In this document: positions 1 through 46,534 of the stretch, piece by piece
Position numbering within the stretch: position 1 is the first letter of the stretch
How the letters are laid out: each line of letters opens with the position of its first letter
IMG/VR virus record: IMGVR_UViG_3300046167_000057
Coordinates: 1 to 46,534 of that record
Reading direction: 5' to 3' (one strand)
Source of the DNA: a virus
DNA length: 46,534 nucleotides
Notes under the pieces: generated by a model
Databases searched by the model: none
What the model was told of the DNA's origin: nothing
What the model saw: the letters and a program-made list of their open reading frames with translations, nothing else
Made by a program: the position numbers and the translations under genes

Positions 1-849
1 TGCCACCGACAACCAAGCGTCACTATTCAAGACGCTGGCAACCTGTTCATTTCGCTTGCGCTGCACATCATAGACCTTGGCCGTTTTCTTGCCGGTCTGG
101 TATTCTTTGCCGGTTTCCAAGTTCGTTACAGTTTCGTTCGTATGGGTTGCCCAGTGGGTCAGGGCATTATAGGCCGCCCACATTGTCCCGCCTAGTTCGG
201 GCTTTTCCTTATCAAACATGTAAAGCAGGGCGTTCATTAGGCGTTCGTTGACACCCTCAAGAACACCGGCCTTAACAGCCCGCCCAGTCTTGGCGCAAAT
301 GGTTTCTTTTAGAATGTTCGCAAACTGCTCATCAGACAGCCGCGAACCCTGCCAAGCCCGCATTTGTTCGCGCTGGTTAGCCCACATATCAAGAGAGCCG
401 CCCGCCTTGGTTATCATGGCTTCTACACTCAAATTCTTGGTATGCTTCGCCTTCTGGTGATATGATTTCTCACCCCCGAAAACCAAGGTATTGCGGCAAA
501 GGTCACGATATGCCCCGCTGAATATTTGAAAACACCAAGACTTATCCACGCTATTGAAAATATCCATGCGGCATCTAACAAGGTCGCTACTATCACCAAC
601 GGTTGTTTGCAGGTCGTTGAAATGAATCGTGCGATGCGCCCGCAGCCCGCCTTCATATAGCCGGTCAATAACCGAAACATCACCAAGCGGCAAATCGGAT
701 TCACCCAATAAATGCGCCTGCTTTGCAAATAGCCGGTCATGAGGTTCTAGTTTGTAGGATTTACCGATAGGGGCAACGTCCAAAACATCACCGGTCGTTG
801 CATTTTGCAAAGCCGAATAGTTCGGCATGGCGACAGGTTCTTCTATCAT
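1..849 (-). CDS. DUF932 (phage/plasmid-like) protein, C-terminus beyond the window
   Basis: I translated 283 codons in one open frame from the ATG at 847-849 down to base 1 without a stop, so the gene runs off the left edge. Segments such as AHRTIHFNDL, VRCRMDIFNSVDKSW and FSGAYRDLCRNTLVFGG are typical of the DUF932 (TIGR03299-like) family found in many phages and plasmids. Its biochemical role is unknown. The ATG has only a weak upstream purine stretch. It overlaps the gene starting at 1021 by 62 bases, and deleting one base near 850 would fuse the two into one longer protein. It is the last gene seen in the leftward accessory operon. Confidence 0.75.
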   Translation of the reverse strand, partial: MIEEPVAMPNYSALQNATTGDVLDVAPIGKSYKLEPHDRLFAKQAHLLGESDLPLGDVSVIDRLYEGGLRAHRTIHFNDLQTTVGDSSDLVRCRMDIFNSVDKSWCFQIFSGAYRDLCRNTLVFGGEKSYHQKAKHTKNLSVEAMITKAGGSLDMWANQREQMRAWQGSRLSDEQFANILKETICAKTGRAVKAGVLEGVNERLMNALLYMFDKEKPELGGTMWAAYNALTHWATHTNETVTNLETGKEYQTGKKTAKVYDVQRKRNEQVASVLNSDAWLSVA

Positions 850-1021
850 AGGTTGAGCCTTCGACAGTCTGGCGCAAAGCTTCGATGGGGATTTTACGAA
901 CCGCCCCAATCTGGTTGAATAAATCGACGTTCGCGGGGTCGTTGTGTTCAAACGTATAAGTTCCGCCGCCGCGAGCAACAAAGCCGTGAGTAGGGCTTTC
1001 ATTAGGTACTAAATCAAACAT
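788..1021 (-). CDS. Small protein, or the N-terminal part of the DUF932 gene
   Basis: This is a 77-codon frame with a clear ribosome binding site (GAAGGAAT about 8 bases before the ATG). The first 55 residues look like a real protein, containing PTHGFVARGGGTYTFEH and LFNQIGAVRKIPIEALRQ. The last 20 residues, read inside the DUF932 gene, do not look natural. Either it is a separate small gene overlapping DUF932, or it is the true start of that protein with a one-base frame change near 850. No function is recognised. Confidence 0.5.
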   Translation of the reverse strand: MFDLVPNESPTHGFVARGGGTYTFEHNDPANVDLFNQIGAVRKIPIEALRQTVEGSTYDRRTCRHAELFGFAKCNDR

Positions 1022-1036
1022 GGTTGGTTATTCCTT

Positions 1037-1215
1037 CTACTGGTTGTTGGCATGGTATTTGCTACCAGCCTTGATTTGTTTATGCCACCGCCCGCCGAAT
1101 CGGTCAACAATAAAAATCAGATAAAAAAGATGGATGCCGCCCCGCGACTCGCGACACCCTTTGCTAATACCGCACCCAATCCCCCCGAACCACCAAGGAT
1201 AATTGCAAGTAACAT
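1037..1215 (-). pseudogene. Possible small two-helix membrane protein, frame-disrupted
   Basis: An ATG at 1213-1215, preceded by GGGG, opens a hydrophobic start (MLLAIILGGSGGLGAVLAKG) that stops at 1117. A second frame carries a hydrophobic stretch, HLFYLIFIVDRFGGRWHKQ, and ends with a TAG at 1037-1039. Joining the two needs two bases removed near 1138-1145, and 179 minus 2 is a multiple of three. This matches the insertion pattern seen elsewhere in the window, but the join is inferred, so confidence is low. Otherwise 1022-1261 holds only the leader of the gene starting at 1021. Confidence 0.3.
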
Positions 1216-1261
1216 ACTAGCCCCAATCAAAAAGTTAGCGTGGTTGATTTGTCACGTTGGT

Positions 1262-1951
1262 TTAATGGGTAACAAACAGGATTTGTTTATCGGGTGCAGA
1301 CCAACACAAGGTGCAAGGTCGCGCACGATTCAGCCGCGCCGGTTTGTTCAGGACAAACAATTGATTTGTTCTTTTCCGGTTTGTATAAGGTCGGCACTGT
1401 TCGCGCTGAATTGCCAAGTTGGTGCGTTGCTATACCGTACAGAAAAACGCTCACCGAACACGCCGCGAACCGCACGAAGCGCAAGCCCGATATCACTATT
1501 TGGCTCATAGCCGGTAAAGCCCCAGACCGCCAAGTTATCAAATTTAGTTAGCAGGTGCTGCCAGACTGCGACATAATCCACAGAATAAAAATCACCCAAG
1601 ACATGCAGCCGGACAATGACGCCCTTATAAGTCCCGCACAATTCTTCTATCTCATCTTTTATGCGCTGCTCTAATTCGCTGCCATGCTGCAACCGGTGCG
1701 CGAACATCATGTTATTACCATAGCAATTATCCCAGTGATAACACGAACGCGGGACAGGTGGCGCGTTCCTGCAAAGTTAAGGTATAAATTACATAACCCT
1801 TGAACTTGCCCTTTTTAATTACAGGTAATTTATCTTTTGAAAGCTTCGCATTCTTGGATTGCTTCAAGACCTTGTGCGAATAATCAGCTAACATTTTAAC
1901 GGATTTGGGATACATGGTCACGGCTGGCTTGTTTTTATCTGCTTTTTTCAT
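1262..1951 (-). pseudogene. Gp88-like phage protein broken by three frameshifts
   Basis: The N-terminal 74 codons (1727-1951) end out of frame just after ERATCP. The next frame (about 1348-1750) continues with SCYHWDNCYGNN and VIVRLHVLGDFYSVDYV. A third frame gives KSIVCPEQTGAAESC and then, after one more shift, TLCWSAPDKQILFVTH before TAA at 1262-1264. The order CPxSC, CY, HxxGDFYS, CPEQTG and SCATCxLCW follows the mycobacteriophage Gp88 family, whose function is unknown. Removing one base from each of the runs at 1751-1753, 1387-1388 and 1315-1316 gives an unbroken protein of 228 residues. Cause unresolved: sequencing error, real decay or frameshifting. Confidence 0.65.
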
Positions 1952-1988
1952 CGGTTCGGGTTCCTTTGTTGTGGTTGATTACCTACCA

Positions 1989-2183
1989 TTAAGGATAATA
2001 ACCGGCATGGTCAAGCCCTTTTATTTGCTGCCCTTCTTTTTTTAGATAACATTTCGGACAGGACAGCCCCACCGGTTCGCGAACCATCGCCGGTTCCCCG
2101 CAATCATCGCAACGATAGGCAGGGTTTAGTGTGGTCTGTTTGCCAAGTTTTTGTCTAGAAGTTTGGTGTGTAGTGTTTGTCAT
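1989..2183 (-). CDS. Small zinc-ribbon protein
   Basis: This 64-residue protein has two CxxC pairs (CDDCGEP and CPKCYLKKEG) about 15 residues apart, which should bind one zinc ion in a ribbon fold. The N-terminus is polar and probably disordered. It overlaps the upstream gene by 29 bases, as is usual in this compact leftward operon. Zinc ribbons of this size in phages often bind nucleic acid or act as small regulators, but nothing here fixes a specific role. Confidence 0.6.
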   Translation of the reverse strand: MTNTTHQTSRQKLGKQTTLNPAYRCDDCGEPAMVREPVGLSCPKCYLKKEGQQIKGLDHAGYYP

Positions 2184-2358
2184 CGTTCAATGCCTGTTTT
2201 AGTGTGGCTAGTTTGTCACGTTCGGCGTTTGTCACCGGTTCACCGTTCCACTCTTTGTCGCGGACTTGTCTGTTTAGTGTCCGCCATTTGTCAGCCGTGT
2301 TTGTCAGGCGTGGGTCGCTTGCCGCGTTGGGATATCGTGGGGTGATTGCGCTTGTCAT
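2155..2358 (-). CDS. Hypothetical protein, 67 residues
   Basis: A short charged protein with RDKEWNGEPVTNAERDKLATLKQALN suggesting two helices, split here as RDKEWNGEPV and AERDKLATLKQALN. The ATG immediately follows the stop of the 199-residue gene upstream and the end overlaps the zinc-ribbon gene. I do not recognise the family. Frame and operon context support it as real. Confidence 0.5.
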   Translation of the reverse strand: MTSAITPRYPNAASDPRLTNTADKWRTLNRQVRDKEWNGEPVTNAERDKLATLKQALNDDKHYTPNF

Positions 2359-2958
2359 CTATCTGTACCCCCTGCTATCTGGCAACCCAAAGTTTCTATC
2401 AGGGTCGTTGCGTCTGTTAGTACCGTATTTATCTTGCCGTTTTATGTGTGCTAAAACTGACTGTGTTCCTATTTCGCGTTCTTTGCCTGTCACCTCGTTT
2501 GTTATCTCGAAGTAAGCAGTGTAACCGCCCATCCTTGTTTTGCCAGAATTGCTCATGTAGGTTCCATCCCACAGACACTTTTTTATTTTAAAGTTTCTGA
2601 CTTTTAGGGTATGGCATCCAGACCCAAACTTTTTCCAAAACAATCTATCTAGAAAGTAGCTAGACATCATCTCATATGCAGTCATCTTTTCAGGATGCTT
2701 TGATAGCAACATCAATCTATCTTCGTATGCTTGTTTGTTTTCAAACTGAAGTTTTTTGGTTATCAAGACAGGTTGCGCTGCTTCTTTTTCTTTGCGCTTT
2801 GCCCACGCTTTTTTCATGGCCTTGCTTCGTTTGAGAAATGCTTTCCTGTCCTCTCTGTGCTTTTTGATACGCTCTTTTTGTTGTTGTTCGTTCATCCTTT
2901 CCTTCAAGGGTTGTAGAGCCGCGAACGGACTAGCACCATTTGGATAATAGTTTCTCAT
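2359..2958 (-). CDS. Hypothetical basic protein, 199 residues
   Basis: The N-terminal half (about residues 18-65) is a highly charged Lys/Arg/Glu/Gln helix, probably a coiled coil or nucleic-acid-binding arm. The C-terminal half (about 95-175) looks folded, with WKKFGSGCHTLKVRNFKIKK and GGYTAYFEITNEVTGKE. The start overlaps the end of the gene upstream by four bases (ATGA type). No known family is recognised. It is the largest complete gene of the leftward accessory block. Confidence 0.6.
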   Translation of the reverse strand: MRNYYPNGASPFAALQPLKERMNEQQQKERIKKHREDRKAFLKRSKAMKKAWAKRKEKEAAQPVLITKKLQFENKQAYEDRLMLLSKHPEKMTAYEMMSSYFLDRLFWKKFGSGCHTLKVRNFKIKKCLWDGTYMSNSGKTRMGGYTAYFEITNEVTGKEREIGTQSVLAHIKRQDKYGTNRRNDPDRNFGLPDSRGYR

Positions 2959-3158
2959 ATGTACTTACTCCAGTAGTTGTCCCAAGCTTCACGCAACATA
3001 TCAGCATATTCTCTGTCGTCACGCAACCCCAAGAAATCGCGGTGCGGTTCCATCTCTTGCATGAACTCACCAAAGAACTCGCAGTTGCCTATCTTACTGT
3101 TGGCAAGATACCAGAAGTCTTCTTCTAGTTGCATCGCCCAAGCTTTGACCTTACCCAT
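2955..3158 (-). CDS. Hypothetical acidic/aromatic small protein, 67 residues
   Basis: I chose the ATG at 3156-3158 (MGKVKAWAMQLEEDFWYL) over an upstream in-frame start because this is how small phage proteins of this look usually begin and because it gives a short overlap with the preceding stop. The protein is rich in Trp, Glu and Asp and mostly helical. Function unknown. Confidence 0.55.
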   Translation of the reverse strand: MGKVKAWAMQLEEDFWYLANSKIGNCEFFGEFMQEMEPHRDFLGLRDDREYADMLREAWDNYWSKYI

Positions 3159-3375
3159 CGTAGTCGTCCCCCTCATCCCGCAATTCTAATTCATCTATAT
3201 CTACGCCATCGCAAAGATATGAATAATCATAGTTTGAAATATTAAACAAGGCAACAGTGCCATCAGGGTTGGTAACAGGTTCGTCTGTTTCATTATCTAT
3301 CACATAGATAGGCATATCCCACACACCGATTGAATATTCTTTATTCGGGTCGAGTAGTTTGTTTGGTTGGCTCAT
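3151..3375 (-). CDS. Hypothetical acidic protein, 74 residues
   Basis: A very acidic protein (C-terminus DELELRDEGDDYDG) with a central beta-rich part (WDMPIYVIDNETDEPV). It overlaps genes on both sides by a few bases, which fits translational coupling. Small acidic early phage proteins are often DNA mimics or inhibitors of host proteins, but that is only a possibility here. Confidence 0.55.
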   Translation of the reverse strand: MSQPNKLLDPNKEYSIGVWDMPIYVIDNETDEPVTNPDGTVALFNISNYDYSYLCDGVDIDELELRDEGDDYDG

Positions 3376-3701
3376 CGGTCATCTCCATCGTAACCATGAA
3401 ATTTAATGTATTCACGCACCTTATCTTTTGCGTCCTTAACGTGACCATATATGTCATCTAGTGTGCTGTCAACTATGTCGGCATCTTCTAGGATTTTAGC
3501 TGATTCATTTAGGAACGCCAAGATATCCAAGCTGGTAAATTCAGATAGAACGTGTAGGTCACCTTCGCCATCACAAACATCACACTTACCATAGGTGCTT
3601 GTTATCCACCCACCGTTCGCAAAGTCTGTGACCGGTTTGTCGTATTCGGCAATGCCGCCACCGTCACAAGCAAGACAGGTTCTAGTTACTGTTGCCATCA
3701 T
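3372..3701 (-). CDS. Small protein with DnaJ-like CxxCxGxG motifs
   Basis: Start chosen at the ATG at 3699-3701 because GGAG lies five bases upstream; an in-frame start at 3728 has no such site. The protein contains CLACDGGG near residue 8 and CDVCDGEG near residue 40, two CxxCxGxG-type repeats like one zinc centre of the DnaJ cysteine-rich domain. A helical acidic C-terminal half follows (LDILAFLNESAKILED). There is no J domain, so this is not a DnaJ homologue. The same type of motif sits inside the DNA polymerase of this phage (see 8000-9547). Role unknown. Confidence 0.6.
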   Translation of the reverse strand: MMATVTRTCLACDGGGIAEYDKPVTDFANGGWITSTYGKCDVCDGEGDLHVLSEFTSLDILAFLNESAKILEDADIVDSTLDDIYGHVKDAKDKVREYIKFHGYDGDDR

Positions 3702-3888
3702 CTTTACTCCAACTACTAAGGCTTCCATGCTCTACAGCCCAAAGAACTTCGGCATCGTACCCATCGACTAGGGCTATTGCCTCTTTGATAGCTTTAAATT
3801 CTGCATCATCGAAACCATCCGCATTGACAATAACCTCACGTTCGGTTGTCATGCGAACTCTGACTTTGTAGTCCCCGCGATTACTCAT
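3682..3888 (-). CDS. Hypothetical protein, paralogue of the next gene
   Basis: A 68-residue protein with a strand-rich start (DYKVRVRMTTEREVIVNADG) and a helical middle (AEFKAIKEAIALVDGY). The adjoining gene at 3881-4054 has the same plan (EVKVEATTTREVIVHA, then a helix), so the two look like an old tandem duplication. The ATG overlaps the end of that neighbour. Function unknown. Confidence 0.55.
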   Translation of the reverse strand: MSNRGDYKVRVRMTTEREVIVNADGFDDAEFKAIKEAIALVDGYDAEVLWAVEHGSLSSWSKDDGNSN

Positions 3889-4054
3889 CGGTTATCTCCT
3901 GTACCCTCAACACTTTGGTATTTTCACCACCGACTAAACCCACCATATCTATCTGGGCTTTTATCTGCGCCTCATATTCTGTGTTAGCGTGGACAATAAC
4001 TTCACGAGTTGTCGTTGCTTCTACCTTAACTTCCCAAGTTCGTTCGCTGCTCAT
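3881..4054 (-). CDS. Hypothetical protein, 57 residues, tandem paralogue
   Basis: Read from the ATG at 4052-4054 to TAA at 3881-3883. It begins MSSERTWEVKVEATTTREV and ends KVLRVQEITDE. It resembles the following gene (3682-3888), sharing the TTxREVIVxA strand and length. The start overlaps the C-terminus of the upstream gene by 29 bases. Both look like small beta-alpha proteins of unknown function. Confidence 0.55.
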   Translation of the reverse strand: MSSERTWEVKVEATTTREVIVHANTEYEAQIKAQIDMVGLVGGENTKVLRVQEITDE

Positions 4055-4286
4055 AATAGCGTCCTTCCCAATCCTTTATCTTAAACTTATATGCCATAGC
4101 TTTTCTACGACTGCAAACAATAACTCCACCAATCCAAATCTCGTTGTCTGCAATCCGAACACGGCGCAGGCTTTCACCGTGTATCCTGTCCGCTGCATCT
4201 AGGGCAAACGAACTGGATGGATATGGGTTGCTGACTTCCGGTCGGGTGAACGGATGCTGGATTACATACCAAGAGGGATTAGCCAT
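4026..4286 (-). CDS. Hypothetical protein, 86 residues
   Basis: Starts at the ATG at 4284-4286, which overlaps the stop of the upstream gene by one base (TGATG). The sequence begins MANPSWYVIQHPFTRPEV and has a mixed beta pattern in the middle (LRRVRIADNEIWIGGVIVC). No family recognised. Confidence 0.5.
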   Translation of the reverse strand: MANPSWYVIQHPFTRPEVSNPYPSSSFALDAADRIHGESLRRVRIADNEIWIGGVIVCSRRKAMAYKFKIKDWEGRYYEQRTNLGS

Positions 4287-4573
4287 CACCCATGCTCCCG
4301 CACATCAAAGTTAAACTCGTGACGCAGCCTGTCCTTTGCATACGACAGTTCTTGCAGGTCGTGAGCGGTAACAGATTTGATGCCGCCCATGTCAGGATAC
4401 AGAGCAGTCTCTAGAATTTCATCTAGCAACTCGTAGACCTTGATGACAGCAACCCGCTGGTCGAGGGATAGCTTGGCTATACGGTTACGGCGTTGGATGC
4501 GGTCTTTCTCACGCAGTTCTGCGAAGTAGGCAATGCGTTCATCCTGCGTCATGTTCTCATACTTTTTAGCCAT
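4286..4573 (-). CDS. Hypothetical helical protein, 95 residues; first gene of a leftward unit
   Basis: The ATG at 4571-4573 has GGAG seven bases upstream; longer in-frame starts run into the promoter region and were rejected. The protein begins MAKKYENMTQDERIAYFAEL, is strongly charged and probably all helical. It is the first gene after the promoter at 4604-4632, so it should be among the most strongly expressed leftward early genes. Function unknown. Confidence 0.6.
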   Translation of the reverse strand: MAKKYENMTQDERIAYFAELREKDRIQRRNRIAKLSLDQRVAVIKVYELLDEILETALYPDMGGIKSVTAHDLQELSYAKDRLRHEFNFDVREHG

Positions 4574-4603
4574 TTCATTTCTCCATCGGCTGTTGATTAG
4601 TAA

Positions 4604-4632
4604 CCAATATAGGAAACAAAAAGGGGTGTCAA
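4604..4632 (-). promoter_or_regulatory. Leftward sigma-70-type promoter
   Basis: On the minus strand TTGACA (4627-4632) is followed after 17 bases by TATTGG (4604-4609); TATATT at 4606-4611 with a 15-base spacer is an alternative -10. The 4573 gene starts about 30 bases downstream. It has the same GTTGACA-N17-TATTKG form as the rightward promoter at 5412-5440. Confidence 0.6.
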
Positions 4633-4633
4633 C

Positions 4634-4668
4634 AAAAAAAAACGAGGCCAGAAATAAATCTGACCTCG
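4634..4668 (-). terminator. Intrinsic terminator on the minus strand
   Basis: Reading leftward, bases 4668-4659 and 4652-4643 form a 10-bp stem (CGAGGTCAGA with TCTGGCCTCG, one G-U pair) with a six-base loop, followed at once by nine T (4642-4634). It ends the three-gene unit 5335-4767 and lies directly before the next promoter. The stretch 4669-4766 shows nothing else I can support. Confidence 0.8.
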
Positions 4669-4766
4669 CTTCCCAACCAACCAAGGAAACAAAGGGTAAC
4701 CACTCCCCTTGTCGAACCCTACGAACTTAAATTTAAAGTACAGACATTACTGTCACGCTCCATAAT

Positions 4767-5027
4767 TTAAGCAACCTCGTAAGGTGTCCCCAGTTTTACC
4801 AAGCCTTGACGGTTCCTGTCAAGCCACTTTCTGCAATCATTTTCACTTTTTCCCACGAACACGGAAATGTCCATTAGATAATCCACGCAATTCTTTTTCT
4901 TAACCTGTTCGCGGTCAGTCTCACCGATTCGAACAGATGAGATAGGTGCGTTGACAATCCACGAACCGTCCTTGCGCTGCCATACTTCAATGGTAGGTTT
5001 CTTAGTCTGTAGAGATGCTTGCGTCAT
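4767..5027 (-). CDS. Hypothetical protein, 86 residues
   Basis: Begins MTQASLQTKKPTIEVWQRKD if the ATG at 5025-5027 is used; an in-frame ATG nine bases upstream is equally possible. It has a beta-rich centre (GSWIVNAPISSVRIGE) and a helical end (ENDCRKWLDRNRQGLVKLG). It overlaps the ribbon-helix-helix-like gene upstream and is the last gene before the terminator at 4634-4668. No family recognised. Confidence 0.5.
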   Translation of the reverse strand: MTQASLQTKKPTIEVWQRKDGSWIVNAPISSVRIGETDREQVKKKNCVDYLMDISVFVGKSENDCRKWLDRNRQGLVKLGTPYEVA

Positions 5028-5211
5028 TATCTTCATCCAATGCTTCAATGTAAAGTTCAATCGCGTCACGCATTAAGTCACCTACACTAACTTGCTCCAA
5101 GCTTTTCTTTTGCAATCGTGCAGCGTGTCCTGCTAGGCTGTCATATTGTTCGACAGACATTAACAGGTTATACGTCTTCGTTGGGTCAGGTATCTTTGCG
5201 GGTCTTCCCAT
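5002..5211 (-). CDS. Ribbon-helix-helix-like small DNA-binding protein (tentative)
   Basis: From the ATG at 5209-5211 the protein reads MGRPAKIPDPTKTYNLLMSV, then a helix, LEQVSVGDLMRDAIELYIE. A short basic strand region followed by two helices, with a C-terminal DLMRDAIELYIEAL helix, is the plan of CopG/Arc-type repressors. An AAGGA site lies about eight bases before the ATG. Its place next to the divergent control region suggests it may regulate the early promoters, which is inference. Confidence 0.45.
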   Translation of the reverse strand: MGRPAKIPDPTKTYNLLMSVEQYDSLAGHAARLQKKSLEQVSVGDLMRDAIELYIEALDEDNDASISTD

Positions 5212-5335
5212 CTTCCATTTCCTTCTTTGCAAGTTTATCTAGTTTAGATTTCTTTTTATTAGGAATAGTTTTATTATTATATTTTCTATCCCCTAATAGT
5301 TTAGCTATAGGGTTTATTTTAATTATTTTATTCAT
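5186..5335 (-). CDS. Small basic phage protein, 49 residues
   Basis: Starts at the ATG at 5333-5335 after AGGTAA, and reads MNKIIKINPIAKLLGDRKY followed by a Lys-rich tail ending EDGKTRKDT. Short basic proteins starting with NPIAK or NPVAK are common in alphaproteobacterial phages, often near the replication genes. A longer in-frame start at 5365 has no ribosome binding site. It overlaps the next gene by 26 bases. Function unknown. Confidence 0.5.
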   Translation of the reverse strand: MNKIIKINPIAKLLGDRKYNNKTIPNKKKSKLDKLAKKEMEDGKTRKDT

Positions 5336-5411
5336 AATAGGGTTACCTGTATGGTTACTGTTCATAATGCGTATCACGGCTGTCAAGTGTTCGTCAACTA
5401 AAAAAATGCTG
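5336..5411. promoter_or_regulatory. Divergent control region with repeated GTCAA boxes
   Basis: The region between the leftward and rightward operons carries TGTCAA at 5381-5386 and GTCAAC at 5393-5398. The second pairs as an inverted repeat with GTTGAC at 5411-5416, inside the rightward -35 box. On the minus strand these read TTGACG and TTGACA, which could be -35 boxes for the 5335 gene, but no good -10 follows. The inverted repeat could be an operator. No protein-coding frame is evident. Confidence 0.35.
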
Positions 5412-5440
5412 TTGACATGATTTTTATTGTGGGTTATTTG
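5412..5440 (+). promoter_or_regulatory. Rightward promoter of the replication operon
   Basis: TTGACA (5412-5417), a 17-base spacer and TATTTG (5435-5440) lie 20 bases before the primase ATG at 5461, which is preceded by a strong AGGAGA ribosome binding site. The -35 overlaps an inverted GTTGAC/GTCAAC repeat, suggesting repression by a bound protein. Confidence 0.65.
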
Positions 5441-5460
5441 TCTGGTCATAGGAGAAGCCC

Positions 5461-6255
5461 ATGACAGCTTGGTTAAAAGATTATGTGAACGGTTTGTCAA
5501 TAGCATCGGAAGGTCGTCTGCGGATGGACTGCCCTGCTTGCGGCAAGAAGAATACCTTTAGTGTTTCGGATACTAGCGGCGAACGATTGTGGTTTTGCTT
5601 TCATGCAGACTGTGGGGTTCGTGGGCGAACAGGATTCCGAATCAGAACCGACACACCCTATCACCCATTGCTGAAAAAGACAACGCCAGTTCGCGAACCA
5701 CTTTGCGAACCGGAGTTTCAGCTTCCCGATACTGTTGTCCCCATATCCCGCAGTGAAGAAGCTGTGCGATACTTGAAGCGGGTCAACGCCTATGATGCGT
5801 ACCTTGCAGGGCGTGTCGATATTCGTTACGACTTCAGAATGAACCGTGTTGTTTACCTGATTAAAGATGGTAAGCGAACGGTTGATGCTGCTGGTCGTAG
5901 TCTTATAAACCAAAAACCAAAATGGTGGAGATATGGAAAATCAGGTAATCCTTTCGTCTGCGGAACTAACCGTGTCGGTGTTATTCTGGAAGACTGTGCT
6001 AGTGCTTGCAGTGTATCTAGTTTTCTTTCGGGGATAGCACTTCTTGGAACCAACCTACAGGACAGCCACTTGTCAACCTTGAGACGTTATGATAGACTGC
6101 TCGTTGCCTTGGACAAGGACGCTACAAAGAAAGCCCTCGAACTGGTTCGCAGGATGCAGGCCATAAGGCCAACAAGTTTAGTTGTTTTAAACAAAGATGT
6201 GAAAGATATGACAGATGATGAACGAATCACAACCTTCAAGAAATACCTCTATTGA
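5461..6255 (+). CDS. DNA primase (zinc finger plus TOPRIM)
   Basis: This 264-residue protein should make RNA primers at the phage fork. Cysteines C24, C27, C46 and C51 (CPACGKK and FCFHADCG) form an N-terminal zinc finger like that of T7 gp4 primase. A TOPRIM-type region follows: VILEDCASA supplies the first acidic residue and LLVALDKDATKKAL the DxD-like site. It is a stand-alone primase; the helicase is the next gene, overlapping by 41 bases. It is the first gene after the rightward promoter, with AGGAG eight bases before the ATG. Confidence 0.8.
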   Translation: MTAWLKDYVNGLSIASEGRLRMDCPACGKKNTFSVSDTSGERLWFCFHADCGVRGRTGFRIRTDTPYHPLLKKTTPVREPLCEPEFQLPDTVVPISRSEEAVRYLKRVNAYDAYLAGRVDIRYDFRMNRVVYLIKDGKRTVDAAGRSLINQKPKWWRYGKSGNPFVCGTNRVGVILEDCASACSVSSFLSGIALLGTNLQDSHLSTLRRYDRLLVALDKDATKKALELVRRMQAIRPTSLVVLNKDVKDMTDDERITTFKKYLY

Positions 6256-7456
6256 ACTACAAGTTCTGGGGTTCCTTTTAAATAATGATTTTTACAACAG
6301 GGTAAAGAACATCGTCACTCGCGATATGTTCGAGGGACGTTATGCAACCCTGTTCGACACGATAACATATGCCCACAAGAATTACGGAACGAACCTGTCT
6401 CGTGACCAGTTAGATTCACTGTTCATGGATAGGAATCCTGCAATGCCTAACAGCGCAAAGCAGGAAGTGTTTGATATCATTACACAACTTAGCGAACACG
6501 TTAGCGAAGCGGGTGACCTAGAGTTGGACGTGACCAAGAACTTCTGGGTTCGTGACCGTGCGCGGCAGATTGGGGAGAAGGCCATCGCCATCTTCACTGG
6601 AGAGTCCGAACACTTTGGTGAACTCAAGACCCTGATTGATATGGTTGAAGATGGGCGTATGTCCGACAAGACAACCTACAGTGAAATGGACAAAGACTTT
6701 GTTCAGCTAATGGAAGAAGAAGTTGGCGAACCCGACTTCCCATTCACTTGGGATTTAATGAGCGAACACCTTGGGGGTATGGACAGGGGTAACCTTGGCA
6801 TCATCTTTGCCCGCCCAGAAGTAGGGAAGACAACCTTCTGTGCCTTTGTTGCCGCCAGCTACATCAAGCAAAAACATAAGGTAGTCTACTGGGCTAACGA
6901 AGAACCGTCAGAGAAAATCAAGCTGCGAATTATTCAAAGCTTCTTTGGTTTGACACGAGAAGAGATGAAGGCGGGGGCTGATGCTTTGTCCAACCGGTAC
7001 GCAGAAGAGATTGCCCCATACCTCACCGTGATGGATTCGGTTGGTACATCTATGGAAGAACTAAATGAGTTCGCCCAGCTAAATGAACCAGACGTTATGT
7101 TCTGTGACCAGCTAGATAAGTTTCGGGTTGCGGGTGAGTTTAACCGTGGGGATGAACGCCTAAAGGAAACATATGTCGTGGCTCGTGAGGTTGCCAAGCG
7201 CAACAAGCTTTTGATATGGTCTGTAAGTCAGGCCAGCTTCGAGGCGCATGACCGTCAGTTCATCGACTATGCTATGCTAGACGGTTCGCGAACAGGTAAG
7301 GCAGGTGAAGCAGATGTCATTATTGGCATCGGCAAGACCGGAACATCAGAAGAAGAGAACACCACACGGCACATCTGCATTTCCAAGAACAAACTCAATG
7401 GTTGGCACGGTATGTTCACCAGTCACATTGATGTGCAGCGGGGGGTGTATTACTAA
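6215..7456 (+). CDS. Replicative DNA helicase, DnaB/RecA-fold
   Basis: A 413-residue protein with a helical N-terminal half (about 1-150) and a RecA-type ATPase. Walker A is ARPEVGKTTF near residues 198-208 and Walker B is DVMFCDQLDKF near 285-296; a later VSQASFEA stretch fits the sensor region. SISKNKLNG-type C-terminal strands (ICISKNKLNGWHG) are typical of DnaB-like phage helicases. It should unwind DNA 5'-3' as a hexamer with the primase encoded just before it. Its stop codon overlaps the ATG of the exonuclease gene. Confidence 0.8.
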   Translation: MMNESQPSRNTSIELQVLGFLLNNDFYNRVKNIVTRDMFEGRYATLFDTITYAHKNYGTNLSRDQLDSLFMDRNPAMPNSAKQEVFDIITQLSEHVSEAGDLELDVTKNFWVRDRARQIGEKAIAIFTGESEHFGELKTLIDMVEDGRMSDKTTYSEMDKDFVQLMEEEVGEPDFPFTWDLMSEHLGGMDRGNLGIIFARPEVGKTTFCAFVAASYIKQKHKVVYWANEEPSEKIKLRIIQSFFGLTREEMKAGADALSNRYAEEIAPYLTVMDSVGTSMEELNEFAQLNEPDVMFCDQLDKFRVAGEFNRGDERLKETYVVAREVAKRNKLLIWSVSQASFEAHDRQFIDYAMLDGSRTGKAGEADVIIGIGKTGTSEEENTTRHICISKNKLNGWHGMFTSHIDVQRGVYY

Positions 7457-8043
7457 TGAACGTCTTGACCTTCGATGTGGAGACAACCCACAAACCCAAA
7501 GCCAACGGCTCGACAACTGCCTTGCCGTACTTCGGAAACTCTTTGGTTTCAAACGGTTACAAGTGGTTAGGTGAGCAGCACGTTCACTACCACTGCTATT
7601 ACCACAGTGTTCGCGAACCACATGAGTTCGCCTTCGAACTGTTCCAAGCTGCTCTTGACAAAGCTGATGTGGTTGTGGGACAAAACATCAAGTTTGATTT
7701 ATCTTGGATTCGCGATTGCGGATTCGTTTATGAAGGACATGTTTATGATACAATGGTTGCAGAATATATTCTTGCCCGCTCCCAAAGGTGGCCTCTTTCA
7801 CTTGCTGCTCTTGCAGAAAAGTATAGTGATGTGCAAAAAGAGAAAGACCTCGTTGCGCCGTACTTTAAGGAAGGCAAGACCTTCTACGACATACCTTGGG
7901 AAATAATAGAAACATACGGAAAGGCTGATGTCATTTCCACAGAGCAAGTAGCCCTTGCACAACTCGAAGCCTTTGGCACTACATTTGAGGAACTATTCAA
8001 TGAACAACCAGACACTCTTGCCCACTTTGCGTCTGTCGCTTGA
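7456..8043 (+). CDS. 3'-5' exonuclease (DnaQ-like proofreading domain)
   Basis: A 195-residue protein with the three Exo motifs: ExoI FDVETT (D7, E9), ExoII GQNIKFDLSW and ExoIII YGKADV (YxxxD). This is the domain that normally sits at the N-terminus of family-A phage polymerases. Here it ends 44 bases inside the polymerase gene in a different frame. Dropping one A from the pair at 8003-8004 would join the two frames as FNDNQTLLPTLRL, giving a single exo-pol of about 696 residues. So it may be half of a split gene, or a genuinely separate proofreading subunit. Confidence 0.75.
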   Translation: MNVLTFDVETTHKPKANGSTTALPYFGNSLVSNGYKWLGEQHVHYHCYYHSVREPHEFAFELFQAALDKADVVVGQNIKFDLSWIRDCGFVYEGHVYDTMVAEYILARSQRWPLSLAALAEKYSDVQKEKDLVAPYFKEGKTFYDIPWEIIETYGKADVISTEQVALAQLEAFGTTFEELFNEQPDTLAHFASVA

Positions 8044-9547
8044 GATGACAGATGTGCTGTCCCGCATCGAACGGAACGGCATCAAGATTAACAGACAAAC
8101 ACTTGCGGACATTCGCCGTGAATATGAGGATGAATTGTTTACCCTCGAACGGCGGCTACAGGAACTGGCTGCGGAAGCTATGGGGGACACGCCCATCAAT
8201 CTAGACAGCCCTGATGACCGTTCTAAGCTGTTCTATTCTTGTAAGGTGAAGGACAAGTCCCGCTGGGCTGGTTTGTTTAACTTGGGTCACGAGATTCGCG
8301 GGGCAGGCCGCAAACCAAAACGCCGTACCCGCATGAGACGTGCCGACTTCAAACGCAACGTTGTGAACGAGACGGATGTGTTGTTCAAGACCCGTGGCAG
8401 TCAGTGTACCGATTGCGGGGGCGTGGGGCGTTATACAGCCCGCAAGAAGGACGGGACGCTAGGAAAGGCTATCCGCATCTGTAAGCCCTGTCAGGGGACG
8501 GGTGTGCGCTATACATCAACAGGTCAAGTTGCTGGGTTCAAGTTGGTTCCTCGTGACCCCTACGATGTGGCTGCCGCAGGATTCAAGACAGATAAAGAAA
8601 CCTTGGAAAGCATGTTCACGTCCTTGCGTGGTGAAGCCCGTGAATTTGCAGAAGCTTACATTAGGTACAGTGCGGTTCGAACCTACCTGCGTTCCTTTGT
8701 TGAAGGCATGGAAAACAATATGGATGGGCAGGGCTTTATCCACACGGAGTTCATGCAATGTGTTACGGCAACAGGCCGCCTGTCATCTCGAAACCCGAAC
8801 TTTCAGAATATGCCACGAGGCACTACCTTCATTATTCGCAGGGCTGTTGAAAGCAGGTTCGAGGGTGGCTCAATCCTTGAGGGAGATTATGCCCAGCTAG
8901 AGTTTCGTGTGGCGGGCTTCCTTGCAGATGATGAGGGCATCAAGACTGATGTGGATGCTGGTACAGATGTGCATAGCTACACTGCCAGTGTTATAGGGTG
9001 TTCGCGGCAAGATGCCAAGGCTCACACTTTCAAGCCATTGTATGGCGGTGTGTCGGGTACGGATGACCAGAAACGATACTACAATGCGTTCAAGGAAAAG
9101 TATAATAATGTTACCAAGTGGCATGAGTTCCTGCAGAAACACGCGGTGACAAAGAAATACATTCAGCTTCCTTCAGGTAGACAATATGCTTTCCCCCACG
9201 CAAAGTGGACTGACTGGGGTGCAGCAACAGACCGCACCGCTATCTGCAACTATCCGGTTCAAGGGTTTGCGACTGCTGACCTGCTCCCTATGTCCTTGAT
9301 TATGTTAGACAAACGAGTTCGCGAACTAAACCTGCGTTCTGTAATTTGCAACACGGTTCACGACTCTATTGTTATGGATGTATATCCTAGTGAAGAAAAA
9401 AAATGTATTGACGTGATGGCTGAATGTATGTTAGCTATCCCGTTGGAATCAAAGAATAGGTATGGTATTACCTATGACATGCCAGTTGGTATCGAACTAA
9501 AAATGGGTAAAAACTGGCTTGACTTGGAAGAGGTACTAACTGTATAA
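8000..9547 (+). CDS. Family-A DNA polymerase with DnaJ-type zinc motif insertion
   Basis: Counting from the ATG at 8000 (GAGGAA upstream), the protein has 515 residues. A DnaJ-like pair, CTDCGGVG (C136, C139) and CKPCQGTG (C161, C164), sits in the region joining exonuclease and polymerase. The polymerase domain follows with motif A (LEGDYAQLEFR), motif B (RQDAKAHTFKPLYGG) and motif C (NTVHDSIVMDV), whose aspartates bind the catalytic metals. A partial DnaJ central domain inside PolA is a known hallmark of HMO-2011-type marine phages. Whether exonuclease and polymerase are one polypeptide here is uncertain (see 7456-8043). Confidence 0.85.
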   Translation: MNNQTLLPTLRLSLEMTDVLSRIERNGIKINRQTLADIRREYEDELFTLERRLQELAAEAMGDTPINLDSPDDRSKLFYSCKVKDKSRWAGLFNLGHEIRGAGRKPKRRTRMRRADFKRNVVNETDVLFKTRGSQCTDCGGVGRYTARKKDGTLGKAIRICKPCQGTGVRYTSTGQVAGFKLVPRDPYDVAAAGFKTDKETLESMFTSLRGEAREFAEAYIRYSAVRTYLRSFVEGMENNMDGQGFIHTEFMQCVTATGRLSSRNPNFQNMPRGTTFIIRRAVESRFEGGSILEGDYAQLEFRVAGFLADDEGIKTDVDAGTDVHSYTASVIGCSRQDAKAHTFKPLYGGVSGTDDQKRYYNAFKEKYNNVTKWHEFLQKHAVTKKYIQLPSGRQYAFPHAKWTDWGAATDRTAICNYPVQGFATADLLPMSLIMLDKRVRELNLRSVICNTVHDSIVMDVYPSEEKKCIDVMAECMLAIPLESKNRYGITYDMPVGIELKMGKNWLDLEEVLTV

Positions 9548-9548
9548 T
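9519..9548 (+). promoter_or_regulatory. Internal rightward promoter
   Basis: TTGACT (9519-9524), an 18-base spacer and a perfect TATAAT (9543-9548) overlap the last codons and the stop of the polymerase gene. The next gene starts 40 bases on, preceded by AAAAGGA. It would give separate expression of the 9588 gene and everything downstream. Confidence 0.55.
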
Positions 9549-9587
9549 CCCTTTACGCTTAACACTCATAGAAAAGGAATTACGATT

Positions 9588-10442
9588 ATGAGTAACGAAC
9601 TACAAATGTTAAATGATGAAATGAATACCTTCCTTACTGCATTCGAGTCGGATAACGATGAAGCCCTCATGGAAATGAGCGGACAGGCAGACCCGAACAA
9701 CAAGCCCAAGATTGGTTTGCCTAGACTAAACATTAATTATGACACAGAGACTGATGATGGTACATTGCTGCGGCGTGGTTCGTGGCGTATCTGGAACGGT
9801 TCAGCCCCTGTGTATGCAGACAAAGTACTAATCCGTCCTTTGCTGCGAACCTTTGAGTGGTCTGTATGGGACCAAGAAGAAGGCAAGTTCTCTTGTAAGT
9901 CTGTACAGAAGCGCAAACTAGCTGGCGAGTTTCCTGACACTTTGGGCGGCAACAAGTGTGGTCGGCTATCTCGTCAAGAAGAAGAGGCACTAGGTCAAGA
10001 TGACCCTCGTGTTCTGTTGAGCCGTTCTGTTAGTTGCAATCAGGTAATCTATGGCCTCATAGATGCACCAGAAGCAGCGTATGCAGATGGTACTTCTGCA
10101 CCTGTCGAGCAGATGCCGTTCATGGCGTACTTCAAGCGGTCAGGATATCGTCCGGTTAACGACTTCATTCAGAAGCAGCTTACAGACCGTAAGATTCTGA
10201 TGCACAAGGCGTTGATTGAGTTCACGACAGAGAAGCAGAAGAACGGTGGCGTAATCTACTGGACACCGAAGCTTTCCTTGGTGAAAGAGGTTTCTGGTTC
10301 AGATAGCGACAAAGCCTTGATGAAGGACTTTGCGGATACTGTTATGGCTCACAACGAGTCTGTGTTCGCAGAGTACAAGTCAGCAACAAAAGCTTCAGCA
10401 TCTTCAGACGACATTGATTTGTCAGAGCGTTTGGCTGGCTAA
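9588..10442 (+). CDS. Possible ssDNA-binding / recombination-associated protein
   Basis: A 284-residue protein with an acidic N-terminal helix, a beta-rich centre (SWRIWNGSAPVYADKVLIR and QMPFMAYFKRSGYRPVND) and an acidic end, DDIDLSERLAG. I do not recognise a named family. It lies between the polymerase and a PD-(D/E)XK exonuclease, has its own promoter and ribosome binding site, and carries the acidic tail typical of phage ssDNA-binding proteins. That role is therefore my best inference; a RecT-like annealing protein is the alternative. Confidence 0.5.
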   Translation: MSNELQMLNDEMNTFLTAFESDNDEALMEMSGQADPNNKPKIGLPRLNINYDTETDDGTLLRRGSWRIWNGSAPVYADKVLIRPLLRTFEWSVWDQEEGKFSCKSVQKRKLAGEFPDTLGGNKCGRLSRQEEEALGQDDPRVLLSRSVSCNQVIYGLIDAPEAAYADGTSAPVEQMPFMAYFKRSGYRPVNDFIQKQLTDRKILMHKALIEFTTEKQKNGGVIYWTPKLSLVKEVSGSDSDKALMKDFADTVMAHNESVFAEYKSATKASASSDDIDLSERLAG

Positions 10443-10444
10443 TC

Positions 10445-11338
10445 ATGTTACAACTCGTAGAAGTCCAAGACTTCCTACAGAAAGCGGGGCGGGGGGAGAT
10501 TGACTCCTCTCGCCTCGAACATCTGATAGAACAGTTTGGCGAGGATTGCAAAGCAGCAATGCGAAAGCAGTTCTCTAGTAGGGGAGACTACCGGGTTCGC
10601 ATGTCTGGTGTAGGTCGTCCCTTGTGTCAACAGCAACTTGAGAAGCAGGGCAACAAACAAGATGTTGCCTACAATGATATCGTGCGGTTCGCAACTGGTG
10701 ACCTGTTAGAAGCCTTTGCAATTCTTGTGATGCGGGCTGCAGGATTAGACGTGGTTGCGGAACAGAAGAAGTGTTCCCTCGAACTGGGTGGACAGACCGT
10801 CAACGGAACCCTAGATGTCATCTTGAACATTGATGGCGAAGAAGAAGTCTGGGATATCAAGACAGCAAGTCCATGGTCGTTCGACAACAAGTTTTCTGGA
10901 CGCGGTGGTTACGATGTTATCAAAGAGGATGACCCCTTTGGGTACGTCATGCAGGGACACTTGTATGGTGAATCAGAAGGCAAACGCTTTGGTGGTTGGA
11001 TTGTAATCAATAAGTCAACAGGTGAGTGGGATTTTGTAGAGGCACCCCGCGAACAGTCTGAAGACCGCAAGGCATATCTTGAGGATGCGAACAAGCGGGT
11101 AGAAGCAATCGTCAATGATGCACCGTTCAAGGTACCATTCCAGTCTGTTCCTGAGACAGTCACCATAGACAGACAGAAAACAGAGACAGGGAATCGCTTG
11201 ATGCCCAAGACCTGTACCTTCTGTTCCTTCAAAACAAAGTGCTGGAAGAACGCAGAACTAGCCCCGAAAATAACATCTAAGGCACGGTTCAAACCTCACG
11301 TCTGGTACACAAAGCTTGTAAAGCGGGAACTAGACTGA
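10445..11338 (+). CDS. PD-(D/E)XK exonuclease (Cas4/RecB-like)
   Basis: A 297-residue protein. GTLDVILNI supplies the conserved Asp and EEVWDIKTAS the (D/E)xK half of the nuclease site, around residues 118-140. Near the C-terminus CTFCSFKTKCW gives a cluster of three cysteines resembling the metal or Fe-S ligands of Cas4/AddB-type nucleases. It probably digests DNA ends during recombination, replication or host DNA breakdown. It starts three bases after the preceding gene, so the two are likely co-translated. Confidence 0.7.
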   Translation: MLQLVEVQDFLQKAGRGEIDSSRLEHLIEQFGEDCKAAMRKQFSSRGDYRVRMSGVGRPLCQQQLEKQGNKQDVAYNDIVRFATGDLLEAFAILVMRAAGLDVVAEQKKCSLELGGQTVNGTLDVILNIDGEEEVWDIKTASPWSFDNKFSGRGGYDVIKEDDPFGYVMQGHLYGESEGKRFGGWIVINKSTGEWDFVEAPREQSEDRKAYLEDANKRVEAIVNDAPFKVPFQSVPETVTIDRQKTETGNRLMPKTCTFCSFKTKCWKNAELAPKITSKARFKPHVWYTKLVKRELD

Positions 11339-11733
11339 TGCCGGTCTTGTACACACGGGAGTACCCCCACGAACTGTTCGACCTGAACCCAGAACTACGC
11401 TGCGTGTTCGTAGAGTCACATGAACGTCGTGGGGGTGGTCGTTCTACTGTAAGGGTTCGTGGCTTGGAGATATCGTTGCCCCTGACCCTACGAGACAATT
11501 ACTCGCCGGACGGTTCTCTAAAGTCTGACACGGAATCGCGTGACATAAAACTCATAGAAGAGGAATTTCAAAACATTGTTCATCATCTGCGACAGGGATT
11601 GGTAGTATGCCTACCGACAATGGAAATCTCAAAAGAAATATCGCATCTAGAAAAACGGTCCCCAAAAGTAGGACAGTATCTATTAAAAAGGCTAGAAGGG
11701 GTGAAGGCGGGATTTCCGCTGCAAGGATTATGA
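11338..11733 (+). CDS. Hypothetical protein, 131 residues
   Basis: The start overlaps the exonuclease stop (TGATG) and the stop overlaps the next start (ATGA). The first part is beta-rich (ELRCVFVESHERRGGGRS and TVRVRGLEISLPLTLR); the end is helical (ISHLEKRSPKVGQYLLKRLE). The family is unknown to me. Its conserved place between two nuclease genes suggests a DNA-processing partner, but this is inference. Confidence 0.55.
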   Translation: MPVLYTREYPHELFDLNPELRCVFVESHERRGGGRSTVRVRGLEISLPLTLRDNYSPDGSLKSDTESRDIKLIEEEFQNIVHHLRQGLVVCLPTMEISKEISHLEKRSPKVGQYLLKRLEGVKAGFPLQGL

Positions 11734-12104
11734 GAAAAACACGGTATCGTTCACAGTTCGAAATTAACCTTGCAAGGTCACTTGCGGACAAGAAGATTAA
11801 CTTCGAGTACGAACAGGCAAAGCTACAATACATACCCAAGCCGCGAACATATACGCCCGACTTCTATCTTCCTGAACAGGATATCTATATAGAGGCGAAG
11901 GGGCATCTAGATAAAGGTGATAGGGTAAAGATGCAGCTAATCAAACAACAATACCCCGACTTGGATATTCGCTTTGTATTCGTTCGGGCCACGAACAAGA
12001 TTTACAGGGGTAGCAAGACCAGTTATGCTGACTGGGCAAACCGATATGGTTTCCCATGGGCAGAGGGTAGTGTGCCAGAGGAGTGGTTAAAAAATGACGG
12101 ATGA
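11730..12104 (+). CDS. Endonuclease I, Holliday-junction resolvase (T7 gp3-like)
   Basis: From the ATG at 11730, which overlaps the previous stop, the protein is 124 residues, close to the usual size. The active-site pattern of T7 endonuclease I is present: E11 (RSQFEINLARSL), D44 (TYTPDFYLP), and E55 and K57 (IYIEAKGHLD). The C-terminus YGFPWAEGSVPEEW is also typical. It should resolve branched DNA before packaging and may help degrade host DNA. An in-frame ATG at 11607 adds 41 basic residues, but its overlap and weak ribosome binding site make it less likely. Confidence 0.8.
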   Translation: MRKTRYRSQFEINLARSLADKKINFEYEQAKLQYIPKPRTYTPDFYLPEQDIYIEAKGHLDKGDRVKMQLIKQQYPDLDIRFVFVRATNKIYRGSKTSYADWANRYGFPWAEGSVPEEWLKNDG

Positions 12105-12450
12105 CAGGGATTATGAGGTTGGTAGCTTGCTGGCTGACCGGTGGTACATCATACTAAAGAAGACAGACGAAGAAAGTTTTAGAATGTCAGCCTATGATAC
12201 AACTGCTATGCCTGACGATGAAGATGACTACATGGATGCCGGATTCGTGGCGCAGCAGGGGATTGTCGAGATGCTAGAGAATGATTTCGACAGACTCATA
12301 CAGGCAGGGCTGGCTCGTATATCTTTTATGGAAATGAAAGAAACTATGATAAAGGAACTAGAAGAAGAGGGCGTAGAATTAGACAGTATTGACCGCATAA
12401 CAGGTCGTGATGAAAACATAGTTAAAGTAGATTTTGGAACGAAGCAATGA
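12094..12450 (+). CDS. Hypothetical acidic protein, 118 residues
   Basis: A strongly acidic, mainly helical protein (MKETMIKELEEEGVEL near the C-terminus, MPDDEDDYMDAGF in the middle). It overlaps the endonuclease gene by 11 bases and its stop overlaps the MazG start (ATGA). No family recognised. Confidence 0.55.
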   Translation: MTDDRDYEVGSLLADRWYIILKKTDEESFRMSAYDTTAMPDDEDDYMDAGFVAQQGIVEMLENDFDRLIQAGLARISFMEMKETMIKELEEEGVELDSIDRITGRDENIVKVDFGTKQ

Positions 12451-12773
12451 AATTAGATGAGTATCAGATGCGGGCGGAAGGCACCGCAGTTTATCCGCAA
12501 GAATATAATGTTCTGTATCCGACATTGGGTTTAGCAGGTGAAGCCGGTGAAGGTTGCTGACAAGGTAAAGAAGCTGATTCGTGATGGCGAACCCCACCTT
12601 TTTCTACAAAGATGATATTGCAAAGGAACTGGGAGATGTGCTATGGTACGTTGCAATCTTAGCACGGGACTTAGGCTACAAGCCTAGAAGAAGTTGCACA
12701 GATGAAATCTAGACAAGCTAGAGGACCGCAAGAATCGCAACGCTGTTGCAAGGGCAGCGGAGACGACAGATGA
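12447..12773 (+). pseudogene. mazG: MazG-like NTP pyrophosphohydrolase, broken by six one-base insertions
   Basis: The frame from the ATG at 12447 gives GLAGEAGEG and stops. Other frames then give VADKVKKLIRDG, FFYKDDIAKELGDVLWYVAI, LEEVAQM, LDKLEDRKNRNAV and QGSGDDR. Removing one base from each run at 12552-12553, 12592-12595, 12680-12681, 12705-12707, 12746-12747 and 12752-12754 yields one clean 106-residue MazG with the metal-binding GEAGEV...KELGDVLWYV signature. Its TGA then overlaps the next ATG. MazG enzymes hydrolyse (d)NTPs or ppGpp-like alarmones and are common in marine phages. As written the gene cannot make a full protein. Confidence 0.75.
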
Positions 12774-13058
12774 GACACGAGGCATACATGAAGTGTATGG
12801 AAGATGAAAACGAACAGGCCGGTAAGATGGCCTATGGCGGCGTTGATATGGTCAACAGTCCGCCTCACTACAACGCAGCAGGTACGGAATGTATAGATGC
12901 AATCCAAGCTGCAACTCTTGACGGGTTCGAATATTACCTTGCAAGGAAACATAATGAAGTATCTCTGGCGATATCGTTACAAAAATGGTAATGAAGATTT
13001 GAAGAAAGCGCAGTGGTATTTAGATAAATTATTAGAGGTTCGAGGAGAGAACAAATGA
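12770..13058 (+). pseudogene. DUF3310 protein with one frameshift
   Basis: The N-terminal frame (12770-12991) contains NSPPHYNAAGTECIDAIQA, the family signature, and then leaves frame. Removing one T from the pair at 12939-12940 restores YYLQGNIMKYLWRYRYKNG and EDLKKAQWYLDKLLE, ending with a TGA that overlaps the nrdJ ATG. That gives a 95-residue DUF3310 protein, formerly called a nucleotide kinase after T7 gp1.7. It sits between mazG and nrdJ, consistent with a role in nucleotide supply. The break is of the same type as those in mazG just upstream. Confidence 0.7.
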
Positions 13059-14983
13059 GCAACCAACTACCAACATCATATCAGCAATTCATTCACAAAT
13101 CACGGTACGCCCGCTGGATAGATGACGAGCAGCGTCGTGAGAACTGGGGTGAAACTGTAGACCGTTATATATCCTTCATGCTAGAACAGGTAAAAGGTAA
13201 GTGCGGTGTCGAACTGTCGCTTGCTGTTCGCGAAGAGATTGAAGACGGCATCTTGTCCCTGAAGGTCATGCCATCTATGAGGGCAATGATGACTGCAGGC
13301 CCTGCCCTTGCACGGGATAATGTCTGCGGTTACAATTGTAGCTACATTCCTGTAGATAGCCCTCGCGCATTTGATGAGTGCATGTACATCTTGATGTGTG
13401 GCACAGGTGTCGGTTTTTCTGTCGAGCGTGAGAACGTGGATAAGCTGCCGGTAATTAGCGACAACTTTAACGATTCAGATACTGTGATTAAAGTAGGCGA
13501 CAGCAAGCCCGGATGGGCAAAGGCACTTCGCGAACTGATTGGCTTACTCTATGCGGGACAGGTTCCATCTTGGGATATGTCAGATGTTCGTGAAGCTGGT
13601 GCGCGACTAAAGGTTATGGGTGGACGTGCCAGTGGTCCGCAGCCCCTTGCTGACCTCTTTAACTTTACTGTTGAGATATTCAAGAAGGCACGGGGTCGCA
13701 GACTGTTCCCGATTGAGTGCCACGACTTGATGTGTAAGATTGGTGAGATTGTGGTTGTTGGCGGAGTTCGCCGCAGCGCACTCATCAGTTTGTCGAACCT
13801 CAACGATGACCAGATGGCACACGCCAAGTCAGGCATGTGGTGGGAAACAGAGCCGCAACGAGCCTTGGCGAACAATTCTGTGTCTTACAAGACAAAGCCT
13901 GAGATGGGTACATTCATGCGTGAGTGGCTTGCCCTGTACGACAGCAAGTCTGGTGAGCGTGGTATGTTCAATCGTGAAGCTGCCGACAAGCAAGTGGCTC
14001 GTAATGGTCGTCGTGAGACAGGACACATGTGGGGTACGAACCCTTGTTCTGAGATTATCCTGCGGGGGTATCAGTTCTGCAACCTGTCAGAAGTAGTGGT
14101 TCGCGAAACGGATTCTTTGGAAGACCTAAAGGCAAAGGTTCGTGTAGCTACAATTCTTGGAACCCTACAATCAACCCTGACTGATTTTAAATACTTGAGG
14201 AAGATATGGAAAGACAATACAGAGGAAGAGCGTTTGTTAGGCGTGTCCTTGACTGGTATCATGGACCATCCCGTTTTATCCAAAAATACAGACAGCAAGC
14301 ACTGGCTCGAAGAAATGCGAGAAGTCGCAGTGGAAACGAACAAGGAGTTTGCGAACACGCTTGGAGTCCCGCAGTCGGCTGCAATCACTTGTGTAAAGCC
14401 GTCGGGTACTGTGTCACAACTGGTGGACGCAGCGAGCGGGATACATGCAAGGCACAACGACTACTTCATCAGAACCGTTCGCGGTGATAACAAAGACCCC
14501 TTGACACAGTTCCTTGTTGAAAGCGGTGTCCCTGCAGAGCGTGACGTTATGAAGCCGGACTCAACAACCGTCTTTAGCTTTCCAATGAAGTCACCAGATG
14601 GTGCCGTTACACGAACACAAACAACTGCCGTTGAGCAGCTAGAGTTGTGGAAAACATATGCCATTCACTGGTGCGAACACAAACCATCTATCACCGTGTC
14701 CGTAAAGGAACACGAATGGATGGACGTGGGTGCGTGGGTCTACGAGAACTTTGACGTTGCCTCTGGCGTGTCATTCTTGCCTCATAGTGACCACACATAC
14801 CAGCAGGCTCCATATCAAGACATCGAACCTGATGAGTACCTAGAGTGGAAGAAGCGCATGGAAGTCGTCACGATTGACTGGGACAAGCTGTCGGAGTTCG
14901 AGAAGGAAGACAACACCAGTGGTTCGCGGGAACTGGCCTGTACTGCAGGTGTCTGTGAAGTCGTGGATTTGAGTGCAGCATGA
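13055..14983 (+). CDS. nrdJ: Class II (adenosylcobalamin-dependent) ribonucleotide reductase
   Basis: A 642-residue monomeric reductase that converts ribonucleotides to deoxyribonucleotides for phage DNA synthesis, using B12 to make a thiyl radical. The NPCSE motif (N329, C331, E333) is the catalytic set, C331 being the radical cysteine. C95 (CGYNCSYI) and C342 (YQFCNLSE) are the likely redox pair. C629 and C634 (ACTAGVCE) form the C-terminal reducing pair with the CxxxxC spacing of the Lactobacillus-type enzyme. GAGGAG lies nine bases upstream. There is no need for a small subunit, and none is encoded. Confidence 0.9.
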   Translation: MSNQLPTSYQQFIHKSRYARWIDDEQRRENWGETVDRYISFMLEQVKGKCGVELSLAVREEIEDGILSLKVMPSMRAMMTAGPALARDNVCGYNCSYIPVDSPRAFDECMYILMCGTGVGFSVERENVDKLPVISDNFNDSDTVIKVGDSKPGWAKALRELIGLLYAGQVPSWDMSDVREAGARLKVMGGRASGPQPLADLFNFTVEIFKKARGRRLFPIECHDLMCKIGEIVVVGGVRRSALISLSNLNDDQMAHAKSGMWWETEPQRALANNSVSYKTKPEMGTFMREWLALYDSKSGERGMFNREAADKQVARNGRRETGHMWGTNPCSEIILRGYQFCNLSEVVVRETDSLEDLKAKVRVATILGTLQSTLTDFKYLRKIWKDNTEEERLLGVSLTGIMDHPVLSKNTDSKHWLEEMREVAVETNKEFANTLGVPQSAAITCVKPSGTVSQLVDAASGIHARHNDYFIRTVRGDNKDPLTQFLVESGVPAERDVMKPDSTTVFSFPMKSPDGAVTRTQTTAVEQLELWKTYAIHWCEHKPSITVSVKEHEWMDVGAWVYENFDVASGVSFLPHSDHTYQQAPYQDIEPDEYLEWKKRMEVVTIDWDKLSEFEKEDNTSGSRELACTAGVCEVVDLSAA

Positions 14984-15135
14984 ACTGCTGGCACTGCCAA
15001 ACAGAACTCATTTGGGGCGGGGACATCGACATAGAGTCGGAAGAATTTGTCATGGAAACAAATTTGTCTTGCCCCAACTGTGATTCTGCGGTATATGTAT
15101 ACTTGCCACGAACAGAGGGAGATGGTGATGAATGA
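14980..15135 (+). CDS. Small zinc-ribbon protein, 51 residues
   Basis: The ATG at 14980 overlaps the nrdJ stop. CWHC at residues 3-6 and CPNC near residue 33 make a two-knuckle zinc ribbon; the end reads YVYLPRTEGDGDE. Similar small proteins often follow reductase genes in marine phages. A role as a reductant or regulator is only a guess. Confidence 0.6.
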   Translation: MNCWHCQTELIWGGDIDIESEEFVMETNLSCPNCDSAVYVYLPRTEGDGDE

Positions 15136-15553
15136 CATGGAACCTGCGGTCTGCGACCGTAAGAAGTTTGATATTGACCTGTCCTACGGTAAGGTTCGCG
15201 AACAGCAAGTTGCGAACATGCTTACGGATAAAAAGATTGAGGTCAAGTCCGAACGCGGTATGTGGATGCGTACCGGGAACATTGCTATAGAGTACGAATC
15301 CTATGGCAAGCCCAGTGGCATCGAAGCAACAGAAGCAGACTACTGGTTCCACAACCTTTGCATTGGTGATGAGACTTTTGCAACCCTTGTGTTCGATGTA
15401 CCATCCTTGAAACGCATCATAAACAACCTCGACTACAAAAAATCCGTGAGCGGCGGAGACAACAACGCTTCACGGATGTACCTTCTGAATCTACAGAAGT
15501 TGTTTTCAACAGATGTAATTAAGGCGTATAAAAATGAGCAACAAGCATCCTAA
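15128..15553 (+). CDS. PD-(D/E)XK-type nuclease-like protein
   Basis: I place the start at the ATG at 15128, six bases after GGGAG; earlier in-frame ATGs lie inside the zinc-ribbon gene. The 141-residue protein contains FDIDLSYGKVREQQVANML, then KKIEVKSERG with the (D/E)xK element, GNIAIEYES and GIEATEADYWFHN. This pattern is a widespread phage family with a restriction-endonuclease-like fold. The substrate is unknown. It would be the third nuclease gene in this operon. Confidence 0.65.
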   Translation: MNDMEPAVCDRKKFDIDLSYGKVREQQVANMLTDKKIEVKSERGMWMRTGNIAIEYESYGKPSGIEATEADYWFHNLCIGDETFATLVFDVPSLKRIINNLDYKKSVSGGDNNASRMYLLNLQKLFSTDVIKAYKNEQQAS

Positions 15554-15758
15554 AGCCGAACTGTTCAAGTTCACGGCACACATGAACGACAAAGGGAATA
15601 TAGAGTTGGATATGGATTCTGTAGACCCCGAACAGTTTAGCCGCCTAATGGAAAAAGACCTGCCACAGTATGAAGGAACCTTCAAGGTAGCAAGTCTTTT
15701 GCGTTATTTAAAATCTGTTGGAGATGAAATGATGGAGAAGTCTAGCCGTTATATCTAG
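15534..15758 (+). CDS. Hypothetical protein, 74 residues; last gene of the replication operon
   Basis: A small acidic protein (FTAHMNDKGNIELDMDSVD, then a helical end). It overlaps the nuclease gene by 20 bases. Its TAG stop (15756-15758) and the TAG of the converging minus-strand gene (15755-15757) share the same CTAG. Function unknown. Confidence 0.6.
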   Translation: MSNKHPKAELFKFTAHMNDKGNIELDMDSVDPEQFSRLMEKDLPQYEGTFKVASLLRYLKSVGDEMMEKSSRYI

Positions 15759-15910
15759 TGGCTTTGCTGCACCTTGAACTTGGCACGTAAACTAGACCCC
15801 TTGTGACGCTTATAGCCGTCCTTGGGGTTTTTCATTAGCTGATAGCTGCTACCCTTCTTCATCCAGTGATACCCAGAAGGGGCTGGAACTGTTTTAATTT
15901 TAGTAGCCAT
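15755..15910 (-). CDS. Small basic phage protein, 51 residues; last gene of the late operon
   Basis: Read from the ATG at 15908-15910: MATKIKTVPAPSGYHWMKKG, then KNPKDGYKRHKGSS and a TAG at 15755-15757. Proteins of this form (KTVxAPxGYHxMKKG ... FKVQxxH) are frequent in marine phages, usually near the end of the structural operon. Its role is unknown. It converges on the replication operon with a four-base overlap. Confidence 0.65.
   Translation of the reverse strand: MATKIKTVPAPSGYHWMKKGSSYQLMKNPKDGYKRHKGSSLRAKFKVQQSH
15796..15832 (+). terminator. Probable intrinsic terminator of the rightward operon
   Basis: ACCCC (15796-15800) pairs with GGGGT (15824-15828), with a second inner helix GACG/CGTC (15805-15808 with 15817-15820), and is followed by five T. 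It lies about 40 bases past the last plus-strand stop, inside the converging minus-strand gene. The internal loop makes it weaker than the 4634-4668 terminator. Confidence 0.45.
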
Positions 15911-16163
15911 TCTTCTTCTTGGCCTTCCCGCCGTACATCATACCCGGCATTCCCATTGCTGGCTGGATACCGCCCTTCTGTTCGCGGGGCTGCATCGGAT
16001 TCATGCTGGTCTGCATCTTATTTTCTGATGCCATTGGGCTGCGAACCATTGAGCCGTAGGCATAGCCCTTGGTCTTGCCGCCACGAGCCATGAAGCCTAT
16101 CTTGTTGCGAACAGGCTTGGATAGTTTTGCAAGCCCCTTATTGTCCTTCGGTATTTGCTTCAT
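15900..16163 (-). CDS. Small Gly/Met-rich basic protein, 87 residues
   Basis: I use the second ATG (16161-16163), because AGGAG is six bases before it but only one base before the first ATG at 16169. The protein reads MKQIPKDNKGLAKLSKPVRN, then a low-complexity Met/Gly/Lys tail (GMPGMMYGGKAKKKNGY). It overlaps both neighbours. Such proteins are common beside internal virion genes. Function unknown. Confidence 0.6.
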   Translation of the reverse strand: MKQIPKDNKGLAKLSKPVRNKIGFMARGGKTKGYAYGSMVRSPMASENKMQTSMNPMQPREQKGGIQPAMGMPGMMYGGKAKKKNGY

Positions 16164-19100
16164 TTTCATCTCCTATTAGGGTAGGTAATTCACGCTGTCC
16201 CATACGGGCTAGTTCTGTTGTTACGAACTCTACAAGAAGCCCGTTTAAGTTGTCTACATCTGTTCGTGTGACCAGTTCAGGATATTTGAACATGTTGTTG
16301 ATGATGCGGGCTGCATCTTTGTTACCGGCTGCAAGCTGCAATATTTCGATACCAGACTGTGCCGCCATACGCACTGCGAACTCTGAGGTAACGTACAAGG
16401 GGCTAACCATGCCACGGCTGATATTATATAAGCGGCTCAAGCCTTCGTTGATAGAGTATCCCTTGACAACGCCTTCTACGCTTCGTGCTTGTGAAGTAGC
16501 AGCACGGTCTAGGAAGTCTGCAATGTCTGTAAGGTAGCTTACGTGGTCTGCACCTAACATCATTTCTAGCATTTCACGATGTTCTTGAACATCTGCCAGC
16601 ATGACTTCTGGTGTTGTGAATTGACGAACCTTCATCTTGCCGCCATCCAAGGCAGTCATACGCATACCCTGTGAAGGGGCTAATCCACCACGGTTCATAA
16701 ACGCCTTTGATACAAGACCACTGACAGCCCTGTCAAACATAGCTTCTGCTTCATCTGCAGATTTACCTGTCTTGACAACTGCTGGGATAAATGTGTCGCG
16801 AAGAGTGTCGAACTTTGTCTCACTGCCGTTTATAATAAACTGGTCGTAGAACTGGTCTGGTGTGATATCCCCCGTGAACCGCTGCAGAGCGTTCAGGGAA
16901 TCTGCATCCATCTTGATGTTGTTATCTGCATTGCGGCGAACTTGGCTTTCAACGTTTGCATAATCGTCTGCGAACTCTTTGTACCGTTTGCGAACCGCCT
17001 TGTTCTCGCGGATGATACGGCTGATGTCACGGGCTTCGGAGTACATGTCACCTAAGTTTACCAAAGGTACTTCGACGTTCGTACCGTTTTGCCGAACCGT
17101 TACAGTTGTAAGGTCATTCATCAAACCTTCATCTGCAAGATTCTTGAAGCTGTAGCCACCCTCTAGTACACTTGCAGGACCGTCTGTCTTTTCGAACACG
17201 GCAATAGCCCGCTCTGTCCAGTCGGCGTAGATTTGTTCGTTGACTAGATTTTGAATAGCCGCGAACTTCGCCTTGCCTTCTTCCGTATCCAGATTGAAGA
17301 CGGTTTGTCCATCAACACGGTCACCCCAATCTGTTGCAAGGTTATCAATCATGCTGCGGATGTCGGCTTGGTCTGCAGGCTTGTTGTTCAAGGCACCTGT
17401 AATCTTAGAAGTCAAAGGGCGTATGTAGCCGAAGGGACTGCTCTGTTCGTTTAGATAACGATACCGCGTCATGCTGTTGGCATCGACTTGCATTTTCTCT
17501 GGGCCTTGGCGACCATCTTCTAGTTTGCGAACCGTGCTGCCCCTGCGGAGTCTGTCGCCAATCTCACTACGGTATGTTTCGCGGGCTTTTGTCAAGAGAG
17601 AGAAGGTTTCACCGTCTTGAGTACGGATTAAGTTATCCATGTTAGCCGCGAACATTTGAACCTCACGGCTCAATTCTGGCTTGGATTCACGCACACCATA
17701 GGCATAATCCCGGAAAAAACGTCGCATCTCGTCGACCTCATAGGCGTTTGCCTTGGCAAAGGGACGGAAGGTGGGCGAGATTCGCTGCATTTCGAGGGCT
17801 ATTTCGAGGTCTGACATGCCTGCAACGAGTTCTTGGCTAAATCCGTTTGCTACAAGAGTGCTTCTAATTTCTTCCATTGCTTCTGTAGGAATGGTCCGTT
17901 TGACCATATCATCGAACGTCTTATAACCAATACGACCCATGCGTCCTGCAAAGAACTGACCACCGGGGCTGAAGAAGCGAGCCATATCTGTTTCACCAGC
18001 TTTGCTCATCAAGTCAACAACCGCATCGTGCATGTCGATAGGCGGAGAAGTCTTAGCCGCTTCGCGAACCGCATTATATGCTGCCTTACCTTTCGCAGAC
18101 ATGCTTTCCAGATGAGCATCTAGGGCATCTTCCATAGCACGAGACAAGCCTGCAATATAGCCACGTCCTTTACCGCGACGGGACTTCAAGCTAGTGACTC
18201 TATCTGTAACACCGGTATAGATATCCGTAACGACTTCACCAATCGTTTTGCGTTCATCAACAATCTTGCCCAGACGCTTTTTCAAGGCAACGTCGGCCTC
18301 TACTAAGTTCTCTAGAAATCCTTCTGGAACATCAATGGTTGGGTCAGAAAGAACCTGTTTGCGGATATCGCTCAAGATTTCTAGGGTGCTTTCCGAACGG
18401 CGATTCAAATCATCTTTGAACTTGGTGGTTGCATTGCGGGTGTTGTCGAGCATCGCTTGGATTGACTCGCGGTCTGCAATACCGTCTGTTGCCCGAACAA
18501 ACTCTTGGAAATTGTCCAAGGCAAGTTCTGTTGCGCGAACCTGTGCGTCTGCCTGCTCCATCAATTCAACCATATAGGTTGCATCCATGTTCTTTAGTTT
18601 CTTGGCATCTATCTTATTTATGGACATAGCGTGTAGGGCTGCAAGAGGTCCTAAGTTAGATGACTGTGCGAACGACATAGTAAACAGTTCTGTAGCCTTT
18701 TCCCGTGCTTCTTCAGGGAACTGACTTACAATGCGGTCTTGCAACTCGACGTAATCATCGACAGCCTTCAAGATTTTCTCACGGGCTGCAGGGCTAGATG
18801 TGTTGTTCACTAAGTAAATAGAGTAATTAATAGCCTTGCGCTGTTCTGCGGACAATGCTTTTCCTGTCGCCTTTTCATACTCTGCGAATGTGGTGTCGGT
18901 TATGTTAAAGCCCTTGTACTTTCCAAAGGTCATAAAGTCTGCTACGGCAGATATATTAGACCCGACACCGCCTCTAGGTGCAGACAGGAACTTAGATGCT
19001 TGACCACCTATAAAGCGAGTAGTCGGCGCACCTACAGTCATCATACCAATCAGTCCTATTGCCTCTGCAGACATAGGGTCCATATCGTAGGCTGAAGACA

Positions 19101-20586
19101 GGTACTCACGCCCTGCAAGTTGTCCTGCAGATAGAATGAGTGCATCTTCCACATTCTGCTTCAAGTACGGATACGCCTTGAGGGTGTACATCGACTGCAT
19201 CTTGCGGTTGATTAAATTCTGACGCTTACCCTCTAGCACCTTGTACTCAGCACTGTTGGTGGCAGTACCTTTGCGAATCAAAGAATCCATCTCAAGGTCT
19301 GTGCTTCGCAGGTCGTCATCCAAGCGGCTCATAGCTTGAGTGGTTCGCTGCTGGCTAATCCCGATACTAAGAGCGTTTAGGTTAATCTTGGTGCGACCTT
19401 CTGCCTGATTGATAATCTGTGCAGCCTCGAACGGGTCGTCAACATCTTCTAGAATTTTTGCGTACTTACTAGAGTTCTTCATATTCTCTAATTTGCGTAG
19501 GGTTCGCTCACTTCTCAACGCTCCCGGTCCTGCCATACCAGCCACGTTCTCCAAGAATATAACCCCAAACTGTTCGGAACGGGGTAGTTCGTTAAAGGCT
19601 AGGTCCATAAGGTTTGCAGATGCTTCTTCTGTGATGAACTCTTTTAGCTGTAGTTCGCCATCCACTTCTATCATTGCGCGGGCGTTGTATTGGTCTTCAG
19701 TGATTTCCCCAGCGTCTAGCTGGCGTTTGAACTCATCGTGAATAGCGTCGTTAAAGGCTATTTTCATTGTTGGATTTGGGAGTACGGAATTAATTGTTTT
19801 GTAGGTGGAGTCCAGAGCATTTTGAATGTCTGTGCTTCTTGCACCCCATTCTGTAGAAAAGTCAGTCCCCTTTTCCTTTGAATCAAAGTAGGCACCCGCT
19901 GCATTGTACCCCATGATACCCACTATAGGAATACCCGTAACCATGAACTGCCCAGCTTCGGCAAGCCGTGTCTCTAGGGAACTGTAGAAGTCCCCGGTTT
20001 CGAACCGGTCTACAAGGATTTGGCGAACCGCTGCGTCTGGCACATACTGAGATACAAGATTATCAAGATTGACACGGTTCTGAGCATAACGTTCCGCAGC
20101 CGGAATCATCATAGGGTCTTGAACAACCTGCTTGGCAACCACTTCACCTTCGCGAACAAACGGGATGATGACATCCTCGCCGGGAACCTGTGGCTGAGAT
20201 GACTTTGCCCACGCAGAACGCAAGGCAAGCATGGCCTTTGGATTGCTGTTCGCAAACTCCAAAACACGTTCGTTAATCTGGATGTCACCAACCTGCGCTA
20301 CTTTACCTGCAAGGACATCTTCCCAAGCAGTACCTGTCTGCTGCGCCTGAATGTCTTTAGCAGCGGGTTCTTGCAGGGTTTTAGTTTCGGTTTGAGGGAC
20401 ATCTACAACAGGGTCCATAACGGTAGTTTTGCCACGAACCGGTTCGTCGAGCATCACCTTGTTTTCTACAGGTGCAATGGAGATACGAGGAGGCTTGGTA
20501 TCTGTAGCTGGAGCGTCACCTGATGTGTCGAATCCAACGATATCCCGTTCAGCAACAGGCTTCGAATTTTCTAGCGGCTCCGCCAT
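16138..20586 (-). CDS. Giant internal virion / DNA-ejection protein, 1482 residues
   Basis: The largest gene of the window. It is mostly helical and charged, with no signal peptide and no enzyme motif I can recognise. Its N-terminal 100 residues are Pro/Thr-rich and probably disordered (DTKPPRISIAPVENK). Its place at the end of the tail and internal-protein cluster, and its size, match the long internal virion proteins of podoviruses (T7 gp16-like in role) that form the ejection channel across the cell envelope. The role comes from position and size, not sequence identity. No transglycosylase motif was seen. It ends overlapping the next gene by 26 bases. Confidence 0.6.
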   Translation of the reverse strand: MAEPLENSKPVAERDIVGFDTSGDAPATDTKPPRISIAPVENKVMLDEPVRGKTTVMDPVVDVPQTETKTLQEPAAKDIQAQQTGTAWEDVLAGKVAQVGDIQINERVLEFANSNPKAMLALRSAWAKSSQPQVPGEDVIIPFVREGEVVAKQVVQDPMMIPAAERYAQNRVNLDNLVSQYVPDAAVRQILVDRFETGDFYSSLETRLAEAGQFMVTGIPIVGIMGYNAAGAYFDSKEKGTDFSTEWGARSTDIQNALDSTYKTINSVLPNPTMKIAFNDAIHDEFKRQLDAGEITEDQYNARAMIEVDGELQLKEFITEEASANLMDLAFNELPRSEQFGVIFLENVAGMAGPGALRSERTLRKLENMKNSSKYAKILEDVDDPFEAAQIINQAEGRTKINLNALSIGISQQRTTQAMSRLDDDLRSTDLEMDSLIRKGTATNSAEYKVLEGKRQNLINRKMQSMYTLKAYPYLKQNVEDALILSAGQLAGREYLSSAYDMDPMSAEAIGLIGMMTVGAPTTRFIGGQASKFLSAPRGGVGSNISAVADFMTFGKYKGFNITDTTFAEYEKATGKALSAEQRKAINYSIYLVNNTSSPAAREKILKAVDDYVELQDRIVSQFPEEAREKATELFTMSFAQSSNLGPLAALHAMSINKIDAKKLKNMDATYMVELMEQADAQVRATELALDNFQEFVRATDGIADRESIQAMLDNTRNATTKFKDDLNRRSESTLEILSDIRKQVLSDPTIDVPEGFLENLVEADVALKKRLGKIVDERKTIGEVVTDIYTGVTDRVTSLKSRRGKGRGYIAGLSRAMEDALDAHLESMSAKGKAAYNAVREAAKTSPPIDMHDAVVDLMSKAGETDMARFFSPGGQFFAGRMGRIGYKTFDDMVKRTIPTEAMEEIRSTLVANGFSQELVAGMSDLEIALEMQRISPTFRPFAKANAYEVDEMRRFFRDYAYGVRESKPELSREVQMFAANMDNLIRTQDGETFSLLTKARETYRSEIGDRLRRGSTVRKLEDGRQGPEKMQVDANSMTRYRYLNEQSSPFGYIRPLTSKITGALNNKPADQADIRSMIDNLATDWGDRVDGQTVFNLDTEEGKAKFAAIQNLVNEQIYADWTERAIAVFEKTDGPASVLEGGYSFKNLADEGLMNDLTTVTVRQNGTNVEVPLVNLGDMYSEARDISRIIRENKAVRKRYKEFADDYANVESQVRRNADNNIKMDADSLNALQRFTGDITPDQFYDQFIINGSETKFDTLRDTFIPAVVKTGKSADEAEAMFDRAVSGLVSKAFMNRGGLAPSQGMRMTALDGGKMKVRQFTTPEVMLADVQEHREMLEMMLGADHVSYLTDIADFLDRAATSQARSVEGVVKGYSINEGLSRLYNISRGMVSPLYVTSEFAVRMAAQSGIEILQLAAGNKDAARIINNMFKYPELVTRTDVDNLNGLLVEFVTTELARMGQRELPTLIGDENEANTEGQ

Positions 20587-22445
20587 TAGGATTTATCTCC
20601 TGTTCCCATTGCTTTTAAAACATCATCCATAGATGCAGGCTGTGTACCTGCCTCATCTCTGAACCAGTTATTGTTACCATCTGTGTAAAAACCTGTCGGG
20701 TCTAATGTGAGACTAGCCTTGGGTTCTTCAGCGGCGGGCTGTGTTGTCGCGGGTGTCCTAGAAGCAGCAGATAGACGGTATTCTGCGTTCAAAGCTTGTC
20801 TGGCAATTCTATCTGCCTTTAGCAGACGGGCTTCGCGAATACCAAAACTGTCGGCAGTTGCAACTTCATTTAGAAGTACAAGACGACGCTGTGTCGTTTG
20901 GAAGTCTGAAATAACTGCGTCGAGACTTGCCCCAGCCTGAATCTTGGACGTAAACAGACCTGACTGACCCAAGCGTTGTAGCTGAATCTCAAAGTCTTGG
21001 TTTGATAGACGGCCTGATGGGTCTACAGCACGAGCCATTTCTGCTGCAAGAGATAGCTTGAGTGCATCCACTGTTGAAAGGTTCCGGGCAGATTCTGCAG
21101 AAAGGAACCCTCCATCTACGGCTCCTTGAACCAAGCTTTGAGGTGTGGTTCCCTCTTCTGTGTCCAAGGTAAAGTTTCCAAAAATCTGTTCTGCCTGACC
21201 CCCTTCACCAAAAATACCAAAGCCTACTTTTACAAAGGCAGCTTTTAAACCCGTGGGGGTCATGTCGTCAGCTATGAGACTCTTGAGTTGGTTTAGTTTA
21301 GCAAGGGCCTGATTAGATGCTTCGTATTGGTCAATAACCTTCTCACGACTCAGCTTGTTCCGTGCAAAGTAATCTTCAGGGGCTTTTAGCTGTACGCCAT
21401 ATCCCTTACGCTTATTTGCAGCAGCGTGTCTATCTTCTTGGATGGTTACCAAAGGCAGAAGAGACTGTGCTTGAAGGTAGGGGTCGTTCCCAAACTCGTC
21501 CCTTAAATCGCTACCAAGCTGCGCTCTCATCTCCATAGAGCCGCCGCCCGTTACGTTTAGCTGTCCATAACCTTTTGCTTCGAAGTCTGCCGCTGTTAGC
21601 AAAACTGTGTAAGCTTCGCGACCTGTATCAGCGCGAGAAACATCCTTGAAATTGTCGATGTATTCTTGAGGGCTGTTGTACCCATTACGCTGTGCCATAG
21701 CTGTGATAGCACTTATTTCTGTGCTTGTGAAATCAAACGGTTCTTTTTTGACCTCGTTGTCTCCGGTTGTGAATGTAAACACCAAAGCGTTAGCGGGGTC
21801 TGTGATTTCACCCTTTTGTGCTGCGGCGGATATTACTTTAGAATTTAGGTCTACACCTACTTCCGCAGACATGTCGCCAAGATTACCGTATAGCATGTTG
21901 AACGCAGATTCTGGTTTGATGAAGGTGCGGTCGCCCGATTGGGTTTCCATCTTTTTCAGTAACTGACCGTCTACAAACAAGTCGCTATAGCGTTGTAAAT
22001 CTCCCATGAACTTTTTCTTTGCTGCGGGATTATTGTTTATTTCTGTTAAAAGACGATTACGACTCTCTTCGTTAGCAAAGGTATCATTAGCCCATGACAA
22101 CCACGTGCCACCTGCTCTCATCTGGTTATCAAGAAGAAGGTTCTTGTCAAAGTCTTTAGGCTTTAAGAACTTAGCGTTTCCATACTTAATAGAAGAATCG
22201 ACATCATTCATAGCATTAGAAATGCCAGCTAAACCAGCTAGACCCGCCTCACTTGCTAGGTTTTTAAAAAATTCGCTGTTGGTGTCAACGTTTTTTGATT
22301 TTGCAAGTTCAACAACCCAACCGCCAAGCATTTTCTGACGTTCGGCTTCTAGTTCTTGTTCTTTTAAAAGCTTCTCGTTCTTTTCCCGCGCAACGTCATT
22401 CAATCCCTTCAGGAACCCGCTTGCAAATGCAACACCCATACCCAT
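20586..22445 (-). CDS. Internal virion protein, 619 residues
   Basis: It begins MGMGVAFASGFLKGLNDVAR, a small hydrophobic, helical start typical of phage ejection proteins, followed by a Lys/Glu coiled-coil region (EKNEKLLKEQELEAERQKML). Most of the rest is helical; the C-terminus is Pro/Thr-rich. Its stop and the next gene's ATG share a base. With the 1482-residue protein and the genes at 22445-24802 it forms a likely internal-core module. No enzymatic motif found. Confidence 0.55.
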   Translation of the reverse strand: MGMGVAFASGFLKGLNDVAREKNEKLLKEQELEAERQKMLGGWVVELAKSKNVDTNSEFFKNLASEAGLAGLAGISNAMNDVDSSIKYGNAKFLKPKDFDKNLLLDNQMRAGGTWLSWANDTFANEESRNRLLTEINNNPAAKKKFMGDLQRYSDLFVDGQLLKKMETQSGDRTFIKPESAFNMLYGNLGDMSAEVGVDLNSKVISAAAQKGEITDPANALVFTFTTGDNEVKKEPFDFTSTEISAITAMAQRNGYNSPQEYIDNFKDVSRADTGREAYTVLLTAADFEAKGYGQLNVTGGGSMEMRAQLGSDLRDEFGNDPYLQAQSLLPLVTIQEDRHAAANKRKGYGVQLKAPEDYFARNKLSREKVIDQYEASNQALAKLNQLKSLIADDMTPTGLKAAFVKVGFGIFGEGGQAEQIFGNFTLDTEEGTTPQSLVQGAVDGGFLSAESARNLSTVDALKLSLAAEMARAVDPSGRLSNQDFEIQLQRLGQSGLFTSKIQAGASLDAVISDFQTTQRRLVLLNEVATADSFGIREARLLKADRIARQALNAEYRLSAASRTPATTQPAAEEPKASLTLDPTGFYTDGNNNWFRDEAGTQPASMDDVLKAMGTGDKS

Positions 22446-22993
22446 TATTCAGTTCCTTCCTGCGTTGCTAGAAATCCGCGCTCTTCCGGCTCCTGCGGAG
22501 TAGTCCCCGCCCGGATAGCTGCGTTAAGATTTTCCTGAATGTATGAGTACATTTTAGGATTGTTGTCTTTCATCATACGGAAGAATGTTTCATCATCCAT
22601 TTCACCTTCAGACTCTGGGTCGTCCTTTTCGAACAGCCGGTACGGAATACCTTCCTGCTCCGCCATGTCAGCAATAAGGATTCCCAATGGCGGCTTCAAA
22701 AGCATGCCAGTATCTAGGCTAAAGGCTCCCTGCTGGAAACCCTGCACAATCAAACCCTCTACGATGACCTCTACAGAAATACCAACCATCATCAACTTGA
22801 ACATCTCCTGCTGGCTGCGAGGTTTGCTCATCTGTTCGATAACTGCTTCTAGGGCATCGTCAGGGTCTGTATGTTTAGGCGGCTGTCCCCAAGACCATTT
22901 GGAGTTGTCTTGCGTTAGGGAATGTCCCGGCGGTGGTGCCGCGAACGGGTCTATATTGTCTATAGTTCCTGCCATTGGATTACGTTCTGCCAT
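22445..22993 (-). CDS. Hypothetical virion-associated protein, 182 residues
   Basis: Pro-rich N-terminus (FAAPPPGHSLTQDN), a helical centre (QEMFKLMMVGISVEVIVEG) and an acidic C-terminal part. It lies between two presumed internal virion genes with one-base overlap or gap, so a structural or assembly role is likely. No family recognised. Confidence 0.5.
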   Translation of the reverse strand: MAERNPMAGTIDNIDPFAAPPPGHSLTQDNSKWSWGQPPKHTDPDDALEAVIEQMSKPRSQQEMFKLMMVGISVEVIVEGLIVQGFQQGAFSLDTGMLLKPPLGILIADMAEQEGIPYRLFEKDDPESEGEMDDETFFRMMKDNNPKMYSYIQENLNAAIRAGTTPQEPEERGFLATQEGTE

Positions 22994-22994
22994 A

Positions 22995-23453
22995 TTAGCC
23001 TGCCTCTGTTTTTACTGTAGTTGCAGATGCTGCACTAGCCACCTTCACAGACGGCAAGGCTGGCGAAGTAACGCCTATAGTTCTGCGACCCTGACCTATT
23101 GTTCTTTGCGTCTGGTACTGTTGCCAAAAGCGACTTGTCTGCGTGTTCGCAGAGCCTTGCATGAGGCGGCGAATTGCTGTTTCAACTGCAGGATTGCGTT
23201 GGCCTACAAATGTGGAACCCTGTGCTAGACCCGCGCTCCGTGCAGGACCACTGGTTTTTAATCGTGGAACATCCATTGTAGGGGTTTCCGCATCTTCAGA
23301 AGACTTGGATGAGTCCAAGTAAGTCTGTGCAAGAAAACTTAAAGCACCGCCACCGCGTCCTGTAACGTCTCCGCTCTCATACTCTTTCTCACCAAAAAGA
23401 AAATCGACGGCGATATTTGCGTAATTTGATAGACCACTAAAAAAGTCGAACAT
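22995..23453 (-). CDS. Hypothetical virion-associated protein, 152 residues
   Basis: Begins MFDFFSGLSNYANIAVDFLF, an amphipathic hydrophobic start, then a low-complexity Ser/Thr/Ala part and an Arg/Gln-rich stretch (RRLMQGSANTQTSRFWQQY). It starts at the stop of the 449-residue gene. By position it belongs to the internal virion module. Function unknown. Confidence 0.5.
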   Translation of the reverse strand: MFDFFSGLSNYANIAVDFLFGEKEYESGDVTGRGGGALSFLAQTYLDSSKSSEDAETPTMDVPRLKTSGPARSAGLAQGSTFVGQRNPAVETAIRRLMQGSANTQTSRFWQQYQTQRTIGQGRRTIGVTSPALPSVKVASAASATTVKTEAG

Positions 23454-24802
23454 TATTTAATAATCCTTGCTAACCACGAACCAAGTGATGATGCCATAGC
23501 GTCTTTTTGCTGCTGGTTGTATGCAGATTCAGCCGCTGCAATTTGCATAGCGTTCGTGGCTGTGTCATGCTGTCGCTGCAGAGCGTTCTCGCCCTTTTGA
23601 TAGTTCCAAGACGCATTGTCACGATACTGCTGCCAAAGACTGTTCAAGGCATTCTGACTGGCATTGTATAGGTTTTGAGTATTAATACGGTTGGTTTCGT
23701 TCTGGATTGCGGTTGAGGCCGTGTTGATTTCACGTCTCCAAACCACGTTAGACTGGTCAACTGCAAACCCCATGTTTGCGTTGAACTTGTCACGAGAGTC
23801 TTGCATCTGGGCGTTGAACTGGTACATGGCATTTGTTTCGCCAGTGTTGAACTGCCGCATAGCCGCTGTACGGTTAGCATTAGCTGTTTCGACCTGCGAA
23901 CCAAGTTCAGCAAAGAACTCTTCTACCTGTAGTTCATTCTTGGCGTTGAACTGCTGTCGCGCATTGTCTTCTGCGGCATCTTTGAACAGACCTTGTACGA
24001 GACTGCTATATGTTAGTGTATCACTTTTTTGTTTATTGTCAAGGTTTTTTAGGTCCACAGATAGAAGGGCTTGGGCTTCTGTAACCGCACCTTGCAGACG
24101 TGCATTGAGGTTTGCCTTGTCCATTGCAGCGTATGTCGCAGCGTTAGATAAGGCAGTTTGCTGCTGGTTGTTCAGGTTTTGTAGCTGGATAGCTGCATAC
24201 TTGTCCGCATCCCGTGCGGCAATCTGAACCCCGGATTCCATGAGGGCTTGTGTTATTGCAGCCCCAGCCATCGAACTGGCACCCAAGCCACGAGCCTGCA
24301 TCATGCCAGACACTTTGCGAACCGCCGGGGAAGCCCAAGGGGGAAGCGGCGCACCTGACTGAACTGCCGTCATTAGCTGCCCAAGCTGATACTGCACAGT
24401 GGCTTGCGGGTCGAGTTGCTGAGTTGCGGCAACGGCCTGCGAACCCGCAGATACGGTTCCTTGAACCCCGGTCATGTCAACGTAGGGCTGCGTCGGGGTT
24501 AGCTGCGCTGCCTGCGCCCCACCCAAGTTTTGCAAATCTGTTGTTACGTCGGTAACTTGGGCAATCTGTCCGGTTCCGGCAGCGGGAAGACCGGGGGCAG
24601 TTGGGGTGATGCCGGTTGTTAGTCCCGTAGCTGTAGGGGCTAGGGGAGTGGCAGTAGCCAGTTGACCAGAGGTCTGGGCCATTGTTTCACCGGCTCCAAC
24701 GGTGGGGACTACAGGGGTTACTTGTTGAATGTTGGGAGTTACGCCACCGGCAAGGTCTCCGACTTCAGCCTGTAGTTGTGCATCTGTGGTAATCTGTGCC
24801 AT
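23453..24802 (-). CDS. Internal virion protein, Gln/Asn-rich coiled coil, 449 residues
   Basis: The first 130 residues are Thr/Pro/Ala low complexity (TPLAPTATGLTTGITPTAPG). From about 150 on there is a long Ala/Gln/Asn-rich helical region (LQNLNNQQQTALSNAATYAA; MYQFNAQMQDSRDKFNANM) that ends QQQKDAMASSLGSWLARIIK. Long Gln/Asn-rich helices like this are typical of podoviral internal core proteins (T7 gp14/gp15 in role). The role is inferred from composition and position. Confidence 0.55.
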   Translation of the reverse strand: MAQITTDAQLQAEVGDLAGGVTPNIQQVTPVVPTVGAGETMAQTSGQLATATPLAPTATGLTTGITPTAPGLPAAGTGQIAQVTDVTTDLQNLGGAQAAQLTPTQPYVDMTGVQGTVSAGSQAVAATQQLDPQATVQYQLGQLMTAVQSGAPLPPWASPAVRKVSGMMQARGLGASSMAGAAITQALMESGVQIAARDADKYAAIQLQNLNNQQQTALSNAATYAAMDKANLNARLQGAVTEAQALLSVDLKNLDNKQKSDTLTYSSLVQGLFKDAAEDNARQQFNAKNELQVEEFFAELGSQVETANANRTAAMRQFNTGETNAMYQFNAQMQDSRDKFNANMGFAVDQSNVVWRREINTASTAIQNETNRINTQNLYNASQNALNSLWQQYRDNASWNYQKGENALQRQHDTATNAMQIAAAESAYNQQQKDAMASSLGSWLARIIK

Positions 24803-24805
24803 GCC

Positions 24806-25042
24806 TTAATCCCTACTCAATACTTTATCTAACTTATCTTCTACACGATGCAGTGCTTCCATTACACGGCGCATGTCATCCCGCATCTCTACACGAGTAG
24901 CGTATTCCTCACGTGTCTTGTTCAATAGTATCTCTACACGCTTCTGTTCACGTGTCATACCGTTAGCCCACCACGCACCTGCAGCTACGACTAATCCGAT
25001 AAGCATATCAATCAAAGACTGCATCTCCATCTTAGTCAGCAT
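24806..25042 (-). CDS. Small membrane-anchored coiled-coil protein, 78 residues
   Basis: One N-terminal transmembrane helix (LIDMLIGLVVAAGAWWANGM) followed by a charged coiled coil (EEYATRVEMRDDMRRVMEAL). This layout is seen in phage spanin-like or virion-membrane proteins. The start could be 25042 (overlapping the upstream stop) or the in-frame ATG at 25030, one base after it. Confidence 0.55.
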   Translation of the reverse strand: MLTKMEMQSLIDMLIGLVVAAGAWWANGMTREQKRVEILLNKTREEYATRVEMRDDMRRVMEALHRVEDKLDKVLSRD

Positions 25043-25205
25043 CCGCTATGGTCAACTCGCCAGCGTCTACCTGACGCATGATTTCTGCGTAATGGCGGTT
25101 GGCTGGGTCAAGGGGTACGGACATTTCAACGCCGTCAATGGTGGCTTTAATTGAAACTGCGGTGTTATTTAAATTGTTAATATATTGTGCGCTATTGATA
25201 ATCAT
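25032..25205 (-). CDS. Small fibre-associated protein, 57 residues
   Basis: Read from the ATG at 25203-25205: MIINSAQYINNLNNTAVSIK, then a conserved-looking DGVEMSVPLDPANRHYAEIM and a TAA at 25032-25034. Short proteins with DGVxxSVPxDPxNxHYxEIxxQV are common beside tail-fibre genes in marine phages. It starts right at the end of the 327-residue fibre gene. Function unknown. Confidence 0.65.
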   Translation of the reverse strand: MIINSAQYINNLNNTAVSIKATIDGVEMSVPLDPANRHYAEIMRQVDAGELTIADAD

Positions 25206-26189
25206 TTATAACTCCGCATCTGCTGTAAAGTCTGGAAAATTCTCATTAGATGAAGTTGAAGAATAGCCTTCATAGGCATTTATTGAACCATTTAGTGTCC
25301 ACGGACTTGTTGAAGTCATAGTTGGTTGAGACCTTTTATTTACAGCGAAAGTACCCATCATTCTTCCGTTTCCATTTTGATTATCGGGGGCAAAAGAAAT
25401 ATTTCTTGATGTGTAAATTTCATAATACCTCTGACACCTAGCCAACTCATCGGCATAGCTGCGATGCTCAAACGGCGTGGCCTGTTCGCCAACCTCAAGC
25501 TGTACGCCGGTGATAAGCCATTCGTTAGCCGTGTTGTCCGCAATATTAACATTTAGCCCTACCGCACGATTAGCAGAAGTGGATGCTGCCCAAGAACCTG
25601 TTGCTGTTCCTGAAGTGTAGTTTGTTCCAGCACCAAGCCACCAAAGTACGGTTAAAGCATTACTATTATTGTCGTTAAATGGGCCAGTAGTATCTGCTGG
25701 AAAAGTTATTGACTTGTATTCAAAAGTGTCAGCAGAAGATATTGTGTAAGTTTTGGTGACTTGCCTATTATTATGATTATCTAGCAGTTCTAATGCGTAC
25801 GTTCCTGTCTTGTTAGACCGCACGTAAAAAGACAAAGTCACAGACTCAGCATCTGATGTGCCTTTTTTCAACTGCTGTAAGTCTTGGCCTTCTATGCGTG
25901 TTTGTGCAACAACTAAATCACCGGCAGCGAGACTGGCGTCTGCTGTTGTACAATCTAATTTGTAACTATTGGCAAAACCGTTGGGTGCAGTAGTACTTTG
26001 AGAAATGTCAAATGTACCTGCGGTAGCTATGCCAAATTTGAATCTATCGGGGCCACCATACTGTGACGTAGTAACACCTGTTGTGTCGCCACGCTGTGCC
26101 ACCTGCATCGCACCGTTGATAATCAGGTTCCTGTTTGATAAAGCCGTCTGCGAACCAATCAGTGCGGCTAGTTCTGCTGCTTTACTCAT
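25206..26189 (-). CDS. Tail fibre / receptor-binding protein, 327 residues
   Basis: Begins MSKAAELAALIGSQTALSNR and then NLIINGAMQVAQRGD, a motif common to phage fibre and carbohydrate-binding modules. The rest is beta-rich with many Thr, Ser, Asn and Gly, and YADELARCQRYYEIYTSRN near residue 255. The fold is probably a trimeric beta-sandwich that binds host surface sugar. It follows the second copy of the four-gene adhesin-like block and starts with an ATGA overlap after the GDLA end of that block. Confidence 0.65.
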   Translation of the reverse strand: MSKAAELAALIGSQTALSNRNLIINGAMQVAQRGDTTGVTTSQYGGPDRFKFGIATAGTFDISQSTTAPNGFANSYKLDCTTADASLAAGDLVVAQTRIEGQDLQQLKKGTSDAESVTLSFYVRSNKTGTYALELLDNHNNRQVTKTYTISSADTFEYKSITFPADTTGPFNDNNSNALTVLWWLGAGTNYTSGTATGSWAASTSANRAVGLNVNIADNTANEWLITGVQLEVGEQATPFEHRSYADELARCQRYYEIYTSRNISFAPDNQNGNGRMMGTFAVNKRSQPTMTSTSPWTLNGSINAYEGYSSTSSNENFPDFTADAEL

Positions 26190-26584
26190 GCGAGGTCTCC
26201 TTGCACTGACGAATTAACAAACTCCATATCATCTACTGAATTATTATCGTGCCTTAAACAAGTAATGCCGTGAGATGAGGTTGCAAAACCTGTGTCACCA
26301 GAACTTCCGCAAGCACAAATTCTTGGATAAGTTTTACTACTATCTCCAGCATTTACAGAAACAGAATAGTCATTATTATTCATGTTATTAGTAAAATTAA
26401 TAGTATAATCCCCAATGCCGTGGTCTGTCGAAGACCCAACATTAAAACTATCTCGTAATGCATTAGTACCTATGGCATTTAAATTTGCCCAAACCTTCGC
26501 ACTACCATTGGCAACATACGACATACCCACGCTGTTGTTCCCAGCGGCATCCTTCAGGGTGTTTACTCTAAGTTCGCTTGCCAT
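26186..26584 (-). CDS. GDLA-family fibre protein, type c, copy 2
   Basis: 132 residues. The N-terminal half (GMSYVANGSAKVWANLN, then LRDSFNVGSSTDHGIGDYTI and FTNNMNNNDYSV) matches the gene at 29570-29968; the last 45 residues differ. It ends VQGDLA. The AAGGAGAC coding for its Gly-Asp is the ribosome binding site of the following gene (25206-26189). It is the last gene of block copy 2. Likely a small trimeric adhesin or fibre-tip protein. Confidence 0.6.
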   Translation of the reverse strand: MASELRVNTLKDAAGNNSVGMSYVANGSAKVWANLNAIGTNALRDSFNVGSSTDHGIGDYTINFTNNMNNNDYSVSVNAGDSSKTYPRICACGSSGDTGFATSSHGITCLRHDNNSVDDMEFVNSSVQGDLA

Positions 26585-26991
26585 TACGCTAGGTCTCCTA
26601 ATAATCCAGACTGAACATCTGCTGCATCAATATTACTATTTGAAGCTGCTTGTCTTAGCAGTACGGCAACACTTGTTGTTGCGTGACTATCAGTAGAACA
26701 AAATGCCCGTGACCCACCTGAGTCTAAACCGCAAGTAGCAAGAGCAGCATAGTCTGCGGAAGACATAGCATTGCTCAGTGTAACAGTATAATTTCCAGTC
26801 CCGTTATCTGTGAGGCCACTAAAGTTGAAGCTGTCACGAGCCGCAATTGTACCAGTACCATTAAAGTTTACCCAGACCTTCGCCAAACCCTGCTGAAGTG
26901 ACTGCGTTGCTGCCCCACCCTCAGATGTAACAGTAATGTCACCCGCCGCTGTGATGCCTTGTAGCGCATCTACTTTAAGGATACTAGCCAT
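26584..26991 (-). CDS. GDLA-family fibre protein, type a, copy 2
   Basis: 135 residues. AAGDITVTSEGGAAT and QQGLAKVWVNFNGTGTIAAR are nearly identical to the gene at 29968-30402, while the C-terminal 50 residues are different until the shared GDLA end. The conserved half probably docks to the virion or the trimer stem; the variable half would contact the host. It overlaps its neighbours by one base (TAATGG). Confidence 0.6.
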   Translation of the reverse strand: MASILKVDALQGITAAGDITVTSEGGAATQSLQQGLAKVWVNFNGTGTIAARDSFNFSGLTDNGTGNYTVTLSNAMSSADYAALATCGLDSGGSRAFCSTDSHATTSVAVLLRQAASNSNIDAADVQSGLLGDLA

Positions 26992-27437
26992 TATGCGAGG
27001 TCTCCCATACTAATCATGTAGGTAGCACTTAAATCCACCTGTGCGCCATCCGAACTGCCTGATGCGCCGTAAGCGGAAAAGAATTGAACCCCAGATGTGC
27101 TTAGTGCTTCTGGCGTTGTTGAGGCAGCTAGTGTGCATACACCAGAATTTACTCCGCCCCTTGTCCGGGCCGCTGCCACATTGCTGCCATCATCTGCGCT
27201 ATTAAATGCAGATGTAACATGAATCTTGTCCGATGCACTACTAAAGCTGTTTGTGAACAGGCTCTTAAACTGGCCAGTTGAAAGGTCTGTTAAGCTGCTT
27301 TGATTAAAGGAACTGTCTGTTGTCGTGTTAGGTGCGTCATAATTCACAAAGTGTTTAGCTGCCTGTTGCTTAGTCAGCGCAACTGGTCCAGTGCCATCCT
27401 TATCAGCAATAGTATCTACATTTAATACGCTGGTCAT
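26991..27437 (-). CDS. GDLA-family fibre protein, type b, copy 2
   Basis: I place the start at the ATG at 27435-27437, six bases after GGAG; a start at 27449 lacks a site. 148 residues, with VDTIADKDGTGPVALTKQQA and AKHFVNYDAPNTTTDSS matching the type-b gene at 30399-30779, and ending SMGDLA. The C-terminal half is unlike its partner. It is the second gene of block copy 2. Confidence 0.6.
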   Translation of the reverse strand: MTSVLNVDTIADKDGTGPVALTKQQAAKHFVNYDAPNTTTDSSFNQSSLTDLSTGQFKSLFTNSFSSASDKIHVTSAFNSADDGSNVAAARTRGGVNSGVCTLAASTTPEALSTSGVQFFSAYGASGSSDGAQVDLSATYMISMGDLA

Positions 27438-27892
27438 ACGATACTCCAATATCCATTAACAGTGACGACAGCGTTCTGTGTGATAGGCCCAGCAGATACA
27501 CCATTCTCATCACTGTCAATCGTAATGTCTGCGTTGATAGTCTGCCCATTCAAACGGATGATGCTGTCATTACCCTTGAAGGGATAGCGTGTGTCGCTTT
27601 CAACTTTAGTGTAGCTGTTCGCAACGCTGAACACGTCATAGACTACAATCTCAACTACGTCATTCAAGCTGGCAGATGCGGTGAGTACAATGCTAGTACC
27701 ACTTGTGCTGGTATAGTCAGTGACAGGCTTGAGTAGCACACCGTTCTGATACACGTCAACGTACAGGCCATCTGTGTAGGTCAGTGTCTTACTATCTGCA
27801 TCACTGCCTGTGAAGGTAGTTTGACCTGCAGAGGCTTGGTAGAGGTAGCGGTTACGTACACCGTTTTGTGGGGATTTACCTATGTATGCCAT
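27434..27892 (-). CDS. MAYxG fibre protein, copy 2 of the block
   Basis: 152 residues. MAYIGKSPQNGVRNRYLYQA, TDGLYVDVYQNGVLLKPVTD and a C-terminal SAGPITQNAVVTVNGYWSIV. The same plan is in the gene at 30781-31254. The pattern (short anchor, then VxVNGVxLxPxxDYT) is common in cyanophage and marine phage fibre-associated proteins. Its last codons (TGGAGT) form the ribosome binding site of the next gene. Confidence 0.65.
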   Translation of the reverse strand: MAYIGKSPQNGVRNRYLYQASAGQTTFTGSDADSKTLTYTDGLYVDVYQNGVLLKPVTDYTSTSGTSIVLTASASLNDVVEIVVYDVFSVANSYTKVESDTRYPFKGNDSIIRLNGQTINADITIDSDENGVSAGPITQNAVVTVNGYWSIV

Positions 27893-28671
27893 TAGTTAGC
27901 CTCCAACGCTGTAATCCGTGCCTCAAGTTGTTCAATCTTTTCAACCGCCTCGATTAGTGCCTTTGTAAGCAATGGGGTCAGCTTACTCTGGTCAATGCCC
28001 TGATAAACCGGATTGCCATCGTCATCTACCTCATCATGTATGCCGCTGATAGCTTCAGGCACAACGCCCTGCACTTCGTGTGCAAGGAAGCCATCGACTG
28101 TGGTATCTGCGTCAGCAATGAAGTTAAAGCGAACAGGGTTGAGTTGCTTTAGGCGTGTGGTAGCGTCTGTGATGTCAGTGACGTTTTCTTTAAGGCGGTA
28201 GTCGGATGAAGTGTTGTAAGAAGTTGATGAACCGCTAGTGACTATACTTCCAACAACACCATTCGGATTTCTAAACCAAAAGTGAGTAACGCCAGACGTA
28301 GTATTTTGCCACGACTGAAGGTTAGGGTTGGACACATTTCCGTTAATGGTAAACCTTGATGAGTCACGAACACTGCCATTTAGTGCAATATTTCCGCTAG
28401 CGTCGATAAGCATACGTTCTGAATTGCCTGTAAACCAAGAATGTGTGCTATTTCCTATGTCTTGACGATAGAAATCACCAGCATCAAACTCATACAGAAT
28501 GTCATTGTCGCCACTACGGTAGTTGATACTGCGTGATGTGCTACCACCAAGAGAAACCAAACCGTTTATGTCCAAAGTTGAAACTGGCGAAGCAGTCCCC
28601 ACGCCCACGTTGCCGCTGGAATCAACGGTGATATTATCAATACCAGTGTTTGTAATCTTACTTAGTGCCAT
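27892..28671 (-). CDS. Tail fibre with C-terminal intramolecular chaperone (Peptidase_S74)
   Basis: 259 residues. The N-terminal part carries GNVGVGTASPVSTLDINGLV, a fibre repeat. The C-terminal 110 residues hold the S74 chaperone signature: SSDYRLKENVTDI (with the cleavage serine), LKQLNPVRFNF, DGFLAHEVQGVVPEAI and SKLTPLLTKALIEAVEKIEQ. The domain folds the fibre trimer and is then cut off by itself. It lies directly before the second adhesin block and probably belongs to the same receptor-binding apparatus. Confidence 0.85.
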   Translation of the reverse strand: MALSKITNTGIDNITVDSSGNVGVGTASPVSTLDINGLVSLGGSTSRSINYRSGDNDILYEFDAGDFYRQDIGNSTHSWFTGNSERMLIDASGNIALNGSVRDSSRFTINGNVSNPNLQSWQNTTSGVTHFWFRNPNGVVGSIVTSGSSTSYNTSSDYRLKENVTDITDATTRLKQLNPVRFNFIADADTTVDGFLAHEVQGVVPEAISGIHDEVDDDGNPVYQGIDQSKLTPLLTKALIEAVEKIEQLEARITALEAN

Positions 28672-28700
28672 CTAGTTCTCCAGCGGTCAAATAGGGATGA

Positions 28701-28723
28701 CCCCTACGCATTAAGCGTAAGGG
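28701..28723 (-). other. Strong hairpin at a gene end, stop codon in the loop
   Basis: A 9-bp stem (28701-28709 with 28715-28723, one G-U pair) and a five-base loop that contains the TAA stop of the 28711 gene. No T-run follows on the minus strand, so it is not a standard terminator. It may slow the ribosome, protect the upstream mRNA end or lower expression of the S74 fibre gene. Confidence 0.5.
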
Positions 28724-29085
28724 CTATCACCAAGTGTGTCTGCATCCCAAGCTGCCTTGAGGCTTGCAATGTCAGTAGCTGCATCAATAGCAGCCGCTGC
28801 AGGTGCATCACGAAGGGCAGACTTCTTTGCTACAGATGCTGCTTTAGCAGTTGCATCGTCAGCTTCTAGTGCCTTCATGTACACTACGTCTTCTGCATCT
28901 AACAGTGGACCACGAACTTCACGAACCTTGTCCTTGAAGATTGCTTTGGCAGAAGTCATGTCTTCTGAAATGACATTGCCACTCAATGACCATGCACCAC
29001 GAAAGGCACGGTCAGCAGGGACAGTTGCAGTTGAAGCATCAATCTGATTGCCGTCCTTATCTACGATGTATGTTGTTACAGCCAT
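28711..29085 (-). CDS. Tail-fibre-assembly-like protein, 124 residues
   Basis: Begins MAVTTYIVDKDGNQIDASTA with GAGGAG before the ATG. The middle and end are Ala/Asp-rich helices (RGPLLDAEDVVYMKALEADD; DIASLKAAWDADTLGDSP). Small proteins of this form next to fibres are often assembly chaperones or tail proteins with a helical C-terminus. The exact family is not recognised. Confidence 0.5.
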   Translation of the reverse strand: MAVTTYIVDKDGNQIDASTATVPADRAFRGAWSLSGNVISEDMTSAKAIFKDKVREVRGPLLDAEDVVYMKALEADDATAKAASVAKKSALRDAPAAAAIDAATDIASLKAAWDADTLGDSPYA

Positions 29086-29095
29086 TGTTTTCTCC

Positions 29096-29251
29096 TCATG
29101 CTGCTAAATCAGTGACGCTGAGTTCTTCAGTTATCTTCCAAGCATTGCGCCACTCACGTGTGCTTGGTAACTGTTCCTTTGCGGCAGATAACCATCTTGG
29201 TTTGTTGCCGTTATCCCAATTGCGCCACACATGCTGTGGGCAATCTTTCAT
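29096..29251 (-). CDS. Small protein, 51 residues, fibre locus
   Basis: From the ATG at 29249-29251: MKDCPQHVWRNWDNGNKPRW, then REWRNAWKITEELSV, TGA at 29096-29098. Short proteins with DxPxxVWRxW and RxxRNAWxL are widespread in phage fibre regions. There is no good ribosome binding site, and translation could instead start upstream from a non-ATG codon. Its TGA lies within the ribosome binding site of the next gene. Confidence 0.55.
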   Translation of the reverse strand: MKDCPQHVWRNWDNGNKPRWLSAAKEQLPSTREWRNAWKITEELSVTDLAA

Positions 29252-29261
29252 AATTAGGTAT

Positions 29262-29570
29262 TCAATAGCCTTCTTCTTCAGTCATTGCTGGCATAGGCTC
29301 TGTCTCATGTAACAAGAACCCACGAGTGTGCTTCTTGAAATCAGGCATTGCCTCATCCTTTGCCAACTCGTGATACACCCACACAGGTGGTAGGATACCG
29401 CCTTGCAGCGCACACGCCATCCAGTTCGGGTCAGGCACAAGTATCTTAGCGCACTCATCTACACTGTCCTCATAGACTACACGATAGTCTGACTGCACAC
29501 CCTCTAGGTTTTCCTTTGCCCAGCATAGGCGGTCAAACAGGTGTGTGCCTTTGAACTGTGGTGTCTGCAT
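29262..29570 (-). CDS. Hypothetical protein, 102 residues, fibre locus
   Basis: Begins MQTPQFKGTHLFDRLCWAKE directly after the GDLA end of block copy 1, whose GGAG serves as ribosome binding site. The centre reads ILVPDPNWMACALQGGILPP and WVYHELAKDEAM. It looks like a compact soluble protein. The family is unknown to me; a tail accessory role is inferred from position. Confidence 0.55.
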   Translation of the reverse strand: MQTPQFKGTHLFDRLCWAKENLEGVQSDYRVVYEDSVDECAKILVPDPNWMACALQGGILPPVWVYHELAKDEAMPDFKKHTRGFLLHETEPMPAMTEEEGY

Positions 29571-29968
29571 TAGGCGAGGTCTCCACTAGTATTTGCTAAT
29601 ATAATATCTAAGTCACTTGGTCCCCAAGAAATCCCAGAGTCGGTAAGCAAACCAAATTCAGATGAAGTTGGAAGTGAGTTAGAAAAATGGTTGAAGGTTA
29701 CATTTGAAAATGCAGCACTACTTTCTTGATATCCTCCTGTAGTGCCAACTGAATAATTTGCGTTACTCATACTGTTAGTAAAAGTTGCACTATAATTGCC
29801 ACTACCATTATCTATAAAACCACTGTGGTTGAACGAATCTCGTGCCGCAATCGTGCCTGAACCATTTAGATTAAACCACGCCTTCGCACTACCATTCACC
29901 ACATAACTTGTATCCAGAGACCCTGCGGTGCTGTGTTCAATCTGGTCTGCTATAATTTTTCCAGCCAT
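29570..29968 (-). CDS. GDLA-family fibre protein, type c, copy 1
   Basis: 132 residues. SYVVNGSAKAWFNLNGSGTI, ARDSFNHSGFIDNGSGNYSA and FTNSMSNANYSV are shared with 26186-26584. The last 50 residues are different, then SGDLA. It is the fourth gene of block copy 1. The conserved junction GGAGACCTCGC sits at its end and before its start. Confidence 0.6.
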   Translation of the reverse strand: MAGKIIADQIEHSTAGSLDTSYVVNGSAKAWFNLNGSGTIAARDSFNHSGFIDNGSGNYSATFTNSMSNANYSVGTTGGYQESSAAFSNVTFNHFSNSLPTSSEFGLLTDSGISWGPSDLDIILANTSGDLA

Positions 29969-30402
29969 TATGCGAGGTCTCCAAATGTCATTGCGTGAAT
30001 CTGGTTTGCATCAAAAAAACCTCCCGTTGTTCCGTAAAACCAATCACCCCCCTGAAAAGGAGTGCTAGAAGAGGTTGGGACTACGCCCCCCTTTCTCAAT
30101 CCACCAACTTTAATGTTGCCATCATCATTTCCGTCAACCGTTTGTATGACAAACGAGTTTGCGTAATCGGCACTCGACATATTGCTAGTGTAATTTACGT
30201 TATACTTACCAGTTCCACCGTCAGTAAGACTAGAAACATTAAAACTATCACGTGTTGCAATAGTGCCAGTGCCATTGAAGTTTACCCAAGCCTTCGCCAA
30301 CCCCTGCTGCAACTGCATAGTCGCCGCACCGCCTTCACTTGTCACTGTGATGTCACCAGCGGAGGTCTTGCCGGTGAGCGTGTCTACTTTTATCTCACTC
30401 AT
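29968..30402 (-). CDS. GDLA-family fibre protein, type a, copy 1
   Basis: 144 residues. SAGDITVTSEGGAATMQLQQ and LAKAWVNFNGTGTIATRDSF are almost the same as in 26584-26991, followed by a different C-terminal half (GGDWFYGTTGGFFDANQ) and FGDLA. It overlaps the type-b gene by four bases. Likely a fibre-tip adhesin. Confidence 0.6.
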   Translation of the reverse strand: MSEIKVDTLTGKTSAGDITVTSEGGAATMQLQQGLAKAWVNFNGTGTIATRDSFNVSSLTDGGTGKYNVNYTSNMSSADYANSFVIQTVDGNDDGNIKVGGLRKGGVVPTSSSTPFQGGDWFYGTTGGFFDANQIHAMTFGDLA

Positions 30403-30779
30403 GCTAGGTCTCCCATAGTGCTGACACCAATATAACCATCATCTTGTGCTGATGCACCGCCGTCAACATCCCTAAACTGTGTAGCGGAAGTTGTCCACTC
30501 GCCATCTCTAGTAGTTGTTCTAGCAACCGTAGTGGTTCCAGTTAAATTTCCAGCCGAACCTGAAATAAGATAATAAACATCAGAGTAACTAGAAGTGGCG
30601 TTTATAGTAAAACGACCTTGTGCTGTATCTGTGATACTTGAAGTGTTTTGTGATTGACGTATCACCACTGTAGAAGAAGCGTCAAAATTAACCCACTGTT
30701 TTGCTGCGGTCTGCTTAGTCAGCGTGACAGGACTTGTGCCATCGCTGGCTACTAGGGTGTCTACTTTTACTGTGCTCAT
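30399..30779 (-). CDS. GDLA-family fibre protein, type b, copy 1
   Basis: 126 residues. MSTVKVDTLVASDGTSPVTL and TKQTAAKQWVNFDASSTVV match the type-b gene 26991-27437; the end reads GYIGVSTMGDLA. It follows the MAYxG gene by one base and overlaps the type-a gene, giving the same gene order as in block copy 2. Confidence 0.6.
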   Translation of the reverse strand: MSTVKVDTLVASDGTSPVTLTKQTAAKQWVNFDASSTVVIRQSQNTSSITDTAQGRFTINATSSYSDVYYLISGSAGNLTGTTTVARTTTRDGEWTTSATQFRDVDGGASAQDDGYIGVSTMGDLA

Positions 30780-30780
30780 A

Positions 30781-31254
30781 TCACACCACCGTCCAAGTTT
30801 CGCCAGTATTGACTGTAACTGTTACACCTGTGTCCACAGTAATTGGGCCAGCAGACATGGCATTGTAGCCATCAGTAATTGTGTAGTCAGCAGCCACAGT
30901 CTGTTTATTTTCCCAGATAGGGAAGCTACCAGTAATCTGTACAGTACCACTAAAGTCTGCATCTGCAGCTTGCAGGTTCGCAGTGCTAGGATGTGTTACT
31001 GTCTGTGTAGCGTACCCCTGAAACACAACGTAGAAATCATCAGTAGCTACAATGCTGCCTGTCATAGTCAAGGCTGTGCCAGCTACAGTGTAGGCTACGC
31101 CGGGTTCTTGACGAACATTGTTTACAAACACTTCGATGTCTTGTGCGCTACCTGCAGGGTAGTCTAGTGTAAAGCCTGTGCCTGTACCCCCAGTTAAATC
31201 CTGATAGGATACTGTACTATAGTTAGTTGCAGGTATGTTACCAACGTATGCCAT
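30781..31254 (-). CDS. MAYxG fibre protein, copy 1 of the block
   Basis: 157 residues. MAYVGNIPATNYSTVSYQDL, then IEVFVNNVRQEPGVAYTVAG and FYVVFQGYATQTVTHPS, ending with repeated beta strands (GPITVDTGVTVTVNTGETW). It is the first gene of block copy 1 and the counterpart of 27434-27892. Proteins of this type are common fibre components in marine podoviruses. Confidence 0.65.
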   Translation of the reverse strand: MAYVGNIPATNYSTVSYQDLTGGTGTGFTLDYPAGSAQDIEVFVNNVRQEPGVAYTVAGTALTMTGSIVATDDFYVVFQGYATQTVTHPSTANLQAADADFSGTVQITGSFPIWENKQTVAADYTITDGYNAMSAGPITVDTGVTVTVNTGETWTVV

Positions 31255-31264
31255 TAACTAATCC

Positions 31265-31609
31265 TTATGTAATATCAAGATGGCTGAGAACAACGTCAGC
31301 GGATGACGCAGTATCGGATGTTACTTTAATAGTATCACCCGGTTCTAACACCACCTTCTGGTCTCCACCTACCACAACTAAAGAACCACCAACTGGAATC
31401 GGTGCATCTTTAACAAGGTATACACTATCTTCTGCACCCGATGTACGACTAGAAGCATCTAGCTGTACGTCTACAGTGATTTGTGTAGTTACGATGTTAG
31501 AGATACTGAGACCAATGATGGTGGTTTCGGTTGCGGCACCACAAGTTAGGATAGTCGCTGGGGACGTTCCTACTGCGGTATCTGTCTCTGATAAAAATGC
31601 GTTTGCCAT
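31265..31609 (-). CDS. Beta-rich virion protein, 114 residues
   Basis: All-beta pattern (ETTIIGLSISNIVTTQITVD; GGSLVVVGGDQKVVLEPGDT) resembling small head-decoration or fibre-attachment proteins; the gene at 35620-35979 has a similar plan (VEHLMITNSDSSNRNYTLKY; HAGDKLIVAAE). GAGGG precedes the ATG. It is the first gene after the perfect promoter at 31630-31658 and leads into block copy 1. Confidence 0.6.
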   Translation of the reverse strand: MANAFLSETDTAVGTSPATILTCGAATETTIIGLSISNIVTTQITVDVQLDASSRTSGAEDSVYLVKDAPIPVGGSLVVVGGDQKVVLEPGDTIKVTSDTASSADVVLSHLDIT

Positions 31610-31629
31610 GTTTATCCCTCTTCGGATAT

Positions 31630-31658
31630 ATTATAGAGTAATTTTACTTGTTTGTCAA
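31630..31658 (-). promoter_or_regulatory. Consensus sigma-70 promoter in the late operon
   Basis: TTGACA (31653-31658), exactly 17 bases, then TATAAT (31630-31635) on the minus strand. It lies in one of the few intergenic gaps of the late operon, 21 bases before the ATG at 31609. Both hexamers match the consensus fully. It would drive the fibre block independently. Confidence 0.8.
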
Positions 31659-31661
31659 CAG

Positions 31662-32162
31662 TTATCCTAGTGCAATAGCAAAAGCTAGTGCTGAACCGTC
31701 AGCTTCATCTGCCCAAGATAATGCTCCTGAACCGTCTGTTTGCAGGAACTGGCCTGATGTGCCATCAGCATCTGGTAATGTCCATGTTACGTTAGCAGCA
31801 ACAGAAGCCGGTGCTTGGAAAGCCACGTAGTTAGTACCGTTCGCTGAATCTTCTTTAAAACCTAGACTTCTTTGGTCTTGTATGTAAACGCTTCTATGAA
31901 ACTCATTGCCGCTACCATTAACAGCAAATACACGAACTGTGCCTGTGCTGTCATAAAGCTGAAAGTTCATGGTGCTGCCGGGTGATACTATAGCAGTACG
32001 GGTTGTGCCGGAGTTATCATAAAACAGTACATCATCACTGTTTACGTGTAGTTCTTGTGATGCGGCAGTATCAATTTTGTTATTTGTACCGTCATGGTAC
32101 AGACTGCATGTCTTGGCTGTCACCAAGCTGTAAGCGGTCGTCTGTAGCACCTGAACTGTCAC
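31662..32162 (-). CDS. Tail fibre, C-terminal part (frameshifted from 32183-33424)
   Basis: From about 32095 leftward the frame gives HDGTNNKIDTAASQELHV, NFQLYDSTGTVRVFAVNGSG and DADGTSGQFLQTDGSGALSW, a standard fibre repeat and end. The first 20 residues of the open frame (MTVQVLQTTAYSLVTAKTCS) are read from the wrong frame and are not a real start. Removing one base at 32204-32205 and one near 32096-32105 joins this to the 32183-33424 gene as one protein of 586 residues, ending AFAIALG. Confidence 0.6.
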   Translation of the reverse strand: MTVQVLQTTAYSLVTAKTCSLYHDGTNNKIDTAASQELHVNSDDVLFYDNSGTTRTAIVSPGSTMNFQLYDSTGTVRVFAVNGSGNEFHRSVYIQDQRSLGFKEDSANGTNYVAFQAPASVAANVTWTLPDADGTSGQFLQTDGSGALSWADEADGSALAFAIALG

Positions 32163-32182
32163 CGAACTGAATAAGCTGTCCG

Positions 32183-33424
32183 TTAGTATCTAGTGTGCCA
32201 CCTAAGTTGTGGAGTTGTATCGTCTACAACGTCTGCTAACCCTGCTCCAGCAGTTACCTGTGCATCAACATACGCCTTGATAGACTGCTGAGTTGCTAAC
32301 TGCGTATCACTATCAGAAGCCATATTGTCTTCGTCTAGAATGGCGGTTCCACTAACTCCTGTATCCAAAACTGCACTGGTAAGGGTTTTGTTAGTTAGTG
32401 TTTGAACATCTGTGAGAGTTGCAACAGTGCTGTCAATTGCAAGGGTAACTGTTTGGCCCGTTGCAGATGTATCGATACCAGTTCCGCCTGCTACAGTAAG
32501 AGACTGACTATCCAAATCTACAGCAGCGGTTCCGGTATCTGAAGCAACGTCCAAATCTTGGGCTGTAACCTGTGCATCTACGTAGGCTTTGGTTGCTTTT
32601 GCAGATGGAACCGTATCATCACTTGCTGAAACCAACGTGAGGTCTGTGTCCAAAACACCTGATGCAAACATGGTTGTGTCGATGTTGGAAACAGTGTTGT
32701 TCGCGGCATCGATAATTTTATTGATAAGAGTTTGCGAACCGGCTAGGGTAGCAACTGTACTATCAATAGCCAGCGTGACGGTTTGTCCGGTTGCTGAACT
32801 ATCGATGCCTGTACCACCTGCAACTGTAAGGGACTGGCTGTCAAGGTCAACAGCAGCAGTGCCTGTATCTGCAGCAACATCTAAGTCCTGTGCAGTTACC
32901 TGTGCATCCACGTAAGTCTTAATTGCCTTTGCAGAAGCAAGGGTGTCATCAGATGCCGATACAGATGTTAGGTCAGTGTCTACGTCGGTTACGGCTGTTG
33001 CGGTTCCAATCACGAGGGCATCTACATTAGCTGTGCCGTCTAGGTACAGGTCTTTCCACTCTGCAGATACGCTACCCAAATCGTACGCATCGTCGGTATC
33101 TGGAAGGATGTCTGAATTATAGCTAGTGGATGAGATGTTGTTTGCAACCACATCGCCCGCAAAGTAACCGTCTTTAAATTTAAGGGTCACACTGCCTACG
33201 TCTAGGGTATTGTTGGTTTTGGGTAGAACCTGTGTTCCGCTAACAGTCAAGTCCTGTGCTGGACCAACAACAGTAATCGGCGCACCGTTTCCAGATGTGC
33301 CGTCGTGTGTGTGTCCCGTTGAATTGCTAAACGCAGTTACTAGCTGGTCGAACTCATCATTGGAGTGTGCGGCGGTGATAACGTCGCCATCTGTAAATGT
33401 CGATTGACGGGTATAACCTGCCAT
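32183..33424 (-). CDS. Tail fibre, N-terminal and repeat part
   Basis: It begins MAGYTRQSTFTDGDVITAAH and SNDEFDQLVTAF, the virion-attachment head common in marine phage fibres, then TGHTHDGTSGNG. A KFKDGYFAG/EWKDLYLDG strand region and two long repeats follow (residues 148-235 and 258-345) with a partial third near 364-392 (SIKAYVDAQVTAG). The last residues RWHTRY are out of frame: the natural PQLGGTLDTNGQLIQFG continues in another frame. It probably forms a trimeric beta-helix shaft. Confidence 0.7.
   Translation of the reverse strand: MAGYTRQSTFTDGDVITAAHSNDEFDQLVTAFSNSTGHTHDGTSGNGAPITVVGPAQDLTVSGTQVLPKTNNTLDVGSVTLKFKDGYFAGDVVANNISSTSYNSDILPDTDDAYDLGSVSAEWKDLYLDGTANVDALVIGTATAVTDVDTDLTSVSASDDTLASAKAIKTYVDAQVTAQDLDVAADTGTAAVDLDSQSLTVAGGTGIDSSATGQTVTLAIDSTVATLAGSQTLINKIIDAANNTVSNIDTTMFASGVLDTDLTLVSASDDTVPSAKATKAYVDAQVTAQDLDVASDTGTAAVDLDSQSLTVAGGTGIDTSATGQTVTLAIDSTVATLTDVQTLTNKTLTSAVLDTGVSGTAILDEDNMASDSDTQLATQQSIKAYVDAQVTAGAGLADVVDDTTPQLRWHTRY
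32390..32983 (-). repeat. Two near-identical fibre repeats, 330-base period
   Basis: Residues 148-235 (32720-32983) and 258-345 (32390-32653) of the fibre share AKTYVDAQVTAQDLDV-like and AAVDLDSQSLTVAGGTGID blocks with few changes. Such repeats allow shaft-length change by recombination and can also mislead read assembly. Confidence 0.75.
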
Positions 33425-33427
33425 GTT

Positions 33428-34954
33428 CTATCTCCTTCCCCCCGGAGTAAATTCCAGTTGGTATCCTTTGATTGAAATTGGTGAAGCACCGTCTTTGTCA
33501 TCTAGGCGAACTGATACAGTAAATCCACTGCCCTCAATGCTCTGACGAACTAGAGGTGTTCCGCTAGAACCATATACTGCTGTACCAAACAGAGAGGATG
33601 GATTACCGTATATCGCAATTGCAGAACCCGTAGTTAAAGGGTATTGTGCCGGTTGTGGAATGGCTGATGAACTAAAATCGTAACGAATACGAAAGTCTGC
33701 ATCCACGTTGCCTTCGTTATCGTAGTTCCAGATAATTCGCTGCATCATTTTTCTGATACCAGCATCACCCATAGTAAAGTCAGGGCCTTGATAAATAGAA
33801 GAAATGTTAGTTCCGTCGAAGGTGTTGCCTTCTTCTTGAGCGTAGACGTAGCCATCATGACCGCCATGAACCGCCGTCTCTTCTCCACTGACAAATCCGC
33901 TTGCACAGCACGACGGTTTGATACCTCTGAGGTCAGCGTATTCCCACCCTACACCGCCTTCAGTACCGGCTTTGATTACACCAATAATTCCGGGACTTGC
34001 CAGTTCCGCCTGTGTATCTTCCGCAAAGAACAAGCGATATTGACTCTTTTTTCGAATAACAAGGGATGAAATTCTATCCGTAGAAACTGCGTCTAAGCGA
34101 GGCTGTATCTGTTTCGATACGGTTCCAAGTTCTACGTCCCCGATTTTCTGAGTACCGGCAATGGTTCGCAGACCATCAGGAGCCAGATAAATAAGGTCAC
34201 CTGCAATCTCTTGGATACTGAACCCATCAACGCATCCGATTTTACGAGTGACAGGCTCTAGCTGAAAATCTGCAATCGACGAGCCTGCTAAAAAGAATAT
34301 CTCATCTTCGCAAAAGATAAAGAGACGGTCACGGAAAACTTTGAGTGCCTTTACGTTACTATCTACTCTTATCGACCCGGCACCATTAGCTACGCTAAAG
34401 TCCGCTTCATCAAAAGGTGCTGTAAACACTACCTCTTGAGGATTAATAGACATGCCTGCAAAGAAGACGTGATTCTTAAACACTGTCACAAACTGAGGGT
34501 CGGCAGGTGCGCCTGTAGCATTAAGGTCGGTTACGGAACTGTTATCATATACAGAAGCGTTGTTTGCCCCATCACACCAGACTACTTTTTCAGTGTTGTT
34601 AAAATTAAAAATTGAGAAATCATAACGCCCTGCGTTAGTTCGTCCAGTATCTATCTCAGTCCACGCGCCGCTTCCTGATGTGCCTTTAAATACTTTTTCT
34701 CCGCGAGACGCTATGATTTGATTTTTGTAAATCGCAACGCCTAAAACTTTTTCGGTAGCACCTGCAGTTTGCGGCACAATATTAGTGTTGAATTTTGCGA
34801 ACCCATTGATACGACGATAGCCGCCGTTAATATCTGGTTCGAAGTTTTGTAACTGCAAGGCAGAACCGGGCGGGATAGAAAATGTATCCTTGTCCAGAAC
34901 TAAGCCGCCACCTAAACGAACAACATACGGACTGAGTAGCGAAGTATCTGGCAT
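33428..34954 (-). CDS. Tail tube / packaged-DNA stabilisation protein (P22 gp10-like)
   Basis: 508 residues, all beta. It begins SPYVVRLGGGLVLDKDTFSI and PGSALQLQNFEPDINGGYRR, the start seen in podoviral tail-stabilisation proteins. WD/propeller-like repeats follow (VLGVAIYKNQIIASRGEKVF; VFKNHVFFAGMSINPQEVVF; VFRDRLFIFCEDEIFFLAGS). It should close the head and form the tail tube beneath the adaptor. The ATG overlaps the adaptor stop by one base, so the two are coupled. Confidence 0.65.
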   Translation of the reverse strand: MPDTSLLSPYVVRLGGGLVLDKDTFSIPPGSALQLQNFEPDINGGYRRINGFAKFNTNIVPQTAGATEKVLGVAIYKNQIIASRGEKVFKGTSGSGAWTEIDTGRTNAGRYDFSIFNFNNTEKVVWCDGANNASVYDNSSVTDLNATGAPADPQFVTVFKNHVFFAGMSINPQEVVFTAPFDEADFSVANGAGSIRVDSNVKALKVFRDRLFIFCEDEIFFLAGSSIADFQLEPVTRKIGCVDGFSIQEIAGDLIYLAPDGLRTIAGTQKIGDVELGTVSKQIQPRLDAVSTDRISSLVIRKKSQYRLFFAEDTQAELASPGIIGVIKAGTEGGVGWEYADLRGIKPSCCASGFVSGEETAVHGGHDGYVYAQEEGNTFDGTNISSIYQGPDFTMGDAGIRKMMQRIIWNYDNEGNVDADFRIRYDFSSSAIPQPAQYPLTTGSAIAIYGNPSSLFGTAVYGSSGTPLVRQSIEGSGFTVSVRLDDKDGASPISIKGYQLEFTPGGRR

Positions 34955-35616
34955 TAAACGGCTCTCATATAATCCTTGCGGTTGATAAGTTCGACACGCA
35001 TACGGCCTAGTCCCTGCTCATAGTCCCGCAACGCAAGCTGCGAGAACTGTGTATCTGAACGGAGCATGTGTGTATAATAACGGGCGCGGTTTACAATCAC
35101 ATCGTGGAACCGCTCTGGAATAGCTGGTGTATCTGTTGCAGCTACCATGTCAGTGTGCGTTGCGTAGTAATAGTAACGAACCGTATAGGTTGACAAGTCA
35201 GGAACAGGAGATAGTCCAATCTTTTCATCAGGTGTAAAGTACACGTACTGAGACAAGGCCTGTCCGCTACCAGAAGGATTTGTATCGGATTCGTTCAGCT
35301 TTTCAAGATACTCATTGAATGAGATATACTTTAAAACTCTTTCTGCCGTACCTACGGACTCCTGAATAGTAAAGCTGTCAAAATCTAAAGTCTTTGCTGT
35401 AGATGGCTTTACGTATTCGCCTGTTCCTGCAACTGTTGTAATTGTTCCTGCAGTGACAGTAAAAGGCCATTCGACTTCAGAATTGATAATGTCTCGCTGC
35501 GATTTGTTAATAAAATCTTTTACAGATGTCTGGATACCCCGGCTAGAAGCCAAAGTCGTAAGTTCAACCTCGTTTACTTCTCGTAAGACAGCATTTATAA
35601 GTTCAAGAAATGTCAT
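34954..35616 (-). CDS. Head-tail adaptor protein
   Basis: 220 residues. It begins MTFLELINAVLREVNEVELT and INKSQRDIINSEVEWPFTV, typical of podoviral adaptor proteins (T7 gp11/P22 gp4 in role) that bind under the portal. The end RARYYTHMLRSDTQFSQLAL with a Tyr-rich strand is also common in this family. AGGTAAACC precedes the ATG. Its neighbours, the stabilisation and fibre genes, agree. Confidence 0.65.
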   Translation of the reverse strand: MTFLELINAVLREVNEVELTTLASSRGIQTSVKDFINKSQRDIINSEVEWPFTVTAGTITTVAGTGEYVKPSTAKTLDFDSFTIQESVGTAERVLKYISFNEYLEKLNESDTNPSGSGQALSQYVYFTPDEKIGLSPVPDLSTYTVRYYYYATHTDMVAATDTPAIPERFHDVIVNRARYYTHMLRSDTQFSQLALRDYEQGLGRMRVELINRKDYMRAV

Positions 35617-35619
35617 GGT

Positions 35620-35979
35620 TTACCTGTGGGGTTCGTAAAATTCTTCAGCAGCTACTACTACTGTTAAAGTGTTTGCGGTTTCTGCAGCCACAATTAGCTT
35701 GTCACCTGCGTGAGTATATAAAGGTTTATCTACTGTGAATATAGACTCACTACCTTTACCGTTTACTGCGTGAGAAGTGAACAATGTGTGTGTCGTGGTA
35801 GTGGCAGCTTCGTAATACTTTAACGTGTAGTTTCTATTGCTAGAATCGCTATTCGTAATCATCAAGTGTTCTACATGAGATGAAAAGTTAGCTGGCACAA
35901 CATACACGTCTGTATCACTTGTGCCTGTCAAAGCAGTTGCGTGAGTTACAAATTTAGAACCATTGTTCAGTATAGGCAT
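35620..35979 (-). CDS. Beta-rich virion protein, 119 residues
   Basis: Begins MPILNNGSKFVTHATALTGT and TDVYVVPANFSSHVEHLMIT. The pattern of strands with Thr/Ser loops fits a small beta-sandwich such as a head-decoration or collar protein. It lies upstream of the adaptor gene and looks distantly like the gene at 31265-31609. Not assigned to a named family. Confidence 0.6.
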   Translation of the reverse strand: MPILNNGSKFVTHATALTGTSDTDVYVVPANFSSHVEHLMITNSDSSNRNYTLKYYEAATTTTHTLFTSHAVNGKGSESIFTVDKPLYTHAGDKLIVAAETANTLTVVVAAEEFYEPHR

Positions 35980-35982
35980 GGG

Positions 35983-36102
35983 CTACCTATCCCAATTCAG
36001 AACTTTACGATGCAGCTTCCAAAACCAATTGCCGATGCGAGTAAAAGGCTTGCCAGTGTTTAGCAAGCCCAACGCAAGGTGCCTAGTCAAAGTCGATGTC
36101 AT
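35983..36102 (-). CDS. Small basic protein, 39 residues
   Basis: From the ATG at 36100-36102: MTSTLTRHLALGLLNTGKPF, then WFWKLHRKVLNWDR and TAG at 35983-35985. It overlaps the upstream gene by 20 bases. Short peptides of this form (helix, Arg/Trp-rich end in LNW or similar) occur near lysis and tail genes in other marine phages. Function unknown. Confidence 0.45.
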   Translation of the reverse strand: MTSTLTRHLALGLLNTGKPFTRIGNWFWKLHRKVLNWDR

Positions 36103-36286
36103 CCAAAGCTTGTAGCTTGCTATTTGCTTCGTCCCAGCTAGTAACTGCTTTGTCCATTTCTGCAAGCAAGTCAGGATGCTCCCCAATAGCTGCTGGATTT
36201 TTGATATAATTTTTGAAAGTGTATTCTGCACTTTTTTTCTGTGCCTCATATCTGTAACGCAGTGCGTCTATTGCAAGTTGTCGCAT
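36083..36286 (-). CDS. Hypothetical helical protein, 67 residues
   Basis: The ATG at 36284-36286 follows GAGGAGA by four bases; an upstream in-frame start lies in the promoter. MRQLAIDALRYRYEAQKKSA and HPDLLAEMDKAVTSWDEANS form two amphipathic helices. It is the first gene after the promoter at 36305-36333. Function unknown. Confidence 0.6.
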   Translation of the reverse strand: MRQLAIDALRYRYEAQKKSAEYTFKNYIKNPAAIGEHPDLLAEMDKAVTSWDEANSKLQALDDIDFD

Positions 36287-36304
36287 GTATTCTCCTCTTG
36301 ACTT

Positions 36305-36333
36305 ATTATAGGAGAAAAACATGTGTATGTCAA
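36305..36333 (-). promoter_or_regulatory. Consensus sigma-70 promoter in the late operon
   Basis: TTGACA (36328-36333), 17 bases, TATAAT (36305-36310) on the minus strand, 18 bases before the ATG at 36286. It overlaps the stop of the upstream membrane-protein gene. It would drive the tail and fibre genes from 36286 leftward. Confidence 0.8.
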
Positions 36334-36779
36334 ACGTTTTGTATGATTAGCCATAGTATAGGTAGAGTTAAAGAGACGAAAAGAACGATAAGCCCTATAA
36401 TGAACAGATTGTAAATTAACTCGTCGCGTTTTTTAGCAGCTAACAATTCAGCTTCTTTTTGTTTTTTACGCAAGTCAGCCTGTATTCGAACAATGTCTTG
36501 CCACGCATTCACGCCGTATTGTCCGACGATAAAGTTGCGAAGGTCGTTTTCCATCTGTTCAGCCTTCTTCTTGGCTGCAAACGTTTCTAGGGCTTCTTCT
36601 TCGACAGAACCAAACCGACGACCCTTTGCTTTACTGTGGCTGGTTTTTACGTCGTTGATGGCGTTCATCCAGCGACCTAAGTCGGCTGTCATGGACTCAA
36701 CTTCTTTGCCTACTTGGAATCCTTTTTTGATTGCGGAGTAAGCCGTAGTAGCAATCCCGATAGCAGTAACTGGGTCCAT
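36330..36779 (-). CDS. Helical protein with C-terminal transmembrane segment, 149 residues
   Basis: Begins MDPVTAIGIATTAYSAIKKG; the middle is a long charged helix (WQDIVRIQADLRKKQKEAEL) and the end is a strong transmembrane helix (LFIIGLIVLFVSLTLPILWL). The layout of soluble coiled coil plus tail anchor fits a lysis accessory or virion-membrane protein, in keeping with the lysis genes upstream. No named family. Confidence 0.55.
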   Translation of the reverse strand: MDPVTAIGIATTAYSAIKKGFQVGKEVESMTADLGRWMNAINDVKTSHSKAKGRRFGSVEEEALETFAAKKKAEQMENDLRNFIVGQYGVNAWQDIVRIQADLRKKQKEAELLAAKKRDELIYNLFIIGLIVLFVSLTLPILWLIIQNV

Positions 36780-36786
36780 TGTTTCC

Positions 36787-36966
36787 TCATTTGGCTATTG
36801 GTTTGCATACTGCTGTTATTTTTATGCGTCTGTTGTCTCCTACGGGGACGGGTCGTTGGTTAGACAACCGTTCTGCAAAGTATAAGCATCTGTCAACATC
36901 TTTGAAGCGTTGGGTTTGGTCGATTAAGGTTGCCCCCATGTAAACAGTGAGGATGAATTCAATCAT
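36787..36966 (-). CDS. Small conserved phage protein, 59 residues
   Basis: Read from the ATG at 36964-36966 (ATGA overlap with the upstream stop) to TGA at 36787-36789. It starts MIEFILTVYMGATLIDQTQR and contains FKDVDRCLYFAERLSNQ, ending ITAVCKPIAK. Proteins of this pattern are common in marine phage lysis regions. A short hydrophobic start may be a membrane signal. Function unknown. Confidence 0.65.
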   Translation of the reverse strand: MIEFILTVYMGATLIDQTQRFKDVDRCLYFAERLSNQRPVPVGDNRRIKITAVCKPIAK

Positions 36967-37151
36967 TGGTCCTGCAGCAGCAACAGTTCTAATCTTTGGA
37001 TAGCCATTTTCATATCTTGAATAGCATCCTTGTCTGCGTGGCTAACCTGCATGTTGCTAACAGTGATACTCAAGTCGTAAGTTGTTTTAAGGTTCCAACC
37101 CGCAAGGCCAATCATAATAGCCATTAAACCCGTAATGATTTGCTTTTCCAT
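36963..37151 (-). CDS. Small membrane protein, spanin/holin-like, 62 residues
   Basis: From the ATG at 37149-37151: MEKQIITGLMAIMIGLAGWN, an N-terminal transmembrane helix, then a short coiled coil (DKDAIQDMKMAIQRLELL). This layout fits an inner-membrane spanin-like subunit or antiholin. It is preceded by a ten-codon mini-frame whose stop overlaps its start. Exact role unproven. Confidence 0.5.
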   Translation of the reverse strand: MEKQIITGLMAIMIGLAGWNLKTTYDLSITVSNMQVSHADKDAIQDMKMAIQRLELLLLQDQ

Positions 37152-37183
37152 CACGTGAACCAGACTGTTCTGCCCTTTGCCAT
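37151..37183 (-). CDS. Ten-codon mini-frame joining two genes
   Basis: ATG at 37181-37183 overlaps the stop of the upstream gene (TAATG); its TGA at 37151-37153 overlaps the next start (TGATG). It codes for MAKGRTVWFT. Either it is a coupling leader, or the remains of a longer N-terminus for the membrane protein that was lost by a frame change. Confidence 0.25.
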   Translation of the reverse strand: MAKGRTVWFT

Positions 37184-37458
37184 TATCGTGTCTCCGCGCT
37201 GCGTTGTGCGCGGCGAGGCTGCACTCGTCCGCCATACTGTTTCTGAGATTTACGGTAATCAATGTAAGAATCCACACTATCAAAATAGTTAGGAAGTTCG
37301 ATACCTTGCTCTTTGTACAGTTTTTTAATGCCGTCAATGTTATTATTGTAATAACTTTTGTGCATACGAGATGGAGCATCTGAAGGAAACGGTTTAGGTA
37401 GTCCTACTGACTGTTTCTTTTTTTCTACCATTCCAATTTGTTCGGCAATCGTTTTCAT
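37183..37458 (-). CDS. Hypothetical protein, 91 residues, lysis region
   Basis: Begins directly at the lysozyme stop. It contains NIDGIKKLYKEQGIELPNYF and a basic tail (QYGGRVQPRRAQRSAETR) similar in style to small proteins of phage lysis cassettes. No family recognised. Confidence 0.5.
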   Translation of the reverse strand: MKTIAEQIGMVEKKKQSVGLPKPFPSDAPSRMHKSYYNNNIDGIKKLYKEQGIELPNYFDSVDSYIDYRKSQKQYGGRVQPRRAQRSAETR

Positions 37459-37944
37459 CTAAAATTCCCCTGTTCTCATAGCCTCTGAAAGCTTAACAGA
37501 CCTAGATTTGACCTGCCTTGCCCATCTGGAATCCATCATCTCCATTGCAGCAATATCAAACCGACCTTCGTGAATAGCATTCCACATATTCTTGAACTTA
37601 CACAGCCGGGGGACACCCATGTTAAAAGCCATGTCCATAAGAATTAGTTGGCGAACCGAATCTAGGTTTTCTACACATTCATGCACCCGGCACAATTCGT
37701 TTTCAACAATGCGAATGTCATTCAGGGCAAGGTAACGAGCATCAGCTTCAGTGATACCATGTTCGTAAACAACCGACATGCTGGGAATATCCATATATTC
37801 TAGTTCTTCTTTAGTAATTCCCCGGTCTTTAAGGTTACGACCAATTCCGATAGTTTCGATACCCAAGCTGTCCTCATAGACAGTCAGGACCATACCTTCG
37901 TGTTCGATAAGTTTATCTAAGAAGTGTGAAGTATTGTATTTCAT
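37459..37944 (-). CDS. Endolysin, T4-type lysozyme (GH24)
   Basis: 161 residues, the usual size. The catalytic triad is E16, D25 and T31 (IEHEGMVLTVYEDSLGIET), with the 9 and 6 residue spacing of T4 lysozyme E11-D20-T26; GIGRNL follows. FNMGVPRLCKFKNMWNAI is the conserved C-terminal helix pair. It cuts peptidoglycan glycan strands at the end of infection. There is no signal peptide, so it needs the holin encoded at 38256. The ATG overlaps the stop of the DUF1289 gene. Confidence 0.9.
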   Translation of the reverse strand: MKYNTSHFLDKLIEHEGMVLTVYEDSLGIETIGIGRNLKDRGITKEELEYMDIPSMSVVYEHGITEADARYLALNDIRIVENELCRVHECVENLDSVRQLILMDMAFNMGVPRLCKFKNMWNAIHEGRFDIAAMEMMDSRWARQVKSRSVKLSEAMRTGEF

Positions 37945-38072
37945 CTAGTTTTACCTCGACTGATTATCTGCTCTATAGTTCTACCACAGCCAGTACAATA
38001 CTTTCCTGCGGAATCTAATGTGCATATACCGACACACGGACTTTTAACTCTTATTGTCGCCTTTGTGTTCAT
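37941..38072 (-). CDS. DUF1289 Cys-rich peptide, 43 residues
   Basis: ATG at 38070-38072, TGA at 37941-37943 overlapping the lysozyme ATG. It reads SPCVGICTLDSAGKYCTGCG, then RTIEQIISRGKTR. The four-cysteine PCVGxC...YCxGCGRT pattern is the DUF1289 signature, best known from proteobacterial chromosomes. It probably binds a metal ion. Its role in a lysis cassette is unknown. Confidence 0.75.
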   Translation of the reverse strand: MNTKATIRVKSPCVGICTLDSAGKYCTGCGRTIEQIISRGKTR

Positions 38073-38259
38073 GGCCCATCCAAATCCCAAATACACCCGT
38101 CATTACACCCATTACTACACTGACAAAAGCACTCTGAGCAGCGGTAGGAGCATCCAACTCCATGAACCACTCAGCACACCGCCAAGACATAACAGTGCTG
38201 GCTAACATCATGCAACGAGGCAGAACCTTCCATTTGAGGAACTGCTCTACCGTAATCAT
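38044..38259 (-). CDS. Small holin-like membrane protein, 71 residues
   Basis: MITVEQFLKWKVLPRCMMLA begins a first transmembrane helix, and SAFVSVVMGVMTGVFGIWMG is the second. It resembles small phage proteins of the DUF7940 type found beside holins. It follows the three-helix holin with a four-base overlap, AAGGG upstream. It may be an antiholin or second holin. Confidence 0.6.
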   Translation of the reverse strand: MITVEQFLKWKVLPRCMMLASTVMSWRCAEWFMELDAPTAAQSAFVSVVMGVMTGVFGIWMGHEHKGDNKS

Positions 38260-38657
38260 TTTGTTAACCCTTTAGACTTTTCAAAGCTACGCATTCCACC
38301 CAATCCTAACATGCCAAGTAAGATTGTCATCAAGCTATCCATGTCAAACGCAGGATAAGCTACTGGCTCTATACCCATGTACGCTGTCACTACATCTGCA
38401 GACGGAAAGATTAAAAAGTGTGCTAGTAGGGCAACGCCACATGTCCAGCCAATAAAGGGTCGCCAACCCGCCACGAACACGTTACGTGACTTGGCCTCTT
38501 CAGCGTTGATAGCCAACTGGCCCTTCGCCAGTTCCTGTGCATGTTTTTCAGACATAGTTGCCAGTTCGTGGGCAATGGCATTCTTCTGGTCTTTGTCTTC
38601 GATGAATTTATCTAGTAGTCCAGTGACCGGACCTATCAAGCTTGCTAACATTTCCAT
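38256..38657 (-). CDS. Holin, GTA-type three-transmembrane family
   Basis: 133 residues. A helical N-terminal part (VTGLLDKFIEDKDQKNAIAH; ELAKGQLAINAEEAKSRNVF) leads to VAGWRPFIGWTCGVALLAHF, the signature of the Holin_3TM (gene-transfer-agent) family; the last helix is SLMTILLGMLGLGGMRSFEK. It makes the inner-membrane pore that lets the lysozyme out. Its genetic neighbours are the rest of the lysis set. Confidence 0.85.
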   Translation of the reverse strand: MEMLASLIGPVTGLLDKFIEDKDQKNAIAHELATMSEKHAQELAKGQLAINAEEAKSRNVFVAGWRPFIGWTCGVALLAHFLIFPSADVVTAYMGIEPVAYPAFDMDSLMTILLGMLGLGGMRSFEKSKGLTK

Positions 38658-38941
38658 CTCTTTCGTGCTTGGCGCAAACGACTGTTCGGGTCTTTTGCTG
38701 CTTTAGGAAACTTCTTCATCTGCCCGGCTGACCTTGCACAGTAGGACTTTCGGCGTTTAGCTGCAGCACTTCCCGGCTTGACCTTTCCGGTAACAGCAGT
38801 CTTTAGCTTGCTACCGGGATTCTTTTTCCGGTAAGCAGCAACGCCAGCCGCTGTCATACCCGCCCCAGACTTCGTAGGACGGAAGTTCTTCTTGTTACGG
38901 GCTGGCATGTTGTCAGGTTTTCTAGGCTTTCTTGGCGGCAC
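38645..38941 (-). CDS. Small basic protein, DUF6321-like, 98 residues
   Basis: A GTG at 38939-38941 is the likely start because AAGGA is six bases upstream; an ATG start (MPARNKKNF) also exists. GMTAAGVAAYRKKNPGSKLK, KPGSAAAKRRKSYCARSAG and the ending RLRQARKRWKC match a family widespread in phages (DUF6321-like). It is very basic and may be packaged with or bind DNA. Function unknown. Confidence 0.7.
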   Translation of the reverse strand: MPPRKPRKPDNMPARNKKNFRPTKSGAGMTAAGVAAYRKKNPGSKLKTAVTGKVKPGSAAAKRRKSYCARSAGQMKKFPKAAKDPNSRLRQARKRWKC

Positions 38942-39170
38942 TTTTCTTCCTTTTCTTACCGGAAGCTGTAACAGACCATTTTACTTTGCTTGGTCCTGTC
39001 TTTTTAGCTGCTTCTTTTTTGGTTATACGGCTTGCGACTTTGGCAGGTCTACAGGCTGGATAAGGACGCTTCTTCTTCTCTGAACCAGAACGACCACACT
39101 TCTTTCCGGTCTTTACATCCCGCCAGTCTTCCTTGAACCACTTAGTTAAGCCGCCTTTAGGTTTAGCCAT
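38922..39170 (-). CDS. Small basic Cys-containing protein, DUF5872-like, 82 residues
   Basis: MAKPKGGLTKWFKEDWRDVK, KKCGRSGSEKKKRPYPACRP and a Lys/Ala tail. The WxxxxWxDxKTGKKCGR...YPxCRP pattern is typical of DUF5872-like phage proteins. TAATG overlap with the upstream gene. A virion DNA-binding role is possible by charge. Confidence 0.7.
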   Translation of the reverse strand: MAKPKGGLTKWFKEDWRDVKTGKKCGRSGSEKKKRPYPACRPAKVASRITKKEAAKKTGPSKVKWSVTASGKKRKKSAAKKA

Positions 39171-39328
39171 TAGGCATACGTCCCGCCGCGCTTCTTGTAG
39201 GTTTTAACCAACCAAGCATTTGCATACGCACTTGGATACACTTTGAATTTCTTTTTAGCTTCGGCCTTGACTCGTGAATACAGTGCTGCATTCTTTGGCT
39301 TTGGGCTTTTTGATTTTTTAGCTGCCAT
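39170..39328 (-). CDS. Small basic protein, 52 residues
   Basis: ATG at 39326-39328, TAA at 39170-39172. MAAKKSKSPKPKNAALYSRV, KAEAKKKFKVYPSAYANAWL and KTYKKRGGTYA. The AKKKFxVYPSAYANAWxxKxYKxRGG pattern is widespread in phages and usually sits near the DUF5872-like gene. It is the first gene after the promoter at 39357-39385. Confidence 0.7.
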   Translation of the reverse strand: MAAKKSKSPKPKNAALYSRVKAEAKKKFKVYPSAYANAWLVKTYKKRGGTYA

Positions 39329-39356
39329 GTATATTTACCCCCGGCAAAGGTTACTG

Positions 39357-39385
39357 CTTATAACATAAATTATAATAGGTGTCAA
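39357..39385 (-). promoter_or_regulatory. Sigma-70-type promoter after the capsid gene
   Basis: TTGACA (39380-39385), 17 bases, TATAAG (39357-39362) on the minus strand, 28 bases before the ATG at 39328. It would raise or separate expression of the small basic proteins and lysis genes from the capsid genes. Confidence 0.6.
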
Positions 39386-39407
39386 GGGGGCAAGTTGCCC
39401 TGCCCCC
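39386..39407 (-). other. GC-rich hairpin behind the capsid gene
   Basis: 39386-39392 pairs with 39401-39407 (7 bp, GGGGGCA/TGCCCCC). An alternative fold uses the near-palindrome GGGCAAGTTGCCC. It lies just past the capsid stop and abuts the -35 box. There is no T-run, so it is more likely an mRNA end protector or weak terminator than a full terminator. Confidence 0.5.
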
Positions 39408-39417
39408 CGACATTTAA

Positions 39418-40398
39418 TTATGCAAGTGTGTCAACCACACCGCGTACCAGACCTTCTGGACGAAGGACCTTACGTCCGAAGACGTGTAGGCCACGAACGA
39501 TGTCTGAGAAGGTGTCAGTTGAACGAACAACTTCTGTCTTCGCAATGTGTGAAGCAGTTGCTACGGCTGACATGTGACCAGCCAAGCAAATTGACTCACC
39601 GTCTGCGCCAGTAACACCAGTCATTGAAACGGCATCAGTTCCACCAGCAACCATTGCGGTTGACTTGTAGCAGTTGAAGCCTGCAATGTTGCCTTGCATG
39701 ACAAGGCCGTTACGCAGTGGTGAAGTACCGTCACCAGTTACCTGTACTTCTGCAAACTTTGCACCGGCTGCGAACAGCTTTGAGTAGAAAGCAGGAGAAG
39801 CTACGAACCAACGGTTCTCTTCAGGAACTGACTGCTCATCAAGTTCTTTTGCCATTTCGAGCATCAGATTGACGGCAGCGTCGTAGTTGGTATGAATTGC
39901 AATCGGAGCCGCTGCTGTACCCAATGCAGTGTTGGTTGAAAGCAAACCACCTGCAAGGGTTGCATCGTCGGCACCAGCAATTGCTGCACCATCGACCATT
40001 GACTGAAGAACGTTACCGTCAAACTTGCGCTTCAAAGAGTATGCACCTGATGAGGTAGCAAGGGCTTCAAAGTTCACGTGTGACTGACGCTCTTCGATGT
40101 CGTCGATTTTAAACGCAAAGGCGTTTGCTTGGTCGACGACCATTGTTGTTTCGTCATCAGCAAGGTTCTGCGCGGTTACTGTTGTACCACGAGAGTATGC
40201 TGAGACTGTAATTGTCGGCTCTTTGATGATTCGAACGGTGTCGCCGTAGTTATCAATTTCGCCAGCATAGTCGGTATTTGTGATGTCTTCAACAACCGAA
40301 GCGCGACGAAAGAACTTGAGAACTTTTTGGCTAAAGATTTCGGGGGTAAAGTTACCTGAAGGCAGGTTACCGTAACCACCAGCTACTGGAAATGCCAT
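39418..40398 (-). CDS. Major capsid protein
   Basis: 326 residues. NFTPEIFSQKVLKFFRRASV and DYAGEIDNYGDTVRIIKEPT at the start, FAFKIDDIEERQSHVNFEAL, and AGFNCYKSTAMVAGGTDAVS near the end fit the HK97-fold coat protein of P22-like and marine podoviruses. It follows the scaffold gene, with AAGAAGGAA about 10 bases before the ATG. Codon use is clean and highly regular, as expected for the most abundant virion protein. Confidence 0.85.
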   Translation of the reverse strand: MAFPVAGGYGNLPSGNFTPEIFSQKVLKFFRRASVVEDITNTDYAGEIDNYGDTVRIIKEPTITVSAYSRGTTVTAQNLADDETTMVVDQANAFAFKIDDIEERQSHVNFEALATSSGAYSLKRKFDGNVLQSMVDGAAIAGADDATLAGGLLSTNTALGTAAAPIAIHTNYDAAVNLMLEMAKELDEQSVPEENRWFVASPAFYSKLFAAGAKFAEVQVTGDGTSPLRNGLVMQGNIAGFNCYKSTAMVAGGTDAVSMTGVTGADGESICLAGHMSAVATASHIAKTEVVRSTDTFSDIVRGLHVFGRKVLRPEGLVRGVVDTLA

Positions 40399-40428
40399 TT
40401 TTCTATTCCTTCTTCATTTTTTTGAGGT

Positions 40429-41340
40429 TTAAGATTGAAAGTCGATTCGCCCTTCAGCCCGCGCAGCGTCTAATTCACTTTCCAGCTTTTCGAACTCGTG
40501 CGGTTTCATCTTGGCGATTTGCGAAGCTTTCCAAACCCGTTTACCGTCTGTGCCTTCAGCCTTGACTTCCCGTGCAGGGGTTTTTGTTACGGCTTCTGCA
40601 GCAGATGCAGATTTGGTCTTCTTCTTTGTAGTCGTTAAGCCTGTGTCGGCTTTGTAGAGGTCTATGACCCGTGCTGCCCATTTTACATCGGTACTATTTT
40701 TGTAGATACCTTCTGCAATTGAAGCTGGCTGCTCTTCTAACCATGAAAGAAACTGCTGGTCCGTTTTGATTTCATTAAAGTCGGGATGTACTCTGAGAAG
40801 CTGCTCGTAGGCGTTTTTCTTCTCTAGGGCTTGTTCCCGTTCCTTAATTGAACCTAGTTCTTCACGGAGTTTTGCAACCTGTGTTTCGGTCTGCATACTT
40901 GAAACCGTCTGGACAACTTCGAAGACATCTGGGTAGCGTTCTTTGAACTCTTCCAGTTCTTCTTGTGTTCGCGGTGGAGTTACGCCTCGTGGCATTTCCG
41001 CCGCACGGTCTGTCATTGTCTTGCGAAGGCTTTCGATTTCACCCTTGAACTCGTTCACCTTGTCGTCGTAATGACGCTTCAAGTCATCATACCGTTTTTT
41101 GTAGTCGTGGTCGTCCGAAGCTTCCTTCTTCTGTTCCACGAAACTATCGCCCGCTTCGTTTTGCTGAGTAGCCGCTTCTTTTTCTACGGGGTCAGCTTCT
41201 TCTTGGGCTTCTGCAACCGCCTCATCTTCTTCGTCCTTGTAGACTTCATCGCGGTACTTTCCACGATAGAGACTTTCATTGTTGACAGTTCCGAAAGAGT
41301 CGTTTGCTTTGTTGGCACGGTGGCCTCTTGCTTTTGCCAT
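40429..41340 (-). CDS. Scaffolding protein
   Basis: 303 residues counted from the ATG at 41338-41340, eight bases after GAGGTGA; a GTG nine bases upstream lies in the ribosome binding site and is rejected. The protein is acidic, rich in Glu/Lys/Ala, with a long coiled coil (YKKRYDDLKRHYDDKVNEFK) and a helical, basic C-terminus (ASQIAKMKPHEFEKLESELD), the part that usually binds the capsid protein. It lies directly before the capsid gene. The tandem RNA stem-loops at 41356-41423 are in its leader. Confidence 0.8.
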   Translation of the reverse strand: MAKARGHRANKANDSFGTVNNESLYRGKYRDEVYKDEEDEAVAEAQEEADPVEKEAATQQNEAGDSFVEQKKEASDDHDYKKRYDDLKRHYDDKVNEFKGEIESLRKTMTDRAAEMPRGVTPPRTQEELEEFKERYPDVFEVVQTVSSMQTETQVAKLREELGSIKEREQALEKKNAYEQLLRVHPDFNEIKTDQQFLSWLEEQPASIAEGIYKNSTDVKWAARVIDLYKADTGLTTTKKKTKSASAAEAVTKTPAREVKAEGTDGKRVWKASQIAKMKPHEFEKLESELDAARAEGRIDFQS

Positions 41341-41355
41341 TTTATTCACCTCACT

Positions 41356-41423
41356 AGCGGGGCCACATGGCTGTGGGTAGCCGCTCCGGTTGTGCTGGGG
41401 CCACGAACTCGTGGGTAGCCAGC
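41356..41423 (-). ncRNA. Tandem structured RNA element in the scaffold leader
   Basis: On the minus strand two stem-loops stand side by side with eight bases between. Each has a 5-bp outer stem, a CTAC/CC internal loop, a 5-bp inner stem and a 4-base loop. Element A: outer 41419-41423 with 41394-41398 (GCTGG/CCAGC), inner CCACG/CGTGG, loop AGTT. Element B: outer 41381-41385 with 41356-41360 (AGCGG/CCGCT), inner CCACA/TGTGG, loop GCCA. Three outer pairs and one inner pair differ between A and B, yet every change is compensated. The internal loop is identical. I do not recognise a known RNA family. Confidence 0.65.
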
Positions 41424-41430
41424 GGATTCT

Positions 41431-44007
41431 TTACTTACTAGGAGTAAATTCGTAATTCATAAAAGAGTCGTCATACATTGTTCCCTTGCCTAGCGAGGAC
41501 GGGGTGAGCATTTCTGCAGCACTCGCTAAGACTGCTAGAGGCGGGGTGGCTACTGTTGCTACCTTAGCAATGGCTCGTCCCGCTAACTTCCCGGCAGATT
41601 TAGGGTCGTTCTTAAATGTTTCAATAAAATTAATCTTGGATTTATCGTCGTGAAAGACCTGTTCCTGAAGAAACATTGCCATGTCATCCAGAGAACGTTC
41701 CCCAGCTAAATATGCTCTTTTAAGTTCTCTTACAAAACGCAGATTTTTATCTAGTTCAGACTTGGGCATTTTTGCAAAATACTCAGTCTTCTTTTTTCCT
41801 TGAGTTTTCCAAGCCTCTTCCACGCCCTCGAACAGTTGGTCAATTGTAACCTTGCGGCTTTTAATTACCTGATTGCCTTTTCCGGCATCCGCAGCAAATC
41901 TACCTGCTCGTTTAACGTCTGGCGTGTGAAATTTACCCACATCTTCTTTACCGTAACCGTAGTCGGTTGCAACTACCTTCGACGGGTCTAGGGGTTCGCC
42001 GCGATATAGGGTGACCTTATCACCCGCCGCGAACTTTTTTCTATCAATGAAGCCCCCTTCTGCGGCCCCAACAGGCTGCTGTCCATTTTCTGCAATGCGC
42101 TGTTCGGTTTTCCGAATGCCTCGCTTATTAATCTTTTCTAGGCGGTCCTCGCCAATGATATCTACTAGGTGCGGTGCAATCTTGACTTCGCCGCTAGACA
42201 CTGCAATATCAACGAGGTTTGAATGCCGCTCAAAATTGTCTGTGGAAAGACCCCGGCGAACCGCTTCCTTCTGAGCATCCATAATCATTTTACGGATGTC
42301 TTGCTCTCCCGCGAACTCAACGGCAGCAGCATTTATGATGTAAGTACCCTCTGGAACGCTGTCAGGGCGATTGTCAGCGACTTTAGCACCTTCAGTGACC
42401 TGAGATGGCGGAGCGTCGATAAAACCGCTCTGTGAGGCTTGTACCCCTGCTGGCGGGGTTCCGAAGGCATAGTTCTGCCTATTATTCTCTGTAGACAAGT
42501 TTTGAGGGCGACCATGTTCAATTCTACCACCGCGAGCGTCTCCACCACCAAAAGCATCACTAATCTGCCCTGATTCGCTCTCTGAAAAACCACCAGAGCC
42601 ACCGTCATCTCCAAAAGATTGGTTAAAGCTTTCTCTATCTGCTCTATCTTGTGCTGCTTTCTCTGCTGCCTTTTTAGCTGCCTGTTCCGCTGCCTTTTTA
42701 GCCGCTTCCGCCGCCGCTTTCTCATTCTTTATACTCTGGATGTTTTGGGCAACAGTACCCTTACCACTACGAGCCTTATCTAAAACACTTTTAGCTTGGT
42801 CTACAGTTATTCCGTTGGTTTTGGCAAGGGCTTCTAGGTCGCTGGCTCTACCATATGCGGAAGTTCTACCGTAACCGTCCATGTAGCTGCCGTTGTTTGT
42901 ATAGCGACCGCCGTTACCAAGGTCGTTAGAGTATCCCGCATCCTCGAACCGAACCGCATCCTTACCAGTGTAGTCAAAACCAAAGGTTCCGCCGAAGGTG
43001 CTGGGGACAAAACCCCTTTGAATAGCTTCCATGTTTTTAAGAGTAGAGTTGTCAAGACCTCTCATGTTGCCCGTGTAAACTGCGGTTCCAGCCCGTCGGG
43101 TAATACCCCCCGAACCAACACCACTGCCAAACTGCATAGAAAAACCAATATCCACGCCTGTTAGTCCACGGCTAGATGCAACAGGGTTTCCATAGGCATC
43201 CGTTTCTTCGTCGCCTGCTGTCATAAACTGACCAGCCATAGGGCCAGTTGTGTGAGCAGCCATCACTGCTCTATTGATAGACCTGTCATTATACTGACGA
43301 GAATGGACTGCATCTGCTACGATACCCAGCATGCCGTCTGGTCTAGCACTAATCTCACCAAAAGCATTTTTAACAGTCTTATCACTGAATACTGCAGAGC
43401 CGACAAGAGCCATGGGTGCGCTTACAGCAGAAAAAAGACCTTTCATAGCCGTTTTACCAGAAACTTTAGTGGGGTCTACGGCTGCTTCCATATTTTCCAT
43501 TGTGGAGTTTAGCTGGGAAGAAAACCCTGCTGAAAGATTTATATCGGACCAGTTGCCTTGTACAAATGGCTCCATAACATTTTCGATAAACCCCAAGCGG
43601 TCCTTCATTCCCGGTGGGTTTTCTGCCTTTATATAATCTGAGTAGTTATTGTACTGGTGATGGCCTGTTTCTAAATCCGTATTATAACTAATCCCGGTTC
43701 CGCCCGGAAACATGGATTCGCCACTCCGTATTCCTGTGGCTTCTAGGGCGTTTATTGCGTCATCTTGGGTATCACCACGGTCACCTTGTTCTCCGGCAAT
43801 CCCGTATTCTTCTAGTTCGGTAATATCGTCTCCACCACCCACATCAATACCGGTGTCCGTTAAAGATGGGATATCAAGAAACTGATTGTAGAAATTTACA
43901 AAGCTGCTTTGGTATGTAGGTAAATCCACGGCTTCTTGTCCTGCAAAGTACGACTCCGTACCATACAAGTCTTGATTTACCCCGGCAACTGTAATTCTAT
44001 CCGCCAT
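41431..44007 (-). CDS. Large virion-associated protein with possible ADP-ribosyltransferase-like C-terminal domain
   Basis: 858 residues. The N-terminal half is Gly/Asn/Asp-rich. Residues about 400-450 are an Ala/Lys coiled coil (AAEAAKKAAEQAAKKAAEKA). Around 540-640 comes VPEGTYIINAAAVEFAGEQD and SGEVKIAPHLVDIIGEDRLE, a repeat type seen in phage head-associated proteins. From about 664: LYRGEP, then GKFHTPDVKRAGRFAADAG and QVIKSRKVTI, which resembles the R / [S/T]-x-P / strand order of R-S-E ADP-ribosyltransferases, though the final Glu motif is not clear. It lies between portal and scaffold. Confidence 0.5.
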   Translation of the reverse strand: MADRITVAGVNQDLYGTESYFAGQEAVDLPTYQSSFVNFYNQFLDIPSLTDTGIDVGGGDDITELEEYGIAGEQGDRGDTQDDAINALEATGIRSGESMFPGGTGISYNTDLETGHHQYNNYSDYIKAENPPGMKDRLGFIENVMEPFVQGNWSDINLSAGFSSQLNSTMENMEAAVDPTKVSGKTAMKGLFSAVSAPMALVGSAVFSDKTVKNAFGEISARPDGMLGIVADAVHSRQYNDRSINRAVMAAHTTGPMAGQFMTAGDEETDAYGNPVASSRGLTGVDIGFSMQFGSGVGSGGITRRAGTAVYTGNMRGLDNSTLKNMEAIQRGFVPSTFGGTFGFDYTGKDAVRFEDAGYSNDLGNGGRYTNNGSYMDGYGRTSAYGRASDLEALAKTNGITVDQAKSVLDKARSGKGTVAQNIQSIKNEKAAAEAAKKAAEQAAKKAAEKAAQDRADRESFNQSFGDDGGSGGFSESESGQISDAFGGGDARGGRIEHGRPQNLSTENNRQNYAFGTPPAGVQASQSGFIDAPPSQVTEGAKVADNRPDSVPEGTYIINAAAVEFAGEQDIRKMIMDAQKEAVRRGLSTDNFERHSNLVDIAVSSGEVKIAPHLVDIIGEDRLEKINKRGIRKTEQRIAENGQQPVGAAEGGFIDRKKFAAGDKVTLYRGEPLDPSKVVATDYGYGKEDVGKFHTPDVKRAGRFAADAGKGNQVIKSRKVTIDQLFEGVEEAWKTQGKKKTEYFAKMPKSELDKNLRFVRELKRAYLAGERSLDDMAMFLQEQVFHDDKSKINFIETFKNDPKSAGKLAGRAIAKVATVATPPLAVLASAAEMLTPSSLGKGTMYDDSFMNYEFTPSK

Positions 44008-44224
44008 TCTTAACTATCGCCTCGTGATTAACCTTCAGTTGAAGGAGGGTTTCCAGTAAAGCCGCTTTCCCCTGCAGTTGGCGCAGTTCCGACTCCGATT
44101 GTGCCGTTACCAGACCCCGAAAGGTCAGTGCCTTCAGGTCTTGGAGATACTCCTCCAGAACCTTCCATACCGCCGGGTTGCTGACCAGCGGCCCCAGCTT
44201 CTTCGCTTGCTCTTTGTTGTGCAT
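43997..44224 (-). CDS. Small coiled-coil protein overprinted on the portal C-terminus
   Basis: 75 residues: MHNKEQAKKLGPLVSNPAVW, then ELRQLQGKAALLETLLQLK. The RLQGxxxAL coiled coil and KxLGPLxSNxxxW start are typical of the short protein found right after portal in many podoviruses. Here 197 bases lie inside the portal gene in another frame, over its low-complexity Gly/Ser/Pro tail. It ends 11 bases inside the next gene. GAAGGG is 13 bases upstream, a weak ribosome binding site. Confidence 0.65.
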   Translation of the reverse strand: MHNKEQAKKLGPLVSNPAVWKVLEEYLQDLKALTFRGLVTAQSESELRQLQGKAALLETLLQLKVNHEAIVKNGG

Positions 44225-46157
44225 CTGCCATCATTCCCTTCAACATTTCGGCGTACAGTTGTGCTTCGTTCGTATCGTTGACAAGGCTGTCTGGGTCGAT
44301 GTCTTGTGAAATAGCCAGTTCACGAATTAAGTTTGGTATCTTAATGAACGGAGCCAACATCGGGTTTGCAACAGTTTGCAGCAAAGCAGTAAGACGCTGT
44401 GTGCGAACTTCTTTTTGCATCACGGCAGCAACGCCGCGTGGTTTAATCTCTAGGTCACCGACAATGTCTTCGACCTCATCGTTAAACTGCATGTTCCACT
44501 GAAAATACGATTCACCAAGAGGCTTGAGAAGCATGTCATCGATGTTCTTGATGACTGTCTTCATAGAAAGACCCGCCGAACCCATCAGCATTGATAAGCC
44601 AGCAGCGGTTCGCCCTGTTCCGGTGACGCCTGTTTGTCCGTGCATAATCGACGGAATACCCGTTTCTTCATCAGCCAACTGGCGGCTAATCTGATACATC
44701 TGCAGGTTTTCTCCTGCTGTGTTCGGAAACTTTAAGCCGTTGATTGCCGTTCCGGTGACACCAGATTGGCGTCTGAAAATCTTGCCGGGAAAGATGTCCA
44801 TGTTTTGACCCGGTACGAGACTAGCTTCGTCCACATCAAACACTAGGTTACCTGCAAGAGCGAGGTTATCGATAGCCATACGAACGTGACCGTTCATAAG
44901 TTTTTGGGCATCTTCCATATTTTCTGCTACACCTACACCCCAAATTTGATAGGGGTTTACTTCGTAAGGAAACACTTGATATGGAATACGAGCAGGAGTG
45001 AAAGGGTTGAGGACACAACGAATGACCATGTTGCCACAGACCCAGACGTTTACCTGAACCTCGTCAAACTCGGACATTTGCTCTGCACCTTCAAGTCCCG
45101 CTTCTTGAGCGAACTTAGCATCTACAACACCCCAGTATTCAAGAATCTCGTAGCGGTTTTCAGAAACGTAAGGTTCGGTCTCGTCTTCCCGAATGGTGTC
45201 CTCGTAATACTTATCTTCGTAGTTAGGTCCTTTGGCGAGACACTCTTCAATAGCAGAAGCAATGAAATGCGGACGCTTGATAAGGCTGCGAAGCTGTTGG
45301 CGGTTATATCTGTGACGTTCGACAACGTATTCACAGTCTTCAATACACGTAGCGGATGGGTCAGGGTGAAAATCCCAAAGGGAAACCATCTCGATGCGGG
45401 GAACTACTCGCTCGTAGGGAGTGTATTCACGCTCTCCTTCGTCGTTGCGTTCCCACTTGTGTACTCGTTTATTAAAATTGAACGGTCCCTTGACGATACC
45501 CGTTCCGAAAAGCGAAGCTTCAAATATTGATTTGCGAAGAACGTTGACTGCATTAGTATCAAGCAACTGGTCGTGAATGACTTCTTCCATCCGACGAGCC
45601 GTCTCTTTTGCAGGGCTAATTTGAGGTTCACCGAGCTTGGCTTTTCCCTCTACAAGAGGAAGTTGCCCGTATTCGCTCTGTAAGCCCCCTAGAAAGGCTT
45701 TAGGCTCTTCTGCTTGCATAGCCCCCGGAGGAAGCTCTCTACCGTCTCCTGCGAACCCGTAGGGGTCTTTAGGAGCCATTTGGTCAAGAGGTGTCTCCAT
45801 ATGTGCAAATTCAGCGATACCTTCCGGAACTGGAGTAGACTCGACAACAAGCGGAAATTTCTTGTTTGTGAACAAGATATCAATAATCTGACCAAAGGCT
45901 GCAAGAACCTTCGTCTTGGTTATGCGAACAAAAACCTTTGACCGTTCCGAATCTCGGTATTGGGTCGTAGAGTCGTAGATGCCACGAAAGTTTTTATAGG
46001 CTTGAAGCCATCGTTGTTCGTGGGAGTAGCGTCCGTTTTCCGCGTCTTCAAACTTAGACTTGACATACCCAGCTAGGCCGGGCATAAACTCGTCAGGGTT
46101 CGTGACGCTAATTTGTGTGTCGTCTTCCGGTTGTAGGAAGTTATCATCTGATGCCAT
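44028..46157 (-). CDS. Portal protein
   Basis: 709 residues. The N-terminal half (FRGIYDSTTQYRDSERSKVF; VRITKTKVLAAFGQIIDILF) and the central part (LQPLVESTPVP-type wing, YERVVPRIEMVSLWDFHPDP, QVFPYEVNPYQIWGVGVAEN) fit the portal of HMO-2011-like and other marine podoviruses. The dodecamer forms the DNA channel and docks the terminase. From about residue 645 the tail is Gly/Ser/Pro low complexity, which is where the small coiled-coil gene is overprinted. The large terminase should lie to the right of the window. Confidence 0.8.
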   Translation of the reverse strand: MASDDNFLQPEDDTQISVTNPDEFMPGLAGYVKSKFEDAENGRYSHEQRWLQAYKNFRGIYDSTTQYRDSERSKVFVRITKTKVLAAFGQIIDILFTNKKFPLVVESTPVPEGIAEFAHMETPLDQMAPKDPYGFAGDGRELPPGAMQAEEPKAFLGGLQSEYGQLPLVEGKAKLGEPQISPAKETARRMEEVIHDQLLDTNAVNVLRKSIFEASLFGTGIVKGPFNFNKRVHKWERNDEGEREYTPYERVVPRIEMVSLWDFHPDPSATCIEDCEYVVERHRYNRQQLRSLIKRPHFIASAIEECLAKGPNYEDKYYEDTIREDETEPYVSENRYEILEYWGVVDAKFAQEAGLEGAEQMSEFDEVQVNVWVCGNMVIRCVLNPFTPARIPYQVFPYEVNPYQIWGVGVAENMEDAQKLMNGHVRMAIDNLALAGNLVFDVDEASLVPGQNMDIFPGKIFRRQSGVTGTAINGLKFPNTAGENLQMYQISRQLADEETGIPSIMHGQTGVTGTGRTAAGLSMLMGSAGLSMKTVIKNIDDMLLKPLGESYFQWNMQFNDEVEDIVGDLEIKPRGVAAVMQKEVRTQRLTALLQTVANPMLAPFIKIPNLIRELAISQDIDPDSLVNDTNEAQLYAEMLKGMMADAQQRASEEAGAAGQQPGGMEGSGGVSPRPEGTDLSGSGNGTIGVGTAPTAGESGFTGNPPSTEG

Positions 46158-46159
46158 GA

Positions 46160-46366
46160 TTAGTAGTCGCGTTCTTCAGCCATTTTCATTACGGACGGGT
46201 CAACTGCCTGTTTTGATGCTTTCTTAGGCATGTCTTCCGTCAGAACATCGGTCTTAGCGCGAGTGTCGAACTCAAGACCTTCACGATACAACTTGGCTGC
46301 ACCACCTTGGTCATCAACTGATGTCGTATCTGAGTTCATAATGTAAGCGGCACCCATCTTTTCCAT
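46160..46366 (-). CDS. Hypothetical protein before portal, 68 residues
   Basis: I chose the ATG at 46364-46366 because AAGGAG stands six bases before it; longer in-frame starts lie in the upstream gene. MEKMGAAYIMNSDTTSVDDQ, GGAAKLYREGLEFDTRAKTD, ending MKMAEERDY. It ends two bases before the portal ATG. Function unknown. Confidence 0.6.
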   Translation of the reverse strand: MEKMGAAYIMNSDTTSVDDQGGAAKLYREGLEFDTRAKTDVLTEDMPKKASKQAVDPSVMKMAEERDY

Positions 46367-46376
46367 GGTACTCTCC

Positions 46377-46534
46377 TTATCTAGATAAAAAGCCTTCGTC
46401 TCTGGCAGGGGCGGCTTGAGGAACCCTGTCAGGTTCTGGGATAAATCCCGTATCTTCTCTGGCAATACGAGCCATATCTGTTTGTGATGTTCCCTGCTCT
46501 ACTTCTGGGGCTGGGATGAAGTCTTGTCCAGCAT
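46377..46534 (-). CDS. C-terminus of an unknown protein, start beyond the window
   Basis: 52 codons in an open frame down to TAA at 46377-46379, reading DFIPAPEVEQGTSQTDMARI and REDTGFIPEPDRVPQAAPAR. A Pro/Glu/Ala-rich, probably flexible end. It could be the tail of the terminase large subunit or another head gene; the sequence does not decide. The stop overlaps the ribosome binding site of the next gene. Confidence 0.5.
   Translation of the reverse strand, partial: AGQDFIPAPEVEQGTSQTDMARIAREDTGFIPEPDRVPQAAPARDEGFLSR

What the first reader, a model, noticed from the sequence alone, without database searches (positions are those of the whole stretch)
41356..41423. Two tandem stem-loops with compensating base changes in the scaffold leader
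Seen directly: both elements share 5-bp outer stem, CTAC/CC asymmetric internal loop, 5-bp inner stem and tetraloop. The outer stems differ at three pairs (GCTGG/CCAGC versus AGCGG/CCGCT) and the inner at one (CCACG/CGTGG versus CCACA/TGTGG), all still paired, while the internal loop is unchanged. Compensating change with a fixed internal loop is the mark of a selected RNA. Inference: a binding site for the scaffold, capsid or a host protein that balances scaffold translation, or an antitermination element like HK022 put, which is also a pair of stem-loops. I know no RNA family of this form.
Basis: partly seen in the sequence, partly recalled or inferred. Interest (0 to 1): 0.8.

Follow-up and report, generated by a model that had tools for sequence, protein, structure and literature searches.

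The report
RNA switch before phage scaffold gene
A pair of RNA hairpins in front of the capsid-scaffold gene of this marine phage is real, is kept in hundreds of related ocean and soil phages through compensating base changes, is in no RNA library searched, and is most likely the site where the scaffold protein binds its own message to control how much of it is made.

Summary
On the minus strand (41423-41356), 16 nt before the true scaffold start (ATG 41340), lie two hairpins, each stem-[CUAC/CC]-stem. Among about 290 distinct leaders of scaffold relatives, 239 carry the module by a strict search and nearly all the rest by eye. In a MAFFT alignment of 80 distinct tandem leaders, 21 of 27 pairs change on both sides; the eight best of all column pairs in a tree-aware test are proposed pairs. 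Rfam has nothing. The loop is fixed while stems, spacing and arrangement change: tandem (window group, some pelagiphages), nested with the second loop inverted (HMO-2011, Roseobacter and Rhizobium phages), or single. The element follows the scaffold gene and ends close to its Shine-Dalgarno site; put-like antitermination is not supported. Scaffold residue 88, in the most conserved (basic) block, tracks the first loop base without exception: Lys/Arg with C (310/310 proteins), Gln with A (24/24), in two separate lineages; the coat protein has no such residue. Best reading: an autogenous translational operator bound by the scaffold protein (about 0.6). The RNA element itself is near certain; ligand and direction of control are inferred.

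The parts
41394..41423 (-). Hairpin A: outer stem 5 bp, internal loop CUAC/CC, inner stem 5 bp, variable apical loop
41356..41385 (-). Hairpin B: same module; apical loop carries conserved GCCA
41415..41418 (-). CUAC side of internal loop A (CC side 41399-41400)
   Evidence: near-invariant across relatives
41377..41380 (-). CUAC side of internal loop B (CC side 41361-41362)
   Evidence: near-invariant across relatives
41386..41393 (-). Linker; ACC (41390-41388) can pair with GGU of the Shine-Dalgarno site
   Evidence: 3-5 bp in most clades, absent in some
41348..41352 (-). Shine-Dalgarno site GAGGU of the scaffold gene
41368..41371 (-). Loop B GCCA, complementary to UGGC of the start codon (41339-41336); possible pseudoknot
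   Evidence: not significant by covariation
40429..41340 (-). Presumed scaffolding protein gene (303 aa, start ATG 41340), the controlled gene
   Evidence: position between portal and coat gene, helical model, phrog_13678 of unknown function
41065..41100 (-). Codons 81-92 of the scaffold (KKRYDDLKRHYD), candidate RNA-reading block; K88 codon at 41077-41079

Best explanation
The two hairpins are a cis-acting RNA operator in the 5' leader of the scaffold gene. Each internal loop CUAC/CC is a protein-recognition site. The scaffold protein, probably as a dimer or larger oligomer and through its conserved basic helix around residue 88, binds the two loops; this holds hairpin B and the linker-to-Shine-Dalgarno pairing in place and blocks the ribosome. 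When coat protein draws free scaffold into procapsids, the leader is released and more scaffold is made. Shown here: the conserved RNA structure, the fixed loop, its attachment to the scaffold gene, its place next to the ribosome-binding site, and the co-variation of scaffold residue 88 with the loop. Inferred: that the gene is the scaffold, binding, repression, and coupling to assembly.
For: Nearly all relatives that could be read carry the module just before the scaffold start, whatever gene lies upstream. Covariation 0.375 against 0.141 shuffled and at most 0.062 slid; the eight best of all column pairs are proposed pairs, six beyond every tree-aware null. Modules elsewhere in the loci: 18 in 1.8 Mb. 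The outer stem of B ends 10-21 nt (median 16) before AUG, inside a ribosome's footprint. Pairing to the Shine-Dalgarno site changes with it: ACC:GGU, CCU(A):(U)AGG, ACCU:AGGU, CUCCU:AGGAG, and CCUUAG:CUAAAGG inside the outer stem of pelagiphages. Scaffold residue 88 is K/R in 310/310 C-loop and Q in 24/24 A-loop proteins, the only such column of 252, with two separate switches in 100% of bootstrap trees; the coat protein has no such column.
Against: No binding or expression data. The residue-88 link rests on two switches; 4 of 85 comparable clade pairs show some such column by chance, and it was noticed after the fact. Linker-to-Shine-Dalgarno pairing is only 3 bp in the window and missing in L168, L169, L257 and L258. 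Loop-B-to-start pairing is not significant and is confined to two clades. In the nested and single forms nothing visibly covers the Shine-Dalgarno site. The scaffold has no known RNA-binding fold.
Confidence: 0.58

Rival explanations
1. The leader is a translational operator, but the ligand is another protein: coat protein, another phage protein, or a host RNA-binding protein.
For: Coat or host proteins could in principle read an internal loop; the module occurs in phages of Pelagibacter, SAR116, Roseobacter, Rhizobium, Vibrio and Aeromonas, so a conserved host protein is possible.
Against: The coat protein shows no residue that follows the loop base. A host protein would have to switch in step with the phage loop; the strict module is absent from E. 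coli rRNA.
Confidence: 0.22
2. The hairpins fix mRNA processing or stability (for example an RNase cut or barrier between the upstream gene and scaffold-coat), setting the ratio of gene products without a dedicated binder.
For: Intergenic place before the presumably highly expressed scaffold-coat pair; stable hairpins.
Against: A stability hairpin needs no fixed asymmetric loop, no inverted second copy and no protein residue in step with it.
Confidence: 0.1
3. A transcription-level element such as an HK022 put-like antiterminator.
For: put also has two stem-loops (own knowledge).
Against: Attached to one gene inside an operon, close to its Shine-Dalgarno site, with single and nested forms; no terminator-like site scored at it.
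Confidence: 0.05
4. A DNA-level element (packaging, recombination) or chance repeat.
For: None beyond its repeated form.
Against: Compensating changes with G-U pairs, strand-specific loop, and nothing comparable elsewhere in the loci.
Confidence: 0.02

Closest known systems
Autogenous control of P22 scaffolding protein (own knowledge: King, Hall and Casjens 1978; Casjens and Adams 1985; Wyckoff and Casjens 1985; no such paper was found in the held library)
   Same: Short-tailed phages with a P22-type coat gene next to the scaffold gene; free scaffold lowers its own synthesis after transcription.
   Different: No RNA site with this structure is known to me for P22; here the RNA is visible and conserved, the protein effect is not shown.
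RNA-phage coat operators (MS2, PP7, Qbeta hairpins; own knowledge)
   Same: A short hairpin next to a ribosome-binding site read by a virion protein that represses translation.
   Different: Those are single hairpins read at a bulge and apical loop; here the fixed part is an asymmetric internal loop, often in two copies, tandem or inverted.
HK022 put RNA (own knowledge)
   Same: Pair of stem-loops in a phage transcript.
   Different: put acts on RNA polymerase near early promoters; here a late-gene leader beside the Shine-Dalgarno site.
C-loop internal-loop motif (PMC8983868)
   Same: Asymmetric internal loop, C first in the longer strand, found in hairpins and in one bacterial mRNA, and read by a protein (Virp1) in viroids.
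   Different: Here 4 by 2 nt rather than 3 by 1 in the quoted rRNA case; no 3D data.
manA and wcaG motifs of marine phages (PMC2864571)
   Same: 5'-leader RNA motifs in marine phages.
   Different: Different genes; the searched text names no capsid element, and Rfam gives no match.

Membership tests
Any Rfam 15 family | Covariance-model match | tested here: not met
   No gathering hit in the window or in 12 relatives' loci; none at E up to 5 for the element
HK022 put antitermination RNA | Two stem-loops in constant form | tested here: not met
   Single, tandem and nested-inverted forms in the same gene position
HK022 put antitermination RNA | Makes RNA polymerase ignore terminators | not testable with these tools
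   Needs transcription assay
Autogenous translational operator | Lies next to or over the ribosome-binding site of the controlled gene | tested here: met
   Outer stem of B ends 10-21 nt before AUG in tandem leaders
Autogenous translational operator | Bound by the product of the controlled gene | tested here: inconclusive
   Residue 88 follows the loop base in 334 of 334 proteins, but only two independent switches
Autogenous translational operator | Binding lowers translation | not testable with these tools
   Needs reporter assay
C-loop motif | Asymmetric loop with C first in the longer strand | tested here: met
   CUAC/CC in most; but AUAC/AC and ACAC variants begin with A
C-loop motif | Two crossing non-Watson-Crick pairs (cis-WC/sugar, trans-WC/Hoogsteen) | not testable with these tools
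   Needs a 3D structure

The most novel reading that the evidence does not exclude
A capsid scaffolding protein is itself a sequence-specific RNA-binding protein: a conserved basic helix reads an asymmetric internal loop in its own leader, with a one-residue specificity switch (Lys/Arg for C, Gln for A at residue 88), and the two-site RNA has been rearranged in evolution between tandem, inverted-nested and single forms while the loop stayed fixed.
Probability: 0.5. Interest if true: 0.87.

Novelty: new variant of a known kind. Interest (0 to 1): 0.78.

Why it matters
It would be the first RNA family tied to a capsid-scaffold gene that I know of, in one of the most abundant groups of ocean phages. 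It offers a concrete RNA site for the old observation that scaffold synthesis is tied to capsid assembly, and a predicted one-residue, one-base specificity switch that a laboratory can test directly.

Tried and rejected
Folding energy as proof: z only -1.75. Rfam: nothing. Bacterial genomes by DNA pattern: the rows returned were unrelated hosts, mostly high-GC, and I took them as chance without checking each. rRNA mimicry: no strict module in an E. coli rrn operon. Linker-to-Shine-Dalgarno helix and loop-B-to-start pseudoknot as proven structure: neither is significant in the tree-aware test; kept as plausible. Scaffold identity by fold or sequence: no solved relative, no Pfam family above cut-off. 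L262: two GGCUACC stretches before an unrelated coat gene looked promising, but module 1 has a 5 by 2 loop and module 2 no proper stem; set aside as likely chance. Coat protein as the partner: no column follows the loop base. Literature: no paper on this element found; P22 autoregulation papers are not in the held library.

Full report
What is there. On the minus strand, between an 858-aa ORF of unknown function (41431-44007) and the presumed scaffold gene (true start ATG 41340, Shine-Dalgarno GAGGU), lie two hairpins, 41423-41394 and 41385-41356, each a 5-bp stem, an asymmetric internal loop CUAC/CC, a 5-bp stem and an apical loop. No other such module lies in the window. Energy alone does not make the case.

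Relatives. Scaffold and coat relatives were fetched from viral contigs and named phages. Leaders of about 100 distinct relatives of the window type show both hairpins, apart from a few where the start was misplaced. A MAFFT alignment of 80 distinct tandem leaders, made without structure, gives 21 of 27 pairs with changes on both sides, 298 double-changed cells against 88 in shuffles, and covariation 0.375 against 0.141 (shuffled) or at most 0.062 (slid); RNAalifold predicts the same two hairpins. A tree-aware null that I wrote (substitutions kept per branch, dealt to random columns; 60 null alignments; a crude stand-in for R-scape) puts eight proposed pairs in the first eight places, six beyond every null value. 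Apical loop A varies freely (67 forms in 127 leaders) while CUAC/CC stays.

Breadth. The same module stands before the scaffold gene of HMO-2011, pelagiphages HTVC033P, HTVC104P and HTVC115P, the Roseobacter CRP phages, Rhizobium N3_19, Sinorhizobium phiM6, ctYwJ313, and, with a changed loop, Vibrio CHOED and Aeromonas MQM1 and 1233; Pseudoalteromonas Slicky01 lacks it. Arrangements differ: tandem (window group, HTVC104P group); nested, where a second loop of the same sequence sits inverted (CC on the 5' side, CUAC on the 3' side) inside the first hairpin, as in HMO-2011 GUUGG-[CUAC]-UCACU-[CC]-CCA...UGG-[CUAC]-GGUGG-[CC]-CCAAC; single (CRP-2, -9, -13, -207, -235, -603, -738); and some leaders with three (read by eye in L560, L574, L575, L172, L254). 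With strict rules, 239 of 293 distinct leaders have at least one module; by eye nearly all the rest have one that misses a threshold. Elsewhere in the same loci there are 18 in 1.8 Mb. A covariance model from the tandem alignment finds the leader of many phages not used to build it, including HMO-2011 (E 2e-4), CRP-2 (2e-7) and HTVC115P (6e-5), and nothing in an E. coli rRNA operon or in the 34.6 kb of HMO-2011 searched.

What it is near. The element follows the scaffold gene although upstream genes differ (small ORFs, methyltransferase neighbours, large ORFs), and in tandem leaders its last stem ends 10-21 nt, median 16, before AUG. The linker can pair with the Shine-Dalgarno site: ACC:GGU in the window group, CCU(A):(U)AGG where the site is UAGGAG, ACCU:AGGU and CUCCU:AGGAG in two further groups, and in HTVC104P relatives the site itself enters the outer stem. 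This argues for control of translation, but the pairing is short and missing in several members. Loop B holds GCCA in 110 of 127 tandem leaders by the count, and UGGC at the start codon is present in 109 of those; L090 and others that begin AUGAC lack GCCA, but L169, L222 and L250 begin AUGGC and lack it too. I rate that pseudoknot at about even odds.

The ligand. The scaffold family is unnamed in PHROGs and Pfam; the model is a disordered start, a confident helix 76-114, a long helix 137-184 and a helical tail, with no solved relative. Calling it the scaffold rests on its place between portal and coat genes and on this make-up. Its most conserved stretch is basic, KKRYxDLRRH, inside helix 76-114. 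Phages whose loop begins with A (AUAC/AC or ACAC: CRP-738 relatives and the gamma-phages CHOED, MQM1, 1233) have Gln at residue 88, all others Lys or Arg: 24 of 24 against 310 of 310 distinct proteins, the only perfect column of 252. Two leaders first read as AAAC/AC were misdetected CUAC leaders and were left out. The tree (residue 88 masked) requires two separate changes, in every bootstrap tree, with the CRP-738 group inside the C-loop phages next to CRP-235. Among 85 comparable clade pairs 4 have any such column, so chance alone is about 5%, less if one asks that it fall in the basic block; this was noticed after the fact. The coat protein has no such column. I read this as the scaffold protein reading its own leader.

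Mechanism and confidence. Real, selected RNA: 0.99. Control of scaffold translation: about 0.8. Scaffold protein as ligand: about 0.6 overall. The P22 scaffold, in a comparable gene order, is known to lower its own synthesis after transcription (own knowledge); P22 was not examined here. No binding or expression result exists, and none could be obtained here.

Noticed in passing
41431-44007 (-): 858-aa ORF between portal and scaffold with no Pfam family and only a weak PHROG match; relatives have genes of other sizes there, so this slot may be a place of gene exchange.
   Followed up: partly
L400 2860-2910 (CRP-345, MZ892990): The annotated start of the scaffold gene lies inside or before the RNA hairpin; the real start is probably an ATG about 50 nt downstream.
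   Followed up: partly
36333-36305 (-): A perfect sigma-70-like promoter, TTGACA-17-TATAAT, upstream of late genes.
   Followed up: no
L172, L254, L560, L574, L575: Scaffold leaders that seem to hold three copies of the module.
   Followed up: partly
L262, minus strand, about 11430-11330: Two GGCUACC stretches with a GGCCCC partner before the coat gene of an unrelated podovirus; probably chance, but well placed.
   Followed up: partly
16138-20586 (-): 1482-aa ORF with no PHROG match, a very large unknown late protein.
   Followed up: no
Loop variants in L392, L396 and L581-L621: In AUAC/AC loops the first bases of both loop strands change together (C,C to A,A), which hints at a non-Watson-Crick contact between them.
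   Followed up: no
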